Shown in pieces: positions 1 through 64,000 of a stretch of DNA of 64,000 nucleotides; position 1 is the stretch's first letter; every line of letters begins with the position of its first letter. The notes under the pieces are model-generated. The model searched no databases. It saw only the letters and a list, made by a program, of their open reading frames with translations, and had not been told where the DNA came from. Location of the stretch: NCBI GenBank assembly GCA_937920495.1, contig CALEUQ010000001.1, forward strand, positions 62,001 through 126,000, written 5' to 3'. Origin of the DNA: an uncultured bacterium (GTDB taxonomy: Bacteria; Spirochaetota; UBA4802; UB4802). Both the position numbers and the translations under genes were made by a program.

Positions 1-2
1 TT

Positions 3-47
3 TATCAAGATAATAATTATGCAGATGGCAATTTTTTTAATTGGTAG
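3..47 (+). CDS. possible 3' tail of an upstream gene (partial)
   Basis: One frame is open from the window edge to a TAG at 45-47 and reads 14 residues ending in FFNW. It would overlap or abut cheD, as is common for a chemotaxis gene upstream of cheD. Nothing in 14 residues identifies the product; the call rests only on the open frame and position, so it is weak. Confidence 0.2.
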   Translation, partial: YQDNNYADGNFFNW

Positions 48-52
48 AAGGG

Positions 53-532
53 ATGGATAATCTTATCAACATTGGTGTGGCACAGCTTGCAGTTGCCGAA
101 AATCCCGCGGTGTTGCGTACTATTCTGGGTAGCTGTGTGGGTATATGTATTTATGAGCGTAATAAAAAGATAGGTGGGCTTGCCCATATACTATTACCTA
201 AAAATCCGGGCGATAGCAACCATGAAAAATATGCCGATACAGCCATTCCTATCCTGGTACAGCAATTATTAAAAAAAGGCTGTAAAAAAGAGTTCATGTC
301 AGCAAAGATTGCCGGTGGTGCGTCCATGTTTAAATTTAAATCAACAACTGCGCTGGCAAATATTGGCGAGAATAATATTGAGGCAACGCGTCAGGCTCTT
401 GCTAAATTTGGAATCCCCATTGTGGCCGAGGATGTTGGTGGCAGTACAGGCAGGGTTATAGACTTTTTTCTGGATGATGGCAGGTTAAAAGTAAAAGCCA
501 GTGGTCAGGAAAAGATGTATTATAAGGTTTGA
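53..532 (+). CDS. cheD: CheD, chemoreceptor glutamine deamidase
   Basis: CheD deamidates specific glutamines of methyl-accepting chemotaxis receptors in the cytoplasm and, in some bacteria, also partners CheC. The product has about 159 residues, the normal family length. The N-terminus carries the GSCVGICIY block with the catalytic-type cysteine, followed by the GGLAHILLP block with the conserved histidine; further on it has KIAGGASMF and the GGSTGR turn, all CheD hallmarks. I chose the ATG at 53 because CheD proteins begin a few residues before the IGVAQLAV segment. An in-frame TTG at 41 would add four residues; neither start has a well-spaced ribosome site. The HDOD gene follows within about 25 bases, suggesting co-transcription. 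No receptor, cheA or cheW gene lies in the window. Confidence 0.92.
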   Translation: MDNLINIGVAQLAVAENPAVLRTILGSCVGICIYERNKKIGGLAHILLPKNPGDSNHEKYADTAIPILVQQLLKKGCKKEFMSAKIAGGASMFKFKSTTALANIGENNIEATRQALAKFGIPIVAEDVGGSTGRVIDFFLDDGRLKVKASGQEKMYYKV

Positions 533-555
533 TAGATGGATTGGAGATAATAATT

Positions 556-1416
556 ATGCATGAACATATACAACAGAGGATTCAGTCCATAATTCAGAAT
601 GTTGACCAGTTGCCTTCTTTGCCAGATGTGGTAAGCAGGATAATCAATATGGTCAATGATCCAAATGTTTCCTTCAAGCAGGTTGCTGATGAGATAGCCA
701 AGGACCAGGCTATCACTGCCAATATTTTAAAGCTATGCAATTCGGCTTATTTCAGTAAAGGCAAGGAAATATCTTCTATTGATCGGGCCATTGTCATATT
801 GGGTCTTAAAGAAGTAAAAGATATTGTGGTGCTTGCCACAACCAAATCGGTGTTGAATAAAGTTATTATAGGATATGACTTAGCACGGGGTGAATTATGG
901 AAACATGGTGTTGCAGTAGCCATGCTTGCAAAAAAAATTGCAACCGAGTGTAGCCAGAAAGCAGTAGCTGATATTGCTTTTACCGGTGGCATAATCCATG
1001 ATGTGGGTAAAACAGTTCTGGCGTTATTTGTGCAGAATACTTTCAAGGATATACTCACTGCGGTAACTGAAAAAAATATTACATTCCAGGAAGCGGAAAA
1101 ATTAATCATGGGCTTTGACCATCAGCAGATTGGAGAGCAGGTTACAATTAAATGGAAGTTTCCCAAAGTGCTGCAATCAATTGTTCGATATCACCATGAG
1201 CCTATTAATGCTCCAAATGAACATAAAAAAATAGTGTCGATAGTTCATATCGCAAATACGTTGTGCCTGATGGCAGGTATTGGCATTGGCAGTGATGGGT
1301 TGTACCATGAATTAAACCAGGATGCAGTGACAATGCTGGGATTACATGATCCACAGCTGGAAAAGTTTTATAGTGATATCCCTGAACTTATGGCCAGGGC
1401 AAAAGATATCCTTTAG
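556..1416 (+). CDS. HDOD-domain signalling protein
   Basis: The roughly 286-residue protein is almost entirely an HDOD domain, a non-catalytic relative of HD phosphohydrolases used as a signalling scaffold. Visible HDOD features are the LPSLPDVVSRI opening, the AITANILKLCNSAYF helix pair, IDRAIVILGLKEVKDIV, and a later IIHDVGKTVL segment that keeps an HD-like pair, followed by VRYHHEP. The ATG at 556 is preceded by GGAG (543-546) at good spacing; an in-frame TTG at 529 lacks such a site. It follows cheD closely, so a role in motility or behavioural signalling is a reasonable inference, but no partner or ligand can be read from the sequence. Confidence 0.85.
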   Translation: MHEHIQQRIQSIIQNVDQLPSLPDVVSRIINMVNDPNVSFKQVADEIAKDQAITANILKLCNSAYFSKGKEISSIDRAIVILGLKEVKDIVVLATTKSVLNKVIIGYDLARGELWKHGVAVAMLAKKIATECSQKAVADIAFTGGIIHDVGKTVLALFVQNTFKDILTAVTEKNITFQEAEKLIMGFDHQQIGEQVTIKWKFPKVLQSIVRYHHEPINAPNEHKKIVSIVHIANTLCLMAGIGIGSDGLYHELNQDAVTMLGLHDPQLEKFYSDIPELMARAKDIL

Positions 1417-1425
1417 GATTTACCC

Positions 1426-1806
1426 ATGCATATCATCAAGCCATGCCCTTCCTGCGGTATTAAGCTGCGTTTCCCTATTGATGCTGGAATAGTTAAGGTA
1501 CGATGCCGTTGTGGATATTCATTTTTAGCTAATCCGGATGACCCGGCATTATATACCGATGCTACGTTTGATCTCTCTTTACATAAAAAATCAAAAAGAG
1601 CTTTTTCTGCTAAAAGTATAGTACACACAATAATTGAAACAATGTATTCATACTGGTACACACTTGGTAATTTTAAAATATTGCCAACTAAAGATAAAAT
1701 AAAAATTATTGCTGTTGCTATAGCCGTTATATTGCTTTCCATGATTATTGTGTATTATATCTTCTTTACAAATCCACAACCTCCTGAGAATGGCATTGTT
1801 ATATGA
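1426..1806 (+). CDS. small zinc-ribbon membrane protein
   Basis: A 126-residue protein. Its N-terminus has paired CPSCG and CRCG motifs spaced like an MJ0042-type or FYDLN-type zinc ribbon, so it probably binds one zinc. The middle is charged and low in complexity, and the C-terminus is a single strongly hydrophobic segment (about residues 88-113) followed by a short tail. It is probably anchored in the inner membrane with the zinc ribbon in the cytoplasm. Its stop overlaps the start of the next methyltransferase gene by four bases, implying translational coupling. The function is unknown. Confidence 0.7.
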   Translation: MHIIKPCPSCGIKLRFPIDAGIVKVRCRCGYSFLANPDDPALYTDATFDLSLHKKSKRAFSAKSIVHTIIETMYSYWYTLGNFKILPTKDKIKIIAVAIAVILLSMIIVYYIFFTNPQPPENGIVI

Positions 1807-2720
1807 TCCACATTAATGACACGTCCACCTACCATAAAGAACAGATTATCACGTTAGGCTGGGAGCTTACAGTATGCAATATGCTCTATCCTGAACACAG
1901 CCCCTGCAGGCAGGTGATCAGGAAAAATGCTTCGTATGGAACGTTGCTTTATGAATTTCTTTCAGAGTTTATAGATATTACGCAGATTACACATATTATG
2001 GAAGTAGGAGGTGGCTATGGTTTTCTAATGAAGGATCTCCTGCAGTTTTGTCCTGAGGCTTTGGTCACCATGATAGATATTTCCCCGGCAATGCTTGAAG
2101 AACAAAAGAGAAATGTGCAGGGGAAGATTACTTTTATAGAATCGGATTTTCTGAAGGTAGATGATGATATATTAACAAATATGGACCTGATTATTTGCAA
2201 TGAAATATTAGGGGATTTCATTACTGTATGTAACATAACCAAAGAGATTTTAGAGTCATCTGAACTATCAGAAATCAAAGAAATAAGGCGCCTTATTGCT
2301 GAGTACAATCTTGGAATATGCTCTGAGCCATTTAATTTTAATCTTGGAGCACTCCTTGCACTGGAAAAGATGTGCCAGGCAGGAATCAAATATATATATG
2401 CCAGTGAGCACAGCTGTGAATCAGAATCACAGGGTGATTTCAAGGAATGTGTGCATGTGAGGCCAACCTTTAACCCTTATGAGATACGGCTTTTTGGGCA
2501 TAGTGAATATGCTCTACGGTTTTCACATCTGGAGGCTGTTGCAAGAAAATGGGGATATACTGTTCACAGGGGTGTATATAATGATATATTTGGTTGTGAG
2601 ATGACCCCCAAATTGAGGTTTATTTTACATAGCACTGCAAGTGTCAAAGATGAGTATGAAATATTGCGACAGTTTATAGGTGATATGTTTATCTATGAGT
2701 ATGTCCTCTGCACTCGCTGA
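1803..2720 (+). CDS. SAM-dependent methyltransferase-like protein
   Basis: A 305-residue protein with a Rossmann-type methyltransferase core. Motif I reads MEVGGGYGFLMKDLL near residues 67-81, followed by an acidic strand end (VTMIDISPAML) and a motif-II-like DLIICNEILGDF. The C-terminal half, with several cysteines and histidines, matches no family I recognise. It overlaps the preceding zinc-ribbon gene by four bases (ATGA), so the two are probably made together. The substrate cannot be inferred. The methyltransferase fold is well supported; everything more specific is not. Confidence 0.7.
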   Translation: MIHINDTSTYHKEQIITLGWELTVCNMLYPEHSPCRQVIRKNASYGTLLYEFLSEFIDITQITHIMEVGGGYGFLMKDLLQFCPEALVTMIDISPAMLEEQKRNVQGKITFIESDFLKVDDDILTNMDLIICNEILGDFITVCNITKEILESSELSEIKEIRRLIAEYNLGICSEPFNFNLGALLALEKMCQAGIKYIYASEHSCESESQGDFKECVHVRPTFNPYEIRLFGHSEYALRFSHLEAVARKWGYTVHRGVYNDIFGCEMTPKLRFILHSTASVKDEYEILRQFIGDMFIYEYVLCTR

Positions 2721-2800
2721 CGTTAAAATAATTTACTCAATAAATTGCTCCACATGTCCGAAAATCAGAACAGCATTATAGCCATCGGTGTAAATTATTT

Positions 2801-3103
2801 ATGGTATACTCATTTAATAAAAGTGGTTCAGGATACATCTTGAAGATTGAAGGAGATCTAGATCTTTATTCCTCATATAACCTCAAAGAAGATGTAAAAA
2901 AAGTATTTCTATCAGATCCTGATAATATCCTTGTTGACCTATCAGGATTGAATTATATTGATTCTGCGGGAATAGGATTTTTGATTGATATAAAAAAAAG
3001 TACCATTCAGCATAATAAAAAATGTGAATTTAAAAATATCCCCGCTGATATTTTGAGGATGTTCCGTTCCATACGTGTTGATACCATTTTAGAAATAAAG
3101 TGA
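2801..3103 (+). CDS. STAS-domain anti-sigma factor antagonist
   Basis: A 100-residue, single-domain STAS protein of the SpoIIAA/RsbV type. These act in partner-switching: the dephosphorylated form binds an anti-sigma kinase or a related target, and phosphorylation of a conserved serine turns it off. The key serine is visible as Ser55 in the YIDSAGIGFLI block, preceded by the ILVDLSGL strand. An upstream GGTG lies about nine bases before the ATG. It stands alone, with no kinase beside it. The SpoIIE-type phosphatase hybrid at about 27-29.7 kb is the only visible candidate for its phosphatase; that pairing is inference. Confidence 0.88.
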   Translation: MVYSFNKSGSGYILKIEGDLDLYSSYNLKEDVKKVFLSDPDNILVDLSGLNYIDSAGIGFLIDIKKSTIQHNKKCEFKNIPADILRMFRSIRVDTILEIK

Positions 3104-3285
3104 TAGTATATATAGTATATATTTAATTACATCCATTCACCGCTTCATTTAAAATTTTTTTAAAAAATTTTTGCTTTACATGTTCTACAACAGAATAGTT
3201 GACAAAATAGTTGTATAATACCACGCTGTTTTTAATATTGAGTAATACCATTTTACAACATATCAAATAATAGAAAGGATGAATT

Positions 3286-5103
3286 ATGGAATTAAAGGAG
3301 CTGAAACACAAGAAGCTCAAAAAGTGGATTGAGGATGCTGTTGAATTGATGCAGCCGGATAATGTGTATGTATGCGATGGGTCAAAGACTGAATATGAAA
3401 GGCTATCAGAACAGATGGTTAAAGAAGGTCTGGCAATTAGGTTAAATGCGCAAAAACGCCCTGGATGCCTTTTGTTCCGTTCAGACCCAAGCGATGTTGC
3501 TCGTGTTGAAAACAGGACATTTATTGCATCCAGAACACAGGATGCTGCAGGCCCTACAAATAACTGGATAGATCCTGTTGAACTTAAGCAGACCATGACA
3601 GATCTTTACCGTGGATGTATGCGTGGTCGTACAATGTATGTTATTCCCTTTTCAATGGGTCCTGTAGGATCACCTATAGCAAAAATTGGAGTGGAAATTA
3701 CTGATTCCGCGTATGTAGTGATAAACATGCATATTATGACCCGAGTGGGAACCCGGGTACTGGATGCGCTGGGAGGGGATGGCGAGTTTGTTCCATGCTA
3801 TCATTCAGTTGGGAAGCCACTTAAAAAAGGTGAAAGTGACAATGGCACATGGCCATGCGCACCTTTAGAAAAAAAATATATTTCACATTTTCCTGAAACC
3901 CGTGAAATCTGGTCGTATGGTTCAGGATACGGCGGCAATGCATTATTGGGGAAAAAGTGTCTTGCACTACGCATTGCATCAGTCATGGCGCGTGATGAAG
4001 GCTGGCTTGCTGAACATATGCTGATACTTAAAATAACCAACCCCCAGGGAAAAGCAAAATATATTGCAGGTGCGTTCCCTTCAGCATGCGGTAAAACCAA
4101 TCTGGCAATGCTTGTGCCAACAATACCGGGATGGAAGGTTGAAACAGTTGGTGACGATATTGCCTGGTTAAAATTTGGCAGTGACGGGAGATTATATGCA
4201 ATTAATCCAGAAGCGGGATTTTTTGGCGTTGCTCCCGGTACCTCGGAAGAATCAAATTACAATGCAATGAAAACCATAGAAAAGAATACTATTTTTACCA
4301 ACGTAGCATTGACAAAAGATATGGATGTATGGTGGGAAGGTATTGGATATGAACCGGAAGGCACGCTTATAGATTGGACAGGCAAAGAATGGGTGTACGA
4401 CAAGAATAAAAACAATGCACCTGCTGCACATCCCAATTCGCGTTTCACAACACCAGCCAGTCAATGCCCATCTATTGCACATGAGTGGGAGGATCCAAAC
4501 GGAGTACCTATCAGTGCATTTTTATTTGGTGGAAGGCGTGCACACACCATACCTCTTGTGCTTGAATCAAAAAACTGGTTGCATGGTGTGTTTTTAGGTT
4601 CGATAGTTGGATCGGAAGTAACGGCTGCAGCACTGGACCTCAAAGTGGGTCAGGTGCGCAGAGATCCTTTTGCGATGCTTCCATTCTGTGGCTATCATAT
4701 GGGCGATTATTTCAAGCACTGGATACATATTGCAAGGAAAACAACACCTGACAAACTACCAAAAATTTACTTTGTCAACTGGTTTAGAAAGACAGATGAT
4801 GATAAGTGGCTATGGCCGGGATATGGTGATAATAGCAGGGTATTGAAATGGATATTTGAGCGGTGCGATGGAAGCGGAAAAGCAGTTGAGACGCCAATTG
4901 GCAATATGCCCCCGCTTGACGCTATCGACAGGCCTGCAAGCGTATCTGCACAGGATATGGAAATATTGCTGAAAGTTGATACAGAAGGCTGGCTACAGGA
5001 AGTGGACGATATTCGTAGAAATCACTATCCAAAATTTGGCGATCATCTTCCAAAAGAATTGTATGAATTGCTTGATGAAATGGAAAAAGGTTTACGAAAA
5101 TAA
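3286..5103 (+). CDS. pckG: phosphoenolpyruvate carboxykinase (GTP)
   Basis: PEPCK converts oxaloacetate and GTP to phosphoenolpyruvate, CO2 and GDP, linking the TCA cycle to gluconeogenesis, or running in the carboxylating direction in fermenters. The 605-residue length is typical of the GTP class. The kinase-1a P-loop with the reactive cysteine is at about residues 266-272 (SACGKTN; Cys268). [10 protein letters not shown] supplies metal-binding acids, and the [12 protein letters not shown] and [19 protein letters not shown] blocks are family hallmarks. The ATG has an AAAGGA site upstream. It is a single-gene unit closed by the strong hairpin at 5111-5140. All key motifs look intact. Confidence 0.97.
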
Positions 5104-5110
5104 CAGTAAT

Positions 5111-5140
5111 GCGAGGTGATTGCATCACCTCGCTTCTTTT
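5111..5140 (+). terminator. intrinsic terminator after pckG
   Basis: A perfect 10-bp inverted repeat (5111-5120 with 5124-5133, three-base loop) sits eight bases after the pckG stop and is followed at once by TTCTTTT. This is a textbook Rho-independent terminator on the plus strand. Confidence 0.93.
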
Positions 5141-5246
5141 ATATGTATCACAGAAAAAACACTTGATAAATACTATCGAATACTATATTATTTAGCATCA
5201 CAACCTTGATATATATAATCTTATAGGTATTATACGAGAGGTTACC

Positions 5247-6425
5247 ATGTCAGTTGCTACATATATTGCTGAAGCCATGACCAGGTCATCATGGATACGG
5301 AAGATGTTCGAGGAGGGAGCTCGCCTGAAAGCCCAGCACGGGGAGGAAAATGTATTTGATTTCAGCCTGGGCAACCCAGATGTCAGCCCACCCCAATCAT
5401 TTTTTACTACACTGCAAACGTTAGCAGGGCAACCCGAGCCAAAAGCTCATGGATATATGCCAAATGCGGGATTTGCTTCAGCACGCGCAATCATTGCTAA
5501 AAAAGTTGCAAGGGATCACTTAATAGATATTAGTGGTGATTATATTGTATTAACCTGCGGGGCTGCAGGGGGGCTGAATGTTGCTTTAAAAACCATTCTA
5601 AATCCTGGTGAGGAAGTCATAGTCCCCAAACCCTATTTTGTGGAATATGGTTTTTATGTTTCAAATCATAATGGAGTCATAACGCTTGTTCCATCAAAAC
5701 CTGATTTTACACTTGATATTGATGCGATAGAAAAAGCCATACACGAAAAAACGCGCGCAGTACTCATTAATTCTCCTAATAATCCAACAGGTGTAATCTA
5801 TTCACATGAAGATATTACAAGGCTAACAAGCGTATTGCAGCGCTACTCAGAAAAATATGGAAAACCCATTTATCTGCTTTCAGATGAGCCATACCGCGAA
5901 CTGGTGTATGACAATATAAATGTGCCGGGTATTCTTTCACATTACACTCATTCAATAGTGGTGTCATCATTTTCAAAAACACTCTCACTTCCGGGAGAAC
6001 GTATTGGGTACATTGCAACTAACCCATCCATGCCAGAGGCTGACATTGTTATGGCAGGACTTATTTTATGTAACAGGATACTTGGATTTGTGAATGCTCC
6101 TGCGCTGATGCAGCGGGTTATAGAGAAAATTGCTTTTGACACAGTTGATGTTAACGCCTATAAAATTCGCCGTGATATGATATGTGAAGGTTTGCAAAAG
6201 GCAGGATATTCATTTGTAAAGCCACAGGGCGCATTTTATGTGTTTTGTAAATCGCCACTGGAGGATGATGTGGTATTTGTAAAGCATCTGCTTAATTTCA
6301 ATATACTGGCTGTTCCGGGGGTTGGATTTGGGGGACCCGGGTATTTCAGGCTGGCGTTCTGTGTGCCAGAGAAGGTGATTGAAAAATCCATGCCGCAATT
6401 TAAAAAAGCTCTTGAATCTCTTTGA
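5247..6425 (+). CDS. class I/II PLP-dependent aminotransferase
   Basis: A 392-residue fold-type I aminotransferase of the aspartate aminotransferase superfamily. The N-terminal FDFSLGNPDVSPP block, the SPNNPTG loop, and SSFSKTLSLPGERIGYIA with Lys244 as the PLP Schiff-base lysine are all present; YLLSDEPYRELVY supplies the PLP-contacting aspartate and tyrosine, and the C-terminal YFRLAFC arginine contacts the substrate carboxylate. The substrate cannot be set from sequence alone. The stop overlaps the alternative TTG start of the signal-peptidase-like gene, so the two are probably co-transcribed. The gene begins about 100 bases after the pckG terminator. Confidence 0.9.
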   Translation: MSVATYIAEAMTRSSWIRKMFEEGARLKAQHGEENVFDFSLGNPDVSPPQSFFTTLQTLAGQPEPKAHGYMPNAGFASARAIIAKKVARDHLIDISGDYIVLTCGAAGGLNVALKTILNPGEEVIVPKPYFVEYGFYVSNHNGVITLVPSKPDFTLDIDAIEKAIHEKTRAVLINSPNNPTGVIYSHEDITRLTSVLQRYSEKYGKPIYLLSDEPYRELVYDNINVPGILSHYTHSIVVSSFSKTLSLPGERIGYIATNPSMPEADIVMAGLILCNRILGFVNAPALMQRVIEKIAFDTVDVNAYKIRRDMICEGLQKAGYSFVKPQGAFYVFCKSPLEDDVVFVKHLLNFNILAVPGVGFGGPGYFRLAFCVPEKVIEKSMPQFKKALESL

Positions 6426-6439
6426 TAAAAAGTGTACCT

Positions 6440-6958
6440 ATGATAGAACAGAAAGATTCATTCAATATTTTTGCAAAAGTTCTCTTTGCTGTGCTGGGGT
6501 TTATAGTTGGGTTTATTGTTATACGTCTCTTTGTTATCCCGGTTAAGATTGGCAACCATCTTATGGAGCCCACTCTGACAATTAATGATTACGTGTGGTT
6601 TTATAAGACAAAAAAAGTTGATTCAGGTTCGATAGTTCTTTATAAAAGCCCTCTTTCAGGGGAGCTTGTAACCAGGGTAATTGCCAGATCAGGTGATACA
6701 GTAGAGATAATAAATAAACAGCTTTATATAAATGGTATAAAAGTATCCCCAGGGTGGGTAATAAAAAAAAGCGATACACGGATATTCCCACCACGGTTTG
6801 TCAACCGAGACAATATGAACGCTATCACAGTTCCTGATGGGCATGTATTTGTGTTGAACGATAATTGGGATACTCCCAGTGATAGCAGGCTGTTTGGAGT
6901 AATAGCAATTGAAGATATAGTTGGGAAATATGCATTCAAGATTTCAATGAAAAAATAA
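6440..6958 (+). CDS. signal peptidase I-like protein lacking both catalytic residues
   Basis: A 172-residue protein (178 from an in-frame TTG at 6422) with an N-terminal membrane segment and the S26 signal peptidase I fold. The Ser box reads NHLMEPTLTIND where active enzymes have SxSMxPTLxxGD, so the nucleophilic serine is leucine (Leu41 from the ATG). The lysine box reads LVTRVIARSGDTVEI where active enzymes have YxKRVIGxPGD, so the general-base lysine is threonine (Thr78). The C-terminal box, VFVLNDNWDTPSDSRLFGVI, is well kept. The fold is therefore conserved while the Ser/Lys dyad is gone. This suggests a pseudoenzyme, perhaps a regulator or membrane factor. The genuine lepB is presumably elsewhere. 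It is coupled to the upstream aminotransferase gene. Confidence 0.85.
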   Translation: MIEQKDSFNIFAKVLFAVLGFIVGFIVIRLFVIPVKIGNHLMEPTLTINDYVWFYKTKKVDSGSIVLYKSPLSGELVTRVIARSGDTVEIINKQLYINGIKVSPGWVIKKSDTRIFPPRFVNRDNMNAITVPDGHVFVLNDNWDTPSDSRLFGVIAIEDIVGKYAFKISMKK

Positions 6959-7006
6959 ATGGTATGATGCTTATCATGTTGCGCAACGCGGTGTGATAGT
7001 ATGTAT

Positions 7007-7828
7007 TTACTGCTGTTGTTTTTCTTTTTTATCCACCACAAATCTGAAAGATCCTAACTGTTCAACCATCTCTTCGTTAAATTTCTTGCGGGATAGTATA
7101 TAGACGCTGTTCTCCATTTCGTTTGCAACCCACCACACTGATTCAATCTCAAGTGCTTTCATAATATCTTCAAGTGCAGGGGTGCCAAGTGATTTGGTTA
7201 AAAAATGCGATGCCCAGTATCGTACAAGCGGGCTTTTATGTGCTAAGGATTTGCGCATAAGTGCTTCATTTTCGGGTTTGTTCTGATTTAGCATGTACTG
7301 TATATATGCAGTAATCACTTTAATTTCCGGGTCATCACTTTGTGCCAGTTGCGAAATTTCCCCTGACAGAGAACTATCGCAATATATTGATGAAACCATG
7401 AGCGCTTCCCATTTAATATCCTTGTTGGAATCAGCAAGTCCCTGTTTTACTACCGTGATAGCTTCAGGTGTTGGCTTAAAAAAACGCAGTGCAAAAATTA
7501 TTGCGCGTTTAACATCAGCGTTGTCTTCTTTCTTGTAGCGTTCAACTAAATATGGCACTGCCCTTTCATCTTTAAGCCTTCCTAACGAGATAGCTGCTGC
7601 CTGTCGCACTCGTACTGCTAAGGTCTGATTTTCTGATTGGAATGATTGGTCAAGATATTTCACCAGATACCAGAAAGCCTTTTTGTTACCTGAATAGCCT
7701 AACGTGTACATTGCAGTGATTCGCTGTTCCCAGGTACCACTTTTTAGCATTTCAATATAATCGCTTGCAATAAGTAATTCTGTAAAAATGAATAGTGCGA
7801 TAACAGATGATAGTATGCGGTATTTCAT
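7007..7828 (-). CDS. secreted HEAT-repeat protein
   Basis: A 273-residue protein beginning with a clear signal peptide (basic start, hydrophobic core to about residue 20, then ASDYIEM). The rest is tandem alpha-helical HEAT/PBS-lyase-type repeats, for example AVRVRQAAAISLGRLKDERAVPYLVE and AHKSPLVRYWASHFLTKS. Such solenoids bind other proteins; no enzymatic residues are apparent. It is a single gene on the minus strand, convergent with the signal-peptidase-like gene, and probably acts in the periplasm. One copy of the octamer ACTATCGC lies within it at 7373. Confidence 0.82.
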   Translation of the reverse strand: MKYRILSSVIALFIFTELLIASDYIEMLKSGTWEQRITAMYTLGYSGNKKAFWYLVKYLDQSFQSENQTLAVRVRQAAAISLGRLKDERAVPYLVERYKKEDNADVKRAIIFALRFFKPTPEAITVVKQGLADSNKDIKWEALMVSSIYCDSSLSGEISQLAQSDDPEIKVITAYIQYMLNQNKPENEALMRKSLAHKSPLVRYWASHFLTKSLGTPALEDIMKALEIESVWWVANEMENSVYILSRKKFNEEMVEQLGSFRFVVDKKEKQQQ

Positions 7829-7999
7829 AGTAAAGTCCCCTTGCTATAATAAAAATAGTACTGCTATACACATTTATTTACTGGATTCTGTTTGCATATA
7901 CAGAGTATACTAGCAGTAACTATCGCCCCAAATATGAACCGTACATTCACAGTATAGTAGTGGCATAATAAAAAACTCAATTAAATTTTAATTTTTTTT

Positions 8000-8015
8000 C
8001 CTTGCAATTGCAAGG
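8000..8015. promoter_or_regulatory. perfect 16-bp palindrome abutting the paaK promoter (candidate operator)
   Basis: CCTTGCAATTGCAAGG is a perfect dyad ending three bases before the -35 box of the predicted paaK promoter. It has no loop and no T-tract after it on either strand, so it is not a terminator. The position fits an activator or repressor dimer site controlling the arylpyruvate operon. No regulator gene lies next to it. Confidence 0.55.
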
Positions 8016-8018
8016 TTA

Positions 8019-8047
8019 TTGACAATTTTAATAAAAATAAATAGAAT
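8019..8047 (+). promoter_or_regulatory. predicted sigma70-type promoter of paaK-ACT-iorA-iorB
   Basis: TTGACA at 8019-8024, then exactly 17 bases, then TAGAAT at 8042-8047 (five of six to TATAAT). Predicted transcription begins near 8054, giving a leader of about 95 bases before paaK. This is one of the best promoter matches in the window. The remaining 7829-7999 stretch upstream is AT-rich and holds one ACTATCGC copy at 7919. Confidence 0.65.
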
Positions 8048-8147
8048 CTACCACAACATTTTTTTTAAAATGATTTAATGAATAATGTAGTGTACTCTAT
8101 TGCACAAAAATTAAAAAATACATAGTCATAAAAAAAAGGAGCCGGCA

Positions 8148-9449
8148 ATGCTTAATAAACAGTATGAAGCAATGGAAGTTAAAAAATTAAAAGAATTGCA
8201 GCGTGAGCGTTTAAAATGGTCGCTTACACATGCGTATAATAATGTACCGTATTATCGTCAAGCATTTGATAAGGCTAAGTTTAATCCTGATAAGTTTTCT
8301 TCCCTTGATGATTTGAAGCATGTCCCATTTTTGATGAAACAAACTATGCGTGATAACTATCCGTTTGGACTTTTTGCAGTGCCCATGGAGAAGGTTGTGC
8401 GCATTCACTCGTCATCGGGAACAACAGGAAATGCCACTGTGGTTGGGTATACAAAAAATGATATTGAGGTGTGGGCTGAAGTGATGGCACGCACTATTGC
8501 TGCGGCAGGTGGCAGTGAAAAAGATATTATTCAGGTTGCATACGGGTATGGGCTTTTTACGGGTGGTCTTGGAGTACATTATGGTGCCGAAAAGTTAGGA
8601 GCCACCGTTATTCCTATTTCGGGTGGCAACACCGAACGGCAGCTTATGCTAATAAAAGATTTTGGCACAACCATGCTGGCCTGTACACCATCGTATGCCA
8701 TTAATATGGCTGATTATGTTGAAAAAAAGATGCCTGACTATGATTTTAAGAAGACAAAGTTGAAAGCAGGCATTTTTGGCGCAGAACCGTGGACGGAGAA
8801 TATGCGTAAAGAGATAGAATCCCGTATGGGTATTGATGCGTACGATATCTATGGGTTAAGTGAGGTGATAGGCCCCGGCGTGTCATGTGAGTGTAGCCAG
8901 AAGTCCGGGTTGCATGTCTTTGAAGATCACTTTTATGTAGAGGTAATAGATCCTGAAACGGGCGAGGTATTGCCTGAAGGAGAAAAAGGCGAGATAGTGT
9001 ATACTTCGCTTACTAAAGAAGCATGCCCTGTCATACGCTACCGTTCACGTGATATCACACGGATTTATCGAGATGCATGCAAGTGCGGACGTACCTTAAT
9101 CAAGATGGAAAAGGTTACCGGCAGAAGCGATGATATGCTTATCATCCGTGGTGTGAACGTATTCCCGATGCAGATAGAGGCCGTGCTCATGGAGATAGAA
9201 GGCACGGAGCCGCATTACCAGATTATCGTGGACCGCAAGGGTGCACTTGATGATGTTGAAATAATGGTTGAGGTAAATGAAAAGATATTTACTGATGAAC
9301 TGGGTGCATTAAAAGGGCTTGCCGAGAGGATTGAACAGCGTATACGCAGTGCATTAGGGATTAGTGCTAAAATTACGCTGGTTGAGCCAAGCACATTGCA
9401 GCGCAGCGAGGGCAAAGCAAAACGTGTAATTGATAAGCGACAGTTATAA
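8148..9449 (+). CDS. paaK: phenylacetate-CoA ligase family enzyme
   Basis: An adenylate-forming ligase of 433 residues, the usual PaaK length. It interconverts aryl-acetate, ATP and CoA with aryl-acetyl-CoA. Family signatures include the [16 protein letters not shown] phosphate-binding loop, YGYGLFTGG, the [12 protein letters not shown] block, and the RYRSRDI and [16 protein letters not shown] segments; the C-terminal ACT-like lobe ends in [11 protein letters not shown]. The start has an AAGGAG site seven bases upstream. The neighbours iorA/iorB produce arylacetyl-CoA from arylpyruvates, so here the ligase may run toward free acid and ATP, as proposed for fermentation of aromatic amino acids; that direction is inference. 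Confidence 0.93.
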
Positions 9450-9479
9450 ATATAATAAAAAATTGTATGGAGGAAAACA

Positions 9480-9911
9480 ATGAACGTTACACAGCTATCA
9501 CTTTTTCTTGAAAATAGACCCGGACATTTGCAGAACGCATTAAAGGTTCTTGCAGATGAAGGGGTAAATATAATGACTCTTACAATCGCTGAAGTTGCGG
9601 ATTTTGGTATAGTGCGGATGATTGTTAACAAGCCGCAGAAAGCCCTGGAAGCGTTGCGGCAGCATAAATTTGTGTGTTCACCAACGGATGTGCTGGCAAT
9701 TGAGCTGGATGATAAGCCAGGTTCACTGCTCAAAGCTCTGGAAACATTTTCAAAACGGAATTTAAACATTGAATATATGTATGCGTTTACTGAAAAACGT
9801 GGTGACAGGGCTGTCATGATATTCAAATTTGCTGATATTGAAGCAGCAAAGAAAGCTCTTCTTGAGGAAGGGTTTAACGTCGTTAAAAAGATTGATCTGA
9901 TTGGAGAATAA
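9480..9911 (+). CDS. tandem ACT-domain protein
   Basis: A 143-residue protein made of two ACT domains, each starting with a beta strand and a GHL/GSL helix start: LENRPGHLQNALKVLADEGVN and LDDKPGSLLKALETFSKRNLN. ACT domains bind small ligands, usually amino acids, and regulate linked enzymes. Genes of this type are regularly found with paaK and iorAB, so a regulatory or sensing role for aromatic compounds is likely but unproven. It begins 30 bases after paaK with an AGGA site and is followed directly by iorA. Confidence 0.85.
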   Translation: MNVTQLSLFLENRPGHLQNALKVLADEGVNIMTLTIAEVADFGIVRMIVNKPQKALEALRQHKFVCSPTDVLAIELDDKPGSLLKALETFSKRNLNIEYMYAFTEKRGDRAVMIFKFADIEAAKKALLEEGFNVVKKIDLIGE

Positions 9912-9915
9912 GACA

Positions 9916-11472
9916 ATGCAAAAAAAGGTTATGCTGGGCAATGAAGCAATTGCCCGTGGAGCATATGAAGCAGGGTGTAATGTTGCAGCTGCATATCCCG
10001 GAACACCCAGTACTGAAATTCTGGAAGCGATAGCTGCCCAATACCCCGATATAAAGGCACAGTGGTCGCCAAATGAAAAAGTGGCTCTTGAGGTGGTTGC
10101 AGGAGCATCGGTTGCTGGTGCGCGGGCCATGGCAGCCATGAAGCATGTTGGGCTTAATGTTGCTGCTGATCCACTGTTTACATTTTCATACACTGGTGTG
10201 AATGGTGGATTTGTCATTATCAATGCAGATGACCCGGGTGCGTGGAGCTCACAGAATGAACAGGATAACAGGCATTATGCACGCGCTGCCAAATTGCCAA
10301 TGATTGAACCAACAAGCCCACAGGAAGCGCGTATGTATACCAGGCTGGCATTTGACTTGTCAGAACAGTTTGACCGCCCTGTAATAGTTCGCATTACCAC
10401 ACGTATAGCCCATTCACAGGGTATTGTCACACTTGAAGAGCCCTGTAAACCTGAATTAAAACCATTTGTGCGCAATCCACAAAAATACGTGATGATACCT
10501 GCACATGCACGTCCGCGACATGTGTTTATTGAAGAACAGATGCTTAAATTAAAAGAATATTCAAACAACTGTGAGCTTAATACTATAGAATGGAATTCAA
10601 CAAAACGAGGCATTATTACCAATGGTGTTGCGTACCAGTATGTAAAGGATGTATGCCCCGATGCTTCAATTTTAAAGATTGGTGTTGCATGGCCGCTTCC
10701 TGATGCAAAGATACATGAATTCTGCAGTAAGGTTGAAGAATTGTATGTGGTTGAGGAGTTAGATCCATTTATTGAGGATTATGTACGTGCGCTGGGTTAT
10801 AAACCAGTAGGCAAAGAAATAATTCCAATATGTGGAGAATTAACGCCAGAAATAATTGATATGGCTCTTAACAAAAAGAGACCAAAAAATGAAATCCCTG
10901 TCTATTCGGGTTCTATACCTGGAAGACCGCCTGCATTATGTAAAGGATGTCCTCATGGATTTGTGTTTGAGGTATTAAAAAAACTTGATGTGGTTGTCAA
11001 CGGCGATATAGGCTGCTATACGCTGGCAGTATTGCCACCGTATTCTGCGATGCACACACAGGGATGTATGGGTGCAAGTATTGGTATGCACCTTGGTTTT
11101 GAAAAAGCACGCGGTGATGAAATGGCCCGCAATAGTGTTGCAGTTATTGGCGATTCAACATTTGTTCATTCGGGAATTACTCCGCTCATTGATCTGGTAT
11201 ATAATAAAGGTACGGGTACCGTAATAATACTGGATAATCGTGTCACTGCGATGACAGGTCATCAGGATCACCCTGCAACCGGGAGGACATTAAAGGGTGA
11301 AGAAACCCATGAACTTGATCTGGAGCTTTTATGTAGGGCGGTTGGTGTAAAAAGAGTAAGAAAGATTGATCCCAAAAATATGGAAGAATTTGAAAAAGCG
11401 GTGCGTGAAGAAATAGCAGCAAAGGAGCCTTCAGTTATTATTTCGTCACGAAAATGTATTCTGACCAAATAG
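9916..11472 (+). CDS. iorA: indolepyruvate ferredoxin oxidoreductase, alpha subunit (no ferredoxin domain)
   Basis: IorA binds thiamine diphosphate and oxidatively decarboxylates aryl-pyruvates with CoA and ferredoxin. The N-terminal pyrimidine-binding domain opens with GNEAIARGAYEAGCNVAAAYPGTPST. The TDP/Mg site is in the GDIGCYTL and GDSTFVHSGI region, with ILDNRVTAMTGHQDHP after it. The ATG at 9916 follows GGAG (9903-9906); a TTG at 9901 is also in frame. The product has about 518 residues and stops just after IISSRKCIL, where family members of about 600 or more residues continue into an eight-cysteine two-cluster ferredoxin domain. No such domain is encoded downstream, so electrons must leave by another route or partner. 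iorB follows. Confidence 0.92.
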   Translation: MQKKVMLGNEAIARGAYEAGCNVAAAYPGTPSTEILEAIAAQYPDIKAQWSPNEKVALEVVAGASVAGARAMAAMKHVGLNVAADPLFTFSYTGVNGGFVIINADDPGAWSSQNEQDNRHYARAAKLPMIEPTSPQEARMYTRLAFDLSEQFDRPVIVRITTRIAHSQGIVTLEEPCKPELKPFVRNPQKYVMIPAHARPRHVFIEEQMLKLKEYSNNCELNTIEWNSTKRGIITNGVAYQYVKDVCPDASILKIGVAWPLPDAKIHEFCSKVEELYVVEELDPFIEDYVRALGYKPVGKEIIPICGELTPEIIDMALNKKRPKNEIPVYSGSIPGRPPALCKGCPHGFVFEVLKKLDVVVNGDIGCYTLAVLPPYSAMHTQGCMGASIGMHLGFEKARGDEMARNSVAVIGDSTFVHSGITPLIDLVYNKGTGTVIILDNRVTAMTGHQDHPATGRTLKGEETHELDLELLCRAVGVKRVRKIDPKNMEEFEKAVREEIAAKEPSVIISSRKCILTK

Positions 11473-11483
11473 AGGGTAATGGT

Positions 11484-12059
11484 ATGAAGAATGTAATTTT
11501 TGCCGGAGTCGGTGGACAGGGGGTTATACTTGCAAGTAAAATTTTAATGCAGGTAGCCATGAATGCCGGATATGATGTCAAGGAATCTGAGGTCCATGGC
11601 ATGGCACAGCGGGGCGGTAGTGTTGATTGCCATGTGCGTTTTGACAAACAGGTATATTCTCCATTAATTGAAAAGGGTACCGCTGATTTTGTAGTTGCCC
11701 TTGAACTGCTTGAAGCAATGAGAAAGCTGGAGTATCTATCACCTCAAGGGGTTCTTATTGTGAATAGATTAAAAGTAAATCCTGCTCCGGTTGAGGCAGG
11801 GATAGCACAATACCCCGATGATATTGAAAGCTGGCTATGCAGTAATGTCCCTCACTGCCATGTGGTTGATACAGCACAGGCTTTGAAGGAAGCTGGATCC
11901 AGCAGAGCACTCAATATAGTAATGCTGGGTGTGTTATCAAATTTTTTGGAATTTGAGCAGAGAGCCTGGGAAGAAGCTATACAACAGAGTGTAAAAGAAA
12001 AATTTGTAGATATGAACATTAAAGCCTTTTATCTGGGGAAGAGTATTCCGGTTGTATAA
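11484..12059 (+). CDS. iorB: indolepyruvate ferredoxin oxidoreductase, beta subunit
   Basis: IorB is the gamma-type domain partner of IorA. The product has 191 residues from the ATG at 11484, preceded by GAGGG; an in-frame ATG at 11454 lies inside iorA and is less likely. The start MKNVIFAGVGGQGVILASKIL is the classic opening of the POR/KOR gamma fold, followed by ESEVHGMAQRGGSVDCHVRF, also diagnostic. It closes the paaK-ACT-iorA-iorB operon. No hairpin terminator is visible after it. Confidence 0.93.
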   Translation: MKNVIFAGVGGQGVILASKILMQVAMNAGYDVKESEVHGMAQRGGSVDCHVRFDKQVYSPLIEKGTADFVVALELLEAMRKLEYLSPQGVLIVNRLKVNPAPVEAGIAQYPDDIESWLCSNVPHCHVVDTAQALKEAGSSRALNIVMLGVLSNFLEFEQRAWEEAIQQSVKEKFVDMNIKAFYLGKSIPVV

Positions 12060-12179
12060 TTTTGATCAGTTATAAATACTGAATTTCAATTTTTAAAAGT
12101 TGTTGTATATGGTTGTGTGGAGTAGTCATTCACGTTTAGGTATGCTCAATAACTACAGATGAATATAAGTATAGTGAAC

Positions 12180-12254
12180 GTCATCCTGAACTTGATTCAA
12201 AATCTTGAAAATTAATTAAAGAAAAGATTTCGAATCATGCTTGGAGTAATGATG
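12180..12254. repeat. imperfect inverted repeat, REP/MITE-like
   Basis: Two arms (about 12180-12206 and 12223-12254) are partly complementary: the left arm reads toward GATTCAAAATCTT and the right arm from AAGATTTCGAATCA. They enclose an AT-rich centre. The left arm resembles the dispersed GTCATCCTGAA-type extragenic repeats seen in many bacterial genomes. Only one copy is seen here, so its status as a repeat family is inferred. Confidence 0.4.
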
Positions 12255-12287
12255 GTAAAATCCAAATTTTAGAGGAGAAAATAATAC

Positions 12288-12938
12288 ATGGCATTTTTAT
12301 CTAATAACATGTATCAGAAAAGTTTTGTTTTACTTATTGTTGTATTGTTATTCCAGGCGTGCAGTTCAGGCAAGCCTAAAGAGCTCCATGAGAACTTGCC
12401 TAAGATGAAAACCATCAACAAAGTAGCTGTCATGGTGAGGATTCCTGCAAGTAGCCCTGTTGCGTATTCACGGTATACTCACACGTTACAGGCAATGATA
12501 GCAGGATATACGCATAAGAAGGAAATTGTAGTTATTAAGGATGAGATCCCTGCTCTTACTGTGTTTCAATCTAATGACGACAGGTTTTTTCAAACATCGT
12601 TAGATGGTGATTTTTTATATTTTAAGGCAACAGGGATAGTAAATTCCTATTGTTTTAAAAATAAGGATGAATTACACGCATTGTTTGAACAGTATGGATG
12701 TGATCTATTAGTCATTTATGAACCGTATGGTATTGTATCATACGGAATGGGATTTATAGACTATGATTCGGTAATGGTAATTATTGATAAGCAATATAAA
12801 ATAGTATACTTTGATTATAATCACGATAGAAAAGAAACAAACGAATTTTCCACCCAGGTGTTGTGGGATTTACTGCTCAATGAAATTAGTACACGGTGTG
12901 TACAAACGTTACAAAATATGAGCTTTATCCAAAAATAG
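12288..12938 (+). CDS. hypothetical lipoprotein
   Basis: A 216-residue protein with an N-terminal signal peptide and lipobox (LLFQAC, cysteine at residue 25), so it is probably exported and lipid-anchored. An AGAGGAG site lies ten bases before the ATG. The mature part has mixed alpha/beta character with regions such as GCDLLVIYEPYGIVSYGMGF; I recognise no family. It stands alone, convergent with the tmRNA gene, which starts (3' end) ten bases after the stop. Confidence 0.75.
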   Translation: MAFLSNNMYQKSFVLLIVVLLFQACSSGKPKELHENLPKMKTINKVAVMVRIPASSPVAYSRYTHTLQAMIAGYTHKKEIVVIKDEIPALTVFQSNDDRFFQTSLDGDFLYFKATGIVNSYCFKNKDELHALFEQYGCDLLVIYEPYGIVSYGMGFIDYDSVMVIIDKQYKIVYFDYNHDRKETNEFSTQVLWDLLLNEISTRCVQTLQNMSFIQK

Positions 12939-12947
12939 TTAATAACG

Positions 12948-13295
12948 TGGAGACGGCGGGAGTCGAACCCGCGTCCTGCAACACACACCTACAGTCTCTA
13001 CATGCTTATCCTGTTCGTTTATCTTTTCACTGGTTAGGGGAACAGGAACCCGCCTCAGTGAGCAGATCCCTAAAGTTTTGCTATTAAGCCGGGATCAAAA
13101 CTTGATAGCTATCCTCTGTATCTTACGCCCTTATCATCCCCAGAGGAGCAGGATCGATAAGAACGCCGCTGCTTTTAAGCAGCGAGTGCTAAATTATTGT
13201 CTGCACTTATTTTAAACCTGCCGGTTTTACGAGCCAGCAGAAACTCGGCATGCAACTGTAGAGGCGCCATTGCAGTCGAAACCAAGATCGTCCCC
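12948..13295 (-). ncRNA. ssrA: transfer-messenger RNA
   Basis: tmRNA rescues stalled ribosomes by acting as alanyl-tRNA and then as a short mRNA for a degradation tag. On the minus strand, the 5' end GGGGACG pairs with the 3' CGTCTCC to make the acceptor stem (one G-U pair), and the TTCGACTC T-arm is at the 3' end, with the conserved GATCTTGGTTTCGACTGC near the 5' end. The tag frame runs from 13204 down to 13175 and encodes ADNNLALAA and a TAA, within the expected hairpin. The tag ends in LALAA, the usual ClpXP/ClpAP signal; clpA is also in this window. The genomic 3' end reads A then CGT, so CCA is not encoded. Confidence 0.95.
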
Positions 13296-13303
13296 TCACA
13301 GAT

Positions 13304-13333
13304 ATAATATACAATAAGACTGCTGATTGTCAA
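13304..13333 (-). promoter_or_regulatory. promoter of ssrA
   Basis: On the minus strand, TTGACA (13328-13333), an 18-base spacer, then TATTAT (13304-13309), with the tmRNA 5' end eight to nine bases further at 13295. Spacing and position both fit a strong sigma70-type promoter. Confidence 0.75.
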
Positions 13334-13763
13334 TATTTATTGGCATAATTTTTTGTAATTATGCGTTGACCATAGTTTTGACAATCAGTAAACCAAATAA
13401 GAAGAAAAATTTTTAGACCCTGTCTTTAATTGAATTTTTTAGATGGTGTTGATTGGGTGAATAACAAGAATGTGTAATTATAAATTCCCCTCATGTAGAT
13501 GCAATTTTGCCACAAAGTGTAGCAAATTTTTTTAAGAATAGCTTATACGTGGGAACTGAGACGATATTTGGAACAATCACGTAATAGAACTTTCCTCTCC
13601 TTAATTAAGAAGAGGGGTCTGGGTGAGGTTTTATAATTAATGCTATTTTATTGGTTTTATAAATTGTTCCTCAAAATAGTTTAGAAAAAAAGCAATAACG
13701 ATGTAAACTTTATTATCGTGTGATAAGTATGGATTTAGCATCATTTACTAATAAGGAAACTAT
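13334..13763. other. gene-free spacer with a palindromic repeat
   Basis: No credible coding frame. At about 13594-13615 a CCTCTCC...AGAAGAGG dyad around TTAATTAA is followed by GGTCTGGGTGAGGTT. This pattern is a recurrent extragenic palindrome in unrelated bacteria. It is present once here. The rest is AT-rich and probably holds the promoter for the IscU-like gene. Confidence 0.45.
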
Positions 13764-14132
13764 ATGAAATACAAGCTTTTGAAAGATCATTTCTTACATC
13801 CACGCAATGTAGGGATATTGGAAAAATATGATCACAAAATTGTTGTAAAAAGTAATCAATGTAATGATGTGGTGACATTTACAGTTACTATCGCAAACAA
13901 TACGATTAATGATATACAATTTGAAGCGTATGGATGCGGGTATGCCATAGCCGGTGCATCGCTGGTGAGTGAGGTGGTAAAAGGAAAGGATATAGATGCA
14001 GGCATTAACGATGTAGAAGAGATGCTAATAAATATAGATATTCCTGATGCCAATAAGCGCTGTATTAGACTGTCGCTTGAAGCAATTTTAAAATTACGGG
14101 AGAACGTTACTAACAATGAATCTACAACTTGA
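13764..14132 (+). CDS. IscU/NifU-type Fe-S cluster scaffold-like protein
   Basis: A 122-residue protein of the IscU/NifU N-terminal family, which assembles Fe-S clusters on three cysteines. All three ligands are visible: Cys33 (QCNDVVTF, with Asp35 where IscU has CGD), Cys58 (GCGYAIAGASLVSEVV) and Cys100 (KRCIRLSLEAI). The opening HFLHPRNVG is also typical. It overlaps fdhD by 17 bases, an unusual pairing that suggests a role in providing sulfur or clusters for a formate dehydrogenase or related enzyme rather than general ISC duty. No iscS, iscA or formate dehydrogenase gene is in the window. Confidence 0.85.
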   Translation: MKYKLLKDHFLHPRNVGILEKYDHKIVVKSNQCNDVVTFTVTIANNTINDIQFEAYGCGYAIAGASLVSEVVKGKDIDAGINDVEEMLINIDIPDANKRCIRLSLEAILKLRENVTNNESTT

Positions 14133-14952
14133 CACAGTAGTGTATTTTGATGCCTATCAGTATCTGGAAGGGCGTTTTGAAAAGATCTCCGTGCCGCTCA
14201 GTGCTGAGTATAGTATGACCATAGCTATAAACGGGAAGCCGTTTGTAACCATTGCGTGTTCAGGCTCAGAGCTACAAGAGCTTGCCACAGGTTTTTTGGT
14301 GGCTGAGGGTATAATTACTAATAAAAATGAAATAGAAAAGATTGATTTTGATGCTGAAAAATTAATAATGGATGTTACAATAAAAGAAACTGATACCGTT
14401 ATACAGCGTCTTTTTTCTATACGATCGATAGTATCTGGATGTGGAAACGCTGCGGTAAAAGGAACGTGGTTAAAAAAAATCAAGCCCGGCATTTTTTGGC
14501 CACAGGTGATTCTGAAAATCGGGAAACAATTTTACCAGACGTCTGACATACATAAACTCACTCATGGGGTCCACAGCGCTGGATTATACACTGCGACAGG
14601 GGAATGTATTGTATTTTATGATGAGATAGGAAGACATAGCGCTGTAGACAAAATTGTAGGATATGCATTGTGTCATGATATTCCGCTTGCAGATAAGATA
14701 GTGTATTCTACCGGTAGAATATCCAGTGATATAATCCTTAAAGCAGTAGCGGCTGGCATTGGTGTGGTTGCATCAAAAAGCGCCCCTACTTCACTGGCAG
14801 CGCAGTATGCAAATGAATATCATGTTGTACTGGCGGCAAATGTTCGTATTAATAAATTCGATGTGTTAACTACATCAATTGATATCCATTCTATATTTGA
14901 AGATGGATTTGATCATGAACATAACAGCGTGAACATTTTTAAAAACCCGTAA
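14116..14952 (+). CDS. fdhD: FdhD, formate dehydrogenase accessory sulfurtransferase
   Basis: FdhD passes sulfur from a cysteine desulfurase to the Mo/W-bis-MGD cofactor of formate dehydrogenases. The 278-residue product shows YDEIGRHSAVDKIVGYAL and STGRISSDIILKAV with GVVASKSAPTSLA, the signature blocks of the family. In E. coli FdhD a CxxC loop is essential; here the loop reads SGCGNAAVKG, so Cys109 is kept but the second cysteine is alanine. The start overlaps the scaffold gene upstream by 17 bases, with GGGAG upstream of the ATG. The client enzyme is not in the window. Confidence 0.92.
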   Translation: MNLQLDTVVYFDAYQYLEGRFEKISVPLSAEYSMTIAINGKPFVTIACSGSELQELATGFLVAEGIITNKNEIEKIDFDAEKLIMDVTIKETDTVIQRLFSIRSIVSGCGNAAVKGTWLKKIKPGIFWPQVILKIGKQFYQTSDIHKLTHGVHSAGLYTATGECIVFYDEIGRHSAVDKIVGYALCHDIPLADKIVYSTGRISSDIILKAVAAGIGVVASKSAPTSLAAQYANEYHVVLAANVRINKFDVLTTSIDIHSIFEDGFDHEHNSVNIFKNP

Positions 14953-15175
14953 ATTACAAAGTGAGTTATTGGGCAATATTTTTTCATTGTATGAGAACTT
15001 CTTAAAAACCGATATCATACTTTAAAATTCACATTAACGGAGATGTTTAAACTACATATTCAAAACTAGTGCTTTAACATCATAACAACAATTTTTAAAA
15101 GTTAATATGTCCTGTTATGATGATATGATTGTTATCTAGTATGTTCATTGATATTAAAAAATTAAAAGGTATGTC

Positions 15176-15775
15176 ATGGATAATCTTTACAGGAAAGCAT
15201 TGCATCTTTCATATTTCACGGTTGGCTACAATATACTTGAAGGATTGGTGTCAGTTATTGCGGGCGCGTATGCCGGGAGCATTGCGCTTGTAGGGTTTGG
15301 GCTGGATAGCTTTGTGGAGTCTTTGTCAGGCTTGATAATGATATGGCGCTTTACAAAGCATGGTGTTATATCACAGGAAGAGGAAGAAGAAGTTGAAAAG
15401 AAAGCGCTGAGACTGGTGGGTTATACATTCTTTGTACTTGCTGCCTATATTGTGTATGAGTCTGCAAAAAAATTATATTATGCAGAAGTTCCTGATACAA
15501 GCCTTGTTGGTATTATCATTGCTGTGTTGTCCATTATCATCATGCCGATGCTGTACTTAAAAAAAGTAGAGGTGGGTAACGCAATAGGCAGCAGGAGCCT
15601 GCTTTCAGATGCAAAGGAAACACTTGCCTGTACTTTCCTCTCGGTGGCATTGCTTTTGGGATTGGGGCTTAATTACCTGTGGGGTTTATGGCAGGCTGAC
15701 CCAATTGTGGGAATTATAGTGGCGCTATATTTGGTAAAAGAAGGTAGGGAGATAGTAACCGGGGATGAAGATTAA
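15176..15775 (+). CDS. cation diffusion facilitator-like membrane protein
   Basis: A 199-residue, mostly hydrophobic protein with about five to six transmembrane segments. The first segment pair (SVIAGAYAGSIALVGFGLDSFVESLSGLIM) and the later LLSDAKETLACTFLSVALLLGLGL resemble the two metal-binding helices of CDF transporters, with aspartates in FGLDS and LSDAKET in the metal-site positions. It lacks the cytoplasmic C-terminal domain of full CDF proteins, like the short TMEM163-type group. Transport of a divalent cation is likely but the metal is unknown. Single gene; purA follows 86 bases later. Confidence 0.75.
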   Translation: MDNLYRKALHLSYFTVGYNILEGLVSVIAGAYAGSIALVGFGLDSFVESLSGLIMIWRFTKHGVISQEEEEEVEKKALRLVGYTFFVLAAYIVYESAKKLYYAEVPDTSLVGIIIAVLSIIIMPMLYLKKVEVGNAIGSRSLLSDAKETLACTFLSVALLLGLGLNYLWGLWQADPIVGIIVALYLVKEGREIVTGDED

Positions 15776-15834
15776 TGGTTGAAAAAAGCTTGTTATTTTT
15801 ATATGTTCCTGTAATGTGGCAGATTTGGTGTTAA

Positions 15835-17130
<1,296 letters not shown>

Positions 17131-17132
17131 TA

Positions 17133-17575
17133 TTGCATATCACAAAGGAAGAATTATTACAGGTTTTAAAAACTTTCTTCAAAGATACTGCACATACATT
17201 TGGTGTAGCAGTAGCTTTTTTGTATGGTTCATGGGCTCACGGCACCCAAAGAGATAATTCAGATATTGATATTGCAGTTATGCTGAAGAAAAAAATGAAG
17301 ATTCAATATTCGAGTTAATTAGTACTATTTCACTTAAGCTTAGTGAATTGCTGCATGGTGAAGTAAGTGTATTATACATTGATGATGATATATCAAAACC
17401 GATGCTACATTATAATGCTATTGTTCAAGGAGATGTTATATATTTTGATGATTTTACTCATTACGTGGATATATATATGAATGCAATGAGGCAGATGGAA
17501 GGTTTTAGTATCTTTGGGTTGGCCTGGCAAAGGCAGATTGCAGAAAAAAATTTAAAGGATTTAACCAATGCCTGA
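17133..17575 (+). pseudogene. MNT-type nucleotidyltransferase, frameshifted
   Basis: Two reading frames together encode one minimal nucleotidyltransferase. The first (17133 to a stop at 17316-17318, TTG start) contains the active-site FLYGSWAHGTQRDNSDIDIAV, matching GSx10DxD. After about 17285 the correct frame continues in the other register as EDSIFELISTISLKLSELLHGEVSVLYIDDD and runs to the TGA at 17573-17575. The shift sits in the A-rich GAAGAAAAAAATGAAG at 17285-17300; one extra A would restore a single frame. This is either decay, a slippage site, or an assembly error. MNT proteins usually pair with a HEPN gene. Only a 15-codon frame starting at 17568 follows, and no HEPN gene is seen. 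The gene begins two bases after purA. Confidence 0.75.
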
Positions 17576-17607
17576 GTTCAATTACGCTAAAGGAAGAATA
17601 TCACAAT

Positions 17608-18729
17608 CTATATAAAATTCTTTAATATCTCCAGTACCGCTTTGTCAACATTTCCATATTGCTGTTTTATGGAATAATATAGCTGATCTATCTTGAAGTT
17701 TGGATAATAATCATTCAAATACCGGTATATTCCCACTCTTCTTCCAATAATAAATTTTTCCTGATCTTCTTTGGACATCGCAAGAAAATCATCAATTATT
17801 GCAAGCATCCTGTCTTTATCGTGGGGAAATATTCCTTCAACATCTTCCAGTAAATTCATCATATGATCACTGGTAAGGATACTGGTTATGCCTTGTAAGT
17901 GCTCAATAAACAGTCTTATCTCGTTTACTTTCTCTATTTCTGATAATGGGGTCCATGTACCGTGTTCCATCATCTCATACAGCGGTGTGCCGGGTATGGG
18001 GACAGTGCTGCGAAGGCGCACAAATGTTGGGTTAACGTTATTAATAACTATGGCACTCTGAATGGCGTTTTCTTCCATATACTCTTTGCCACCTAATCCC
18101 GGCATATAGTAGTATGATACATCAAAGCCTGCTTCAACAGCCTTTTGACCGGCATCAATGAGCTGTGCCTGTGTGCCGCCTTTGTTCACAAGCGAAAGTA
18201 CAGTGTCAGAGCCAGATTCCATCCCTATGTGAAGGCGCGTGAGCCCTGCCTGGCGGATAGCGTGCAGATCTTCACGTGTCTTTTTACTGATAGTGAGTGC
18301 ACGTGCATAGGAGGTAATACGCTCAACTGTGGGAAAGCGGTTTTTGATGTGGGATAGTATGGTGCATAAGTCTTTGGGCGATAGTACCAGTGAATTTGCA
18401 TCCTGCAGAAAAACCGACTTCATTCCATACTGCAGCCAGAATGCCACCTGCTCATAGTAGTACAGTGGTGTGTCATCGTTTCCTTTTGCCTTTTGCAATG
18501 TGTGTATGGTAATTGATTTTTCCGCTGTATCCAGAATGCGACGAGCGATTGTATATATTGCATCTATATCAGCGATAACATCACTCACAGGGCGGCGGGA
18601 AAATGCTTGATCCTTATATGTATGGCAGAATGCGCATTTATTCCATGGGCAATTTCTGGTGACACGAATTAATATGCTGTATGCTTCCGATGGGGGACGA
18701 ATTGGACCTAATTCAAAAGTGTATGGCAT
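17608..18729 (-). CDS. radical SAM protein, Cx4Cx2C subfamily
   Basis: A 373-residue radical SAM enzyme. The cluster motif near the N-terminus is CPWNKCAFC, spacing Cx4Cx2C, as in the CPWNxCxFC subgroup of Elp3/MiaB-like radical SAM proteins, rather than the canonical Cx3Cx2C. It has the GGE-like VFLQDANS strand, the LHIGMESGSDTVL beta-strand motif and RLRSTVPIPGTPLYEMM, typical of this group. The reaction and substrate are unknown. It lies on the minus strand between purA/MNT and lysS with its own upstream region, and contains one GCGATAGT copy at 18378. Confidence 0.85.
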   Translation of the reverse strand: MPYTFELGPIRPPSEAYSILIRVTRNCPWNKCAFCHTYKDQAFSRRPVSDVIADIDAIYTIARRILDTAEKSITIHTLQKAKGNDDTPLYYYEQVAFWLQYGMKSVFLQDANSLVLSPKDLCTILSHIKNRFPTVERITSYARALTISKKTREDLHAIRQAGLTRLHIGMESGSDTVLSLVNKGGTQAQLIDAGQKAVEAGFDVSYYYMPGLGGKEYMEENAIQSAIVINNVNPTFVRLRSTVPIPGTPLYEMMEHGTWTPLSEIEKVNEIRLFIEHLQGITSILTSDHMMNLLEDVEGIFPHDKDRMLAIIDDFLAMSKEDQEKFIIGRRVGIYRYLNDYYPNFKIDQLYYSIKQQYGNVDKAVLEILKNFI

Positions 18730-18822
18730 GAGATACTCTCCTGTAGAAATAAATATATCAAAAAAAAGTCAGGATTTCAGGAAAAGGAAAATAGTATACA
18801 CAACTATAATTATAATTTTGAA

Positions 18823-18848
18823 TTGACAGCAATGTGTTGTTGTACAAT
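18823..18848 (+). promoter_or_regulatory. possible lysS promoter (short spacer)
   Basis: TTGACA at 18823-18828 and TACAAT at 18843-18848 are good boxes, but the spacer is only 14 bases, three short of ideal, so activity is uncertain. An ACTATCGC copy starts at 18850, immediately after the -10 box. The leader to lysS would be about 125 bases. Confidence 0.3.
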
Positions 18849-18980
18849 AACTATCGCCTGATATATAAAGATAGAAAATACCTGTATGTGTGGATATACT
18901 TTAAGGATATGTATAGCAAGTGAATCATATAGAATGGTAATATCTTTGCTAAAAAAATTATTTCCAGGGGTTAACAGATA

Positions 18981-20462
18981 ATGAGTGAAGACATTAATGA
19001 TTTAATACTGCAGCGAATTGAAAAAGTCAAAGCACTAAAAGCAAAAGGTATAAATCCGTATCCCATACGGTTTAAACGAACACATACAGCATCCCAGATT
19101 AAAGAGATGTTTACCGAAGGTCAGGAATTGCAGGTGGTGGCTGCTGGCAGGATAAAGTCCAAGCGGGTTATGGGAAAAGCAAGCTTTGCACATATTGAAG
19201 ACTTAAGCGGGCTTGTCCAGATATATGCGCGTGTTGATAGGATTGGTGATGAAAAATATGAATTCTTCAAGACACTGGATTTGGGCGATATTATTGGCGT
19301 ATCAGGGCACGTGTTTAAGACAAAACAGGGTGAAATAACCATTGAGATAAGTGATGTTGTGTTGCTTGCCAAATGTATTCGGCCGCTTCCGGTGGTTAAA
19401 GAAAAGGATGGCCAGGTTTTTGATGAATTTGCTGATAAGGAACAGCGCTACCGCCAACGATATGTAGATTTAATTGTCAATACACAGGTACGTCAGCAGT
19501 TTATACTGCGTAGCAGGATTATTACCGGTATACGGGCATTTTTAAATCAAAAGAATTTTATTGAGGTGGAAACACCAATGATGCAGGCCATACCTGGCGG
19601 TGCGGCAGCCCGCCCATTCATTACGCACCATAATGCGCTTGATATTGATCTGTATTTGCGTATTGCTCCGGAACTCTATTTAAAGAGGCTTTTAGTTGGC
19701 GGATTTGAAAAGGTGTATGAGCTAAACCGCAATTTTCGCAATGAGGGCATATCTACACGCCATAATCCTGAGTTTACCATGCTGGAGCTATATCAGGCGT
19801 ATGCGGACTATACCGATATGATGGCAATTACGCAGGAGATGATAAGCTCGCTGGCACAAACGCTTCTTGGAAGTATGCTCATACAGTATCAGGGCAATAC
19901 CATCGATCTTACACCACCGTGGCACACAATTACGTATACTGATGCATTGAATAAATACACCGGTCTAGATTTTCAGGAACTATCGCACAGCCAGGCTTAC
20001 CGTAAAGCAAAAGAGATGGGTATGGATGTAGATGAAAGTATGTCCAAATGGAAAATAGCCGAGGAGATGTTTGAGGAAAAGGTTGAGTCTAACTTAATTC
20101 AGCCCACATTTGTCATAGATTATCCAAAGGAACTATCGCCCCTTGCAAAAAGCAGGGAAGACAATCCTGAGTTTGTTGAACGCTTTGAGGTATATATTGC
20201 AGGAAGGGAGATGGCCAATGCGTTCAGTGAGCTCAACGATCCGTTTGACCAGCGCGAACGTTTTGAACAGCAGGTAAAGATGCGTGAGGCGGGCGATGAT
20301 GAGGCGCAGATGATGGACATTGATTATGTCACAGCGCTTGAATATGGCATGCCTCCGGCAGGGGGTCTTGGCATTGGTATTGACAGGCTGGTAATGCTTT
20401 TTATTGATACAGCGTCAATTAAGGATACTATTTTATTCCCGCTTTTGAAACCGGAAAGGTAA
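18981..20462 (+). CDS. lysS: lysyl-tRNA synthetase, class II
   Basis: A 493-residue class II LysRS. The N-terminal OB-fold anticodon domain (about residues 50-150) includes [18 protein letters not shown]. The catalytic core shows motif 1 ([21 protein letters not shown]), motif 2 ([18 protein letters not shown]) and motif 3 ([14 protein letters not shown]). The N-terminus, [17 protein letters not shown], is typical of bacterial LysS. Two ACTATCGC copies lie inside, at 19979 and 20132. A membrane-protein gene follows after three bases. It would charge tRNA-Lys(TTT), encoded at 32.5 kb. Confidence 0.97.
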
Positions 20463-20465
20463 TAT

Positions 20466-21113
20466 ATGCAGGTAGCCCATTATTCATATAAACAATATGG
20501 GTTGCACGTTCACCGGTTTTTGTATGACTGGGTGCTTTCGTGGGCGCATACGCCATTTGGTGCGTGGGCATTGTTTATTCTTGCGCTTGCCGAATCGTCA
20601 TTCTTTCCGGTGCCGCCTGATGTGCTGCTCATTGCGCTTGTGCTTGGTAAACGAGAAGCTTTTGCGCGGCTTGCTCTGCTCTGTTCGGTTGCGTCTGTTA
20701 TCGGAGGATTGTTGGGGTATGCCATTGGTTATTTTTTGTGGTATGATGGCGATAGTTTTTCTAAAATAGCTTTATTTTTCTTTAATAACATTCCAGGCTT
20801 TACAGTTGACACTTTCAACTCGGCACGACAGTTGTATGATACCTACTCATTCTGGATTGTGTTCACCGCTGGGTTTACTCCAATTCCTTATAAAGTGATA
20901 ACTATCACGGCGGGTGTGGCAAATATTAATATTTTTATTTTTGTCATAGCTTCAGCAATCAGTCGCACATTACGATTCTTTATGGTTGCAGGGCTGATAT
21001 GGAAATTTGGCCAGCCAATTAATGCGTTTATCAATAAATGGTTTAATGTATTGTCGATACTTTTTGTTGTGCTGCTTTTTGCAGGGTTTTATGTATTGAA
21101 ATATATGGTGTAG
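20466..21113 (+). CDS. YqaA-type (VTT/DedA superfamily) membrane protein
   Basis: A 215-residue integral membrane protein of the YqaA branch of the VTT/DedA group. Visible features are ALAESSFFPVPPDVLLIALVL, the glycine-rich GGLLGYAIGYFLW, and AGFTPIPYKVITITAGVANI with the conserved proline and lysine, followed by SRTLRFFMVAGLIWKFG. DedA-type proteins act in membrane lipid scrambling or homeostasis; YqaA's exact role is not established. It begins three bases after lysS and is followed at once by the transaldolase-like gene, suggesting one transcription unit. Confidence 0.85.
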   Translation: MQVAHYSYKQYGLHVHRFLYDWVLSWAHTPFGAWALFILALAESSFFPVPPDVLLIALVLGKREAFARLALLCSVASVIGGLLGYAIGYFLWYDGDSFSKIALFFFNNIPGFTVDTFNSARQLYDTYSFWIVFTAGFTPIPYKVITITAGVANINIFIFVIASAISRTLRFFMVAGLIWKFGQPINAFINKWFNVLSILFVVLLFAGFYVLKYMV

Positions 21114-21147
21114 CATGGATACATTCTATTTACAATGGAGGATTACG

Positions 21148-21969
21148 ATGAAGATTTTTATTGATAGTGCAGATATTGATGAGATAGCAAAAGCGTATGA
21201 ATGGGGGATTGTTGATGGAGTTACCACAAACCCTTCATTACTGAAGACTGCTGTTGACAGAAGAAAGGCTAAAGGCGAGAAGCTTGACCTTGAAGCATAT
21301 ATCGCGAAGCTTTTAGAAATTTCAAAACCCAACCCTGTGAGCCTGGAAGTAACAAAAAGGACAGCACATGAAATGATACAGCAGGGGCGTAATTTATATA
21401 AGCGGTTTAACCCTGTTGCACACAATGTCAATATCAAGATACCGGTTAATCCTTCCCTGAAAGCAGATGAATCTTGCCATTTTGATGGTATCAATGCAGT
21501 GAAGGTGTTGCAGTCAGAAGGTATACCGGTTAACTGCACTCTTGTGTTTACTCCTGAGCAGGCGTTGCTTGCAGCAAAAGCAGGGGCAGCATACATCAGT
21601 CCGTTTGCAGGTCGCATTGATGATCTTATCCGAAGCAGGGCAAATATCAAATTTGGTAAGAGCGATTATTTCCCGCAAGAAGGTATTGAGCACAATGGCG
21701 TGTTGCTTAATGATAATGGCATCATTTCAGGGATTGATCTGGTTTCACAGTGTGTAGAAATTCTGGGGTACTATGGCTATCAATCACAGATTATTGCAGC
21801 ATCACTGCGAAATCCACGGCAGGTAAGGGAAGCAACCCTGGCAGGAGCGCATATAGCAACGGTACCGTTTGGTGTAATAGCTGATATGCTGAAACATGAA
21901 AAGACATTTGAGGGTATGCAGAAATTTACAGAAGATATTGTACCGGAATATGAAAAACTGATTGGATAA
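21148..21969 (+). CDS. transaldolase-family aldolase
   Basis: A Schiff-base aldolase of the transaldolase/fructose-6-phosphate aldolase family. The start at 21148 is chosen for its GGAGG site; an upstream in-frame ATG at 21115 is less likely. The opening MKIFIDSADIDEIAKAYEWG and VDGVTTNPSLL are textbook. The catalytic lysine is in VNIKIPVN, followed by GINAVKVLQSEGIPVNCTLVFTPEQ; SPFAGRIDD and IIAASLRNPRQV finish the barrel. At 273 residues it is some 55 longer than Fsa/TalC enzymes of about 215-220, with extra material around KRRKAKGEKLD-type and SRANIKFGKSDYF segments. Transaldolase rather than F6P aldolase activity is possible; sequence alone does not decide. Confidence 0.9.
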   Translation: MKIFIDSADIDEIAKAYEWGIVDGVTTNPSLLKTAVDRRKAKGEKLDLEAYIAKLLEISKPNPVSLEVTKRTAHEMIQQGRNLYKRFNPVAHNVNIKIPVNPSLKADESCHFDGINAVKVLQSEGIPVNCTLVFTPEQALLAAKAGAAYISPFAGRIDDLIRSRANIKFGKSDYFPQEGIEHNGVLLNDNGIISGIDLVSQCVEILGYYGYQSQIIAASLRNPRQVREATLAGAHIATVPFGVIADMLKHEKTFEGMQKFTEDIVPEYEKLIG

Positions 21970-22040
21970 GATAGTTGCCAAATACTGAATATTTACTTAT
22001 ATTTTTAATAATAAAAATACTGTAAACCGCGGGGATACCA

Positions 22041-22352
22041 ATGGCACACAAATATGATTATGAAGGTGATCTCCAGGTCAAAAAGGATATAAAGGTTAAA
22101 AAACCCAGGATGTATAAGGTCATACTGCACAATGACCATTATACTACCATGGATTTTGTTGTTGAGGTTCTGGTTAAGGTATTCCACAAAAATATTATGG
22201 AAGCCACAGAACTAATGCTACAGGTACACAGGAATGGCTTTGGTATTTGCGGCGTATATACCTACGATATTGCACAGTCCAAGGCAAACCAGGTACATAC
22301 GCTGGCACGTCAGCGCGAATTTCCGCTCAAGTGTACTGTAGAGGAAGCATAA
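22041..22352 (+). CDS. clpS: ClpS, N-end rule adaptor for ClpA
   Basis: ClpS delivers N-degron substrates (N-terminal Leu, Phe, Tyr, Trp) to the ClpA unfoldase. The 103-residue protein has a short variable N-terminus then MYKVILHNDHYTTMDFVVEVL, containing the Asn/Asp/His pocket residues, and later EATELMLQVHRNGFGICGVYTYDIA. It lies 25 bases before clpA. Together with aat just beyond, this makes a compact N-end rule cluster. Confidence 0.96.
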   Translation: MAHKYDYEGDLQVKKDIKVKKPRMYKVILHNDHYTTMDFVVEVLVKVFHKNIMEATELMLQVHRNGFGICGVYTYDIAQSKANQVHTLARQREFPLKCTVEEA

Positions 22353-22377
22353 ATTAAAATTGTAAGGCTTTTTTTCA

Positions 22378-24606
22378 ATGGAGATAAGCACAGTACTTAA
22401 TCAGATATTAATGGCTGCCTATAATGAGGCAAAAAACCGCAAACATGAATTTCTCACTCCCGAACATGTGCTATTTGCATCCTTGTATTTTCCTGAAGGC
22501 AGGGAGGTTATAGAAGGTTGCGGAGGCAATACTGAGCAACTCAAGCGTAATCTGGATAAACATCTTTCAACTCACATACCTGTTATTGAAGAAGGCGAAC
22601 CACTACAATCCGTTGGGTTGCAACATGTTATTGAGCGTGCAATTATGCACATTAATTCCGCTCAGAAAGAGATACTTGATTTTGGTGACATCATCATTGC
22701 CATCTATGAGGAAGAAGAGTCCTTTGCATCGTATTTTCTGGCACGTGAGGGTATTACGCGCTATGACCTTTTGAATTATATATCCCACGGAGCAGGGTTT
22801 GATGAGGATGAACTGGAAGACTTTGGCGATGAAATTGAAGATGATGCAGGAAAGAAAAGCAAGGTACTTGAGCAGTTTACCGTTGAATTGACTGAAAAGG
22901 CACGCAAAGGTGAGCTTGATCCCCTGATTGGTAGGGAGGACATCCTTGAGCGGACTATGCAGGTGCTATCGCGCAGACTTAAAAACAACCCTGTGCATGT
23001 GGGAGAGCCTGGAGTAGGTAAGACTGCAATCACTGAAGGGCTTGCACAGCGAATAGTAGAAGGTACCGTTCCCCCTGTTCTAAAAGATGCAAAAATTTAC
23101 AGGCTTGATATGGGTGCGCTGATTGCCGGCACTCGATTCAGAGGCGATTTTGAGGAACGCCTTAAACGGGTACTTGCAGAGCTGCAGAAAAAAGAAAAGG
23201 TTATCCTTTTTATTGATGAGATACACACCATAGTGGGAGCCGGTGCTGTGAGTGGTGGATCAATGGATGCATCTAATATATTAAAGCCAGTGCTTGCTGA
23301 TGGGAAGATCCGTTGCATTGGCACCACAACCTACGATGAATACAGGAAATACTTTGAAAAGGATGGTGCACTGTCACGACGCTTCCAGAAAATTGATGTC
23401 CATGAGCCGTCACATCAAGATACAATAAAGATATTGCAGGGATTAAAATCCCGCTACGAAGAGCATCACGGGGTTGTCTATACTGATGAAGCACTGGAGC
23501 AGGCAGTAGAGCTTTCAGCACGCTACATCACAGAACGCAAGCTGCCTGACAAGGCTATTGATGTTATAGATGAGGCAGGTGCGTTTGCACGCATGTATGC
23601 ACAAGATGATGAAGAGCCTGTCATCACTGCCCATGAAATTGAGCGCGTAATAGCAAAGATAGCACGCATACCCGAGCGTACGGTTTCAGCAAGTGAAATT
23701 CAAAAATTGCAGTATCTGGAAGATGAGCTCAAATCGCAGATCTTTGGTCAGGATGTTGCGGTGCAGAAGGTTGTGGAGGCCATTAAACGTTCCCGCGCCG
23801 GATTCAGGGAGGCCGAAAAGCCCATTGCATCGTTTTTATTTGTTGGGCCAACAGGTGTGGGCAAAACGGAACTTGCACGGCAGCTGTCCATTGCAATGGG
23901 TATTGAGCTTATACGGTTTGATATGAGTGAGTATCAGGAAAAGCATACGGTGGCACGCCTTATTGGAGCACCACCAGGATATGTTGGCTATGAAGAAGGT
24001 GGTCAACTGACAGAGGCTGTCAGAAAACACCCATACTGTGTATTATTGCTTGATGAGATAGAAAAAGCTCACCCTGATGTGTTTAATGCACTGCTACAGA
24101 TAATGGACTATGCCACATTGACTGATAATACCGGTCGAAAGACTGATTTCAGGAATACCATTATCATTATGACATCCAATGCAGGTGTGCGCGAGATGAA
24201 CAAAAGGGTTCTTGGTTTTGAGATGGCCACATACAATATGGATGCGGTCAATAAAGAGCTGGAAAGGCTGTTTGCCCCTGAATTCAGGAACCGCCTTGAT
24301 GCAATTGTGTATTTCAATGGAATAAATAAAGAAATGATGCGTAAGATAGTGATGAAGAAGTTAGGCGAATTTGCAAAACAGCTTGAAGAAAAAAATGTAC
24401 AGCTTGTCTGCACGGATGCATGTATTGACTGGATTTCAGAAAAAGCATATTCGCCCGTATTTGGAGCACGTGAGGTTGCACGCATCATTCAGGAACATAT
24501 CAAGTCATATTTTGTGGATGCTGTGTTGTTTGGGTCACTTAAAAACGGTGGCAGGGCAATAGCTGATATAGCGGGTGATTCAGTATCCATAACTATAGAA
24601 CAATAG
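22378..24606 (+). CDS. clpA: ClpA, ATP-dependent Clp protease unfoldase subunit
   Basis: ClpA is a hexameric AAA+ unfoldase that feeds substrates to ClpP. The 742-residue length fits ClpA rather than ClpC or ClpB: there is no long middle coiled coil. In order: an N-terminal repeat domain (about 1-145); AAA domain 1 with Walker [21 protein letters not shown] and SRRFQKIDV; and AAA domain 2 with [32 protein letters not shown] and [14 protein letters not shown]. An IGL/IGF-like ClpP-docking loop is expected in the second domain but is not obvious by eye. It is flanked by clpS and aat. clpP is not in the window. Confidence 0.97.
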
Positions 24607-24607
24607 T

Positions 24608-25339
24608 ATGTTGTACTACCTTGATAAGGAAGTTATCTGGTTCCCGCCTGTACATGAAGCTATAGAGGATGGTTTGCTTGCATTTGGCGGGGATTTGACA
24701 CCACAGTGGTTGCTTGAGGCGTACAGCAGAGGAATATTCCCGTGGTTTAACAGCGACATGTCCGAGATTTTGTGGTGGAGCCCTGATCCCCGTTTTGTAT
24801 TGTTCCCGCATGAACTGAAGATCCATCGTTCATTAAAGCAAATAATGAAAAAAAAGATTTTTACCGTGAGCATGGACGCTGCATTCCAGCAGGTCATAGC
24901 AGCATGTGCCATGCCCCGTAAAAAAGAATCCGGAACATGGATAACAGCACGAATGCAGAAGGCATATACACAACTTCATACTATGGGTTTTGCCCATTCC
25001 GTTGAGGTGTGGAATAACGGATCTCTTGCAGGAGGGCTGTATGGAGTGTCACTGGGGAATGCATTCTTTGGGGAGTCAATGTTTACAAATGTTGATAATG
25101 CTTCAAAGATTGCGCTGGTTACATTGATTGCAGTTGCACGAAGATTGGGTTTTGCATTTATTGACTGCCAGGTATATACAGATAACCTGAAGCGGTTTGG
25201 TGCGCGGTTTATTGAGCGGGATGAATTTATAAAACTTCTTAACGCTTCTCTTACTCACAGTACACATAAAGGCGCCTGGAGCATGCTGATACAGGATGGT
25301 TACGATTACCTTCAATGCCTTAACGAAGCAGGAGTTTAG
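24608..25339 (+). CDS. aat: leucyl/phenylalanyl-tRNA-protein transferase
   Basis: Aat adds Leu or Phe from charged tRNA to proteins with N-terminal Arg or Lys, generating the primary N-degrons read by ClpS. At 243 residues it is the usual length. Signatures are WFPP near the N-terminus, LAFGGDLTPQWLLEAYSRGIFPWF, WWSPDPRFVLFP, HSVEVWNNGSLAGGLYGVSLG and FFGESMF. The start is one base after the clpA stop, so it is translationally linked. Its 3' end overlaps the convergent J-domain gene by 20 bases. Confidence 0.96.
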   Translation: MLYYLDKEVIWFPPVHEAIEDGLLAFGGDLTPQWLLEAYSRGIFPWFNSDMSEILWWSPDPRFVLFPHELKIHRSLKQIMKKKIFTVSMDAAFQQVIAACAMPRKKESGTWITARMQKAYTQLHTMGFAHSVEVWNNGSLAGGLYGVSLGNAFFGESMFTNVDNASKIALVTLIAVARRLGFAFIDCQVYTDNLKRFGARFIERDEFIKLLNASLTHSTHKGAWSMLIQDGYDYLQCLNEAGV

Positions 25340-26225
25340 ACTCAAGTAGATTATCTTTTTTTGCCTTTATCTTTGTGTAACGGATTTTTGGGTACTCTAC
25401 AAGCGCAGTTATAAAAACTGAAAACATAAAATATAAAGATAGTGAAACAACAACCAGCGCAATCAATCCAATAATAAGGATAATGATCTTTGCAAACGGT
25501 GTTGATGTAATGAACTGTACTAAAGACACCACTATAGTTGCATATCCCAGTAAAAGAAGGAATGCCGAAGAAAATGTGCCGTAGAATACCATTTTACCCA
25601 CCTTCATTGGGATGCCTTTGAGCTGTGCATTCATCCATGCAGCGCCTTTTTTGACATACTGTGTAAAGAGTGTAGCAATAATTTCAATCAGTCGCTTTAT
25701 CATTAGTGCAGTTATGATAATGCCGGCAATTATTGATGAGTAAGACGCAATAGTTATGGCAAAGACAAAAAGTATAGAAAGGGCGATAGTTACTGTTACA
25801 AGAATGCCTGCCGTGACCAGAAGAGGAATACATATGCTGATAACAATTGACTTAAGCGATGCTTTCAGTAAGGCAATGGTGCTTTCAAAACGGCTTAAAT
25901 AATCATCAGGATGCAGTACAAAATATTCCCATTCCTGTGCATATCGATCGTCAGGTGGACCAAAATCTTCAAATAGTGATGAATGTTGAGGTGAAGATTG
26001 ACCATGGTATTTTTCCCAGACAGGGTCATACTGTGCACGCTGTGATGGATTGGTTAAAATATCATATGCTTCGCGGATAAGTACAAATTGTGCATAATTT
26101 TTTTCCTTAGTGCTGTCAGGATGTGTTTCTTTGGCTTTTTTTCTGAATGCAGCTTTTATAGTATTAGTATCAGCAGTCTTTGGGATGTCTAAAATTGCAT
26201 AGTAATCTTTAAAAGCTATATCCAT
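25320..26225 (-). CDS. J-domain membrane protein
   Basis: A 301-residue protein with an N-terminal DnaJ domain (about residues 5-70) that keeps the HPD motif (KETHPDSTKE), so it can in principle stimulate a DnaK ATPase. The remainder has about five to six hydrophobic segments after residue 120, for example SIVISICIPLLVTAGILVTV and MVFYGTFSSAFLLLLGYATI, so the J-domain is presumably cytoplasmic on a membrane anchor. It is not DnaJ itself, since it has no Gly/Phe or zinc region. The STAS gene lies 22 bases upstream on the same strand and may be co-transcribed. Confidence 0.85.
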   Translation of the reverse strand: MDIAFKDYYAILDIPKTADTNTIKAAFRKKAKETHPDSTKEKNYAQFVLIREAYDILTNPSQRAQYDPVWEKYHGQSSPQHSSLFEDFGPPDDRYAQEWEYFVLHPDDYLSRFESTIALLKASLKSIVISICIPLLVTAGILVTVTIALSILFVFAITIASYSSIIAGIIITALMIKRLIEIIATLFTQYVKKGAAWMNAQLKGIPMKVGKMVFYGTFSSAFLLLLGYATIVVSLVQFITSTPFAKIIILIIGLIALVVVSLSLYFMFSVFITALVEYPKIRYTKIKAKKDNLLESKLLLR

Positions 26226-26247
26226 GATTTATGCGTATCGTTAACTT

Positions 26248-26634
26248 TTATGCATTCATATACCTGAAGTACTGTACAGCGTCAACATCAGTGTTAAATA
26301 TTTTTATAAAACTACCCACCCGTACTACATCAAGGATATTCAAAATGGAATCTTGTAGATGGGTTAATACCAGGTCGCCATTATTTTTTCGTATATTTTT
26401 TGTTGCAGAAATAAGTGTACTGATGCCACCACTGTCAATCTGGGTAACCTTTTTTAGATCAACTATAATCTTTCTGGCACCACCATTAATAAGAGTACTA
26501 AGAAAAACCCATAATTGTCGTGATGTCTCAATATCGATTTTCTCAGGGTAGGTTAGGTAAAATATAATAGTTTCGTAATCAATGTTTTCTTTGTTTATAA
26601 AAGAAAGATTCAGTATTTCAATTTCAAAACCCAT
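26248..26634 (-). CDS. STAS-domain anti-sigma antagonist-like protein
   Basis: A 128-residue protein with an N-terminal extension of about 20 residues before a STAS domain. The phosphoacceptor position is Ser68 in TQIDSGGISTLI, following the IIVDLKKV strand. It lies immediately downstream, on the same strand, of the sensor-receiver-SpoIIE phosphatase hybrid, whose catalytic domain dephosphorylates this class of protein. A direct partner-switch between the two is a reasonable inference. Confidence 0.82.
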   Translation of the reverse strand: MGFEIEILNLSFINKENIDYETIIFYLTYPEKIDIETSRQLWVFLSTLINGGARKIIVDLKKVTQIDSGGISTLISATKNIRKNNGDLVLTHLQDSILNILDVVRVGSFIKIFNTDVDAVQYFRYMNA

Positions 26635-26968
26635 AGTGTACCACCAACTAAAAATTAGTTTATATGTACCTAAAATAATGAAGCGCTACTTCTTCATGAT
26701 AAAAGAACAAATATATCATTGTTTTTATCCATATCCGCAACATCAGCAAGTTCAACAGCAAGAACCACTCGGTTAAAATTTAAATATCGGCTCTTTATTC
26801 CTGATAACTTGTGGATTTTACATATCATAATTATTATACAGATCAACACATGTTAGTGTACATTCATGTATCCAAAATTGGTCAGAATATACACGAGAAC
26901 GTTAATATAGTTATTTTAAGGAATAAATAATAAAAAATATCAACTATAAAAAATAGTGTCCACTATGA
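26635..26968. other. gene-free spacer
   Basis: An AT-rich stretch between the STAS gene start and the phosphatase gene stop. I see no coding frame of note, no RNA gene and no strong hairpin. It presumably carries the promoter of the STAS/J-domain pair. Confidence 0.5.
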
Positions 26969-29674
26969 TTATAATAATTCAGCTATAATCAATGTTACAT
27001 CATCACTGAATGAACTCGAGCTATCTATATCCCCCCATATAAATAATGATTGAATAAGACCATTAGCAAAAGATTCAGGATCTTTGAGATGGTTATGGAT
27101 ACAATAATCCAAGAGGCTCTCAAAACCAAATATTTTATTATTGGGATTTTTTGCTTCTATTATGCCATCTGTGTATAACAGTATTTTATCACCACTTTCA
27201 TAGTGTATTCCTGCTTCTTTGTAAATGCCATTATCTACCCACCCTATGGGAAAACCTTTGGGCCAGGTATTGAATAGTGAGCCCTGTTTTTTTATAAGCA
27301 ATGGTGGCCAGTGACCGGCTGAAGAAACTTTCAATGTTTTATTTTTTGTGTCAATTAGCGCATACGCGGCAGTAATATAATTCTCTTTTATATTATTATA
27401 CAAATCTTTGTTAAGCATGGTAAGCAGTTGTGCCGGATGAAGTGCAAGATGTTTATTATTTAAAAAAGCCATTTTTAGCATGGCACAAACAATAGCTGCA
27501 GGAATGCCATGTCCTGTTACGTCAGCAATAATAATACCTGCTTTGTCATTATCAAGTGTAATGACATCGTAAAAATCGCCACCCATCTCTCTGGTGGGAA
27601 TATAGGCATGAGCAATATGTATGTTATCCAGTTCCGGTATATCCTGTATTACTACGGAATTGTGTATTTCATGTGCAAGCTGTATTTCATGTTTTAGCTT
27701 GATAAATTCATTATGCTCTTCAATTGATTTTTTTAAAGTGATGAGATTGGTAATTTTAGCTAATAATTCATCTTTATTGAAGGGTTTGCTGAGATAATCA
27801 TTTGCACCAATCCTGTAAGCTGTAATGATCTCCTGTGTGTGGTGTTTTGACGTTATTATCATTATTGGTAATTCATGTAGAGAATATTGTTTACGGATTT
27901 TCTGGCACACTTCAAACGCAGATGTGCCGGGAAGAATTGTATCCAGCAATACGATATCGGGTAGTAAACCTTTGTGTATCATTGAGTATAAAGGAGAGTC
28001 CTCATGTGAACATTGCACAAAATAGCCTGCACCGGTGAGTATATCATAAAGGACTTTAACATTAACGGGATCATCATCAACAATATAAATAAATCCACGT
28101 GTTGTATCACGTGCTGAAAGATTATTTAATTCATGAGTGGATGATTGTTGCAGAGTGAATTCACTGCGTGGTGGTATGGGTGATATTTCCTTGTTTACAG
28201 GCAGTTCATCACATGGAAATGACAATATTACAGTTGTCCCTTTATCAGGTAACGATTCTATAATAATAGTGCCATTATGGAGTTCTACAAGCTTTTTTGT
28301 TATGAAAAGCCCTAACCTTAACCCGCCAAGAGCTTCATCTTGTATACTATCGTACTGATAATCATTAATAGTATGTAATAATATTTCAGGAAAACCTCCC
28401 GCGTTATCCTGAACAATGATAGACACAGTGTTATCTTTGTCTTTTTGTGTACGTATGGATATGGTACCTTTTTGTGAATATTTTACTGCATTGCCAATGA
28501 TGTTCAGGAATATTTGCTGCAAGCGCACTTCATCGGCAATGATGTGAGTAGCACCTGGATCAATATGTATCTCAATAGAAAGTGATTTTGTACGGATAGC
28601 CGGTTGCAATATTGAAATGACAAAATTTACAACACCTGATATATCTACCAGCTTTGTATTGAGCGTAATATCATTGTTTTTCAGTCTGGTAAAATCCAGA
28701 ATATCATCAATCATATATGATAAGCGAAGTGAGCTATTGGCAATCATTTCCAGAGAAGTAGTATTTTCCAGGCTATCAGCATCTGAATAATTGTGAATGA
28801 TGGAGTTAGCCAGAAGCGTTATGCTTTCAAGGGGGATCTTAAACTCATGGGATATATTGGCAAGGAAATCATCTTTAAGTTTATTGAGTCTGACTAACTC
28901 CAGGTTGGTGCGTGTTAATTCTTTTATTTCCAGATTGACCATATCAAGAAGATGCTGTGTGGTTACTGCAAGTTTTCCTATCTCATCTTTGTGTGCTGTT
29001 ACCGGGATTTTGATAGATGTTGTGCCCTCATCAAATTTTTGTAAAGCTTTGATAATGGATTCAACAGGTCTTGCAAATCTATAACTGAATCCAAGCGCCA
29101 CTACATACGCAATAATAATGATTGATGCAATACTTATAAAAAACACCTTGTAATTGTTATACACAGGTTTCAAGATCACAGATTTATTACACACAATATG
29201 AGTAACGCATGCTATAGGGCTATTTTCTAGATGAGTACGTACAGTAAATTCCACCAATGATATATTATTCACAGATGTTGATACAACCGTTTCCTGATTT
29301 TGTATTCTTTGAAAAAGTTGTTCTGAAATTTTTGTGAGTGTTTTCCCATCGGGTATGTCTACAAGCAGTGTGCCATTGTAATGTGAATTTGGCGTTAAAA
29401 GTACTACTTTAATAGATACTAAGCCATTTGCTAATTGCGATGTCAAATTGTTTACATATTCACTGGCGTCAATACTTGTTTGCGGCACATTACCATTATT
29501 AAGAAGAAGCATGTTGAGTACAGCGTGAGATAACAGTTTTGTATGCACAGTCCCTTGAGAAATAATATTTTGATGTTGCTGTTGAATCTGTCTATTTAGA
29601 ATATATACAGGGACAGGTACGGTGATGGCCACGATAATAGTAAATGCAATAAAGAATTTATATCGTATCTTCAT
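26969..29674 (-). CDS. hybrid sensor: histidine kinase, receiver and SpoIIE/PP2C phosphatase
   Basis: A roughly 900-residue membrane sensor. In order from the ATG at 29674: TM1 (about 6-26), an extracytoplasmic sensor region, TM2 (about 175-197), HAMP, HisKA with the phospho-His at about 276 (ISHEFKIP), HATPase (GNAVKYSQKG, DNAGGFP, GGLRLGLFITKKLV), a receiver domain with DDDP and the phosphoacceptor Asp at about 578 (IVLLDTILPG), and a C-terminal PP2C/SpoIIE phosphatase with GGDFYDV (about 698) and DVTGHGIPAA (about 718). Such an arrangement can couple a phosphorelay to dephosphorylation of STAS antagonists. An in-frame ATG at 29755 lies inside the previous gene; I prefer 29674. A STAS gene follows. 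Confidence 0.9.
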   Translation of the reverse strand: MKIRYKFFIAFTIIVAITVPVPVYILNRQIQQQHQNIISQGTVHTKLLSHAVLNMLLLNNGNVPQTSIDASEYVNNLTSQLANGLVSIKVVLLTPNSHYNGTLLVDIPDGKTLTKISEQLFQRIQNQETVVSTSVNNISLVEFTVRTHLENSPIACVTHIVCNKSVILKPVYNNYKVFFISIASIIIIAYVVALGFSYRFARPVESIIKALQKFDEGTTSIKIPVTAHKDEIGKLAVTTQHLLDMVNLEIKELTRTNLELVRLNKLKDDFLANISHEFKIPLESITLLANSIIHNYSDADSLENTTSLEMIANSSLRLSYMIDDILDFTRLKNNDITLNTKLVDISGVVNFVISILQPAIRTKSLSIEIHIDPGATHIIADEVRLQQIFLNIIGNAVKYSQKGTISIRTQKDKDNTVSIIVQDNAGGFPEILLHTINDYQYDSIQDEALGGLRLGLFITKKLVELHNGTIIIESLPDKGTTVILSFPCDELPVNKEISPIPPRSEFTLQQSSTHELNNLSARDTTRGFIYIVDDDPVNVKVLYDILTGAGYFVQCSHEDSPLYSMIHKGLLPDIVLLDTILPGTSAFEVCQKIRKQYSLHELPIMIITSKHHTQEIITAYRIGANDYLSKPFNKDELLAKITNLITLKKSIEEHNEFIKLKHEIQLAHEIHNSVVIQDIPELDNIHIAHAYIPTREMGGDFYDVITLDNDKAGIIIADVTGHGIPAAIVCAMLKMAFLNNKHLALHPAQLLTMLNKDLYNNIKENYITAAYALIDTKNKTLKVSSAGHWPPLLIKKQGSLFNTWPKGFPIGWVDNGIYKEAGIHYESGDKILLYTDGIIEAKNPNNKIFGFESLLDYCIHNHLKDPESFANGLIQSLFIWGDIDSSSSFSDDVTLIIAELL

Positions 29675-29675
29675 A

Positions 29676-30746
29676 TCATTGCAACTTTTGCATGGTTTCT
29701 TTGATTCTCTTTGATCGCACAATATAGGCTTTTGCAACATCATTATCGGGATCAATTACAAGCACTACATTCATAGTTGCAATACAATTATCGTAATCTT
29801 TTTTGTTGAATGACTCAATAGCCATTTTGGTTAGTTTAAGAATTTCAGATGTATACTTCATCTTCATTTGTTGTAATAGCATTTCTGCATGGGCAATATA
29901 GGTTGATGCGTTAGCAATCAGTGGCAATGCCTCAAACTCCCTGTGCTGCTTCAACAGGACCAGTGCAGAATTATATTGTTCTAAGGCTAACGAAATCGAA
30001 GCGATGTAATGCAATGCATTTTTATGATCGGGTTTAAGCGATAGTACCTTGTGAAAGCAATCCAGTGCTTGTACATGGTCTTTTTTTTGTACATACTCTG
30101 TTCCGCAATTGTACAGGTGTTCAATCCGTTTTTCATGTATTTTGGCGGTTTCTGCTTCTTTAGCTATGTAGTAAAGAGGCTGATGCAGTGCAAACTGATA
30201 ACCTGCTTTCATGCAGATTACAATATTCTGGAATTTTTTGTGCGATAGTTCCGATAAAAGATATGTGCATTCAGTAGCAATAAGTGTTCGCGGGAATATG
30301 CCCTTTGCTATCCCTGCGCTCATCGCTATTCCAGATTTATACGTTGCATCGTTAACACCTGTGTTTGTGGCAAAAAGGGTATGATACTGCACGCAAAATC
30401 CTGCTCCTGCATATAATGTGACGTCATAAGGGATAGTAAAGTATAACGATGGTATGATGGTGATACCAAATGACTGCATGGTTGAATTGCTGCTGTGTGT
30501 CAGAGTAAATCGGCTGTAGGTAAGGGAGTTGTTAATCATACCCCAATCGGCAAAAGGAACAAAGAAAAAAAGACCAGCACCAATTCCATTATCCAGACTG
30601 TTGCTATAATAGCCAGTTATAACAGAATATCCTGCAACAGTGCCAACGGTTACATAGTCAGGAAACACTATGTCCGCATAGCTTGTATAAGAAGGTATTA
30701 TTATAATAAAGAGCATAATTAAAATTGTAAAAATTAAAGCCTTCAC
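29676..30746 (-). CDS. exported beta-barrel-like protein with TPR repeats
   Basis: A 356-residue protein with a signal peptide (hydrophobic residues 4-20, then TSYADIV). The first 170 residues have alternating, Gly/Tyr-rich strands (GAGLFFFVPFADW, YFTIPYDVTLYAGAGF), suggesting an outer-membrane or barrel-like segment. The second half has tetratricopeptide repeats: KDHVQALDCFHKVLSLKPDHKNAL and QYNSALVLL are clear. GTG start at 30746, since the overlapping ATG runs into a stop. It directly precedes the hybrid sensor gene and may be its signalling partner. Family unknown. Confidence 0.75.
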   Translation of the reverse strand: MKALIFTILIMLFIIIIPSYTSYADIVFPDYVTVGTVAGYSVITGYYSNSLDNGIGAGLFFFVPFADWGMINNSLTYSRFTLTHSSNSTMQSFGITIIPSLYFTIPYDVTLYAGAGFCVQYHTLFATNTGVNDATYKSGIAMSAGIAKGIFPRTLIATECTYLLSELSHKKFQNIVICMKAGYQFALHQPLYYIAKEAETAKIHEKRIEHLYNCGTEYVQKKDHVQALDCFHKVLSLKPDHKNALHYIASISLALEQYNSALVLLKQHREFEALPLIANASTYIAHAEMLLQQMKMKYTSEILKLTKMAIESFNKKDYDNCIATMNVVLVIDPDNDVAKAYIVRSKRIKETMQKLQ

Positions 30747-30779
30747 ATGTATCTCGTGTTTGATTGTAAAAAATATGTA

Positions 30780-31751
30780 TTACCAGCACAATCCTAAAAG
30801 GTGTAATGTATTATTGCAATTTCTGTCATTACTGTAAATCCAATCTTCTTTCTTATTGTGATAACCACTTCTTCCATTATTTGTGTTATCATTAGAAGTC
30901 CAGCTATTGCATGTATTATCTGTATCGCATGATCCATCCTGCAAGCTGCCCGACCGCCAGAAACTATCGCACACGCCTAGTTGTTTTAATGGAGCAAGTA
31001 TAGTACCATCAAGCAAATCATACCAGTTGTATGCTATGATGTTGCCTGTTGATGAATATATAGCCCAGTTGGTGGGAACACCATAGTGTTCCGGGAAATT
31101 TTTTATTGCATCAGTACAGTCAATACTTATGAAGGCAACATAATTATCTTTCGGTAGTGCAGAATACTTATTGATAAGTGCTCTATGTACCAGCTCGTTA
31201 ATTTCATTACGTGCAGAATTTGAATTTGAAACCATCGCTCCGTTGTATTTCCCGGCACTAAAAAGGTATATGCGCCCAATTGTAGTAAATGATGAAGGAT
31301 TGTATATTGATATATTGCCATCAGGATCACGTACGCACACATTAACAAAATATTGTGTGCCATACAGTAAACTGGTTATAAAATACTCATTTACAGGACT
31401 GCTGGACCAATTATTTTCATCAAGAAGTCCAGACTGGAGAATTTCTTTCAATGAAAAAAGAGTAGAAGTACGGCTTAACACTACCTGATACTGCAAGGTT
31501 TCAGAAGGAGAATTATCAGTTGCAGGTGCCCACTGTATTGTTGCTGAATTTTCGGTAATATTAGATATTATTAACAATCCATTATTTCCTGGAATGGGAG
31601 AGTATGTGGATGTAGTATTGGTATAAGAATTTTCTTGATTTATTATAGTATTGAAGTTGTCATCTGTACAGGATACAATAAATGTAATCAACATATATAT
31701 TACTATGAAATACGTTATATGAGAAAATTTTTGTTGTAATATGAAACGCAT
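30780..31751 (-). CDS. lipoprotein with fibronectin III-like and DUF1554-like domains
   Basis: A 323-residue protein with a signal peptide and lipobox (FIVSC, Cys28 counted from the ATG at 31751; an in-frame TTG at 31763 is also possible). Residues about 50-150 look like a fibronectin type III domain (ATIQWAPATDN, QYFVNVCVRDPDGN). The C-terminal half begins IYLFSAGKYNGAM and has the NWYDLLDGT and CNSWTSND features of DUF1554, a domain I associate mainly with Leptospira surface lipoproteins. It is probably surface-exposed or periplasmic. The DUF1554 assignment is from recalled pattern rather than a search. Confidence 0.72.
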   Translation of the reverse strand: MRFILQQKFSHITYFIVIYMLITFIVSCTDDNFNTIINQENSYTNTTSTYSPIPGNNGLLIISNITENSATIQWAPATDNSPSETLQYQVVLSRTSTLFSLKEILQSGLLDENNWSSSPVNEYFITSLLYGTQYFVNVCVRDPDGNISIYNPSSFTTIGRIYLFSAGKYNGAMVSNSNSARNEINELVHRALINKYSALPKDNYVAFISIDCTDAIKNFPEHYGVPTNWAIYSSTGNIIAYNWYDLLDGTILAPLKQLGVCDSFWRSGSLQDGSCDTDNTCNSWTSNDNTNNGRSGYHNKKEDWIYSNDRNCNNTLHLLGLCW

Positions 31752-31763
31752 ATTTAGTATCAA

Positions 31764-32422
31764 AAGAATATTTTAAAAAGAATTATTACATCCAATACCC
31801 CAAACCTTATCAAGATAATAAAATAGCAAATTAATTACAACTTTTTTAGCGATTTTTTTAAAATTTTGGTTAATGGAATAATATGTGGAAAATTGAACAA
31901 AATAGAAAAAATGAAGGGGCTGTCACTTTTTTAAAGCTACGTGATTTGCCATCCAGATTAAAATTGGGATAGTATGACATTTTGTTGTGTCATCATTATG
32001 GGCTGAACGGGAATCTATGCTTCTATTTGCCCGGGCAGATGTGAAATGAACAAATGCTTTTGCCTGGCACTCAAGGAGTTTTTCATTGCATAGATTTTTG
32101 TAATCCAACAAGAGAAAGTATGAAACCATACGTTATGGCATAAACCCTGACGAAATATGATATGCAAAGAGAAAGGATGCCGGACGGTCACCAGGATGGC
32201 GAATGTCAGCTTTCACTCATTTTTAAGAAATTATGTTAATACAAGCAATGGGTTGTGAAATAATTAAATAAAAAGCTTTCTACAAGGTATTAAACCAATT
32301 TAAAATCTTTTTTTATGGATAAATTCATTTTAAAAATATTGAAATTAATGTGAATTTATTTATAAAAATGCTTAAATTGAAGTAATTTTTTGAAAAGTTG
32401 AAATAAATGAAGTATTTTTTAT
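31764..32422. other. long gene-free region
   Basis: About 660 bases, AT-rich, with no convincing gene. A 68-codon minus-strand frame (31923-32129) has no recognisable features. The stretch at 31950-32220 is less AT-rich than its surroundings and may be a decayed gene, but I could not identify it. Confidence 0.45.
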
Positions 32423-32450
32423 TTGACAGTCAAACAGTATTATTTATACA
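32423..32450 (+). promoter_or_regulatory. promoter of the tRNA pair
   Basis: TTGACA at 32423-32428, 16 bases, then TATACA at 32445-32450. The tRNA-Lys begins about 50 bases on, so a short 5' leader would be trimmed by RNase P. Confidence 0.55.
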
Positions 32451-32498
32451 AGGTACATTCTTTTTTTTTGATTAAGAAATAAATATTTTAAGATTTAT

Positions 32499-32571
32499 GA
32501 GTCGCTAGCTCAGTCGGTAGAGCAACTGCCTTTTAAGCAGTGGGTCCGGAGTTCGATTCTCCGGCGACTCA
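32499..32571 (+). tRNA. tRNA-Lys (anticodon TTT)
   Basis: A complete 73-base cloverleaf. The acceptor stem GAGTCGC/GCGACTC is perfect, the D-arm contains AGCTCAGTCGGTAGAGC, the anticodon stem ACTGC/GCAGT encloses CTTTTAA with anticodon TTT, and the T-arm contains GTTCGATTC. Discriminator A; CCA is not encoded. Confidence 0.97.
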
Positions 32572-32630
32572 ATAAAAAAATAATATTGACAGTTTCAATA
32601 TTATTTTTTATCTGGTCAACATCATAAGAT

Positions 32631-32703
<73 letters not shown>

Positions 32704-32706
32704 CAT

Positions 32707-32740
32707 AAAAAACACCGCTTTAAAAAGCGGTGTTTTTTTT
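32707..32740. terminator. bidirectional terminator after tRNA-Glu
   Basis: AACACCGCT (32711-32719) pairs with AGCGGTGTT (32726-32734) and is followed by a T-run to 32740 on the plus strand. On the minus strand, the A-run from 32707 gives the reverse T-tract. It should end both the tRNA transcript and the convergent Fe-S gene, which stops at 32758. Confidence 0.88.
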
Positions 32741-32757
32741 CAGTCATTAAAAACATA

Positions 32758-33816
32758 TTATCCTGCATTTCGTGATTTGCTTTTTTCTTTATACCAATCA
32801 TCCTGATCCTTTGGCGGTACAGAATCCTGTGATTGATCTTTATGTATAAGTGCAATTGCCTGATTGGGGCAGGTTGAAACGCAAAGTCCGCAGCCAATGC
32901 ACTTGTGTTGCAGAATGGAACGCATTCCATCAGTGCTTTGGATGGCCTGAATCTGACATCGTGTTTCACATGTGCCACACTGTGTACACAATTCCTGATT
33001 AATAACGGCATAATAATGTGCGTTTACTGTCTGAGGCATGCCAAAACGTGCAGCAATAAGCTGAACGCAGCAGCAGCCGCAGCAATTACATATAAAATAA
33101 TGCCCTTCCTGGATATTGGCGGTCATATGGACAAGTGCTGCATCCTCTGCCATTTTAAGAATGGATAGTGCCTCATCTTTGGTAATAATTCTTCCTGCAT
33201 GGGGGTGATTATCAAAATAATCAGGATGTTGTGAGATAGATAAGCATACCTCGCGCGGTTTACTGCATCCTCTGTTAAGAAGAGCTGTTTGCTTTTTACA
33301 TATACATTCATTCACTGCAAAGGATTGGCACTGGTTGAGTATGGCAGAAAGTTGTTCATATGGCATGGGTGATGAATCAGATTTCACATGCTGTTCAATG
33401 GGAATTACCTGCATTATCTGCGGTTTGGGGGTTAAGAAGTAAGGACCAACAGTTTTTATGTATTTTGCATGAAGGCGTGCAAACTCTTCATCTATAAATT
33501 TTTGCTGTAATTCGTAAATACCAAGTATCCATGGTACTGCATTGTAGGTTTTGGTATTATTAGTTGTATGGCATTCAATAAGTCCTCTATTCCACATGCT
33601 TTCAAGATGGTGCGATAGATATTCTTTATCCAGCTGGGAGCGGGCAGCTATCTGCTCTACTGTTTCCCGCTGTAGTGTAAGTTTGCAAAAAAGTTCGGCG
33701 TCCCGGGGTGTAAATATCTTTTTTAGAAGCTCTATTTCAATGCCTGTTTGGGTTCGTGGGAAACCATTTGGCATTGAATTGAGATAATCAGCTAATTTAT
33801 GGTAACTATCGCTCAT
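32758..33816 (-). CDS. winged-helix plus ferredoxin-domain Fe-S protein
   Basis: A 352-residue protein. The N-terminal 100 residues look like a winged-helix or HTH segment (ETVEQIAARSQLDKEYLSHHL). The centre has CICKKQ with CSKPREVC and the unusual cysteine run CNCCGCCC. The C-terminus has two 4Fe-4S motifs, CTQCGTCETRC and CIGCGLCVSTCP, typical of a bacterial 8Fe ferredoxin. Similar architecture occurs in redox proteins next to dehydrogenases, but I cannot name the family or partner. A regulator that senses redox state through the clusters is one possibility. One octamer copy lies at the start (33805). Confidence 0.78.
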   Translation of the reverse strand: MSDSYHKLADYLNSMPNGFPRTQTGIEIELLKKIFTPRDAELFCKLTLQRETVEQIAARSQLDKEYLSHHLESMWNRGLIECHTTNNTKTYNAVPWILGIYELQQKFIDEEFARLHAKYIKTVGPYFLTPKPQIMQVIPIEQHVKSDSSPMPYEQLSAILNQCQSFAVNECICKKQTALLNRGCSKPREVCLSISQHPDYFDNHPHAGRIITKDEALSILKMAEDAALVHMTANIQEGHYFICNCCGCCCVQLIAARFGMPQTVNAHYYAVINQELCTQCGTCETRCQIQAIQSTDGMRSILQHKCIGCGLCVSTCPNQAIALIHKDQSQDSVPPKDQDDWYKEKSKSRNAG

Positions 33817-34030
33817 AAAAAACCCCTTATGGATTGTATTGATTTTTTACGATTCATGCATAACAGTGTTATGTTATTTGTAAATAATTAATTGAAAAAA
33901 ATAAAAAAATATTGCGTAAGGATAAAGCGTATTGTACAATAAAAAAGTAAAATAAAGGCCTCAGGGGCGTTTAAAAAAATGCCATTATAGCAGGTATTGA
34001 ATAAATTATCATTTCAGGAATTATCAGTTA

Positions 34031-35227
34031 ATGAAAAATATTATTTGTAATATAGTGTATGCTGGCATCATTTTTTTTGTGTATAGTGTATCCCCAACTA
34101 TTGTTGAGGCTATTACCCTGACCTGGGATATTCCACAAAATGAATCATTAGAATTTGTGTATGATGCAAATATTGAGTACTATGAAGATGGCATATTGCG
34201 AAAAATATATAGTGAACGAAACATCATAGATTTATTGTGTTATAAAAAGAACTCCAATGGGCAGGCAGTTAGAGGCTCTTTTTCAGTTTACAGGAAGAAT
34301 ATCAATGATTATGTATATAGACTGGAAGAACAATATTTTTCTGACTTTTTTATTAATAGCAATGGTGCATTTGTTGTTCCAGAAGATATGTTTATGCCAA
34401 ATTTGCGTCATTTGCCCAGTTTCCCGCAGGCTGATGTGTCTGCAGGTGCAGTATGGAAAGCACCTGTTCACATTGTGTTTAATAATTTTTCAGTACCACT
34501 TGTTCTGTTACTTGAAGCTCAGTATACACTTCTGTTTATACACAATCAAAACAATGAAGCTTTTATCAATTACTCTATACTCATTGATAAAACATTAAAA
34601 GATAAACCATATCCAGATGATATGCCGGTAAAAATATATGGACAGTATGCCGGGCAGGTAATCTGGGATATACAAAAAAATCAGCCAAAAAAATCGGTGA
34701 ATGCCTATAACCTTCTACTTATTTTTGGCAGAACTGGTAAGTTGCACACTATTGAATTCAAGATGTCCATTGATCAACAAAATATGGCGTATCAGCATGT
34801 ACCTGACGATGAAAAAAAGAAGCAGCAAAAGGAGATCGAAAAAGCATTGCAACAGGATGGCGTTTCGGTTGATTCTGATTCACGGGGTATGATCATACGG
34901 TTTTCGGATATTCTTTTTGATTTTGACAAATATAACCTGAATGCTAATGCACGCAACATACTGGACAAACTGATAGAGATAATAAAAGCAAAATACCCCA
35001 ACAATGAGATCATTGTAGAAGGGCACACTGATAATATTGGCTCGGATGAGTATAACCAAAATCTTTCCGAGAAGCGTGCACAGACTGTAGCTTCAATTCT
35101 GAAAGATAAATTAGGGCATGATAAAGTATCCTACCGTGGGATGGGAAAAAGCAAACCTATTGATGACAATGCAACAGCTGCAGGAAGGCAAAAAAACCGA
35201 AGAGTGGAGATAATTATTAAAATGTAG
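34031..35227 (+). CDS. OmpA-family protein
   Basis: A 398-residue exported protein: signal peptide (hydrophobic about 7-25), a novel-looking mid region, and a C-terminal OmpA/MotB peptidoglycan-binding domain (about 285-398). The domain keeps the FDFDKYNLNANARNILDKL opening, the IIVEGHTDNIGSDEYNQNLSEKRAQTV core with the Asp and Arg residues that bind diaminopimelate, and the GRQKNRRVEI end. It probably tethers the outer membrane to the cell wall. The N-terminal domain is not one I recognise. Confidence 0.88.
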   Translation: MKNIICNIVYAGIIFFVYSVSPTIVEAITLTWDIPQNESLEFVYDANIEYYEDGILRKIYSERNIIDLLCYKKNSNGQAVRGSFSVYRKNINDYVYRLEEQYFSDFFINSNGAFVVPEDMFMPNLRHLPSFPQADVSAGAVWKAPVHIVFNNFSVPLVLLLEAQYTLLFIHNQNNEAFINYSILIDKTLKDKPYPDDMPVKIYGQYAGQVIWDIQKNQPKKSVNAYNLLLIFGRTGKLHTIEFKMSIDQQNMAYQHVPDDEKKKQQKEIEKALQQDGVSVDSDSRGMIIRFSDILFDFDKYNLNANARNILDKLIEIIKAKYPNNEIIVEGHTDNIGSDEYNQNLSEKRAQTVASILKDKLGHDKVSYRGMGKSKPIDDNATAAGRQKNRRVEIIIKM

Positions 35228-35228
35228 A

Positions 35229-35972
35229 TTATTGCAGAATTCTTTGTGTCCTTCGGGTAAACCGTTTTGCTTCTGATTTAAACGCCTGTGTAAGCTCTAC
35301 AAGCTCATCAAATCTCTTGATAATAAATAGTGATTTTAGTAAAATCTTAATCTTTGCATCGTCATTAATTTCGTGTATCTGTTTATTGGATGCGATAAAC
35401 GTTTCATCACAAAAGTTAAAAGTTTTTTCAATAAGCTGTCCTACCGGTTCAGAAATTTTTGCAAAGGGCATTCCTGTTTTAAGATGTACATTTTTTAATA
35501 TGAGTGCAATAAGGGTTTTGATATTCCTTTGCTTTGTGGCCTGTATATCCTGCTGCATTTTTTCAAATGCTTTCAGTATCATCTGATTTCTTTCTTTAAT
35601 TGATCTTATAATTTCGCCTTTAATATCCGGTGGCATTTTGGAGAACGATGGGCTGTGATGCGGGAATGCATATTTAAGGTACGCAGGCTGCAGCATGATG
35701 CGTGCACACAGGGTATCATTAAGATTTTCTCCTTCTACAAGAAGTGCAATATCATCCGGCGTAAGTTTTAAAAGGCCTTTTTGCTTTATCACTTCAGGAA
35801 CAGGTAATTGGTATATGAAACCAGCAATGGCTTTGTTTTCGGATGTTTCTGAAGCAAAAAAATAATCGCACAGAAGCCTTAAGAAACCTTTTGCCGGATC
35901 TCGTGAGTCAGGGTCTTCCTCAATGTCGATAATTGCATCAATTAGGTTTTGGTATGTATTCTGTGTTTCCAT
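35229..35972 (-). CDS. hypothetical protein, alpha-helical
   Basis: A 247-residue, largely helical, charged protein without signal peptide or membrane segments. Notable stretches are DDIALLVEGENLNDTLCARIML, IIRSIKERNQMILKAF and the arginine-rich end AKRFTRRTQRIL. No family is recognised. It converges with the OmpA-family gene (one base apart at the stops) and is probably monocistronic. Confidence 0.7.
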   Translation of the reverse strand: METQNTYQNLIDAIIDIEEDPDSRDPAKGFLRLLCDYFFASETSENKAIAGFIYQLPVPEVIKQKGLLKLTPDDIALLVEGENLNDTLCARIMLQPAYLKYAFPHHSPSFSKMPPDIKGEIIRSIKERNQMILKAFEKMQQDIQATKQRNIKTLIALILKNVHLKTGMPFAKISEPVGQLIEKTFNFCDETFIASNKQIHEINDDAKIKILLKSLFIIKRFDELVELTQAFKSEAKRFTRRTQRILQ

Positions 35973-36122
35973 ATTTGGTGGCTAGCCGTTAGGTATTCCT
36001 TACTATATTTTTGTGACAATTGCACAAAACATAAAGCTGTGTGTTGAAACATGATAGTATCATATTATCGTTTAACAAAGTAGAATACTACAATGATATC
36101 ATGAAAAAAGCAATTATTTTTT

Positions 36123-37118
36123 TTAAGGCCGTGCTTTCACATCTGTTGATAGAGGGCTATACATACCTTTTCTGTAATACTGATAACCTATACCTGCTAC
36201 CATAGCTCCATTGTCAGTGCACAGTATGGGTGATGGAAAAAATATTGCATGGTGATCCTTTTTTTTCTCAATGATTAATTCACGCAAACGTTTATTGCTG
36301 GCAACACCACCGGCAATGACCAGCGTGTGAATTTTGAGCCGTTTGGATGCATCAAAAAGTCTGCGTACCAGTATTTCTAAAGCCCGCTCCTGAAAACTGT
36401 ATGCAATCTGGCTTACATCAGCATCAGGATGATCATGGATGTAGTTGATCACTGCAGTCTTAAGACCACTGTATGAAAATGAATATGTGTCATTGCTATC
36501 GGCAAGTATTTTTGGAAATAAGGTTTTTTTTACTGTTGCCTGGCTTGCAAGCTTTTCTATAATTGGACCCCCTGGATATCCTAATGATAAAAATTTTGCC
36601 ACCTTATCAAATGCTTCGCCAACTGCATCGTCAGTTGTACTTCCCAGGAGTTCAAAATTTCCATAATCGTGCACACAATACAGTGCCGTATTCCCACCTG
36701 AAACCAGTAAACCTATAAACGGAAATTCAATGCCGTGTCCTTCTAAAAATGGTGCATACAGATGAGCTTCTAAATGATGGACTGCAATAAGTGGTATGGA
36801 TAGGGTATAGCTTAGTGCCTTTGCTGACTGCAACGCAACCAGTAATGATCCAACAAGCCCGGGTCTGTAGGTTGCAGCAACATATGAAAGATCGTTAAAT
36901 GTGATCGATGCCTGTGTAATGCAATAATCAATCAAATCATTAATGGCCTCTAAATGGGCACGCGATGCAATCTCAGGAACTACGCCATAGTATTCCTTAT
37001 GAAGATGAATCTGGCTGAAGATGGCATGAGACAGTATTGTTTTTCCATCAGCAACTATCGCTACTGCTGTCTCATCACATGAACTTTCCAGTCCTATGCC
37101 TAACACTTTATTGCTCAT
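36123..37118 (-). CDS. tsaD: TsaD, tRNA threonylcarbamoyladenosine transferase
   Basis: TsaD transfers the threonylcarbamoyl group to A37 of ANN-decoding tRNAs, with TsaB and TsaE. The 331-residue length is normal. GLESSCDETAVAIV opens the ASKHA fold, HHLEAHLYAPFL carries the two metal-binding histidines, and LLVSGGNT, DDAVGEAFDKVAKFL, GGPIIEKLA and VIAGGVASNKRLRE are diagnostic. It overlaps the upstream Ctp protease gene by 11 bases. tsaB and tsaE are not in the window. Confidence 0.97.
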   Translation of the reverse strand: MSNKVLGIGLESSCDETAVAIVADGKTILSHAIFSQIHLHKEYYGVVPEIASRAHLEAINDLIDYCITQASITFNDLSYVAATYRPGLVGSLLVALQSAKALSYTLSIPLIAVHHLEAHLYAPFLEGHGIEFPFIGLLVSGGNTALYCVHDYGNFELLGSTTDDAVGEAFDKVAKFLSLGYPGGPIIEKLASQATVKKTLFPKILADSNDTYSFSYSGLKTAVINYIHDHPDADVSQIAYSFQERALEILVRRLFDASKRLKIHTLVIAGGVASNKRLRELIIEKKKDHHAIFFPSPILCTDNGAMVAGIGYQYYRKGMYSPLSTDVKARP

Positions 37119-38475
37119 TAATTACTTTTAATGCCTCTGTGAGCTGATTATCAAATTCAAGGTCATACAGTGGCCGCCTGGAAAAACGGTAAATTTCTGA
37201 TTTTAGAATAAAATTTGCTGTTGCATCAGAAAGTTTAATACTATTCTTTTCTAAAAGTTGTTTAAACTCCTGTTTTACGCTATCATCATATTTTTTATGC
37301 GTTTGTAAAAATTTTTCCAGGATCTTTTCTTTAATCAGTATATTTATCTGCTTTTGTTCTTCTTTGGAGATAGTTATCATGGAAACACTATAATCCGGCT
37401 GAATACCTATGCCGTGAATTGAAACACCAGAAGGTGTATAATATTTAGCGATAGTGAGTGTAATACCGGTATTTTCATCTAAATTGAAGAATTTTTGAAC
37501 CGAGCCTTTGCCAAACGTTTTTTCCCCTAATAGTTTGGCGCGCTTGTTATCCTTTAATGCACCGGATACGATCTCGGAAGCTGAAGCACTTCCCTTATTG
37601 ACAAGTATAATACATTTGCCGGTGAATAACGGATTTGCTGTTGCACGGTATTCCTGCAACGTTTCTTTGCCACCTCTTCCTTTTGTTGATACAATCATAG
37701 TCCCTTTGGGCAAAAACATATCACTGATGGTAATAGCCTGATCCAATAATCCTCCGGGATTCCACCGTAAGTCGATGATGCATTTGTTAATATTATTGTT
37801 CTGGAAATACTGTAACGCTTTTTTTACTTCGTTTGCAGTGTCTTCGCTGAAGACTTTTACTCTAAGATATCCAACGCCAGTGTTATCGATAACTGCGTAA
37901 TTTACTGTTTGTAGCTTTATTGGTAACCGTTCAAGTTCAACATCAAAGGGTTCATCAATGCCTTCGCGAATAATAGAAAGTATTACTTTTGTATGCGGTT
38001 TGCCACGTATCATGGATACAATGTCGTTAATGTTTTTGTTTTTTATTGGCTTGCTATCAATTTTATAGATAATATCGCCGGGCTGTATGCCTGCTTTCAT
38101 TGCAGGTGTGCCTTCAATGGGCGATACAACAACAATATCACCATTTTGCGCAGAAATTTCAATTCCCACGCCAATAAATTCACCACTGGTTTCTTCTTTT
38201 AGCTGGCTGTATTCTTTTTCGTCCAAAAAACGAGAAAACGGATCGTTGAGTGATGCAATCATCCCGCGGATAGCGCCATAAAATAGATTCTTTGAGTCGG
38301 GTTGTTCAACATACTCATTGCGTATAAGCTGATATACCTGATGGAAAAAATCCAGATATTTGAATGAAGGTTCCTGCGCTGAAACAGTAAATGCAACATT
38401 CACGCCAATAAATATTCCTGCAAAAAACGCAATACATGTAATATGGAATGATCGTTTACGTAACCACTGTATCAT
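37108..38475 (-). CDS. ctpA: C-terminal processing peptidase (S41)
   Basis: A 455-residue periplasmic serine protease of the Ctp/Prc family. It has a signal anchor (about 12-32), a PDZ domain (about 105-185, PIEGTPAMKAGIQPGDIIYKID), and the S41 core with IIDLRWNPGGLLDQA, the catalytic serine in GSASASEIV (about 295-303) and the lysine in GEKTFGKGSVQ (about 318-327). All catalytic motifs look intact. The overlapping tsaD follows, and a small exported protein precedes it by 16 bases; these probably form one unit. Confidence 0.93.
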   Translation of the reverse strand: MIQWLRKRSFHITCIAFFAGIFIGVNVAFTVSAQEPSFKYLDFFHQVYQLIRNEYVEQPDSKNLFYGAIRGMIASLNDPFSRFLDEKEYSQLKEETSGEFIGVGIEISAQNGDIVVVSPIEGTPAMKAGIQPGDIIYKIDSKPIKNKNINDIVSMIRGKPHTKVILSIIREGIDEPFDVELERLPIKLQTVNYAVIDNTGVGYLRVKVFSEDTANEVKKALQYFQNNNINKCIIDLRWNPGGLLDQAITISDMFLPKGTMIVSTKGRGGKETLQEYRATANPLFTGKCIILVNKGSASASEIVSGALKDNKRAKLLGEKTFGKGSVQKFFNLDENTGITLTIAKYYTPSGVSIHGIGIQPDYSVSMITISKEEQKQINILIKEKILEKFLQTHKKYDDSVKQEFKQLLEKNSIKLSDATANFILKSEIYRFSRRPLYDLEFDNQLTEALKVINEQ

Positions 38476-38491
38476 ATTGTCCTCACTTAGT

Positions 38492-38767
38492 TTATGGGTT
38501 TACATCAAAAAGCTTATATTTATCAGGATGTTTAGTTTTACAATAATTGTAAAATACCTGCTTGTTTACTTTATAATCCTGCAACACCGTATCCATGATT
38601 TCCCGCCGCTGTTTGGATGATTGCTGTTCGTCAAAACTTTCAACAAATTCACGTGTAAGATATTCCTGCCATAAAATTGTAAATTCTTCATGGGACAATT
38701 TTTCAGCAATACATGCAGTAAAGGATACAAGCATAATACATAATATAAGGGAAAAATATTTCTTCAT
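38492..38767 (-). CDS. small exported protein
   Basis: A 91-residue protein with a signal sequence (MKKYFSLILCIMLVSFTAC) ending in a cysteine that could act as a poor lipobox (FTAC). The mature part is acidic and glutamine-rich. It lies just upstream of the Ctp protease gene on the same strand, so it may be a cofactor or substrate of that protease, but there is no direct evidence. Family unknown. Confidence 0.6.
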   Translation of the reverse strand: MKKYFSLILCIMLVSFTACIAEKLSHEEFTILWQEYLTREFVESFDEQQSSKQRREIMDTVLQDYKVNKQVFYNYCKTKHPDKYKLFDVNP

Positions 38768-39311
38768 AGTTACAATCCCGGCATATTAAATTAAATTTAA
38801 AATAGTTTATAATTGGAAATGTGTAAAATTGTAAAGATTTTTATTAAATAATTTAGATAAAAAATTAAAGTACTTTGACCCTTTTATTCCACATACGTGG
38901 TTTGTATCCACCCCTTTTAATATAATTTATATATATTATTTTGTACATCTTGCAAATAGGATGCATAGCGATCATAACTCATAATGTAGATGAACAATTT
39001 GCAAAAAAAGTGTTTTTACATATACAATATAATATGATTTGCTATCTTTGTAAAGGTCTCACATTATTTTTGCCATCGTGCAGTGTGTTTTTATGTGTTA
39101 TCTTTTCTTTTTATCTCAGATAAAAAAATAAAAATTTTACTTGTACTATCAAATACACGCTGGCATATATCTTAGGAATACTATAGCGCACGCTGTAGTA
39201 TGAGTAATTCATAATAATATTCATATAAGGACTTTATGTATGCACTATTCAGGTCCACCTGATGATAGTAATTATTGCTGGTCACCATATATAACATAAA
39301 GGAGCAATACT
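38768..39311. other. gene-free divergent spacer
   Basis: About 540 AT-rich bases between divergent genes. A 60-codon frame at 38941-39123 has no features and no ribosome site. I see nothing else identifiable beyond expected promoters. Confidence 0.45.
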
Positions 39312-40049
39312 ATGAGTCAGGATATTGTTATTATAGCAGGACTTTTTATCCTTGCATTTGTATCGGGTATGCTTGGACTTGGAGTGGCATTTGCTGCTAT
39401 ACCTTTTTTTGGGCTGTTCTATTCTGACCTGATTCACGATGTTCAACCCCTGAGTTTAATTTTAAATGGGGTTACTGCACTATTTTCTGTTATTGGTTTT
39501 GCAAAAAGTGGATTTATAGATTGGAAGAAGGCTATTATTCTTGCAACTATTACCACATTATTTGCTCCAATAGGCTCATACTTTGTTCAATATTTAGATC
39601 AAAAATATGTATGGTTCATATATTTTGCATCCGTACTATATCTTGCGTATGGACTTTTTAAACCAGTAAAGCATACGGCAGCAGTGGAAAATTTTACTGC
39701 AGCCGTTTTTTTAGCTATACCTATATCAATACTTTCAGGCTTTTTGGGTGTTGGACCAGGATTTTTGCTCATGCCTTCATTAATTGTATTGGGATTTGAA
39801 CCTAAAAAGGCTGCAGGGATAAATGCTTTTGCTGTATGTCCTCCTTCTTTTTCGGCTTTGATCCCGCACATACCAACAGCACATTGGAATATCCAGATGA
39901 CTGTTATTCTGGTGATAGTTGGGTCTATTAGTTCATTTTTTGGAGCAAGGCTTACCAGCAGGTATGTATCAAATGAAAGAATAAAACAGTTATTTGGTAT
40001 TTTAATAGTTGTTACTACTGTTTATAAGCTTTATACATTATTACGATAA
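39312..40049 (+). CDS. TauE/SafE-family membrane transporter
   Basis: A 245-residue membrane protein with about eight transmembrane helices and the two-fold repeat of TauE/SafE exporters: GLFILAFVSGMLGLGVAFAAIPFF in the first half and LSGFLGVGPGFLLMPSLIVLGFEPKKAAGINAFAV in the second. The family exports organosulfonates or sulfite, among others; substrate unknown. AAAGGAG lies upstream of the ATG. It ends at a hairpin shared with the convergent Nudix gene. Confidence 0.88.
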   Translation: MSQDIVIIAGLFILAFVSGMLGLGVAFAAIPFFGLFYSDLIHDVQPLSLILNGVTALFSVIGFAKSGFIDWKKAIILATITTLFAPIGSYFVQYLDQKYVWFIYFASVLYLAYGLFKPVKHTAAVENFTAAVFLAIPISILSGFLGVGPGFLLMPSLIVLGFEPKKAAGINAFAVCPPSFSALIPHIPTAHWNIQMTVILVIVGSISSFFGARLTSRYVSNERIKQLFGILIVVTTVYKLYTLLR

Positions 40050-40069
40050 TTATATGTTTCTGGGTTCTT

Positions 40070-40110
40070 ATGCTCTGACCCCACTAAATACTCAGAGCAT
40101 TACCTTTTTT
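40070..40110 (+). terminator. terminator after tauE-like gene
   Basis: ATGCTCTGA (40070-40078) pairs with TCAGAGCAT (40092-40100), with a 13-base loop, then TACCTTTTTT. The right arm is the very end of the convergent Nudix gene, so the hairpin sits at the junction of two converging transcripts. Confidence 0.7.
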
Positions 40111-40694
40111 ATAACCTTCCGTGCAAAATCAGTGAGGATGCGTGCAGTCAAACCCCATATAGTGTAACCATTGTAATGGTAATAGTAAATAGCGTAGGGT
40201 GTGCCCTCATAGGTATAATATTGCACATCATCATATTTTTCTTCCACGAACAGCGACAGAGGTATCTCAGTATATGATTCAATTTCATCGTGGTTGATGG
40301 TGAGCTGGTATGGATACGGAATAGTTCCCACAAACGTGTACACATGGAATCCATATATAGAAATAAAATGGTCAAACTCGCCTAACACTGTCACATCCTG
40401 AGGGCTAATGCCAACTTCTTCAAATGTTTCGCGAAGCGCTGTATCAAGTGGTGTTGTATCTTCTTCATCAATTCCTCCACCGGGCAATGAAACTTCTCCT
40501 TTATGAGTACTAACATTATTGGTGCGTTTGGTAACAAGCACATAAGGCTGATTGTCTTTGAAAAGAATTGGAATAAGTACAGCGGCATCCTTAAGGCTTT
40601 TACGTTCTATTTCTCGGGGTGGGCGCTGTTGCAATATCTTTTTTATTCTGTCACAAAAAGATACAAATTCATTATAATCACTGAACGTCAGCAT
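40092..40694 (-). CDS. Nudix hydrolase, CoA pyrophosphatase-type
   Basis: A 200-residue Nudix protein. The box GGGIDEEDTTPLDTALRETF followed by EEVGI fits Gx5Ex7REUxEExGU. The preceding VTKRTNNVSTHKGEVSLPGG matches the CoA-pyrophosphatase (NudL/PCD1) signature, so it may cleave CoA or acyl-CoA to 3'5'-ADP and phosphopantetheine. The ATG at 40694 has GGAG upstream; the longer frame to 40745 lacks support. It overlaps the fumarase beta gene by 17 bases as the last gene of the hyp/fumarase operon. Confidence 0.88.
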   Translation of the reverse strand: MLTFSDYNEFVSFCDRIKKILQQRPPREIERKSLKDAAVLIPILFKDNQPYVLVTKRTNNVSTHKGEVSLPGGGIDEEDTTPLDTALRETFEEVGISPQDVTVLGEFDHFISIYGFHVYTFVGTIPYPYQLTINHDEIESYTEIPLSLFVEEKYDDVQYYTYEGTPYAIYYYHYNGYTIWGLTARILTDFARKVIKKVML

Positions 40695-41214
40695 AAAGGT
40701 CTCCACCATATATATCATTGATAACAATAACAGGAAACTTTTCAACGGTTAATTTATATATTGCTTCAGGGCCAAACTCTTCAAATCCTACTATCTGTGC
40801 ATCTACTACGCATTGGGCAAGATAGGCAGCAGCTCCGCCAAAGGTTGCGCAGTATACCGCTTTGTGTGTAACCAGAAGTTGTTTTACTGCCTGGCTGCGC
40901 CAACCTTTTCCAATGAACATACGGACGCCAAGTGAGAGCATGATATCAGTATAGGCATCCATACGGTATGATGTGGTGGGGCCGATAGCTCCGACAGGCA
41001 ACCCCGGTGGCGTAGGGCTTGGTCCTGCGTAGTAGATTACTGTATTGGTAAAATCAATGGGAAGGGGTTTTTGCTGTGCTACCAGTTCAGCGATAGTTTT
41101 ATGTGCTCTGTCACGGGCAGTGTAGATGGTGCCGGATATAGTTATAAAGTCACCTGCTGTAAGATGCTGTAGTATGTCAGTTGAGAGAGGGGTTTGTATA
41201 TTGATTGTTTTCAT
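40678..41214 (-). CDS. fumarate hydratase class I, beta (C-terminal) subunit
   Basis: The class I fumarase C-terminal domain as a separate 178-residue subunit. The opening IQTPLSTDILQHLTAGDFITISGTIYTARDRAHK is diagnostic, as is YYAGPSPTPPGLPVGAIGPTTSYRMD. With the alpha subunit it forms the oxygen-sensitive 4Fe-4S fumarase (fumarate + water to malate) or a tartrate dehydratase relative. The ATG at 41214 overlaps the alpha-subunit stop by four bases. Confidence 0.93.
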   Translation of the reverse strand: MKTINIQTPLSTDILQHLTAGDFITISGTIYTARDRAHKTIAELVAQQKPLPIDFTNTVIYYAGPSPTPPGLPVGAIGPTTSYRMDAYTDIMLSLGVRMFIGKGWRSQAVKQLLVTHKAVYCATFGGAAAYLAQCVVDAQIVGFEEFGPEAIYKLTVEKFPVIVINDIYGGDLYADVQ

Positions 41215-42047
41215 ATGACAATAGACCGGTACCGTAAAGAATGACAATTAAGATTGAGTGCCACGGGAAGTGTTGCAATATGTGTGGGGGCTTCTTTTAT
41301 CCTGACGATTCCAACTGTATGTGTGCCACCAAAGCCCAAGGGGCCAATGCCGGTTTGGTTACACCTTTGTAATATCTCTTCTTCAAGAGCGCGATACTCT
41401 TTTTGTGGGTGAGGTTCTTTTTGTAGTACTGCTTTTTTTGCATTGAGCATGGCAACATCTGCAGTGCCACCTATACCTATACCTAAAAAAAGAGGCGGGC
41501 AGGGATTGGGACCAGCCTGTTGTACAGCTGTGACTATATAATCAATAATTTCTTCAATTTTTGCTGTTGGGGTAAACATCTTTAAAGAAGTCATATTCTC
41601 AGAGCCACCACCTTTTAAATATACTGTAATTGTGACAGAGTTGCCTGGAACAATATCTGTATGGACGAAAGCCGGTGTATTGGTGCCGGTGTTTTTTCTT
41701 TCAAATAATGGATCCTGTACAATAGATGGCCGCAGGTAATATTTTTTATAGGTGTCAGCAACTGCGTTGTGTATTACATCTATCGGATTGCCATCGATAA
41801 TGACGCCGGTGCCTATCTGTAAAAAAACTATGACTGCACCGCAATCCTGACACAGTGGTATATGTTTTTGGGCAGCGATACGTGTATTTTGTATCAGTAT
41901 ATGGATAGTTTCTTTTGCTAAGGGTTTTTGCTCTGTAGCGTGCATTGTGCACAGCGCCTGATATACGTGGTCAGGTAAATTAAAATTGGCCTTTATCACA
42001 AGGTCTGCGACAGCAGAATACAGTTCTTGCTGTGAAATGGTGCGCAT
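41211..42047 (-). CDS. fumarate hydratase class I, alpha (N-terminal) subunit
   Basis: The 278-residue cluster-binding subunit. Cluster cysteines appear in LCQDCGAVIVFLQIG, in PNPCPPLFLGIGIGG, and near the C-terminus (QRCNQTGIGPLGFGG). Close homology to class I fumarases, tartrate dehydratases and related dehydratases makes fumarase the likeliest call, but substrate specificity is not proven. It starts directly after hypC, with no intergenic gap, so the two are coupled. Confidence 0.92.
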   Translation of the reverse strand: MRTISQQELYSAVADLVIKANFNLPDHVYQALCTMHATEQKPLAKETIHILIQNTRIAAQKHIPLCQDCGAVIVFLQIGTGVIIDGNPIDVIHNAVADTYKKYYLRPSIVQDPLFERKNTGTNTPAFVHTDIVPGNSVTITVYLKGGGSENMTSLKMFTPTAKIEEIIDYIVTAVQQAGPNPCPPLFLGIGIGGTADVAMLNAKKAVLQKEPHPQKEYRALEEEILQRCNQTGIGPLGFGGTHTVGIVRIKEAPTHIATLPVALNLNCHSLRYRSIVI

Positions 42048-42281
42048 TTATTTCTGTTCTTGGTTAAGAAGTGTTGTGTATTCATCCCATGTTGCTTCTA
42101 TTTCGCGAGCTGCTTCAGGGTCAAGGATTTCAATGATAAAACCTGCATGAACAATAACCTTGTCATTAACTTTTACATCTGGGGTCAGAGCAATATCAAC
42201 TGCTTTTTCTACGCCCATTGATTCAACGATGGCTTTTGATCCTTCTATCTTTTTTACTGTCATTGGTATAGCTAAACACAT
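42048..42281 (-). CDS. hypC: HypC, hydrogenase assembly chaperone
   Basis: A 77-residue chaperone that carries the Fe(CN)2CO unit with HypD to the large subunit. It begins MCLAIPMTV, with the essential Cys2, followed by AIVESMGVEKAVDIAL and VIVHAGFIIEILDPEAA, the family core. Part of the hypF-hypD-hypE-hypC run. Confidence 0.95.
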   Translation of the reverse strand: MCLAIPMTVKKIEGSKAIVESMGVEKAVDIALTPDVKVNDKVIVHAGFIIEILDPEAAREIEATWDEYTTLLNQEQK

Positions 42282-42306
42282 GATAATCTCCTTGTAAAAT
42301 ACAGTA

Positions 42307-43305
42307 TTAACATATTCGCGGCAGTTGCTCTTCTATCAATACCGGCAATATCCTTTTACCGCCAATTTTTGTCTCGATATATGCCTTGCCATGAAATTGA
42401 TCAGTAATCTGCCCTATTACTGCTGCATCCTTACCTTCAGGATGCTGTTTTAAAACATGTATAATACCATCTGTATAGCGGCTGTCAACTATCATAACAA
42501 CCTTTCCTTCATTTGCAATATATAACGGATCAATTCCTAAAATTTCGGCAACGCCACGCACTTCATCTTTTATTGGCAGATTTTCTTCTATAAGTGTAGC
42601 ACCAAAAGATGCGTTTTTCGTAATTTCGTTGAGTACTGAGGCAACACCGCCACGGGTTGCATCGCGCATAAATTTTATAGCTTCAGGATAATTACGTATC
42701 ACATCATGAATTAGATGATTGAGTGCAGCACAATCCGAAGACAGGCCTTTTGAAAATGTAAGATTATTCCTTAAAGCCATAATGGTGGTGCCGTGGTCGC
42801 CAATGGTTCCATTTATGATGATGCTATCGCCGGGATTTATTTGCCTTCGCTGGGGTGGAGTAGTAAATACTCCTATGCCCGCAGTGTTGATATATATACT
42901 GTCGCCCTTGCCTTTTGGCACAACCTTGGTATCCCCGGTTACTATCGCCACATTTGCTTTTAGCGCCGCTTCTTTCATGGAAACAAGGATGCGTTTCAGT
43001 GTTTCAATTTCAAGCCCCTCTTCAAGTATGAGTGCGCATGATATATACAGAGGAGTTGCTCCCATGACAGCCAGATCATTCACGGTGCCGTTAATTGCAA
43101 GGCTGCCAATGGTGCCTCCTGAAAATTCTATAGGTGTAATGGTATAGCTGTCGGTTGTAAATGCAATAGCCTGTGTGGGGAGATTCAGGCTTGCAGCATC
43201 ATCTAACTGTATGGAATCACTGCCAAGAATTGATTGTATAAGATTAGTAATAAGGTCGTTCATCAGCTTGCCGCCACTACCGTGAGCGGGAACAATTATA
43301 TCCAT
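42307..43305 (-). CDS. hypE: HypE, hydrogenase cyanide-forming maturation protein
   Basis: HypE dehydrates the carbamoyl group passed from HypF to make thiocyanate for the active-site CN ligands. The 332-residue protein has the GHGSGGKLMNDLI-type start (HGSGGKLM) and ends in PRIC, with the C-terminal cysteine that is carbamoylated. AIRs-like N-terminal features such as VTGDTKVVPKG and MRDATRGGVASVLNEI are visible. It lies between hypD and hypC. Confidence 0.96.
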   Translation of the reverse strand: MDIIVPAHGSGGKLMNDLITNLIQSILGSDSIQLDDAASLNLPTQAIAFTTDSYTITPIEFSGGTIGSLAINGTVNDLAVMGATPLYISCALILEEGLEIETLKRILVSMKEAALKANVAIVTGDTKVVPKGKGDSIYINTAGIGVFTTPPQRRQINPGDSIIINGTIGDHGTTIMALRNNLTFSKGLSSDCAALNHLIHDVIRNYPEAIKFMRDATRGGVASVLNEITKNASFGATLIEENLPIKDEVRGVAEILGIDPLYIANEGKVVMIVDSRYTDGIIHVLKQHPEGKDAAVIGQITDQFHGKAYIETKIGGKRILPVLIEEQLPRIC

Positions 43306-44364
43306 TTACTTTCTCCCGTATTTGTAATATGCTGAACATGGCCCTTCTGATGAAACCATGCATGGCCCTACTGCATGTTCCGGCGTGCATGCTTTGCCAA
43401 AGAGCGGGCAATCCGTAGGGATGATGACACCACGCAAAAGCTCGCCGCAGCGGCATCCCGGATGCTCTTTAGGTAAAGGTACTTCCACGGGGAATTGTTT
43501 GTACGCATCAAAGTCAGCGTATTCCGGTTTCAGGTCAAGACCACTTTCAGGGATTATTCCTATCCCCCGCCAGGTTGCATTGCCTTTTGTAAAAACGCTG
43601 TACACTATCTCAAGGGCTTTGGGGTTGCCATCATCGCGCACCACGCGTGCGTACTCATTCAAAACTTTTGGGGTGGTGTCTTTTAGTAAGTGCAGCAGCA
43701 TCAATGTTGCGCGTATCAGGTCATAATCTTCAAAGCCGGCAATAACTGATGGCTTGCCGTAGTCGGTGGCAATGAAATCCCATGCCTTTCTGCCAATAAT
43801 TGCACTCACATGCCCGGGCAGGATAAAGCCATCTATGTTCACTTCACCTGAATCAAGTAGCACCTTGACGGCAGGGACGGTGAGTTTGTTGCCCGGCAGT
43901 ATGAAGAAATTTTTTAGATTTTTTTTCTTTGCTTCGCGGACACATACAGCTTCAGCGGGAGCAGTAGTTTCAAAACCAATACTCAGGAAGATAAATTTTT
44001 TTTCAGGATTTTTTTCTGCCATGTCAACGGCATCCATGGGTGAGTATACAACCTCAACCGATAATCCTTTTGACTTTTCCTTTGCCAGCGAACTGTACGA
44101 CGAAGGTACCTTCATCATATCGCCAAAGGTGGTAATAACACAGTTGTGCTGCCAGCCCATGGCGATAGCGGTATCCAGGTAATCGTTTGAAGTAACACAT
44201 ACCGGGCAGCCCGGGCCGTCAATAAGGCGCAAATTTTCAGGGAATATGTCCTTTACACCAGTGCGGAAAAATTCAGTGGTATGAGTGCCACATACTTCCA
44301 TTATGGCTACTGGTGTATCAATCCTGAATTGTGATAGTACTGCTGCTTCTTTTTTAATGTCCAT
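43306..44364 (-). CDS. hypD: HypD, hydrogenase Fe(CN)2CO scaffold
   Basis: A 352-residue 4Fe-4S protein forming the scaffold for iron and CN/CO ligands. GPGCPVCVTSNDYLDTAI, the essential-cysteine block, and the TFGDMMKVPSS and IGFETTAPAEA segments are present. The C-terminal cysteines (GCRCGELLRG, CPLFGKACTPEHAVGPCMVSSEG) bind the cluster. It overlaps hypF by 11 bases and hypE follows without gap. Confidence 0.97.
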   Translation of the reverse strand: MDIKKEAAVLSQFRIDTPVAIMEVCGTHTTEFFRTGVKDIFPENLRLIDGPGCPVCVTSNDYLDTAIAMGWQHNCVITTFGDMMKVPSSYSSLAKEKSKGLSVEVVYSPMDAVDMAEKNPEKKFIFLSIGFETTAPAEAVCVREAKKKNLKNFFILPGNKLTVPAVKVLLDSGEVNIDGFILPGHVSAIIGRKAWDFIATDYGKPSVIAGFEDYDLIRATLMLLHLLKDTTPKVLNEYARVVRDDGNPKALEIVYSVFTKGNATWRGIGIIPESGLDLKPEYADFDAYKQFPVEVPLPKEHPGCRCGELLRGVIIPTDCPLFGKACTPEHAVGPCMVSSEGPCSAYYKYGRK

Positions 44365-46618
44365 ACATGTCTCTTCCTATAGCAATCTGACCTAATGCGA
44401 TGCCACCATCATTACATGGTAATTTTTGTGGTGCAAATACGTCAAATGATTTTTGTTGCAGCCCTGTGGTAATAAGGTGCAAAAGTATTCTGTTGTGAAA
44501 CACACCGCCTGAAAGAACAACCCTGTGTAGTGAATATTGTTCCCTTAGTCTGCATGCTGTGGCAATAGTGGCTTCAGCAATTGCCCTGTGAAATCGCATT
44601 GCAATGGTAGATATGGGAATGTGCATCTGTATCATATTGATAATTTCATGAATTATGTGGGCAGTGTGAACAACAAGCGATTGTCCCTGCGTAATGGGTA
44701 CTGCAAACGATGTGGTATGGGTCAATGCTTCTGCTGCCTTTTCTTCAAGGAGCATGGCGGCTTCGGCTTCAGTGCTGATGTGATGTGCGATGCCTAACAG
44801 TGCTGCCACGCCATCAAAAAGCCTTCCGATGCTACAGGTTTTGGGGCAGTTGATGTTTTTTTGAATTATCTCTTTCACAAATTCCTTTTCGTGATTTTCA
44901 GTAAAGAACGTATCATCATCAATATTGGCTGCCATAAGCAACGACAGCCCAATCTTCCATGGATCTTTGATTGCGTTTTCACCGCCAGGCAATCCAAAGT
45001 AATCAAAATGTGCGGCACGTGTAAATTGCCGTGTGTCTGCGATTAAGAATTCGCTTCCCCACAGTGTGTGGTCAGTGCCATAACCTGTACCATCAAATGC
45101 AATACCAATCACAGGATCATATAGCTCGTGTTCCTGGCACACTGAAGCAATGTGCGCATGATGGTGTTGCACCGCAAAAGTCTTTATCCCTTGGTCGATA
45201 TATTTTTGCGCATACAATGTGGTAAAATAGTTGGGATGTAAATCGTGCACAACAAGCTCTGGATGAAAGTCAAAAATTTTACAAAAATGGGCGATAGTTT
45301 TTTGGTATAGCTCGTTACCCCACGGAGTGGAAAGATCCCCTAAATACTGGCTTAGAATAGCAAAATTGTTGCGTGCCAGTGCAAAGCTATTTTTTAGATC
45401 ACCGCCAGTGGCAAGGATATGAACTGGTGTGTGTGTAATAAAAATAGGTGCTGGCACAAAGCCGCGTGAACGGCGGACAAAATATGGTGTTTCGTCAACA
45501 ACATACATGACCGAATCATCGGTGTGCGATAGTATCTGGCGATTATAGGTGACAAAGTAATCAGCAATAGTGTGTAAACGCTGGAAGGCATCATTGTCAT
45601 CGTAGATGATTGGTTCATCGGATATGTTGGCGCTGGTCATGACGTATATACTTTGGCTGTTGTTGTGAAAGAGCATGTACTGTAGTGGTGTGCAGGGAAG
45701 CATAACGCCAATGCAGGAAAGGCCTGGTGCAACGTGAGGGCTTACAATATCTTTTTGTAATTTTACCAGCACTATAGGGCGTTCCTTGCTTTGCAACAAC
45801 TCCTTTTCCTTAGGAGTGACAGAGCAAAATGTTTCTAAAAATTCTATGGATGGTACTATAATGGCAAACGGCTTGAATGGTCTTTTTTTTCGCTTGCGTA
45901 ATAGCTCAACACAGAAGTCATTGGTAGCATCGCAGGCTAAATGGTAACCACCCACGCTTTTGATTGCAACGATGTGATGTGTAAGAAGCTCCTGCAACTG
46001 GCTGATGACAGCATCAAATTGAGATTGGAGTATATTACCGGAGCTATCGCACAGCACGATATGAGGACCGCATCTGGCACATGCGTTGGGCTGTGTGTGA
46101 AAACGGCGATCAGCAGGGTTATTATATTCGGATTGGCAATCCCAACACATGGTAAATGGTTTCATTGCGGTATTTTCTCTGTCATAGGGAATATCTTCAA
46201 TAATGCTGAAACGGGGGCCGCAGTGCGTGCATGTGGTAAAGGGGTAATGATAGCGACGGTTGTGTGCGTCAAAAAAGTCCGCAAGGCATTCATTGCAGAT
46301 GGCAACATCAGGGGGTATAAACACATCTTTATTTCTGGTGGCAGTGCTTTCCAGTATGGAAAATTGCGTGTAGCCATCAGGTGGGAGTTGTTCAATGGTT
46401 ATATCGGTAATCTGAGAAAGCGGTGGAGGATTAGTTTGTATAATTTTGATACAATTTTGAATTGCAGATTCAGGACCTTCAAGGTGTATTATAACTCCTT
46501 CGGTTGTGTTACATACACTTCCATACAGGTTATGCAAGGAAGCTATATTATATACAAATGGCCTGAATCCCACTCCCTGCACAATGCCTTTAACTTTTAT
46601 CTTATAATGGTGTAGCAT
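44354..46618 (-). CDS. hypF: HypF, carbamoyltransferase
   Basis: A 754-residue multidomain enzyme: acylphosphatase (1-90, VQGVGFRPFVYNIA), two zinc fingers (CNECLADF, CTHCGPRF; CWDCQSEY, CARCGPH), a YrdC-like carbamoyladenylate domain (about 200-380) and a Kae1-like domain with HHHAHIASV. It makes carbamoyl-AMP for transfer to HypE. It heads the minus-strand operon and is divergent from the cytochrome/hydrogenase operon across a 286-base region. Two octamer copies lie at 45291 and 45526. Confidence 0.97.
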   Translation of the reverse strand: MLHHYKIKVKGIVQGVGFRPFVYNIASLHNLYGSVCNTTEGVIIHLEGPESAIQNCIKIIQTNPPPLSQITDITIEQLPPDGYTQFSILESTATRNKDVFIPPDVAICNECLADFFDAHNRRYHYPFTTCTHCGPRFSIIEDIPYDRENTAMKPFTMCWDCQSEYNNPADRRFHTQPNACARCGPHIVLCDSSGNILQSQFDAVISQLQELLTHHIVAIKSVGGYHLACDATNDFCVELLRKRKKRPFKPFAIIVPSIEFLETFCSVTPKEKELLQSKERPIVLVKLQKDIVSPHVAPGLSCIGVMLPCTPLQYMLFHNNSQSIYVMTSANISDEPIIYDDNDAFQRLHTIADYFVTYNRQILSHTDDSVMYVVDETPYFVRRSRGFVPAPIFITHTPVHILATGGDLKNSFALARNNFAILSQYLGDLSTPWGNELYQKTIAHFCKIFDFHPELVVHDLHPNYFTTLYAQKYIDQGIKTFAVQHHHAHIASVCQEHELYDPVIGIAFDGTGYGTDHTLWGSEFLIADTRQFTRAAHFDYFGLPGGENAIKDPWKIGLSLLMAANIDDDTFFTENHEKEFVKEIIQKNINCPKTCSIGRLFDGVAALLGIAHHISTEAEAAMLLEEKAAEALTHTTSFAVPITQGQSLVVHTAHIIHEIINMIQMHIPISTIAMRFHRAIAEATIATACRLREQYSLHRVVLSGGVFHNRILLHLITTGLQQKSFDVFAPQKLPCNDGGIALGQIAIGRDMYGH

Positions 46619-46904
46619 ACTATCTATTGTAGCACACTATATGTATTTTAGTGTAATAATGTGTGGGAAATACAATGGATTAGACACTTAAGTATTTAAT
46701 TCAATTCTTATTTTATGGTTGACAGGAAACTAAGTATAGTAAAACATACAAAATTATTGAAAAATTATAGGTAAATTGATTCAATGATAGTTATGTTACT
46801 GCTGTAAATATGTTTAAAACATAAAATGCTTCTTAATTGATTTTTACTGAGTAGTATAGTCGCAACATCTATATAATAACACTATGTACTATAGGAGGTA
46901 AAAT

Positions 46905-47309
46905 GTGAAAAAAATAAGCGTGCTTGCAGTTTGTGTGAGTATTCTCATCATTTCAATGATTATTGGTTGCTCTGAGGGTACAACCAATATTAATCCAAGT
47001 CCAACGGATGTTGTAACTGTCACAAATATTAACACATTTATTACCGAGAAGGATAAAGCTGCCGGGATTACTGCAACACTTAATGCTATGGATGCTGTTT
47101 TGATGCCGCATTCCAAGCATGAAAATGCAGGTATTAAATGTGTGATATGCCATCACAAAGAGGGTAATGATGACAGGATAAAACAGTGTGCAGCCTGCCA
47201 CAAAGGTGCCAGGGGCGAAGATACCATTCATGGCCTGTGCATTAATTGCCACGCGCAGACTAAGAAAGGTCCAGTGCTTTGCAATGAGTGTCACATTCCC
47301 AGGGAATAA
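46905..47309 (+). CDS. tetrahaem cytochrome c3-like lipoprotein
   Basis: A 134-residue protein. GTG start at 46905 (AGGAGG five bases upstream; an ATG two bases earlier runs into a stop). It has a signal peptide with lipobox MIIGC (Cys22), so it is probably lipid-anchored on the periplasmic side. The C-terminal half has exactly four haem motifs, CVICH, CAACH, CINCH and CNECH, plus extra histidines as in class III cytochromes. Being first in the hydrogenase operon, it is the likely electron acceptor of the NiFe hydrogenase. No cytochrome b subunit is encoded here. Confidence 0.9.
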   Translation: MKKISVLAVCVSILIISMIIGCSEGTTNINPSPTDVVTVTNINTFITEKDKAAGITATLNAMDAVLMPHSKHENAGIKCVICHHKEGNDDRIKQCAACHKGARGEDTIHGLCINCHAQTKKGPVLCNECHIPRE

Positions 47310-47330
47310 AAGCCTATAATAGATAGCACA

Positions 47331-47795
47331 ATGAAACGTAAAAAGACATTAATTCTTGGAATAGGAAATCTTTTAAAAAAAGATGACGGTATTGGAGTGC
47401 ATGTGGTGCAGTATATGCAAAACAACAATTTAAGTCTGCCTGAAAATGTAGAACTAATTGATGGTGGTACAGCTGGTTTTGATCTGATTCCTTATATGAT
47501 GGGTTTTGATAAATTGATTATCGTGGATGCATTGAAGGTACAGGACAAGCCGGGTAGCATTTACAGGTTTGACGGTTCATATTTAAAAGCACAGTCGCCA
47601 CACGTTTCATTGCATGAAATGGGTATTGCGGAGGTGTTGAAGGTTTTAAAAATTCAAGGTTCTACCCCCGATGTTGAAGTGATAGGGATTGTTCCTGAGA
47701 ATATTTCTACTATGGATATTACCCCAAGCCCTTCTGTGGCACAATCAATTCCCAAAGTGGTGGATTTGATTCTTGATAGTATTAAAGCGTACTAA
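47331..47795 (+). CDS. hydrogenase maturation endopeptidase (HyaD/HycI type)
   Basis: A 154-residue maturation protease that removes the C-terminal extension of the large subunit after nickel insertion. ILGIGNLLKKDDGIGVHVV with the acidic nickel ligand is the N-terminal motif, then LIDGGTAGFDLIPYMMGFDKLIIVDAL; VSLHEMGIAEVL carries the conserved histidine. Its substrate is presumably the large subunit two genes on. Confidence 0.93.
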   Translation: MKRKKTLILGIGNLLKKDDGIGVHVVQYMQNNNLSLPENVELIDGGTAGFDLIPYMMGFDKLIIVDALKVQDKPGSIYRFDGSYLKAQSPHVSLHEMGIAEVLKVLKIQGSTPDVEVIGIVPENISTMDITPSPSVAQSIPKVVDLILDSIKAY

Positions 47796-47820
47796 TCTGA
47801 TACATTAAGGAGGTTATTAC

Positions 47821-48825
47821 ATGTCATTTAATAGAAGAGAATTTTTAAAAGTCATGGGTGCTACAACTGCTGCAGTAGCATTCCCCAGTGTACTGATACA
47901 GGGTTGCAAAAGGGCATTACAGAAAGCCTCAGAACGCACCAATGTAATCTGGATACAGGCACAATCGTGTTCGGGATGTTCTGTATCTTTATTGAATAAG
48001 CTTGAGCCTGATATAGCTACAGTTATTACTGAACATATAAGCCTTAACTATCACCAGACATTATGTGGTGGCACGGGACACGCAGCCATACAGGTTCTTG
48101 AAAATGCGGTTAAGACAAATCGCAAGGATTTTATCTTAATAGTGGAAGGTTCAATCCCAACTAAATCTGATGAATACTGCACCATTGGCCAGATGGATGG
48201 CAGGATCATAGGTGCACGAGAATGGATTGAAAAGTTAGGTAACAATGCAATGGCACTGGTTGCGGTGGGATCATGTGCTACATATGGTGGCATCCCTGCT
48301 GCAAAGATAAGAGAAACCGGTGATAATCCAACAGGTGCAGTCCCATTACAAACGTTATTCCCCGATAAAAAAATCATAAACATACCTGGGTGTCCCCCAC
48401 ATCCAGACTGGATGGTGGGAACGCTGCTTCATGTGCTGCTCAAAGGTATGCCAGAGCTTGATGAATATAATAGGCCTTTAATGTATTTTGGCACAACTGT
48501 TCATGAGAAATGCCAGAGGCTTCCCGATTATAAGCGCGGACGATTTGCCAAACACTGGGGACAGGAAGGATGCCTGTATCTTCTGGGTTGTTTGGGCATG
48601 GATACCGGATGTGATATACCCACTCGTGGTTGGGTAGGCGGGATGAATACCTGTACTGGATGCGGTTCGGGATGTATTGGATGTACAGAGCCTCCGTTCC
48701 CGGATTATGGCAACAGAGGTATTTATAAACATCTGGTGGCCAGCAATGATGAATTACAGAAGCTACATCCTGAAATTGCCAGCACAGTAGTAAAACTTAA
48801 AAATGGAGGTGTCATCAATGGCTAA
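47821..48825 (+). CDS. NiFe hydrogenase small subunit (Tat-exported)
   Basis: A 334-residue small subunit with a twin-arginine signal (NRREFLKVMGATTAAVAFP). The proximal cluster is bound by SCSGC, GSCATYGG and PGCPPHPDW. Distal and medial cluster ligands are in VHEKCQRLPDY, EGCLYLLGC, and the cysteine-rich CTGCGSGCIGCTEPPFPD. It lacks the C-terminal membrane helix found in Hya/Hyb-type small subunits, and the signal region contains IQGCKR, which might act as a lipobox, so anchoring is unclear. Catalyses H2 uptake with the large subunit; its electrons probably go to the tetrahaem lipoprotein. Overlaps the large-subunit gene by eight bases. Confidence 0.94.
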   Translation: MSFNRREFLKVMGATTAAVAFPSVLIQGCKRALQKASERTNVIWIQAQSCSGCSVSLLNKLEPDIATVITEHISLNYHQTLCGGTGHAAIQVLENAVKTNRKDFILIVEGSIPTKSDEYCTIGQMDGRIIGAREWIEKLGNNAMALVAVGSCATYGGIPAAKIRETGDNPTGAVPLQTLFPDKKIINIPGCPPHPDWMVGTLLHVLLKGMPELDEYNRPLMYFGTTVHEKCQRLPDYKRGRFAKHWGQEGCLYLLGCLGMDTGCDIPTRGWVGGMNTCTGCGSGCIGCTEPPFPDYGNRGIYKHLVASNDELQKLHPEIASTVVKLKNGGVING

Positions 48826-50383
48826 AGTACTATTAGATCCTATAACCAGAATAGAAGGTCATCTATCTATTGAAATAGATGTACAGAATGGTAAGGTGGT
48901 TGATGCAAAGAGTAAAGGCGATATGTTTCGTGGTTTTGAGATGATTTTAAAAGGACGCAACCCCGTTGATGCAAATCAAATAACACAGCGTATATGTGGT
49001 GTATGCCCTGTTTCCCACGGTATTGCATCGAGCAAATGTCTGGATGCAGCGTTTGGCATAGTGCCCAATAAAAACGGGCGCTTGCTTAGAAACCTTGTAT
49101 TCAGTGCAAACTATTTGCAGTCACATATATTGCATTTCTATCATCTGGCTGCACTGGATTACGTGGATATAACCGCTATCCTGAAATATAATGGCACCGA
49201 TAAAAAGCTGCTTGCGTTGCGTGACTGGGCTAAGAATGAGTTGGAGGTAAAGAAGGAACGACAGGATGCTATCACTGCCGTAGCGCCATTTTTGCCGCGT
49301 TATGAAGGTGATTTTTATATTAAGGATCTTGATCTGAATATAGCAGCCATAGCTCATTATGTACAGGCCCTTGATATACGCATGAAAGCCCATCAAATGG
49401 TAACGCTGTTTGGCGGAAGAGTGCCGCATCTTATTGGTTTAGTCCCCGGAGGTGTCACTCAGGTTCCTACACGAAGTGCTATACGGCAGTATAGAAAGCT
49501 TTTAAAGCAGGTGGAAGAGTTTGTAAATGAGGTGTATATCAATGATGTTATAGCTGTAGCGAAAGCATACAGCGATTATTTCAAGATTGGACGGTATACA
49601 AACTTCCTTTCATATGGTGTGTTTGAAGAAAATCCTGAGCAGACAGAGTTTTTCTTTAAGCAGGGTGTGTTTGATGGCAAGAAACTACATGAATTTGACT
49701 CATCAAAGATACGCGAACAGGTGCGCTTTGCACGATATAACTCCGGTACCAACCTGCATCCATATCAGGGACAGACTAACCCTGATCCTCATAAAGCCGG
49801 AGCATATACATGGCTTAAAGCTCCACGCTATGATGGCATGCCAATGGAAGTTGGTCCATTAGCACGTGTTGTGATTAATTATTTAGGTGGAAATGCAGGT
49901 GTAAAGAAGGAAGTAGATGCATTGTTAAAAGTATTCAATGCTGATATCGATGCAGTATTCTCAACATTGGGACGCCACGCAGCCCGCGCTATTGAATGTA
50001 AACTGCTTTGCCAGAGAATGTACCAGTGGCTTGATGATCTGGAAGTTGGACAGATGCCACGCACAACTTATGAAATACCTGATAAAGGACAGGGTGAAGG
50101 CTTAACCGAAGCACCACGTGGAGCTTTAGGACACTGGATGATAATTGATGATAAGAAGATTGCAAATTATCAGTGTGTTGTCCCAACTACATGGTTCTGC
50201 GGTCCGCGAGGTGATGATGGCAAATTAGGACCTGTGGAACAGGCACTGCTTGGCACCCCAATTTCTGATCCCAGGAACCCAATTGAAGCAGCGCGTGTGG
50301 TTCGCTCATTTGACCCATGCATTGCATGTGCAGTGCATGTTGTGGAAGGTGATAGGGAGATAGGAACCTTCAAGATTTGTTAA
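48818..50383 (+). CDS. NiFe hydrogenase large subunit
   Basis: The nickel-site subunit, 521 residues from the ATG at 48818 (GGAGG at good spacing; an ATG at 48803 precedes it). The L1 motif RICGVCPVSHG and C-terminal L2 motif DPCIACAVH supply the four nickel-binding cysteines. About fifteen residues follow that histidine (VVEGDREIGTFKIC) and should be cut off by the maturation protease encoded upstream. Opening DPITRIEGHLSIEI is standard. It ends at a clear terminator. Confidence 0.96.
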   Translation: MAKVLLDPITRIEGHLSIEIDVQNGKVVDAKSKGDMFRGFEMILKGRNPVDANQITQRICGVCPVSHGIASSKCLDAAFGIVPNKNGRLLRNLVFSANYLQSHILHFYHLAALDYVDITAILKYNGTDKKLLALRDWAKNELEVKKERQDAITAVAPFLPRYEGDFYIKDLDLNIAAIAHYVQALDIRMKAHQMVTLFGGRVPHLIGLVPGGVTQVPTRSAIRQYRKLLKQVEEFVNEVYINDVIAVAKAYSDYFKIGRYTNFLSYGVFEENPEQTEFFFKQGVFDGKKLHEFDSSKIREQVRFARYNSGTNLHPYQGQTNPDPHKAGAYTWLKAPRYDGMPMEVGPLARVVINYLGGNAGVKKEVDALLKVFNADIDAVFSTLGRHAARAIECKLLCQRMYQWLDDLEVGQMPRTTYEIPDKGQGEGLTEAPRGALGHWMIIDDKKIANYQCVVPTTWFCGPRGDDGKLGPVEQALLGTPISDPRNPIEAARVVRSFDPCIACAVHVVEGDREIGTFKIC

Positions 50384-50408
50384 GAAAATATATAATATGT
50401 TCACAAAG

Positions 50409-50439
50409 GGCTATCATCAGAGAATGATAGCCTTTTTTT
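50409..50439 (+). terminator. terminator after the hydrogenase operon
   Basis: GGCTATCAT (50409-50417) pairs with ATGATAGCC (50424-50432) across a six-base loop, followed by seven Ts. A strong intrinsic terminator 25 bases after the large-subunit stop, separating it from hypB. Confidence 0.92.
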
Positions 50440-50821
50440 ATAATGTTGATTCAAACCACTTGATAGATATGTGTGGATTCAATACCCACTATGGATATTG
50501 AGAAATTACGAGATATTGAATGATTAGCTATATACTGCAGCGCAAAATTTATTGATCTAACTGCAGTTATTGACAACTTGCCATTAATATAATGGCTAAA
50601 ATATAGTGGGATTTTAAATTATTTACAGACCATTAATGTAGAAAATTTGTTTGATTTTTATACATATAAATATGATATGTTAGTTTCTTATCGATATTTT
50701 ATTTTATTCATCATTTCATGTGATACATTAAAAAAGTATATTAGAACTTATTTAACTGAGTATAATAAGGCGTGCAGAAAATTTTGTATGTATTCAAATT
50801 CAATTTTTAGGAGAATTCATT
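50440..50821. other. AT-rich spacer before hypB
   Basis: About 380 AT-rich bases. A 68-codon frame (50647-50853) overlaps hypB and shows no features. I see no RNA gene. hypB presumably has its own promoter here. Confidence 0.45.
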
Positions 50822-51490
50822 ATGGAAATTCAGGTATTACAGAATATCTATGAGTCAAATATTCAGAAGGCTGAGGAAATAAAGAAATTACTCAACCAAA
50901 AAAAGGTTTATATGTTTGATGTAATGAGCTCACCCGGTGCCGGAAAAACCACAATCACTGATAGAATAATCAAAGATCTTATACAGGATTACACTATAGC
51001 TCTTATTGAAGGGGATATAGAAACAACCAATGATGCACAGCGGCTGGCAAAGTATAATATTCCCATTGTTCAAATTGAAACAAAGTTGTTTGGGGGTGCC
51101 TGCCATCTGGAAAGTTCATGGATAATGGGGTGTCTGGAAAAATTTGATCTGGATGCTGTGGATGTAGTCATTATTGAAAATGTTGGCAATTTGGTATGCC
51201 CTGCCGAATTTGAATTAGGGGATGACGAAAGAGTGGTGGTGCTAAGTGTAACCGAAGGAGAAGACAAACCAGTAAAATATCCATTGATGTTTAATTCTTC
51301 GCACACATTATTAATTAATAAGATTGACCTGTTACCATATCTTGAATTCAACATGGAAGAATTGCTGGCAAATGTAAAACGTACAAACCCCAAAATGGAG
51401 ATACATAAAGTAAGCGCAAAAACAGGTGAAGGTATGGATGGCTTTATAAAAGCTCTACGATCACGTATCAAAAATAAAATTGGGAAGTAA
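50822..51490 (+). CDS. hypB: HypB, hydrogenase nickel incorporation GTPase
   Basis: A 222-residue SIMIBI GTPase that drives nickel delivery to the large subunit. SSPGAGKTT is the P-loop, IEGDIET the switch region, GGACHLESS the metal-binding cysteine/histidine segment (usually GxxCHL), and LLINKIDLLPY the guanine-specificity motif. It lacks the N-terminal His-rich tail of some HypBs. hypA, its usual partner, is not in the window. TTAGGAG lies upstream of the ATG. Confidence 0.95.
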   Translation: MEIQVLQNIYESNIQKAEEIKKLLNQKKVYMFDVMSSPGAGKTTITDRIIKDLIQDYTIALIEGDIETTNDAQRLAKYNIPIVQIETKLFGGACHLESSWIMGCLEKFDLDAVDVVIIENVGNLVCPAEFELGDDERVVVLSVTEGEDKPVKYPLMFNSSHTLLINKIDLLPYLEFNMEELLANVKRTNPKMEIHKVSAKTGEGMDGFIKALRSRIKNKIGK

Positions 51491-51573
51491 CATGATACAA
51501 TGGCAACAGCTTTTCGATTAGAGCCTCCAATGACTTTGATGAAAATAATATTGTTCTATTATGGAGAAAATTC

Positions 51574-52488
51574 ATGACCAAAACTCTTCTATGGGTTGGT
51601 TTTAATGTTTTTGTACTGTTGATGCTTCTTCTTGATCTTGGTGTGTTCAACAGAAAGGCACATGAAATAAAGGTAAAAGAAGCAATTCTCTGGACAATAT
51701 TCTGGATAGTTTTGTCCCTATTATTCAATGCCGGTATATATTTTTATGCCGGGTATCAAAAGGCAATACTGTTTTTTACCGCCTACCTTGTTGAAAAGTC
51801 TTTGAGTATGGATAATATCTTTGTATTCCTTATGCTGTTTACATATTTTAAAGTGCATCCAATATATCAGCATAAAGTTCTTTTCTGGGGTGTGCTGGGT
51901 GCTCTCATCATGAGGGCCGTATTTATCTTTGCAGGTATAGCGTTAATAGAAAAGTTTGACTGGATACTGTATATCTTTGGTGCATTTTTGATATATACCG
52001 GTTATAAAATGATGAAGGAAAAAGATAAAGAAATACATCCTGAAAAAAATCCTGTATTAAAGCTGGCAAAAAAAATGCTTCCTATTACCAGTGACTATCG
52101 CAACGGCTTTTTCTTTGTAAAAGAAAATGGCAAGCGCTTTGTTACCCCACTTTTTATAGTATTGCTTGTTATAGAATCTACCGATGTGGTATTTGCAGTT
52201 GATTCAATTCCTGCAGTGCTTGCCATAAGCCATGACCCCTTTATTGTGTATACATCAAATGTTATGGCCATTCTTGGGCTTAGAGCCCTCTATTTTGCGC
52301 TGGCAGCTGTTATGCGGCTTTTTAGATTTTTGCATTATGGCTTATCTGTCATTTTGATATATGTGGGTTGCAAGATGATTTCTGCTCAGGTTGGGTATCA
52401 TATCCCCACCGAAATATCGTTGGGGGTGATTGCATTTGTATTGACAATTTCAATAGTTGCTTCTATGTATATTCCGGAAAATAAATAA
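51574..52488 (+). CDS. TerC-family membrane protein
   Basis: A 304-residue protein of about seven to nine transmembrane helices. The family core is clear: LVEKSLSMDNIFVFLMLF and LLVIESTDVVFAVDSIPAVLAIS, with the conserved aspartates, then LGLRALYFALAAVM. TerC/Alx-type proteins are linked to manganese export at the Sec translocon and to tellurite resistance. It is 84 bases after hypB; whether it is part of the same transcript is unclear. Confidence 0.92.
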   Translation: MTKTLLWVGFNVFVLLMLLLDLGVFNRKAHEIKVKEAILWTIFWIVLSLLFNAGIYFYAGYQKAILFFTAYLVEKSLSMDNIFVFLMLFTYFKVHPIYQHKVLFWGVLGALIMRAVFIFAGIALIEKFDWILYIFGAFLIYTGYKMMKEKDKEIHPEKNPVLKLAKKMLPITSDYRNGFFFVKENGKRFVTPLFIVLLVIESTDVVFAVDSIPAVLAISHDPFIVYTSNVMAILGLRALYFALAAVMRLFRFLHYGLSVILIYVGCKMISAQVGYHIPTEISLGVIAFVLTISIVASMYIPENK

Positions 52489-52546
52489 ATTTTATAATTT
52501 ATAACAAAAAAAGCTACAGTAGTTGCTCCCCTGTGGAGGTATAGGT

Positions 52547-55500
52547 ATGATAAGTGTTGGTATTAATGTTGGTTCCACAAGTGTAAAGGTAGTAGTGTGT
52601 GACAATACAAAAATAGAAAAATGTGCAGGCATGCCTCATGATGGCGATGTGCCTGCTACACTTAAAACAATCTTTTCTAAGTTGCAGATTCAAAAAGAAG
52701 CAAGGGCGATAGTAACCGGTAATGAAGGCCGATTCTTGCTTCATCTTCCCCGTGTTATAGAATCTGTGTGTATTGAGGAAGCGCTGAAACACATTGAGTG
52801 TATGCCTGATGCAGTGGTATCAATGGGTGGGGAGGATCTTGTAGTATACACTATCGATGAAAATAAGAAGATAAAAAATAATTTTTCAGGCAATAAATGT
52901 GCTGCAGGAACTGGCGAGTTTTTTAAGCAGCAATTAGCCCGAATGGATATGTCACTTAATGATATACATGCCATCCCAAAAGATAGTAAGGTGTTAAAGC
53001 TATCAACACGCTGTTCTGTGTTTATGAAAAGTGACTGCACACACCGGCTTAATAAAGGTGAGGCATCAAAAGGCGATATTGTCCTTTCCCTTTCCAACGT
53101 GATGGCAGTTAAAGTTGTTGATTTTTTAAAAAAAGCCCGAATACAAAAAGGCACGGTTATACTGACGGGAGGAATAACTCAAAATCCGTATATAGTGAAA
53201 TTTATTAAAGAAAAATTACCACAGGTTGAATTTGTAATCCCGGAAAATGCTGTATTTTTTGAAAGCTACGGTGCAGCACTTCTGGCACAGCAGTATGGCC
53301 AGCCAATAGGCCATGATGTGTTTGAAACACATAGTATAAGCTTCCCACGGTTTAGCAGTTTACAAACAGCTCTTGATAAAGTGACATATATCCCATCAAA
53401 ACGTGGCATGGCAAAACCAGGTGGTGAATATATATTAGGCGTTGATGGCGGGTCAACCACAACTAAAGCATGCCTTGTTGATATTACTACTCATGAAATC
53501 GTGGCAGCATATTATGGGCGCACACATGGTGATCCTGTTAAAGCATTAAAACAATGTATAGTTGAAATCAAAAAGCAGCTACAAGAACAGATTGGCAATT
53601 CCGATATTACCATCTCACTTGCAGCAACCACCGGCTCATCCCGTGAAATACTGGGAGTTTTCCTTGAAACGCCCGCTATCTATAATGAAATCATAGCCCA
53701 TTCTGTTGGCACAACATACTTCAAGAGTGATATTGACACTATTTTTGAGATAGGTGGGCAGGACGCAAAGTATGTGTATTTAAAAAATGGTGTGCCCATT
53801 GACTATGCCATGAATGAAGCGTGCTCTGCTGGTACTGGCTCATTTTTAGAGGAATCTGCACAGGGCGATTTGAATATTGCCCATGCGTGGGAGATAGGCG
53901 ACATTGCACTGAAAGCACAGCAACCACTGAAGTTTGGCGAGCATTGTTCAGCCTTTATTAATTCTGATATACGCAAGGCAATTCAGCAGGGCGCAAGCAA
54001 GGAGGATATCACTGCAGGCCTGGTGACTTCAATAGTTGCCAACTATCTCAACCGTGTGGTAGGAAACAGGACCATTGGGAATGCAATAGTACTTCAGGGA
54101 GGTGTTGCAAAAAATAAGGCAGTACCGCTTGCATTTGCCATGTTACTTGGCAAACATATCACGGTACCACCGGATCCGGAACTCATGGGCTGTTTTGGTG
54201 TGGCGATAGTTGCCCTGAATAAGCTGCAGAGCGGGCTATTACAGAAAAAATTGTATTCACTTGATGCAATTCTCAACACGGAGATTGTGTACGAACGCGA
54301 GTTTACCTGCAAGGCATGCGACAATTATTGTCCCATACGGGTGCTCAACGTCAATGGAAACAGGTACATGTTTGGAGGCAGGTGCAATAAGTATGCCAAT
54401 ATGCGCAAAAAAAGAGTTATCCATGACGAGGAGGTTGTTGATTTTGTTGAAAAAAGGAATGAACTTTTATTTGGTGAATGTGCACCACGGGAAACACCAC
54501 ACAACGCGTCAATAACAGTTGGCATACCGCTTTGCTTTTCTGCATATACATTGTGGCCACTGTATTCATGGTTTTTTAATACGTTAGGTGTGGCGATAGT
54601 TACCTCTGATGAAATCTCAGAAGAGGGAAAAGCCAAAGTTGAGAGTGCATACTGCTTTCCTGCCGAGATAGCTCACGGTGCGGTTAAAAATATCCTTGAT
54701 AAAAATGTTGATTACATCTTTTTGCCGCATATAAAAGAAATGCAAAGCTATCAGAAAGATGCACGTGCGACGTTCTGCCCAATTACGCAAGGGTTGCCGT
54801 ATTATATTCAAAAAGCATTTGATGACATCCCTAAAGAAAAAATACTTTCACCGGTGTTAAGTTTTAATCTATCAGATGAAATTACTGAAGCGTCGTTTGT
54901 AAACATTGCATTAACCTTAGGCTTTTCCAGAGAAGAAGGACGAAATGCCTTTAGATTAGCACTTGAAAAACAAAGAGAGTACTTTAAAAAAGCAAAGGAC
55001 CTGGGCACACAGGCGTTGGAGTTTGCACGTACATTACAAAAGCCTGCCATAGCTATTTTAGGGCGGCCATATAATGCATTTACAAAAGATGCAAACATGG
55101 GCATTCCAAAAAAATATACCAGCATGGGGTATACGGTAATCCCATTTGATATCCTTCCATTTGAAGATGAAATAATATTTCCCAATATGTACTGGTTCTA
55201 TGGCCAGTTAGATATGAAGACAAGTGTTATGCTTGCAAAAGAAAACAACATATATGTCACATTTATTTCAAACTTTTCATGTGCGCCTGATTCCTTTATG
55301 TTGCATTATCTTAAATGGATAATGGGTTCAAAACCTTTTTTAATCCTGGAACTTGATTCGCACACGGCTGATGCTGGGATTGATACACGCATTGAAGCAT
55401 TTCTTGATATAATTGAGGGATACAGGCAAAAATGTTTAGGAGAGCAGTCAGCGCGTTATGATAACGGTTTGCGTTTTGTGATTGAAGATAATGAATTGTA

Positions 55501-56848
55501 TGTTCGAAACATTTATACCAATCACACAATCCCTGTGCGAAATAATAGTAAGGTGAAACTATTGCTAGCCAGCATGGGGCGCCTGGGAGCAGAACTACTT
55601 GCTGCCTCATTGCGTTCAGCAGGTATTAACGCAGAAGCAATGCCAGTACCTGATGCCAGGACTTTACAACTGGCACGGCAGTTTGTGTCGGGCAAAGAGT
55701 GCCTGCCCTCACATCTGGTTTTAGGAAGTGCGTTACAGTACTTTGCGTCACCACGGTATAAAAAAGATGAAGTGTATCTTTTATTTGTGCCCACAACGCA
55801 GGGACCATGCCGTACAGGGCAATACTTTGTGTTTTATGAAAATTTATTTAAGGATATGCGCTTTGAAAATGTATGTGTGGTGACACTGGATTCATCTAAT
55901 TCGTATACAGAGTTGGGTCCGCACTTCTCAAAGCATGCCTGGTGGGGAGTGGTAATAAGCGATTATATGAAGGATATTGAAACGTCCCTCAGAGCATGTG
56001 CCAAAGATCCCGTGAGTGCACTGGCCTTATATGATAAGTTATGGCAGGAGTTAATCACAGTAGCGGAGAAGGATGTCACCGGGGTTATACCGGTGTTAAA
56101 AAAGATTGCTTGCACCATCAGCAATATCCCGTTACAGAGAACTATCGCCCAATGCCCAAAAGTATTAATTGTTGGCGAGATTTATGTGCGCAGGGATGAT
56201 TTTGCCGTTGATGAACTTGTTAAGCATTTTAGCAAAAAAGGGATTATTGCAAAGGTTTCGGGTGTGAGTGAATGGATATATTACTGTGATTTTATACGTG
56301 AGTATGAGTATAAAAAAGCTATCAAACTGGTACCGTGGTATAAAAAGATTACTATCCCTGAATTCAGATTGCTTATACAATATCATATTGAGCAGTGGTA
56401 TAAACATCGTGTAGAGAAAAAAGTTAAAAAGGCTTTAAAGAAAACTAATTTGATTCCACAAACACCACATAATATGCACCACATTATGAATATGTCGCAA
56501 CAGCATTTTGTGAATCTGGAACTGCAATCAGAAATTACAGTATCAAGTGGTGTAGCAGCAGCGGCAATGCAGGATGGATATTCTGGTATTGTCAATATAT
56601 CGCCGTTTGCCTGTTTGATTGGCCGTGTGATTGAGGGTATTCTTACACCGTGGGCACGAACAAAAGGATATCCTGTTATGTCAGTTGAAATTGATGGCAA
56701 TACATTGCCGCCAACAACATTGAACAAACTTGAAATATTTATGTTAAACGTTATGCGCTTCAAGGAAAAGCCTGAAATGAAGGAAGTGATTGAACACCCT
56801 GACTGCGCAGCCATTGCAATCGATAGAAAAATAGTAAAAAGTTTGTAA
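52547..56848 (+). CDS. large two-domain BcrAD/BadFG-type activase and dehydratase-like protein
   Basis: A 1433-residue protein. The ATG at 52547 has GGAGG upstream; a TTG at 52523 is less likely. Two ASKHA ATPase domains come first: about 1-260 with INVGSTSVKVVV and NKCAAGTGEFFKQQ, and about 285-560 with GVDGGSTTTKACLVD and NEACSAGTGSFLEES. Each keeps the cluster-binding cysteine of the HgdC/BadF activases that fire electrons into 2-hydroxyacyl-CoA dehydratases. A CKACDNYCPIR motif follows, then about 750 residues resembling the DUF2229 and COG3580/COG3581 dehydratase-like regions. This fused class is widespread but its substrate is unknown. It carries four octamer copies. Confidence 0.88.
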   Translation: MISVGINVGSTSVKVVVCDNTKIEKCAGMPHDGDVPATLKTIFSKLQIQKEARAIVTGNEGRFLLHLPRVIESVCIEEALKHIECMPDAVVSMGGEDLVVYTIDENKKIKNNFSGNKCAAGTGEFFKQQLARMDMSLNDIHAIPKDSKVLKLSTRCSVFMKSDCTHRLNKGEASKGDIVLSLSNVMAVKVVDFLKKARIQKGTVILTGGITQNPYIVKFIKEKLPQVEFVIPENAVFFESYGAALLAQQYGQPIGHDVFETHSISFPRFSSLQTALDKVTYIPSKRGMAKPGGEYILGVDGGSTTTKACLVDITTHEIVAAYYGRTHGDPVKALKQCIVEIKKQLQEQIGNSDITISLAATTGSSREILGVFLETPAIYNEIIAHSVGTTYFKSDIDTIFEIGGQDAKYVYLKNGVPIDYAMNEACSAGTGSFLEESAQGDLNIAHAWEIGDIALKAQQPLKFGEHCSAFINSDIRKAIQQGASKEDITAGLVTSIVANYLNRVVGNRTIGNAIVLQGGVAKNKAVPLAFAMLLGKHITVPPDPELMGCFGVAIVALNKLQSGLLQKKLYSLDAILNTEIVYEREFTCKACDNYCPIRVLNVNGNRYMFGGRCNKYANMRKKRVIHDEEVVDFVEKRNELLFGECAPRETPHNASITVGIPLCFSAYTLWPLYSWFFNTLGVAIVTSDEISEEGKAKVESAYCFPAEIAHGAVKNILDKNVDYIFLPHIKEMQSYQKDARATFCPITQGLPYYIQKAFDDIPKEKILSPVLSFNLSDEITEASFVNIALTLGFSREEGRNAFRLALEKQREYFKKAKDLGTQALEFARTLQKPAIAILGRPYNAFTKDANMGIPKKYTSMGYTVIPFDILPFEDEIIFPNMYWFYGQLDMKTSVMLAKENNIYVTFISNFSCAPDSFMLHYLKWIMGSKPFLILELDSHTADAGIDTRIEAFLDIIEGYRQKCLGEQSARYDNGLRFVIEDNELYVRNIYTNHTIPVRNNSKVKLLLASMGRLGAELLAASLRSAGINAEAMPVPDARTLQLARQFVSGKECLPSHLVLGSALQYFASPRYKKDEVYLLFVPTTQGPCRTGQYFVFYENLFKDMRFENVCVVTLDSSNSYTELGPHFSKHAWWGVVISDYMKDIETSLRACAKDPVSALALYDKLWQELITVAEKDVTGVIPVLKKIACTISNIPLQRTIAQCPKVLIVGEIYVRRDDFAVDELVKHFSKKGIIAKVSGVSEWIYYCDFIREYEYKKAIKLVPWYKKITIPEFRLLIQYHIEQWYKHRVEKKVKKALKKTNLIPQTPHNMHHIMNMSQQHFVNLELQSEITVSSGVAAAAMQDGYSGIVNISPFACLIGRVIEGILTPWARTKGYPVMSVEIDGNTLPPTTLNKLEIFMLNVMRFKEKPEMKEVIEHPDCAAIAIDRKIVKSL

Positions 56849-56851
56849 GCC

Positions 56852-57226
56852 TTATGCCTTTTTAGTAAAGGCTATTGCCTCATCAACCGTATGAAATACT
56901 GCAAAGAAATCAAACATTGCGGGCTGCTCAATCATTATTTTTTGTAACAGGTCGTCAGTCATAACAAGGAGTGCATACCCTCTTGTCTTTTTCCAGAATT
57001 GCAATGATTTCATTAGCACACCAATGATGGGGTTGGAAACTTCCTGTACGTTTAACACATCAAGTATGAAATGCTGGTGGTCAGGGTAGTTTTGTATATC
57101 TTGCTTGACAAATTCTAAGATTTGGTTAGCCTCTTCCTTGGTCATTGCGGGCTTTTTAATTTTCCCTATGAGAATAGCATCGTTTTGTAAATATTCAGAA
57201 GAAAAAAGATCATTTAATGTACTCAT
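56852..57226 (-). CDS. STAS-like protein
   Basis: A 124-residue protein with a STAS-like fold: FILDVLNVQEVSNPIIGVLMKSL matches the strand-loop-helix carrying the phosphoacceptor, with a serine retained in VSNP although the DS-G context is absent. It may be a SpoIIAA-type relative. It is convergent with the activase gene, four bases apart. Regulatory function inferred only. Confidence 0.6.
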   Translation of the reverse strand: MSTLNDLFSSEYLQNDAILIGKIKKPAMTKEEANQILEFVKQDIQNYPDHQHFILDVLNVQEVSNPIIGVLMKSLQFWKKTRGYALLVMTDDLLQKIMIEQPAMFDFFAVFHTVDEAIAFTKKA

Positions 57227-57356
57227 AATGTACCCTTATGTATAAATATTAATGTCATGATACATAGCTAATAACTGATATGTCAATGAAAAAAAAATGG
57301 TCTGCGTTATTATGAAGAATAATATAAATAAGCAATAGAGAAGTTGGAGTAATGGC

Positions 57357-60083
57357 TTGAAAACATTATTCAGATATAGTGTTAAAATTATCGCATATAC
57401 TGGCATGGCATTGTGCAGCCTGATAGTTCTTATTGTACTTATTCTTTTTATTGCCAATATTGTGTTGACCACTGATAGAGTGTCAAAAATCATTGCCAGT
57501 CAGATTGAGTCCAATGTAAATGCACAAGCTTCATTTAAGGTGACTCATTTTTCATTGTTTAATGGGTTTGAAATACAAAATTTTATTCTTAAAGGAAATG
57601 ACGATGTAAAACCAGTAGTACATTTTGATACATTCCGATTGAGGTATAGTTTTTTTTCACTGCTACTTGGTAAGATAAAAATATATGAAGTTGGTTTATA
57701 TAAGCCATCAATCTATCTTGAAGAACAGAAAGGAATATGGAATATACAAAGACTCGTAAAGCCGTCTGAAAAAGAAGAAAAAGAGAAGAAAGAAGAAAAA
57801 GCTGAAGAAGAAAAAGAAAGCAGAGACAGGATATCTTTGCCCATACCGGTGGAAATACTTTTTGGATTTGTGCTGCAAGAGCTATCACTACATATTTCAA
57901 GTAGTACATACAACCTTACCCTTAATAATTTTTCAGCTGATATTACACTACACGTTCCCCCAACGCGTGATATTCCATTGAATGTGCTGGCAATCACGCT
58001 CTTTGACAAATTTAACATAAAGGTTAATCCTGAAGAAACGTTGCAGTTTTCATTTGTATCCAGGGATGTTGCTGCCGGACCGCCATTACTATTTACCTTT
58101 AATCTGTTATATAATCCAGAAGAAAAACAGCTATCAAGCAATTTCAAATGCGGTACATACAATACACCTGTGCGCTTTACACGAAAGCATCTTGCACCAC
58201 TCAATGCTAAAGTTGAATATGATATCGCATACAATCCATCACGTGATACTGTGCATTGTAACAGCTTCAGGGTTGTATTTGGGCAGTCAACATGGATTTC
58301 ATTTGCGGGTACTATCGAACATATAAATACAGAACCGGAAATTCAGTGTGCCATGCTTGACAGCAATATCAAACTTAATGAGATATACCGGTATACCAGT
58401 GTGCTGCTTGGGCCAGAGCCTTACTTTAATGGTTCCATTTCTATTTTTCCGCTCACGATATCGGGTAATATCCACGCATTAACAGTAAAAGGTGCAATTA
58501 AGGGACAAAAGATTGCATTTGCAACTGGTGGATTTGCTATCAGTATTCCGTCAGTTGAAATACCGTATGCGGTAATTCTGCGCAACCCTATTGTAGAAGC
58601 AACAGTTGATATCGGGCTTCCGCATTTTGTGTATACACTGGATGAACAAAGATCACGGGACAATAGCGTTAGTGTACAATGCAACGTGAGATACAACCTT
58701 AATAATAATACAGTAGATATTCAGAAGCTATTATTGGTACACGGGGCACCTGAGATTACAGCTGAGGCTGTGCGCTGCCAGCTTGCCGGCTCAATGGTGC
58801 TATCTGACGTGATGACAGCAAGCATTAGTATTTCTACATTAAGGTTTGATCTTCCTTCTATTACGTATACACTGCCTGCCCCATTAAAACAGTCACTGGC
58901 ATCAAGTCCCATAACTAAGCCGGTGACACTACGAATTGACACGGATGTGAGTACATCTGCCGCAGCCAATACCATTAGCCTTCATGCCCTTTGTGCAATT
59001 CCGGATTATTCGATTGATGATCTCACTGTTTCAGCACATGTGTTGCAAAAGCTCAAAGCAGGCAGGATTGATATACGGCGCTTTGATGTAGCAAGCAAAA
59101 AGCATGATGTCAGTATGTATATAAAAGGCTTTTTGATTACAAAAGATGAGTTAACACTTGATGTTGATGCAGGGCTACACCTTGCACCGCGTGCACCGGT
59201 TGCATTTGGCAATTACACATTGCGCGGCATGCTGCAGGTATTGTTACAGCTTAAAGGGTCAATGCACACAATGGTTGCCAGAGGAAGTGTGCAGTCAAAA
59301 AAATTAATACTTGCAGGCAGTGCTGGCAAACTTTTTGTTGGCCCTGTTGATATGGACATACCTGTAGCATATACAATGGGTAAAAGTTTTACAATGCCCT
59401 TTGATGCAGCAGATGTAATGAATATTCAGCTGTTTGGACAGAAGGCAAATTTTTCAGTTGGCAAAGTTGTGGCTGTGCATCCATCAAGAAATATTGCATT
59501 TGAATATGTTACAGATCTGCGTGGATATATTGGGTTTACACGCAATATAATTAAAATCAAAGATCTGCAGGCTGGCGTGTTAAGTGGCACGGTTACACTT
59601 AAGGAATTAAATTTCAACCTGGCTGATCTTGATCCACAGCACATGGAATTCAATGTTACACTGAATGTGAATGATATTGATATTGGCAAGCTTGATAAGC
59701 CAGAATCGGTAAGGATTAATAAAGATTCACTGCTATCGCTTAATGCGCAGGTTGCGGGTCGCAATTTGAAAGTAGGGCAGGACTTTGATATATCAGGTTC
59801 CGTCAACATATATAAGGTTGGTGAGAAATTTGCCAACAGGCTGTTTAAGGGCATTAATGAAGAGCGCGGCAAATCAAAATTGGGTATGGCGCAATTTGCA
59901 GTGGACAATGGGCTCATCATTACCGGATTTGATTTTTATATGGATAAAGGTCTGGTGTATCCAACTGTTTTTTTTAGAAAGAAGGTATTGGGTGTTTTTG
60001 TTACTGTGAATAATGAGCAGGTGCGCTATGAGCGTATCCCCGTCAATGAATTCTTCAACAGGGTGAGGGAGGAAACGTTATGA
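57357..60083 (+). CDS. YdbH-type AsmA-like intermembrane protein
   Basis: A 908-residue protein with an N-terminal signal anchor (about residues 8-35) and a long beta-rich body typical of AsmA-like bridge proteins that carry phospholipids between membranes. The C-terminal region (KFANRLFKGINEERGKSKLG, DNGLIITGFDFYMDKG) resembles the YdbH domain. A Glu/Lys-rich low-complexity patch lies near residues 139-160. TTG start at 57357 with TTGGAG upstream; the adjacent ATG runs into a stop. The next gene encodes a DUF1318 (YdbL) protein, the same pairing as E. coli ydbH-ynbE-ydbL, supporting this call. Confidence 0.8.
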   Translation: MKTLFRYSVKIIAYTGMALCSLIVLIVLILFIANIVLTTDRVSKIIASQIESNVNAQASFKVTHFSLFNGFEIQNFILKGNDDVKPVVHFDTFRLRYSFFSLLLGKIKIYEVGLYKPSIYLEEQKGIWNIQRLVKPSEKEEKEKKEEKAEEEKESRDRISLPIPVEILFGFVLQELSLHISSSTYNLTLNNFSADITLHVPPTRDIPLNVLAITLFDKFNIKVNPEETLQFSFVSRDVAAGPPLLFTFNLLYNPEEKQLSSNFKCGTYNTPVRFTRKHLAPLNAKVEYDIAYNPSRDTVHCNSFRVVFGQSTWISFAGTIEHINTEPEIQCAMLDSNIKLNEIYRYTSVLLGPEPYFNGSISIFPLTISGNIHALTVKGAIKGQKIAFATGGFAISIPSVEIPYAVILRNPIVEATVDIGLPHFVYTLDEQRSRDNSVSVQCNVRYNLNNNTVDIQKLLLVHGAPEITAEAVRCQLAGSMVLSDVMTASISISTLRFDLPSITYTLPAPLKQSLASSPITKPVTLRIDTDVSTSAAANTISLHALCAIPDYSIDDLTVSAHVLQKLKAGRIDIRRFDVASKKHDVSMYIKGFLITKDELTLDVDAGLHLAPRAPVAFGNYTLRGMLQVLLQLKGSMHTMVARGSVQSKKLILAGSAGKLFVGPVDMDIPVAYTMGKSFTMPFDAADVMNIQLFGQKANFSVGKVVAVHPSRNIAFEYVTDLRGYIGFTRNIIKIKDLQAGVLSGTVTLKELNFNLADLDPQHMEFNVTLNVNDIDIGKLDKPESVRINKDSLLSLNAQVAGRNLKVGQDFDISGSVNIYKVGEKFANRLFKGINEERGKSKLGMAQFAVDNGLIITGFDFYMDKGLVYPTVFFRKKVLGVFVTVNNEQVRYERIPVNEFFNRVREETL

Positions 60084-60676
60084 AACATATAGTGGCAGTA
60101 GCTTTTGCTATCCTTGCCGGCATACTGTATTCGCAGGTGCGATGCAGTTCTTCCGGCTGCCTGAAAGGAATGCCCAGTTGCATTGAAATACATCCTCCTG
60201 CAATTAACATCACTGGCGAGAAGACAGCACTGGAGCGTCAGCTCATTGGTGAATACAGGGAGATTGAAAAAGACGCATGGGTTACGTCCACCGTCATGGT
60301 GCCATCAAAAGGGGATCGCCATGCGATAGTAACTGTTGATGAGTCTATGCGTAAAGCAATACAGATGCGAGAACTCAATGCTGACAGGATACGTCAATAT
60401 AAGGACATGGGTATAGTGGGTGAAATGTATAACGGTTACCTGGCAATAGTTGATGAAAAGAAATTGCAATCCATGAAAGATAATGCATCAATACGATTGC
60501 TGGTAAATGATGAAAACAATGCACGCCAGATTATCTTTATAAAAAGTTCAAACTCTAAGGATGCAAAAGATCCTGGGGCCATTCAATTTGGCTATGATTT
60601 TGCTAAAGAGCAGCATGCAAAAGCCAAAAAGGGCGACTGGATTCAAAAAGAAGATGGGCGCTGGGTGAAAAAATGA
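60080..60676 (+). CDS. YdbL-like DUF1318 protein with an N-terminal extension
   Basis: A 198-residue exported protein overlapping the YdbH-like gene by four bases. The C-terminal half has the DUF1318 traits AIQMRELNADRIRQYKDMGIVGEMYNGYLAIV. E. coli YdbL is only about 108 residues and is encoded next to the small lipoprotein YnbE. Here the extra N-terminal stretch contains SCIEIHPPAINITGEKTALE, which resembles the IEV-P-P motif of YnbE, so a YnbE-like segment may be fused to YdbL. That reading is inference from recall of the E. coli proteins. Confidence 0.72.
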   Translation: MKHIVAVAFAILAGILYSQVRCSSSGCLKGMPSCIEIHPPAINITGEKTALERQLIGEYREIEKDAWVTSTVMVPSKGDRHAIVTVDESMRKAIQMRELNADRIRQYKDMGIVGEMYNGYLAIVDEKKLQSMKDNASIRLLVNDENNARQIIFIKSSNSKDAKDPGAIQFGYDFAKEQHAKAKKGDWIQKEDGRWVKK

Positions 60677-63600
60677 AACGCATGACATTATCCATTTTGT
60701 CATTATTTTTTGTAGGATGCGCTTCAACAGCGTACCGTGATATACCGTTTGATTATTCGCAGGTTTTAACCAAAGAGTACCGTTTTGGCACAGGACGCTC
60801 AATCCCGCTTACCTTTGAGCGCTCGGTGAATGTGAGCGGAAGTATCACAGCTGATGGAAAATATTTTGTCTACGCGTCAAATAAAGAGCGGAATAATTTT
60901 GATATCTACCTGCGGGCACTTAACGATATTACTACTGTCAGGATAACCGTTCATCCTGCCAGAGATTTTGCACCGGATGTGTCGCCCGATGGTAAATGGT
61001 GCGCATTTGTTTCCACACGCGATGATCCTGAAGGCGATATCTTCATAATGAAACTTAATCCCGAAAAGATTATACAGCAGGGTGATCAGGAAGTACCTGC
61101 AAAAAACGCTACGGTCATACGGGATTCGCTTTCAGGGGCTGTAAAACCTGTACGTGATGCGTGGCCTTCTTTTTCGTCTGATGGGAGATTAATTGCATTT
61201 TCTTCAACGCGTGATGGAGAAGAATCCATATATATCATGGATAAAAATGGAGCCAATATCCGCAAAATTACAGAAGGGACGCAACCACGCTTCTCAATCG
61301 ATGGTAAAGCGATTGTGTTTGTGAAAAAAAGTCAGAACGCAAGCAATATCTACACTATCAATCTTGTAACAGGTGAGGTAACGCAGATCACCAATAATAA
61401 TTATGTAGAACTATCGCCCTGCTTTGGAAAAACAACCAATGATATATATTTTACCCGCATACAGTACGATACCAATAATGATGGTATGCTGGATACCAAT
61501 GATAACGGTATGCTGTGTGCGTATGATGTACAAAAAAAAGAGGAATATCCCCTGACACTGGTTGAAGAGCCTTCGGCCACGCCACGTTATATTCCGTATG
61601 CTGATGGGGTCATAGTGTACAGCATTGTTGAAGGTCAAAACATTAATATTGCTATGATTCCGCATACAGGGATTATCCCCAAACAAAAAAATGCGGTTAG
61701 ACAATATGAGCTGGCACTGAAGTACAAAGAAGATTTTGACGACATTGAACGCTACCAGCGTTGCCTGTTTGCCACCTATCATTTTTTCAATGAATCAAAG
61801 GACGCTGATTCTGAAGTGATTATTGCAAAAGCACTGTATGAACTGTCGTATGTGCCGCAGTATTCATTTGTTAGTGCAGTTCTTGCCAAGGCAGCTATCA
61901 GTAGTAAGCCGGCACACATTTATATGTATTATAGAACCGTAAAGGATAAGGAAAAGCTTTCTTACCTTCAGAAGGCTGTTAGTGAGCTTGAAGCACAAAA
62001 TAATGAAAAGATTGCACCTTTTTTTATGGAGGAGCTTGCTGACCTGTATACAAACTTACAGATGAAATCAAAAGCAAAAGAACTATACACCAACATCATA
62101 CAAAAATATCAAAATTATACACGTTTGATGTATGTACGCCATAAAGTGGGAGCATTGTTCTATAAAGATTTTACCATTCCTGAAGAGTGGGTTACTGTGC
62201 TACAGTCTTCATATACCTACCTTAAAAATGCAATAACAGTTGCAGTCATTGAACACACCAAAACCATTCCTGCCAGGCAACGATATACACAGGCACATGA
62301 AGCTGCAGGAATCTATACGGTCCCAATAATCAAAGCAATTATGAACTATGTGGCTGCAACAAGCCTTATGGAGCTTTCACGAAATGATGAAGCACTACAA
62401 TTGCTAAAACAGGGTCTGGAACATACAAAGAAGCTGGATGTAGCGTATTTTTTAATTAATGTAGCATTAGGGCAACTGTATTATGCTAAAGGAAATGATG
62501 AGTGGGTTGTGTACTATGAGGCAGCTGTCAACAATTATCAGGCACAGTGGAAGCAGGATATACGGCCTATTATTGACAGGCTTTCTGAATATTTTGAAAA
62601 CACAGGACAAAGGCTTGCTGCTGAGGGCAACTTAAAAGATGCAGCAGCATTATATAAACGCTATATAACCATGAATACGCTATTGCACCTAAAACGGCGA
62701 TATAAAGATATATACAGTGCCAATGCACCGGGTGCTCATATAGGATATATCAATGCAATGCTATCATTGGCGAAAGGCAGCACAGAGAACACCATTGAAA
62801 AAGAATACATGGAACGATTGCCCATTGCACGAATGGATTTTGATAAGGCACACATATACGCTCTTGGGTATATGTATGTAAAGCAGGCCCAAAAGCTTTC
62901 TCCATGGCCAGAAACTATGGATGGTAAATCCACGCAGGAATTTGAAAATCTTCTTGTGTTATTTACAAAAGCTTTACGCCACATTGACTGGTCACTGTTT
63001 ATAGATGATGCATTTGTAGATGCGTATCTACTCAAAGGGTGGATATATCAGTATGTTGATGAATTGCGAGTGAGCTTTCCTTCAAAGAAACGGATAATTG
63101 ATGCATATTTTCCTGAGTATTTATGGGAGAAATCTATTCCTTTGTATGAAAAGGCACTGGCAGCCAACAATGAAAATCAGTATCCCCATAAAGAAGCTGA
63201 TATTCATTGCAATGTGGGGAATATCTATTTTCTTTTAAAGAATTTTAATCTAGCTTCCCGCCATTATGCAAAAGCCGTTGAGTATAAAAAGACGTTCTCA
63301 ACATTGAAAGAAGAAGCCCTATTTTACTATCACTACGGATATTGTCTGTGGCAGCAAGGTAATTATGCCGGGGCATATACATCAATGCAGCAGGCATATA
63401 GCATTTATAAAGCCATAGCTCAGAAAAATGAGAGTGCAATTGCAAATACGCTGTATGTGCTGTACAGGTATTTTGCACTATTTGAACGAATGCAGGGTAA
63501 TTTTGAACAGGCAATAGAATGGTATACCAAAGCTCTGGATCACTGCACAAAGTTTCAATGTGGCCAGGGTCAATCACGTGTATACATTGAAATAGCTGAA

Positions 63601-64000
63601 TGTTACCGAAAAATGGACAAAGACTCTCAGGCGCTATCGTATCTTGAACTGGCAGCACGTGCATTGCCACAAGAAGAGTCGGTGAAGTATAAAATTGGAT
63701 GGAAATTTGCTGGTTTTGGCCCTGTACATTTTTATGACCTGGGACAGGATAGTGTTGTTATCGGTGAGGGAAAAATTGTTTCTCATCTTTCAGGTCTGGA
63801 GATGGAGATACTTATACGGAATATGCGTGCAGATATCTTAGCACAAAGTGGCAGGTTTGGTGAAGCTGCGGCTCAATATATAGAACTATCGAACATAACT
63901 AAAAAAAAGAAGACTTCGCTGCTCACTGATGTGCATATTAGCGCGTTGTATAATGCGGCGTATTGTTTTGCTCTCAGTGGTGATATAAAAAAGGCACTGG
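60673..64000 (+). CDS. TolB-like propeller plus TPR lipoprotein (3' end beyond window)
   Basis: An open frame from the ATG at 60673 (overlapping the DUF1318 stop by four bases) to the window edge, at least 1109 codons. The signal peptide ends in a lipobox (FFVGC, Cys16). Residues about 50-330 form a TolB/PD40-type beta-propeller: SITADGKYFVYASNKERNNFDIY, DVSPDGKWCAFVSTRDDPEGDIF, SFSSDGRLIAFSSTRDGEESIY. The rest is helical with tetratricopeptide repeats, for example EALFYYHYGYCLWQQGNYAGAY and NFEQAIEWYTKALDH. It probably sits on the periplasmic side of the outer membrane and binds protein partners. Its tight coupling to the ydbH/ydbL-like pair suggests a joint envelope role. Octamer copies at 61410 and a near match at 63884. 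Confidence 0.85.
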   Translation, partial: MKRMTLSILSLFFVGCASTAYRDIPFDYSQVLTKEYRFGTGRSIPLTFERSVNVSGSITADGKYFVYASNKERNNFDIYLRALNDITTVRITVHPARDFAPDVSPDGKWCAFVSTRDDPEGDIFIMKLNPEKIIQQGDQEVPAKNATVIRDSLSGAVKPVRDAWPSFSSDGRLIAFSSTRDGEESIYIMDKNGANIRKITEGTQPRFSIDGKAIVFVKKSQNASNIYTINLVTGEVTQITNNNYVELSPCFGKTTNDIYFTRIQYDTNNDGMLDTNDNGMLCAYDVQKKEEYPLTLVEEPSATPRYIPYADGVIVYSIVEGQNINIAMIPHTGIIPKQKNAVRQYELALKYKEDFDDIERYQRCLFATYHFFNESKDADSEVIIAKALYELSYVPQYSFVSAVLAKAAISSKPAHIYMYYRTVKDKEKLSYLQKAVSELEAQNNEKIAPFFMEELADLYTNLQMKSKAKELYTNIIQKYQNYTRLMYVRHKVGALFYKDFTIPEEWVTVLQSSYTYLKNAITVAVIEHTKTIPARQRYTQAHEAAGIYTVPIIKAIMNYVAATSLMELSRNDEALQLLKQGLEHTKKLDVAYFLINVALGQLYYAKGNDEWVVYYEAAVNNYQAQWKQDIRPIIDRLSEYFENTGQRLAAEGNLKDAAALYKRYITMNTLLHLKRRYKDIYSANAPGAHIGYINAMLSLAKGSTENTIEKEYMERLPIARMDFDKAHIYALGYMYVKQAQKLSPWPETMDGKSTQEFENLLVLFTKALRHIDWSLFIDDAFVDAYLLKGWIYQYVDELRVSFPSKKRIIDAYFPEYLWEKSIPLYEKALAANNENQYPHKEADIHCNVGNIYFLLKNFNLASRHYAKAVEYKKTFSTLKEEALFYYHYGYCLWQQGNYAGAYTSMQQAYSIYKAIAQKNESAIANTLYVLYRYFALFERMQGNFEQAIEWYTKALDHCTKFQCGQGQSRVYIEIAECYRKMDKDSQALSYLELAARALPQEESVKYKIGWKFAGFGPVHFYDLGQDSVVIGEGKIVSHLSGLEMEILIRNMRADILAQSGRFGEAAAQYIELSNITKKKKTSLLTDVHISALYNAAYCFALSGDIKKAL

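What the first reader, a model, noticed from the sequence alone, without database searches (positions are those of the whole stretch)
6440..6958. Signal peptidase I homologue with both Ser and Lys of the catalytic dyad replaced
The nucleophile position is Leu (NHLMEPTL) and the lysine position is Thr (LVTRVIA), while the C-terminal NDNWDTPSDSRLFG box and the membrane anchor are intact. Such a well-kept fold without either catalytic residue suggests selection for a non-proteolytic function, rather than decay.
Basis: partly seen in the sequence, partly recalled or inferred. Interest (0 to 1): 0.6.

Follow-up and report, generated by a model that had tools for sequence, protein, structure and literature searches.

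The report
Spirochaete signal peptidase without catalytic residues
This gene makes a membrane-anchored look-alike of the enzyme that cuts signal peptides off exported proteins, but it has lost both cutting residues and is still kept by selection; it belongs to an old second copy found across spirochaetes whose active site was lost in many lineages, which points to a non-cutting job.

Summary
Window 6440-6958(+) encodes a 172-aa S26 protein (TIGR02227 E=1.8e-31). Two alignments, with solved signal peptidases and with a LepB profile from the same order, put Leu41 on the nucleophile Ser and Thr78 on the Lys. The accessory positions Gly272 and Ser278 (E. coli numbering) are also lost. Four congeneric species share L/I plus G/S there, so it is not a sequencing error. 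dN/dS is about 0.08-0.22, like that of dyad-bearing orthologues, so it is not decay. A normal LepB lies elsewhere, and LepB keeps Ser and Lys in every complete copy checked in the order.

The protein belongs to a second, short S26 paralogue found in 41 of 46 genomes of this uncultured Spirochaetota order and in several other orders. The dyad is intact in only 17 of 41. Phylum-wide, 34 of 79 have neither residue and 55 of 79 lack the Lys. In one other order the Lys is always Cys, paired with a second invariant Cys (17/17, against 0/69 elsewhere), a likely disulfide.

The best reading is a membrane-bound, non-proteolytic peptide-binding adaptor. It works like streptococcal SipA but is a separate lineage without a pilus/sortase context. 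The partner is unknown. It is a new variant of a known kind.

The parts
6440..6958 (+). gene for the dyad-less S26 (signal peptidase I-like) protein, 172 aa
   Evidence: PF10502 3.5e-28, TIGR02227 1.8e-31
6473..6538 (+). single N-terminal membrane anchor (residues 12-33), expected N-in/C-out as in one-TM signal peptidases
   Evidence: hydrophobic run in the sequence; G20, G24, R29 (near-)invariant in the order; topology inferred
6560..6562 (+). Leu41 at the position of the catalytic Ser (E. coli Ser90)
   Evidence: L/L/I/L/L in the genus
6671..6673 (+). Thr78 at the position of the catalytic Lys (E. coli Lys145)
   Evidence: T/G/G/S/S in the genus
6857..6859 (+). Asn140 at the position of Gly272, which in active enzymes makes room for the Lys; Asn also in SipA
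   Evidence: PMC4049620
6875..6877 (+). Pro146 at the position of Ser278, which holds the Lys in active enzymes
   Evidence: PMC4049620
6881..6898 (+). conserved DSRLFG box (D148-G153)
   Evidence: D148, R150 100% and S149, G153 99% in 79 family members

Best explanation
The gene encodes a membrane-anchored pseudo-signal peptidase. Shown: it has the S26 sequence framework without the catalytic Ser, Lys and their two helper positions; it is under purifying selection; it stands beside an intact LepB; and it belongs to an old short-paralogue clade of Spirochaetota in which catalytic residues are missing in many lineages. Inferred: the ancestor was a working second signal peptidase (Ser and Lys are still present in part of the order and in one other family). 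With LepB doing the cleavage, the short protein kept its membrane position and peptide cleft and now binds a signal peptide or exported segment without cutting it. It would act as a chaperone or adaptor for export and assembly of one or a few envelope proteins, as proposed for SipA. Its partner is not identified.
For: Both dyad residues are replaced in 5/5 species of the genus, and Gly272/Ser278 are gone too. dN/dS is 0.08-0.22 in the genus, against 0.11-0.30 in orthologues that keep the dyad and 0.007-0.041 for LepB of the genus. LepB keeps Ser and Lys in 40/40 genomes of the order with a complete copy in hand; a 41st is cut short after its Ser. The short gene is present in 41/46 genomes of the order, one best copy each. 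M42, P44, R79, D148, S149, R150 and G153 are kept in 96-100% of 79 members, including those without Ser or Lys. Lys loss goes with Gly272 loss (Fisher p=6e-8) and Ser278 loss (4e-7), not corrected for kinship. Synteny is conserved within clades. SipA is a solved, functional precedent with Asp/Gly in place of Ser/Lys (PMC4049620).
Against: Binding of any peptide or partner is not shown, and even for SipA the authors could not demonstrate it in vitro. Neighbouring genes differ between clades, so no partner is pointed out. Two genomes of one genus (G012, 96% complete, and G024) lack the gene, so it is dispensable there. A rebuilt active site is not formally excluded. The structure model was too poor to use (pLDDT 49.5).
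Confidence: 0.7

Rival explanations
1. It is a non-catalytic partner or regulator of the genome's own LepB: it pairs with the active enzyme, or competes for its substrates, and so tunes cleavage.
For: An intact LepB is always found beside it in the order and in seven of the other genomes where a long LepB was read; it shares the sequence framework and anchor. Paired active and inactive subunits are known in other protease complexes (own knowledge).
Against: lepB and the short gene lie on different contigs (C5 and C1 in G000), and there is no interaction evidence. Some genomes keep LepB without the short protein.
Confidence: 0.15
2. It is still an enzyme with a rebuilt active site: other residues of the cleft (or Cys in the Cys-pair order) do a different cleavage or transfer chemistry.
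For: Strong conservation of the DSR-x-x-G box and of R79, R123 and D124 in the order; replacements are consistent within some clades.
Against: The residues at both catalytic positions are non-catalytic and variable within the genus (L/I; T/G/S), with no new conserved Ser or Lys next to them.
Confidence: 0.08
3. It is a decaying gene on its way out after loss of catalysis.
For: A long stem branch leads to the genus (1.57) and to the f3 pair (1.63); one sister genus has no copy; dN/dS is higher than for LepB.
Against: No stop inside any of the 41 copies in the order; dN/dS 0.08-0.22, no higher than in dyad-bearing orthologues; about half of all residues invariant across five species at 67-87% identity.
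Confidence: 0.05

Closest known systems
SipA (LepA) of Streptococcus pyogenes pilus operons (PDB 4N31, 4K8W; PMC4049620)
   Same: S26 fold without Ser and Lys (Asp and Gly there); Gly272 replaced by Asn and Ser278 replaced in both; proposed to bind rather than cut. Both PDB entries are hits of the window protein.
   Different: SipA sits in a pilus/sortase operon of a Gram-positive and is needed for pilus polymerisation. Here there is no sortase or pilin next to the gene, the host is a two-membrane spirochaete, and the loss happened separately within Spirochaetota.
SpsA of Staphylococcus aureus (PMC12445088)
   Same: Second, inactive type I signal peptidase lacking two catalytic residues beside an essential active paralogue (SpsB).
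   Different: A single case of unknown role next to spsB (own knowledge); here lepB is unlinked and the paralogue is spread over a phylum with many separate losses.
Signal peptidase I / LepB (MEROPS S26A; TIGR02227)
   Same: Sequence framework, membrane anchor, boxes B, D and E recognisable.
   Different: Ser90, Lys145, Gly272 and Ser278 positions are Leu, Thr, Asn, Pro; no cleavage expected.

Membership tests
Signal peptidase I (S26A), active enzyme | S26 sequence boxes and membrane anchor | tested here: met
   PF10502 3.5e-28 and TIGR02227 1.8e-31, above cut-offs
Signal peptidase I (S26A), active enzyme | catalytic Ser nucleophile in box B | tested here: not met
   Leu41
Signal peptidase I (S26A), active enzyme | catalytic Lys general base in box D | tested here: not met
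   Thr78
Signal peptidase I (S26A), active enzyme | cleavage of signal peptides | not testable with these tools
   needs a biochemical assay
SipA-type pilus-assembly pseudo-signal peptidase | both catalytic residues replaced, S26 framework kept | tested here: met
   PMC4049620
SipA-type pilus-assembly pseudo-signal peptidase | Gly272 and Ser278 positions replaced | tested here: met
   Asn140, Pro146
SipA-type pilus-assembly pseudo-signal peptidase | encoded with pilins and a class B sortase | tested here: not met
   neighbours are an aminotransferase and a HEAT-repeat protein
SipA-type pilus-assembly pseudo-signal peptidase | conserved peptide-binding cleft | tested here: inconclusive
   M42, P44 and the DSR box kept, but the structure model was too poor to judge the cleft
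short S26 paralogue clade of Spirochaetota (defined here) | monophyly of the short proteins apart from main LepBs | tested here: met
   own-order clade 96-98% SH-aLRT, apart from own-order LepB 100%; the wider clade across orders has only 80% support

The most novel reading that the evidence does not exclude
Spirochaetota carry an ancient second signal peptidase-like protein that has become a non-proteolytic envelope factor many times over. In one order the catalytic Lys was exchanged for one half of an invariant cysteine pair (E. coli positions 145 and 270), so that a disulfide bond closes the former active site. That would make the protein a constitutive, possibly redox-sensitive peptide-binding module conserved across much of a phylum.
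Probability: 0.4. Interest if true: 0.75.

Novelty: new variant of a known kind. Interest (0 to 1): 0.55.

Why it matters
Inactive signal peptidase homologues are described, as far as I found, only as isolated cases in Gram-positives (SipA, SpsA). A family that spans much of a two-membrane phylum, stands beside an intact LepB, and shows many losses of catalysis under continued purifying selection would be a natural experiment. It could show what the signal peptidase fold does apart from cutting, and which spirochaete envelope process needs it. It also warns that automatic 'signal peptidase I' annotation is wrong for many of these genes.

Tried and rejected
Sequence error: rejected, four other species share the loss. 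Re-alignment to a nearby Ser/Lys: rejected, Ser40 occurs in only 2 of 5 species and Lys75 in 3 of 5. Pseudogene: rejected by dN/dS and intact frames. A wide profile (A1) was too diverse for the genome-contig scan; the narrower A2 named three relatives. FlaA as dedicated partner: FlaA is in 45/46 genomes whatever the dyad state, and lies next to the short gene only in family f7, so this is a lead and not support. Independent-pair tests of Ser against Lys loss had too few supported pairs to decide. Literature on a spirochaete counterpart: none found in two searches.

Full report
What is there. Window 6440-6958 (+) is an intact 172-codon gene with one N-terminal membrane helix and an S26 domain: PF10502 E=3.5e-28 and TIGR02227 signal peptidase I E=1.8e-31, both above their cut-offs. 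Solved relatives include S. aureus signal peptidase IB and, notably, S. pyogenes SipA (4n31) and LepA (4k8w), which are themselves dyad-less. The genome is a Spirochaetota draft of 3.02 Mb in 86 contigs. Named relatives in public contigs are 'Spirochaetota bacterium A05DMB-I-13' (87%), UBA2205 (67%) and 'Spirochaetes bacterium M55B154' (33%).

The dyad is really gone. In alignments to solved enzymes and in an hhalign comparison of the genus profile with the profile of 13 LepBs from the same order, Leu41 takes the place of the nucleophile Ser and Thr78 that of the Lys. In genomes G000-G004 the two places read L/L/I/L/L and T/G/G/S/S, with N/N/C/N/N at Gly272 and P throughout at Ser278. [quoted passage not shown] No other conserved Ser or Lys lies close by.

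It is kept by selection. Pairwise dN/dS (NG86) in the genus is 0.08-0.22. That is higher than for LepB of the same genomes (0.007-0.041), but no higher than for orthologous short proteins of another genus that keep Ser and Lys (0.11-0.30). Many synonymous distances are saturated, so these are rough; the three close pairs (dS 0.26-0.70) give 0.12-0.22. Long stem branches lead to the dyad-less genus (1.57) and to the dyad-less f3 pair (1.63), against a median end branch of 0.42. This fits a burst of change followed by renewed constraint.

It is one case in a family. A profile search found a short orthologue in 41 of 46 genomes of the order. Ser is kept in 27/41, Lys in 19/41, both in 17/41, neither in 12/41. 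The same genomes' main LepB (mostly 356-425 aa) has Ser, Lys and Ser278 in 40/40 with a complete copy; a 41st is cut short after its Ser. Beyond the order, 38 further short proteins from other families of the phylum were read. Over all 79, Lys is lost in 55, Ser in 36, both in 34. Families f11 and f34 have no Lys at all (A/S/G; G/R), and only f15 (an AT-rich group, GC about 25%) keeps the full site in 5/5. On trees, the order's short proteins form one clade (96-98% SH-aLRT), apart from LepBs of the same order (100%). The wider short clade has only 80% support when LepBs of other orders are added, so orthology between orders is likely but not firm. Minimum changes are 5 (Ser) and 4 (Lys) within the order, and 14 and 6 over the phylum set. 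Such counts do not give direction, but the long LepBs have S/K, so losses are the natural reading.

A cysteine pair in place of the Lys. In one other order (families f22, f38, f41, f46), all 17 complete sequences have Cys at the Lys position and Cys at position 270, and Asn or His at 272. None of the other 69 family members has Cys at either place. In about half of the 17 these are the only cysteines in the frame. In E. coli LepB, residue 270 packs near Lys145 (own knowledge), so a disulfide across the former active site is the simple reading. It was not modelled.

Surroundings. In the window's genus and its sister genus, the gene follows an aminotransferase (PF00155), with a HEAT-repeat protein convergent downstream. 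In f7, 19/19 genomes have divergent flaA (flagellar sheath) genes close upstream. In f34 the neighbours read like RNase D and a DegP-type protease, and in the Cys order like a lysine 2,3-aminomutase (read by eye from sequence, not scanned). No neighbour is shared by all, so synteny supports orthology within clades but does not name a partner.

How it most likely works. Shown: no canonical active site, S26 framework and anchor, purifying selection, an intact LepB in the same genome. Inferred: the protein sits in the inner membrane with its domain in the periplasm and binds a signal peptide or exported segment without cutting. It would act as an assembly or export adaptor, the role proposed for SipA. 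I put this at 0.7, with a LepB-regulating role (0.15), a new chemistry (0.08) and decay (0.05) as rivals.

Place among known things. It works like SipA and resembles SpsA in being an inactive second copy (PMC4049620, PMC12445088). It is not a SipA by context (no pilin, no sortase), and it should not be filed as an active signal peptidase I, since two defining residues were tested and not met. The novelty is in the breadth, the repeated loss and the cysteine-pair variant, so I call it a new variant of a known kind.

Noticed in passing
L158-L174 (order of G095), e.g. L151:3313-3852 (-): In another Spirochaetota order the short S26 paralogue has an invariant Cys at the catalytic Lys position and a second invariant Cys at E. 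coli position 270 (17/17; 0/69 elsewhere), a likely disulfide across the former active site.
   Followed up: partly
L041-L075, family f7, e.g. L050: In 19/19 genomes of family f7 the short S26 gene lies divergently close to flaA (flagellar sheath) genes and a ~900-aa protein; flaA is elsewhere in the other families.
   Followed up: partly
G012, G024 (family f3, genus g9): These genomes lack the short S26 paralogue although the sister genus g4 has dyad-less copies (D/V, N/S): loss of catalysis may have been followed by loss of the gene there.
   Followed up: no
window 8148-12059: A run of genes for an AMP-binding (phenylacetate-CoA ligase-like) enzyme, an ACT-like protein and two subunits of an indolepyruvate-type oxidoreductase, suggesting fermentation of aromatic amino acids; the aminotransferase upstream of the S26 gene may belong with it.
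   Followed up: partly
window 12945-13295 (-): tmRNA gene (tag ADNNLALAA).
   Followed up: no
L157 (G033:C8): A further S26 copy in G033 reads AMEDTL at the Ser position but keeps KR at the Lys position: a Ser-only loss in another paralogue.
   Followed up: no
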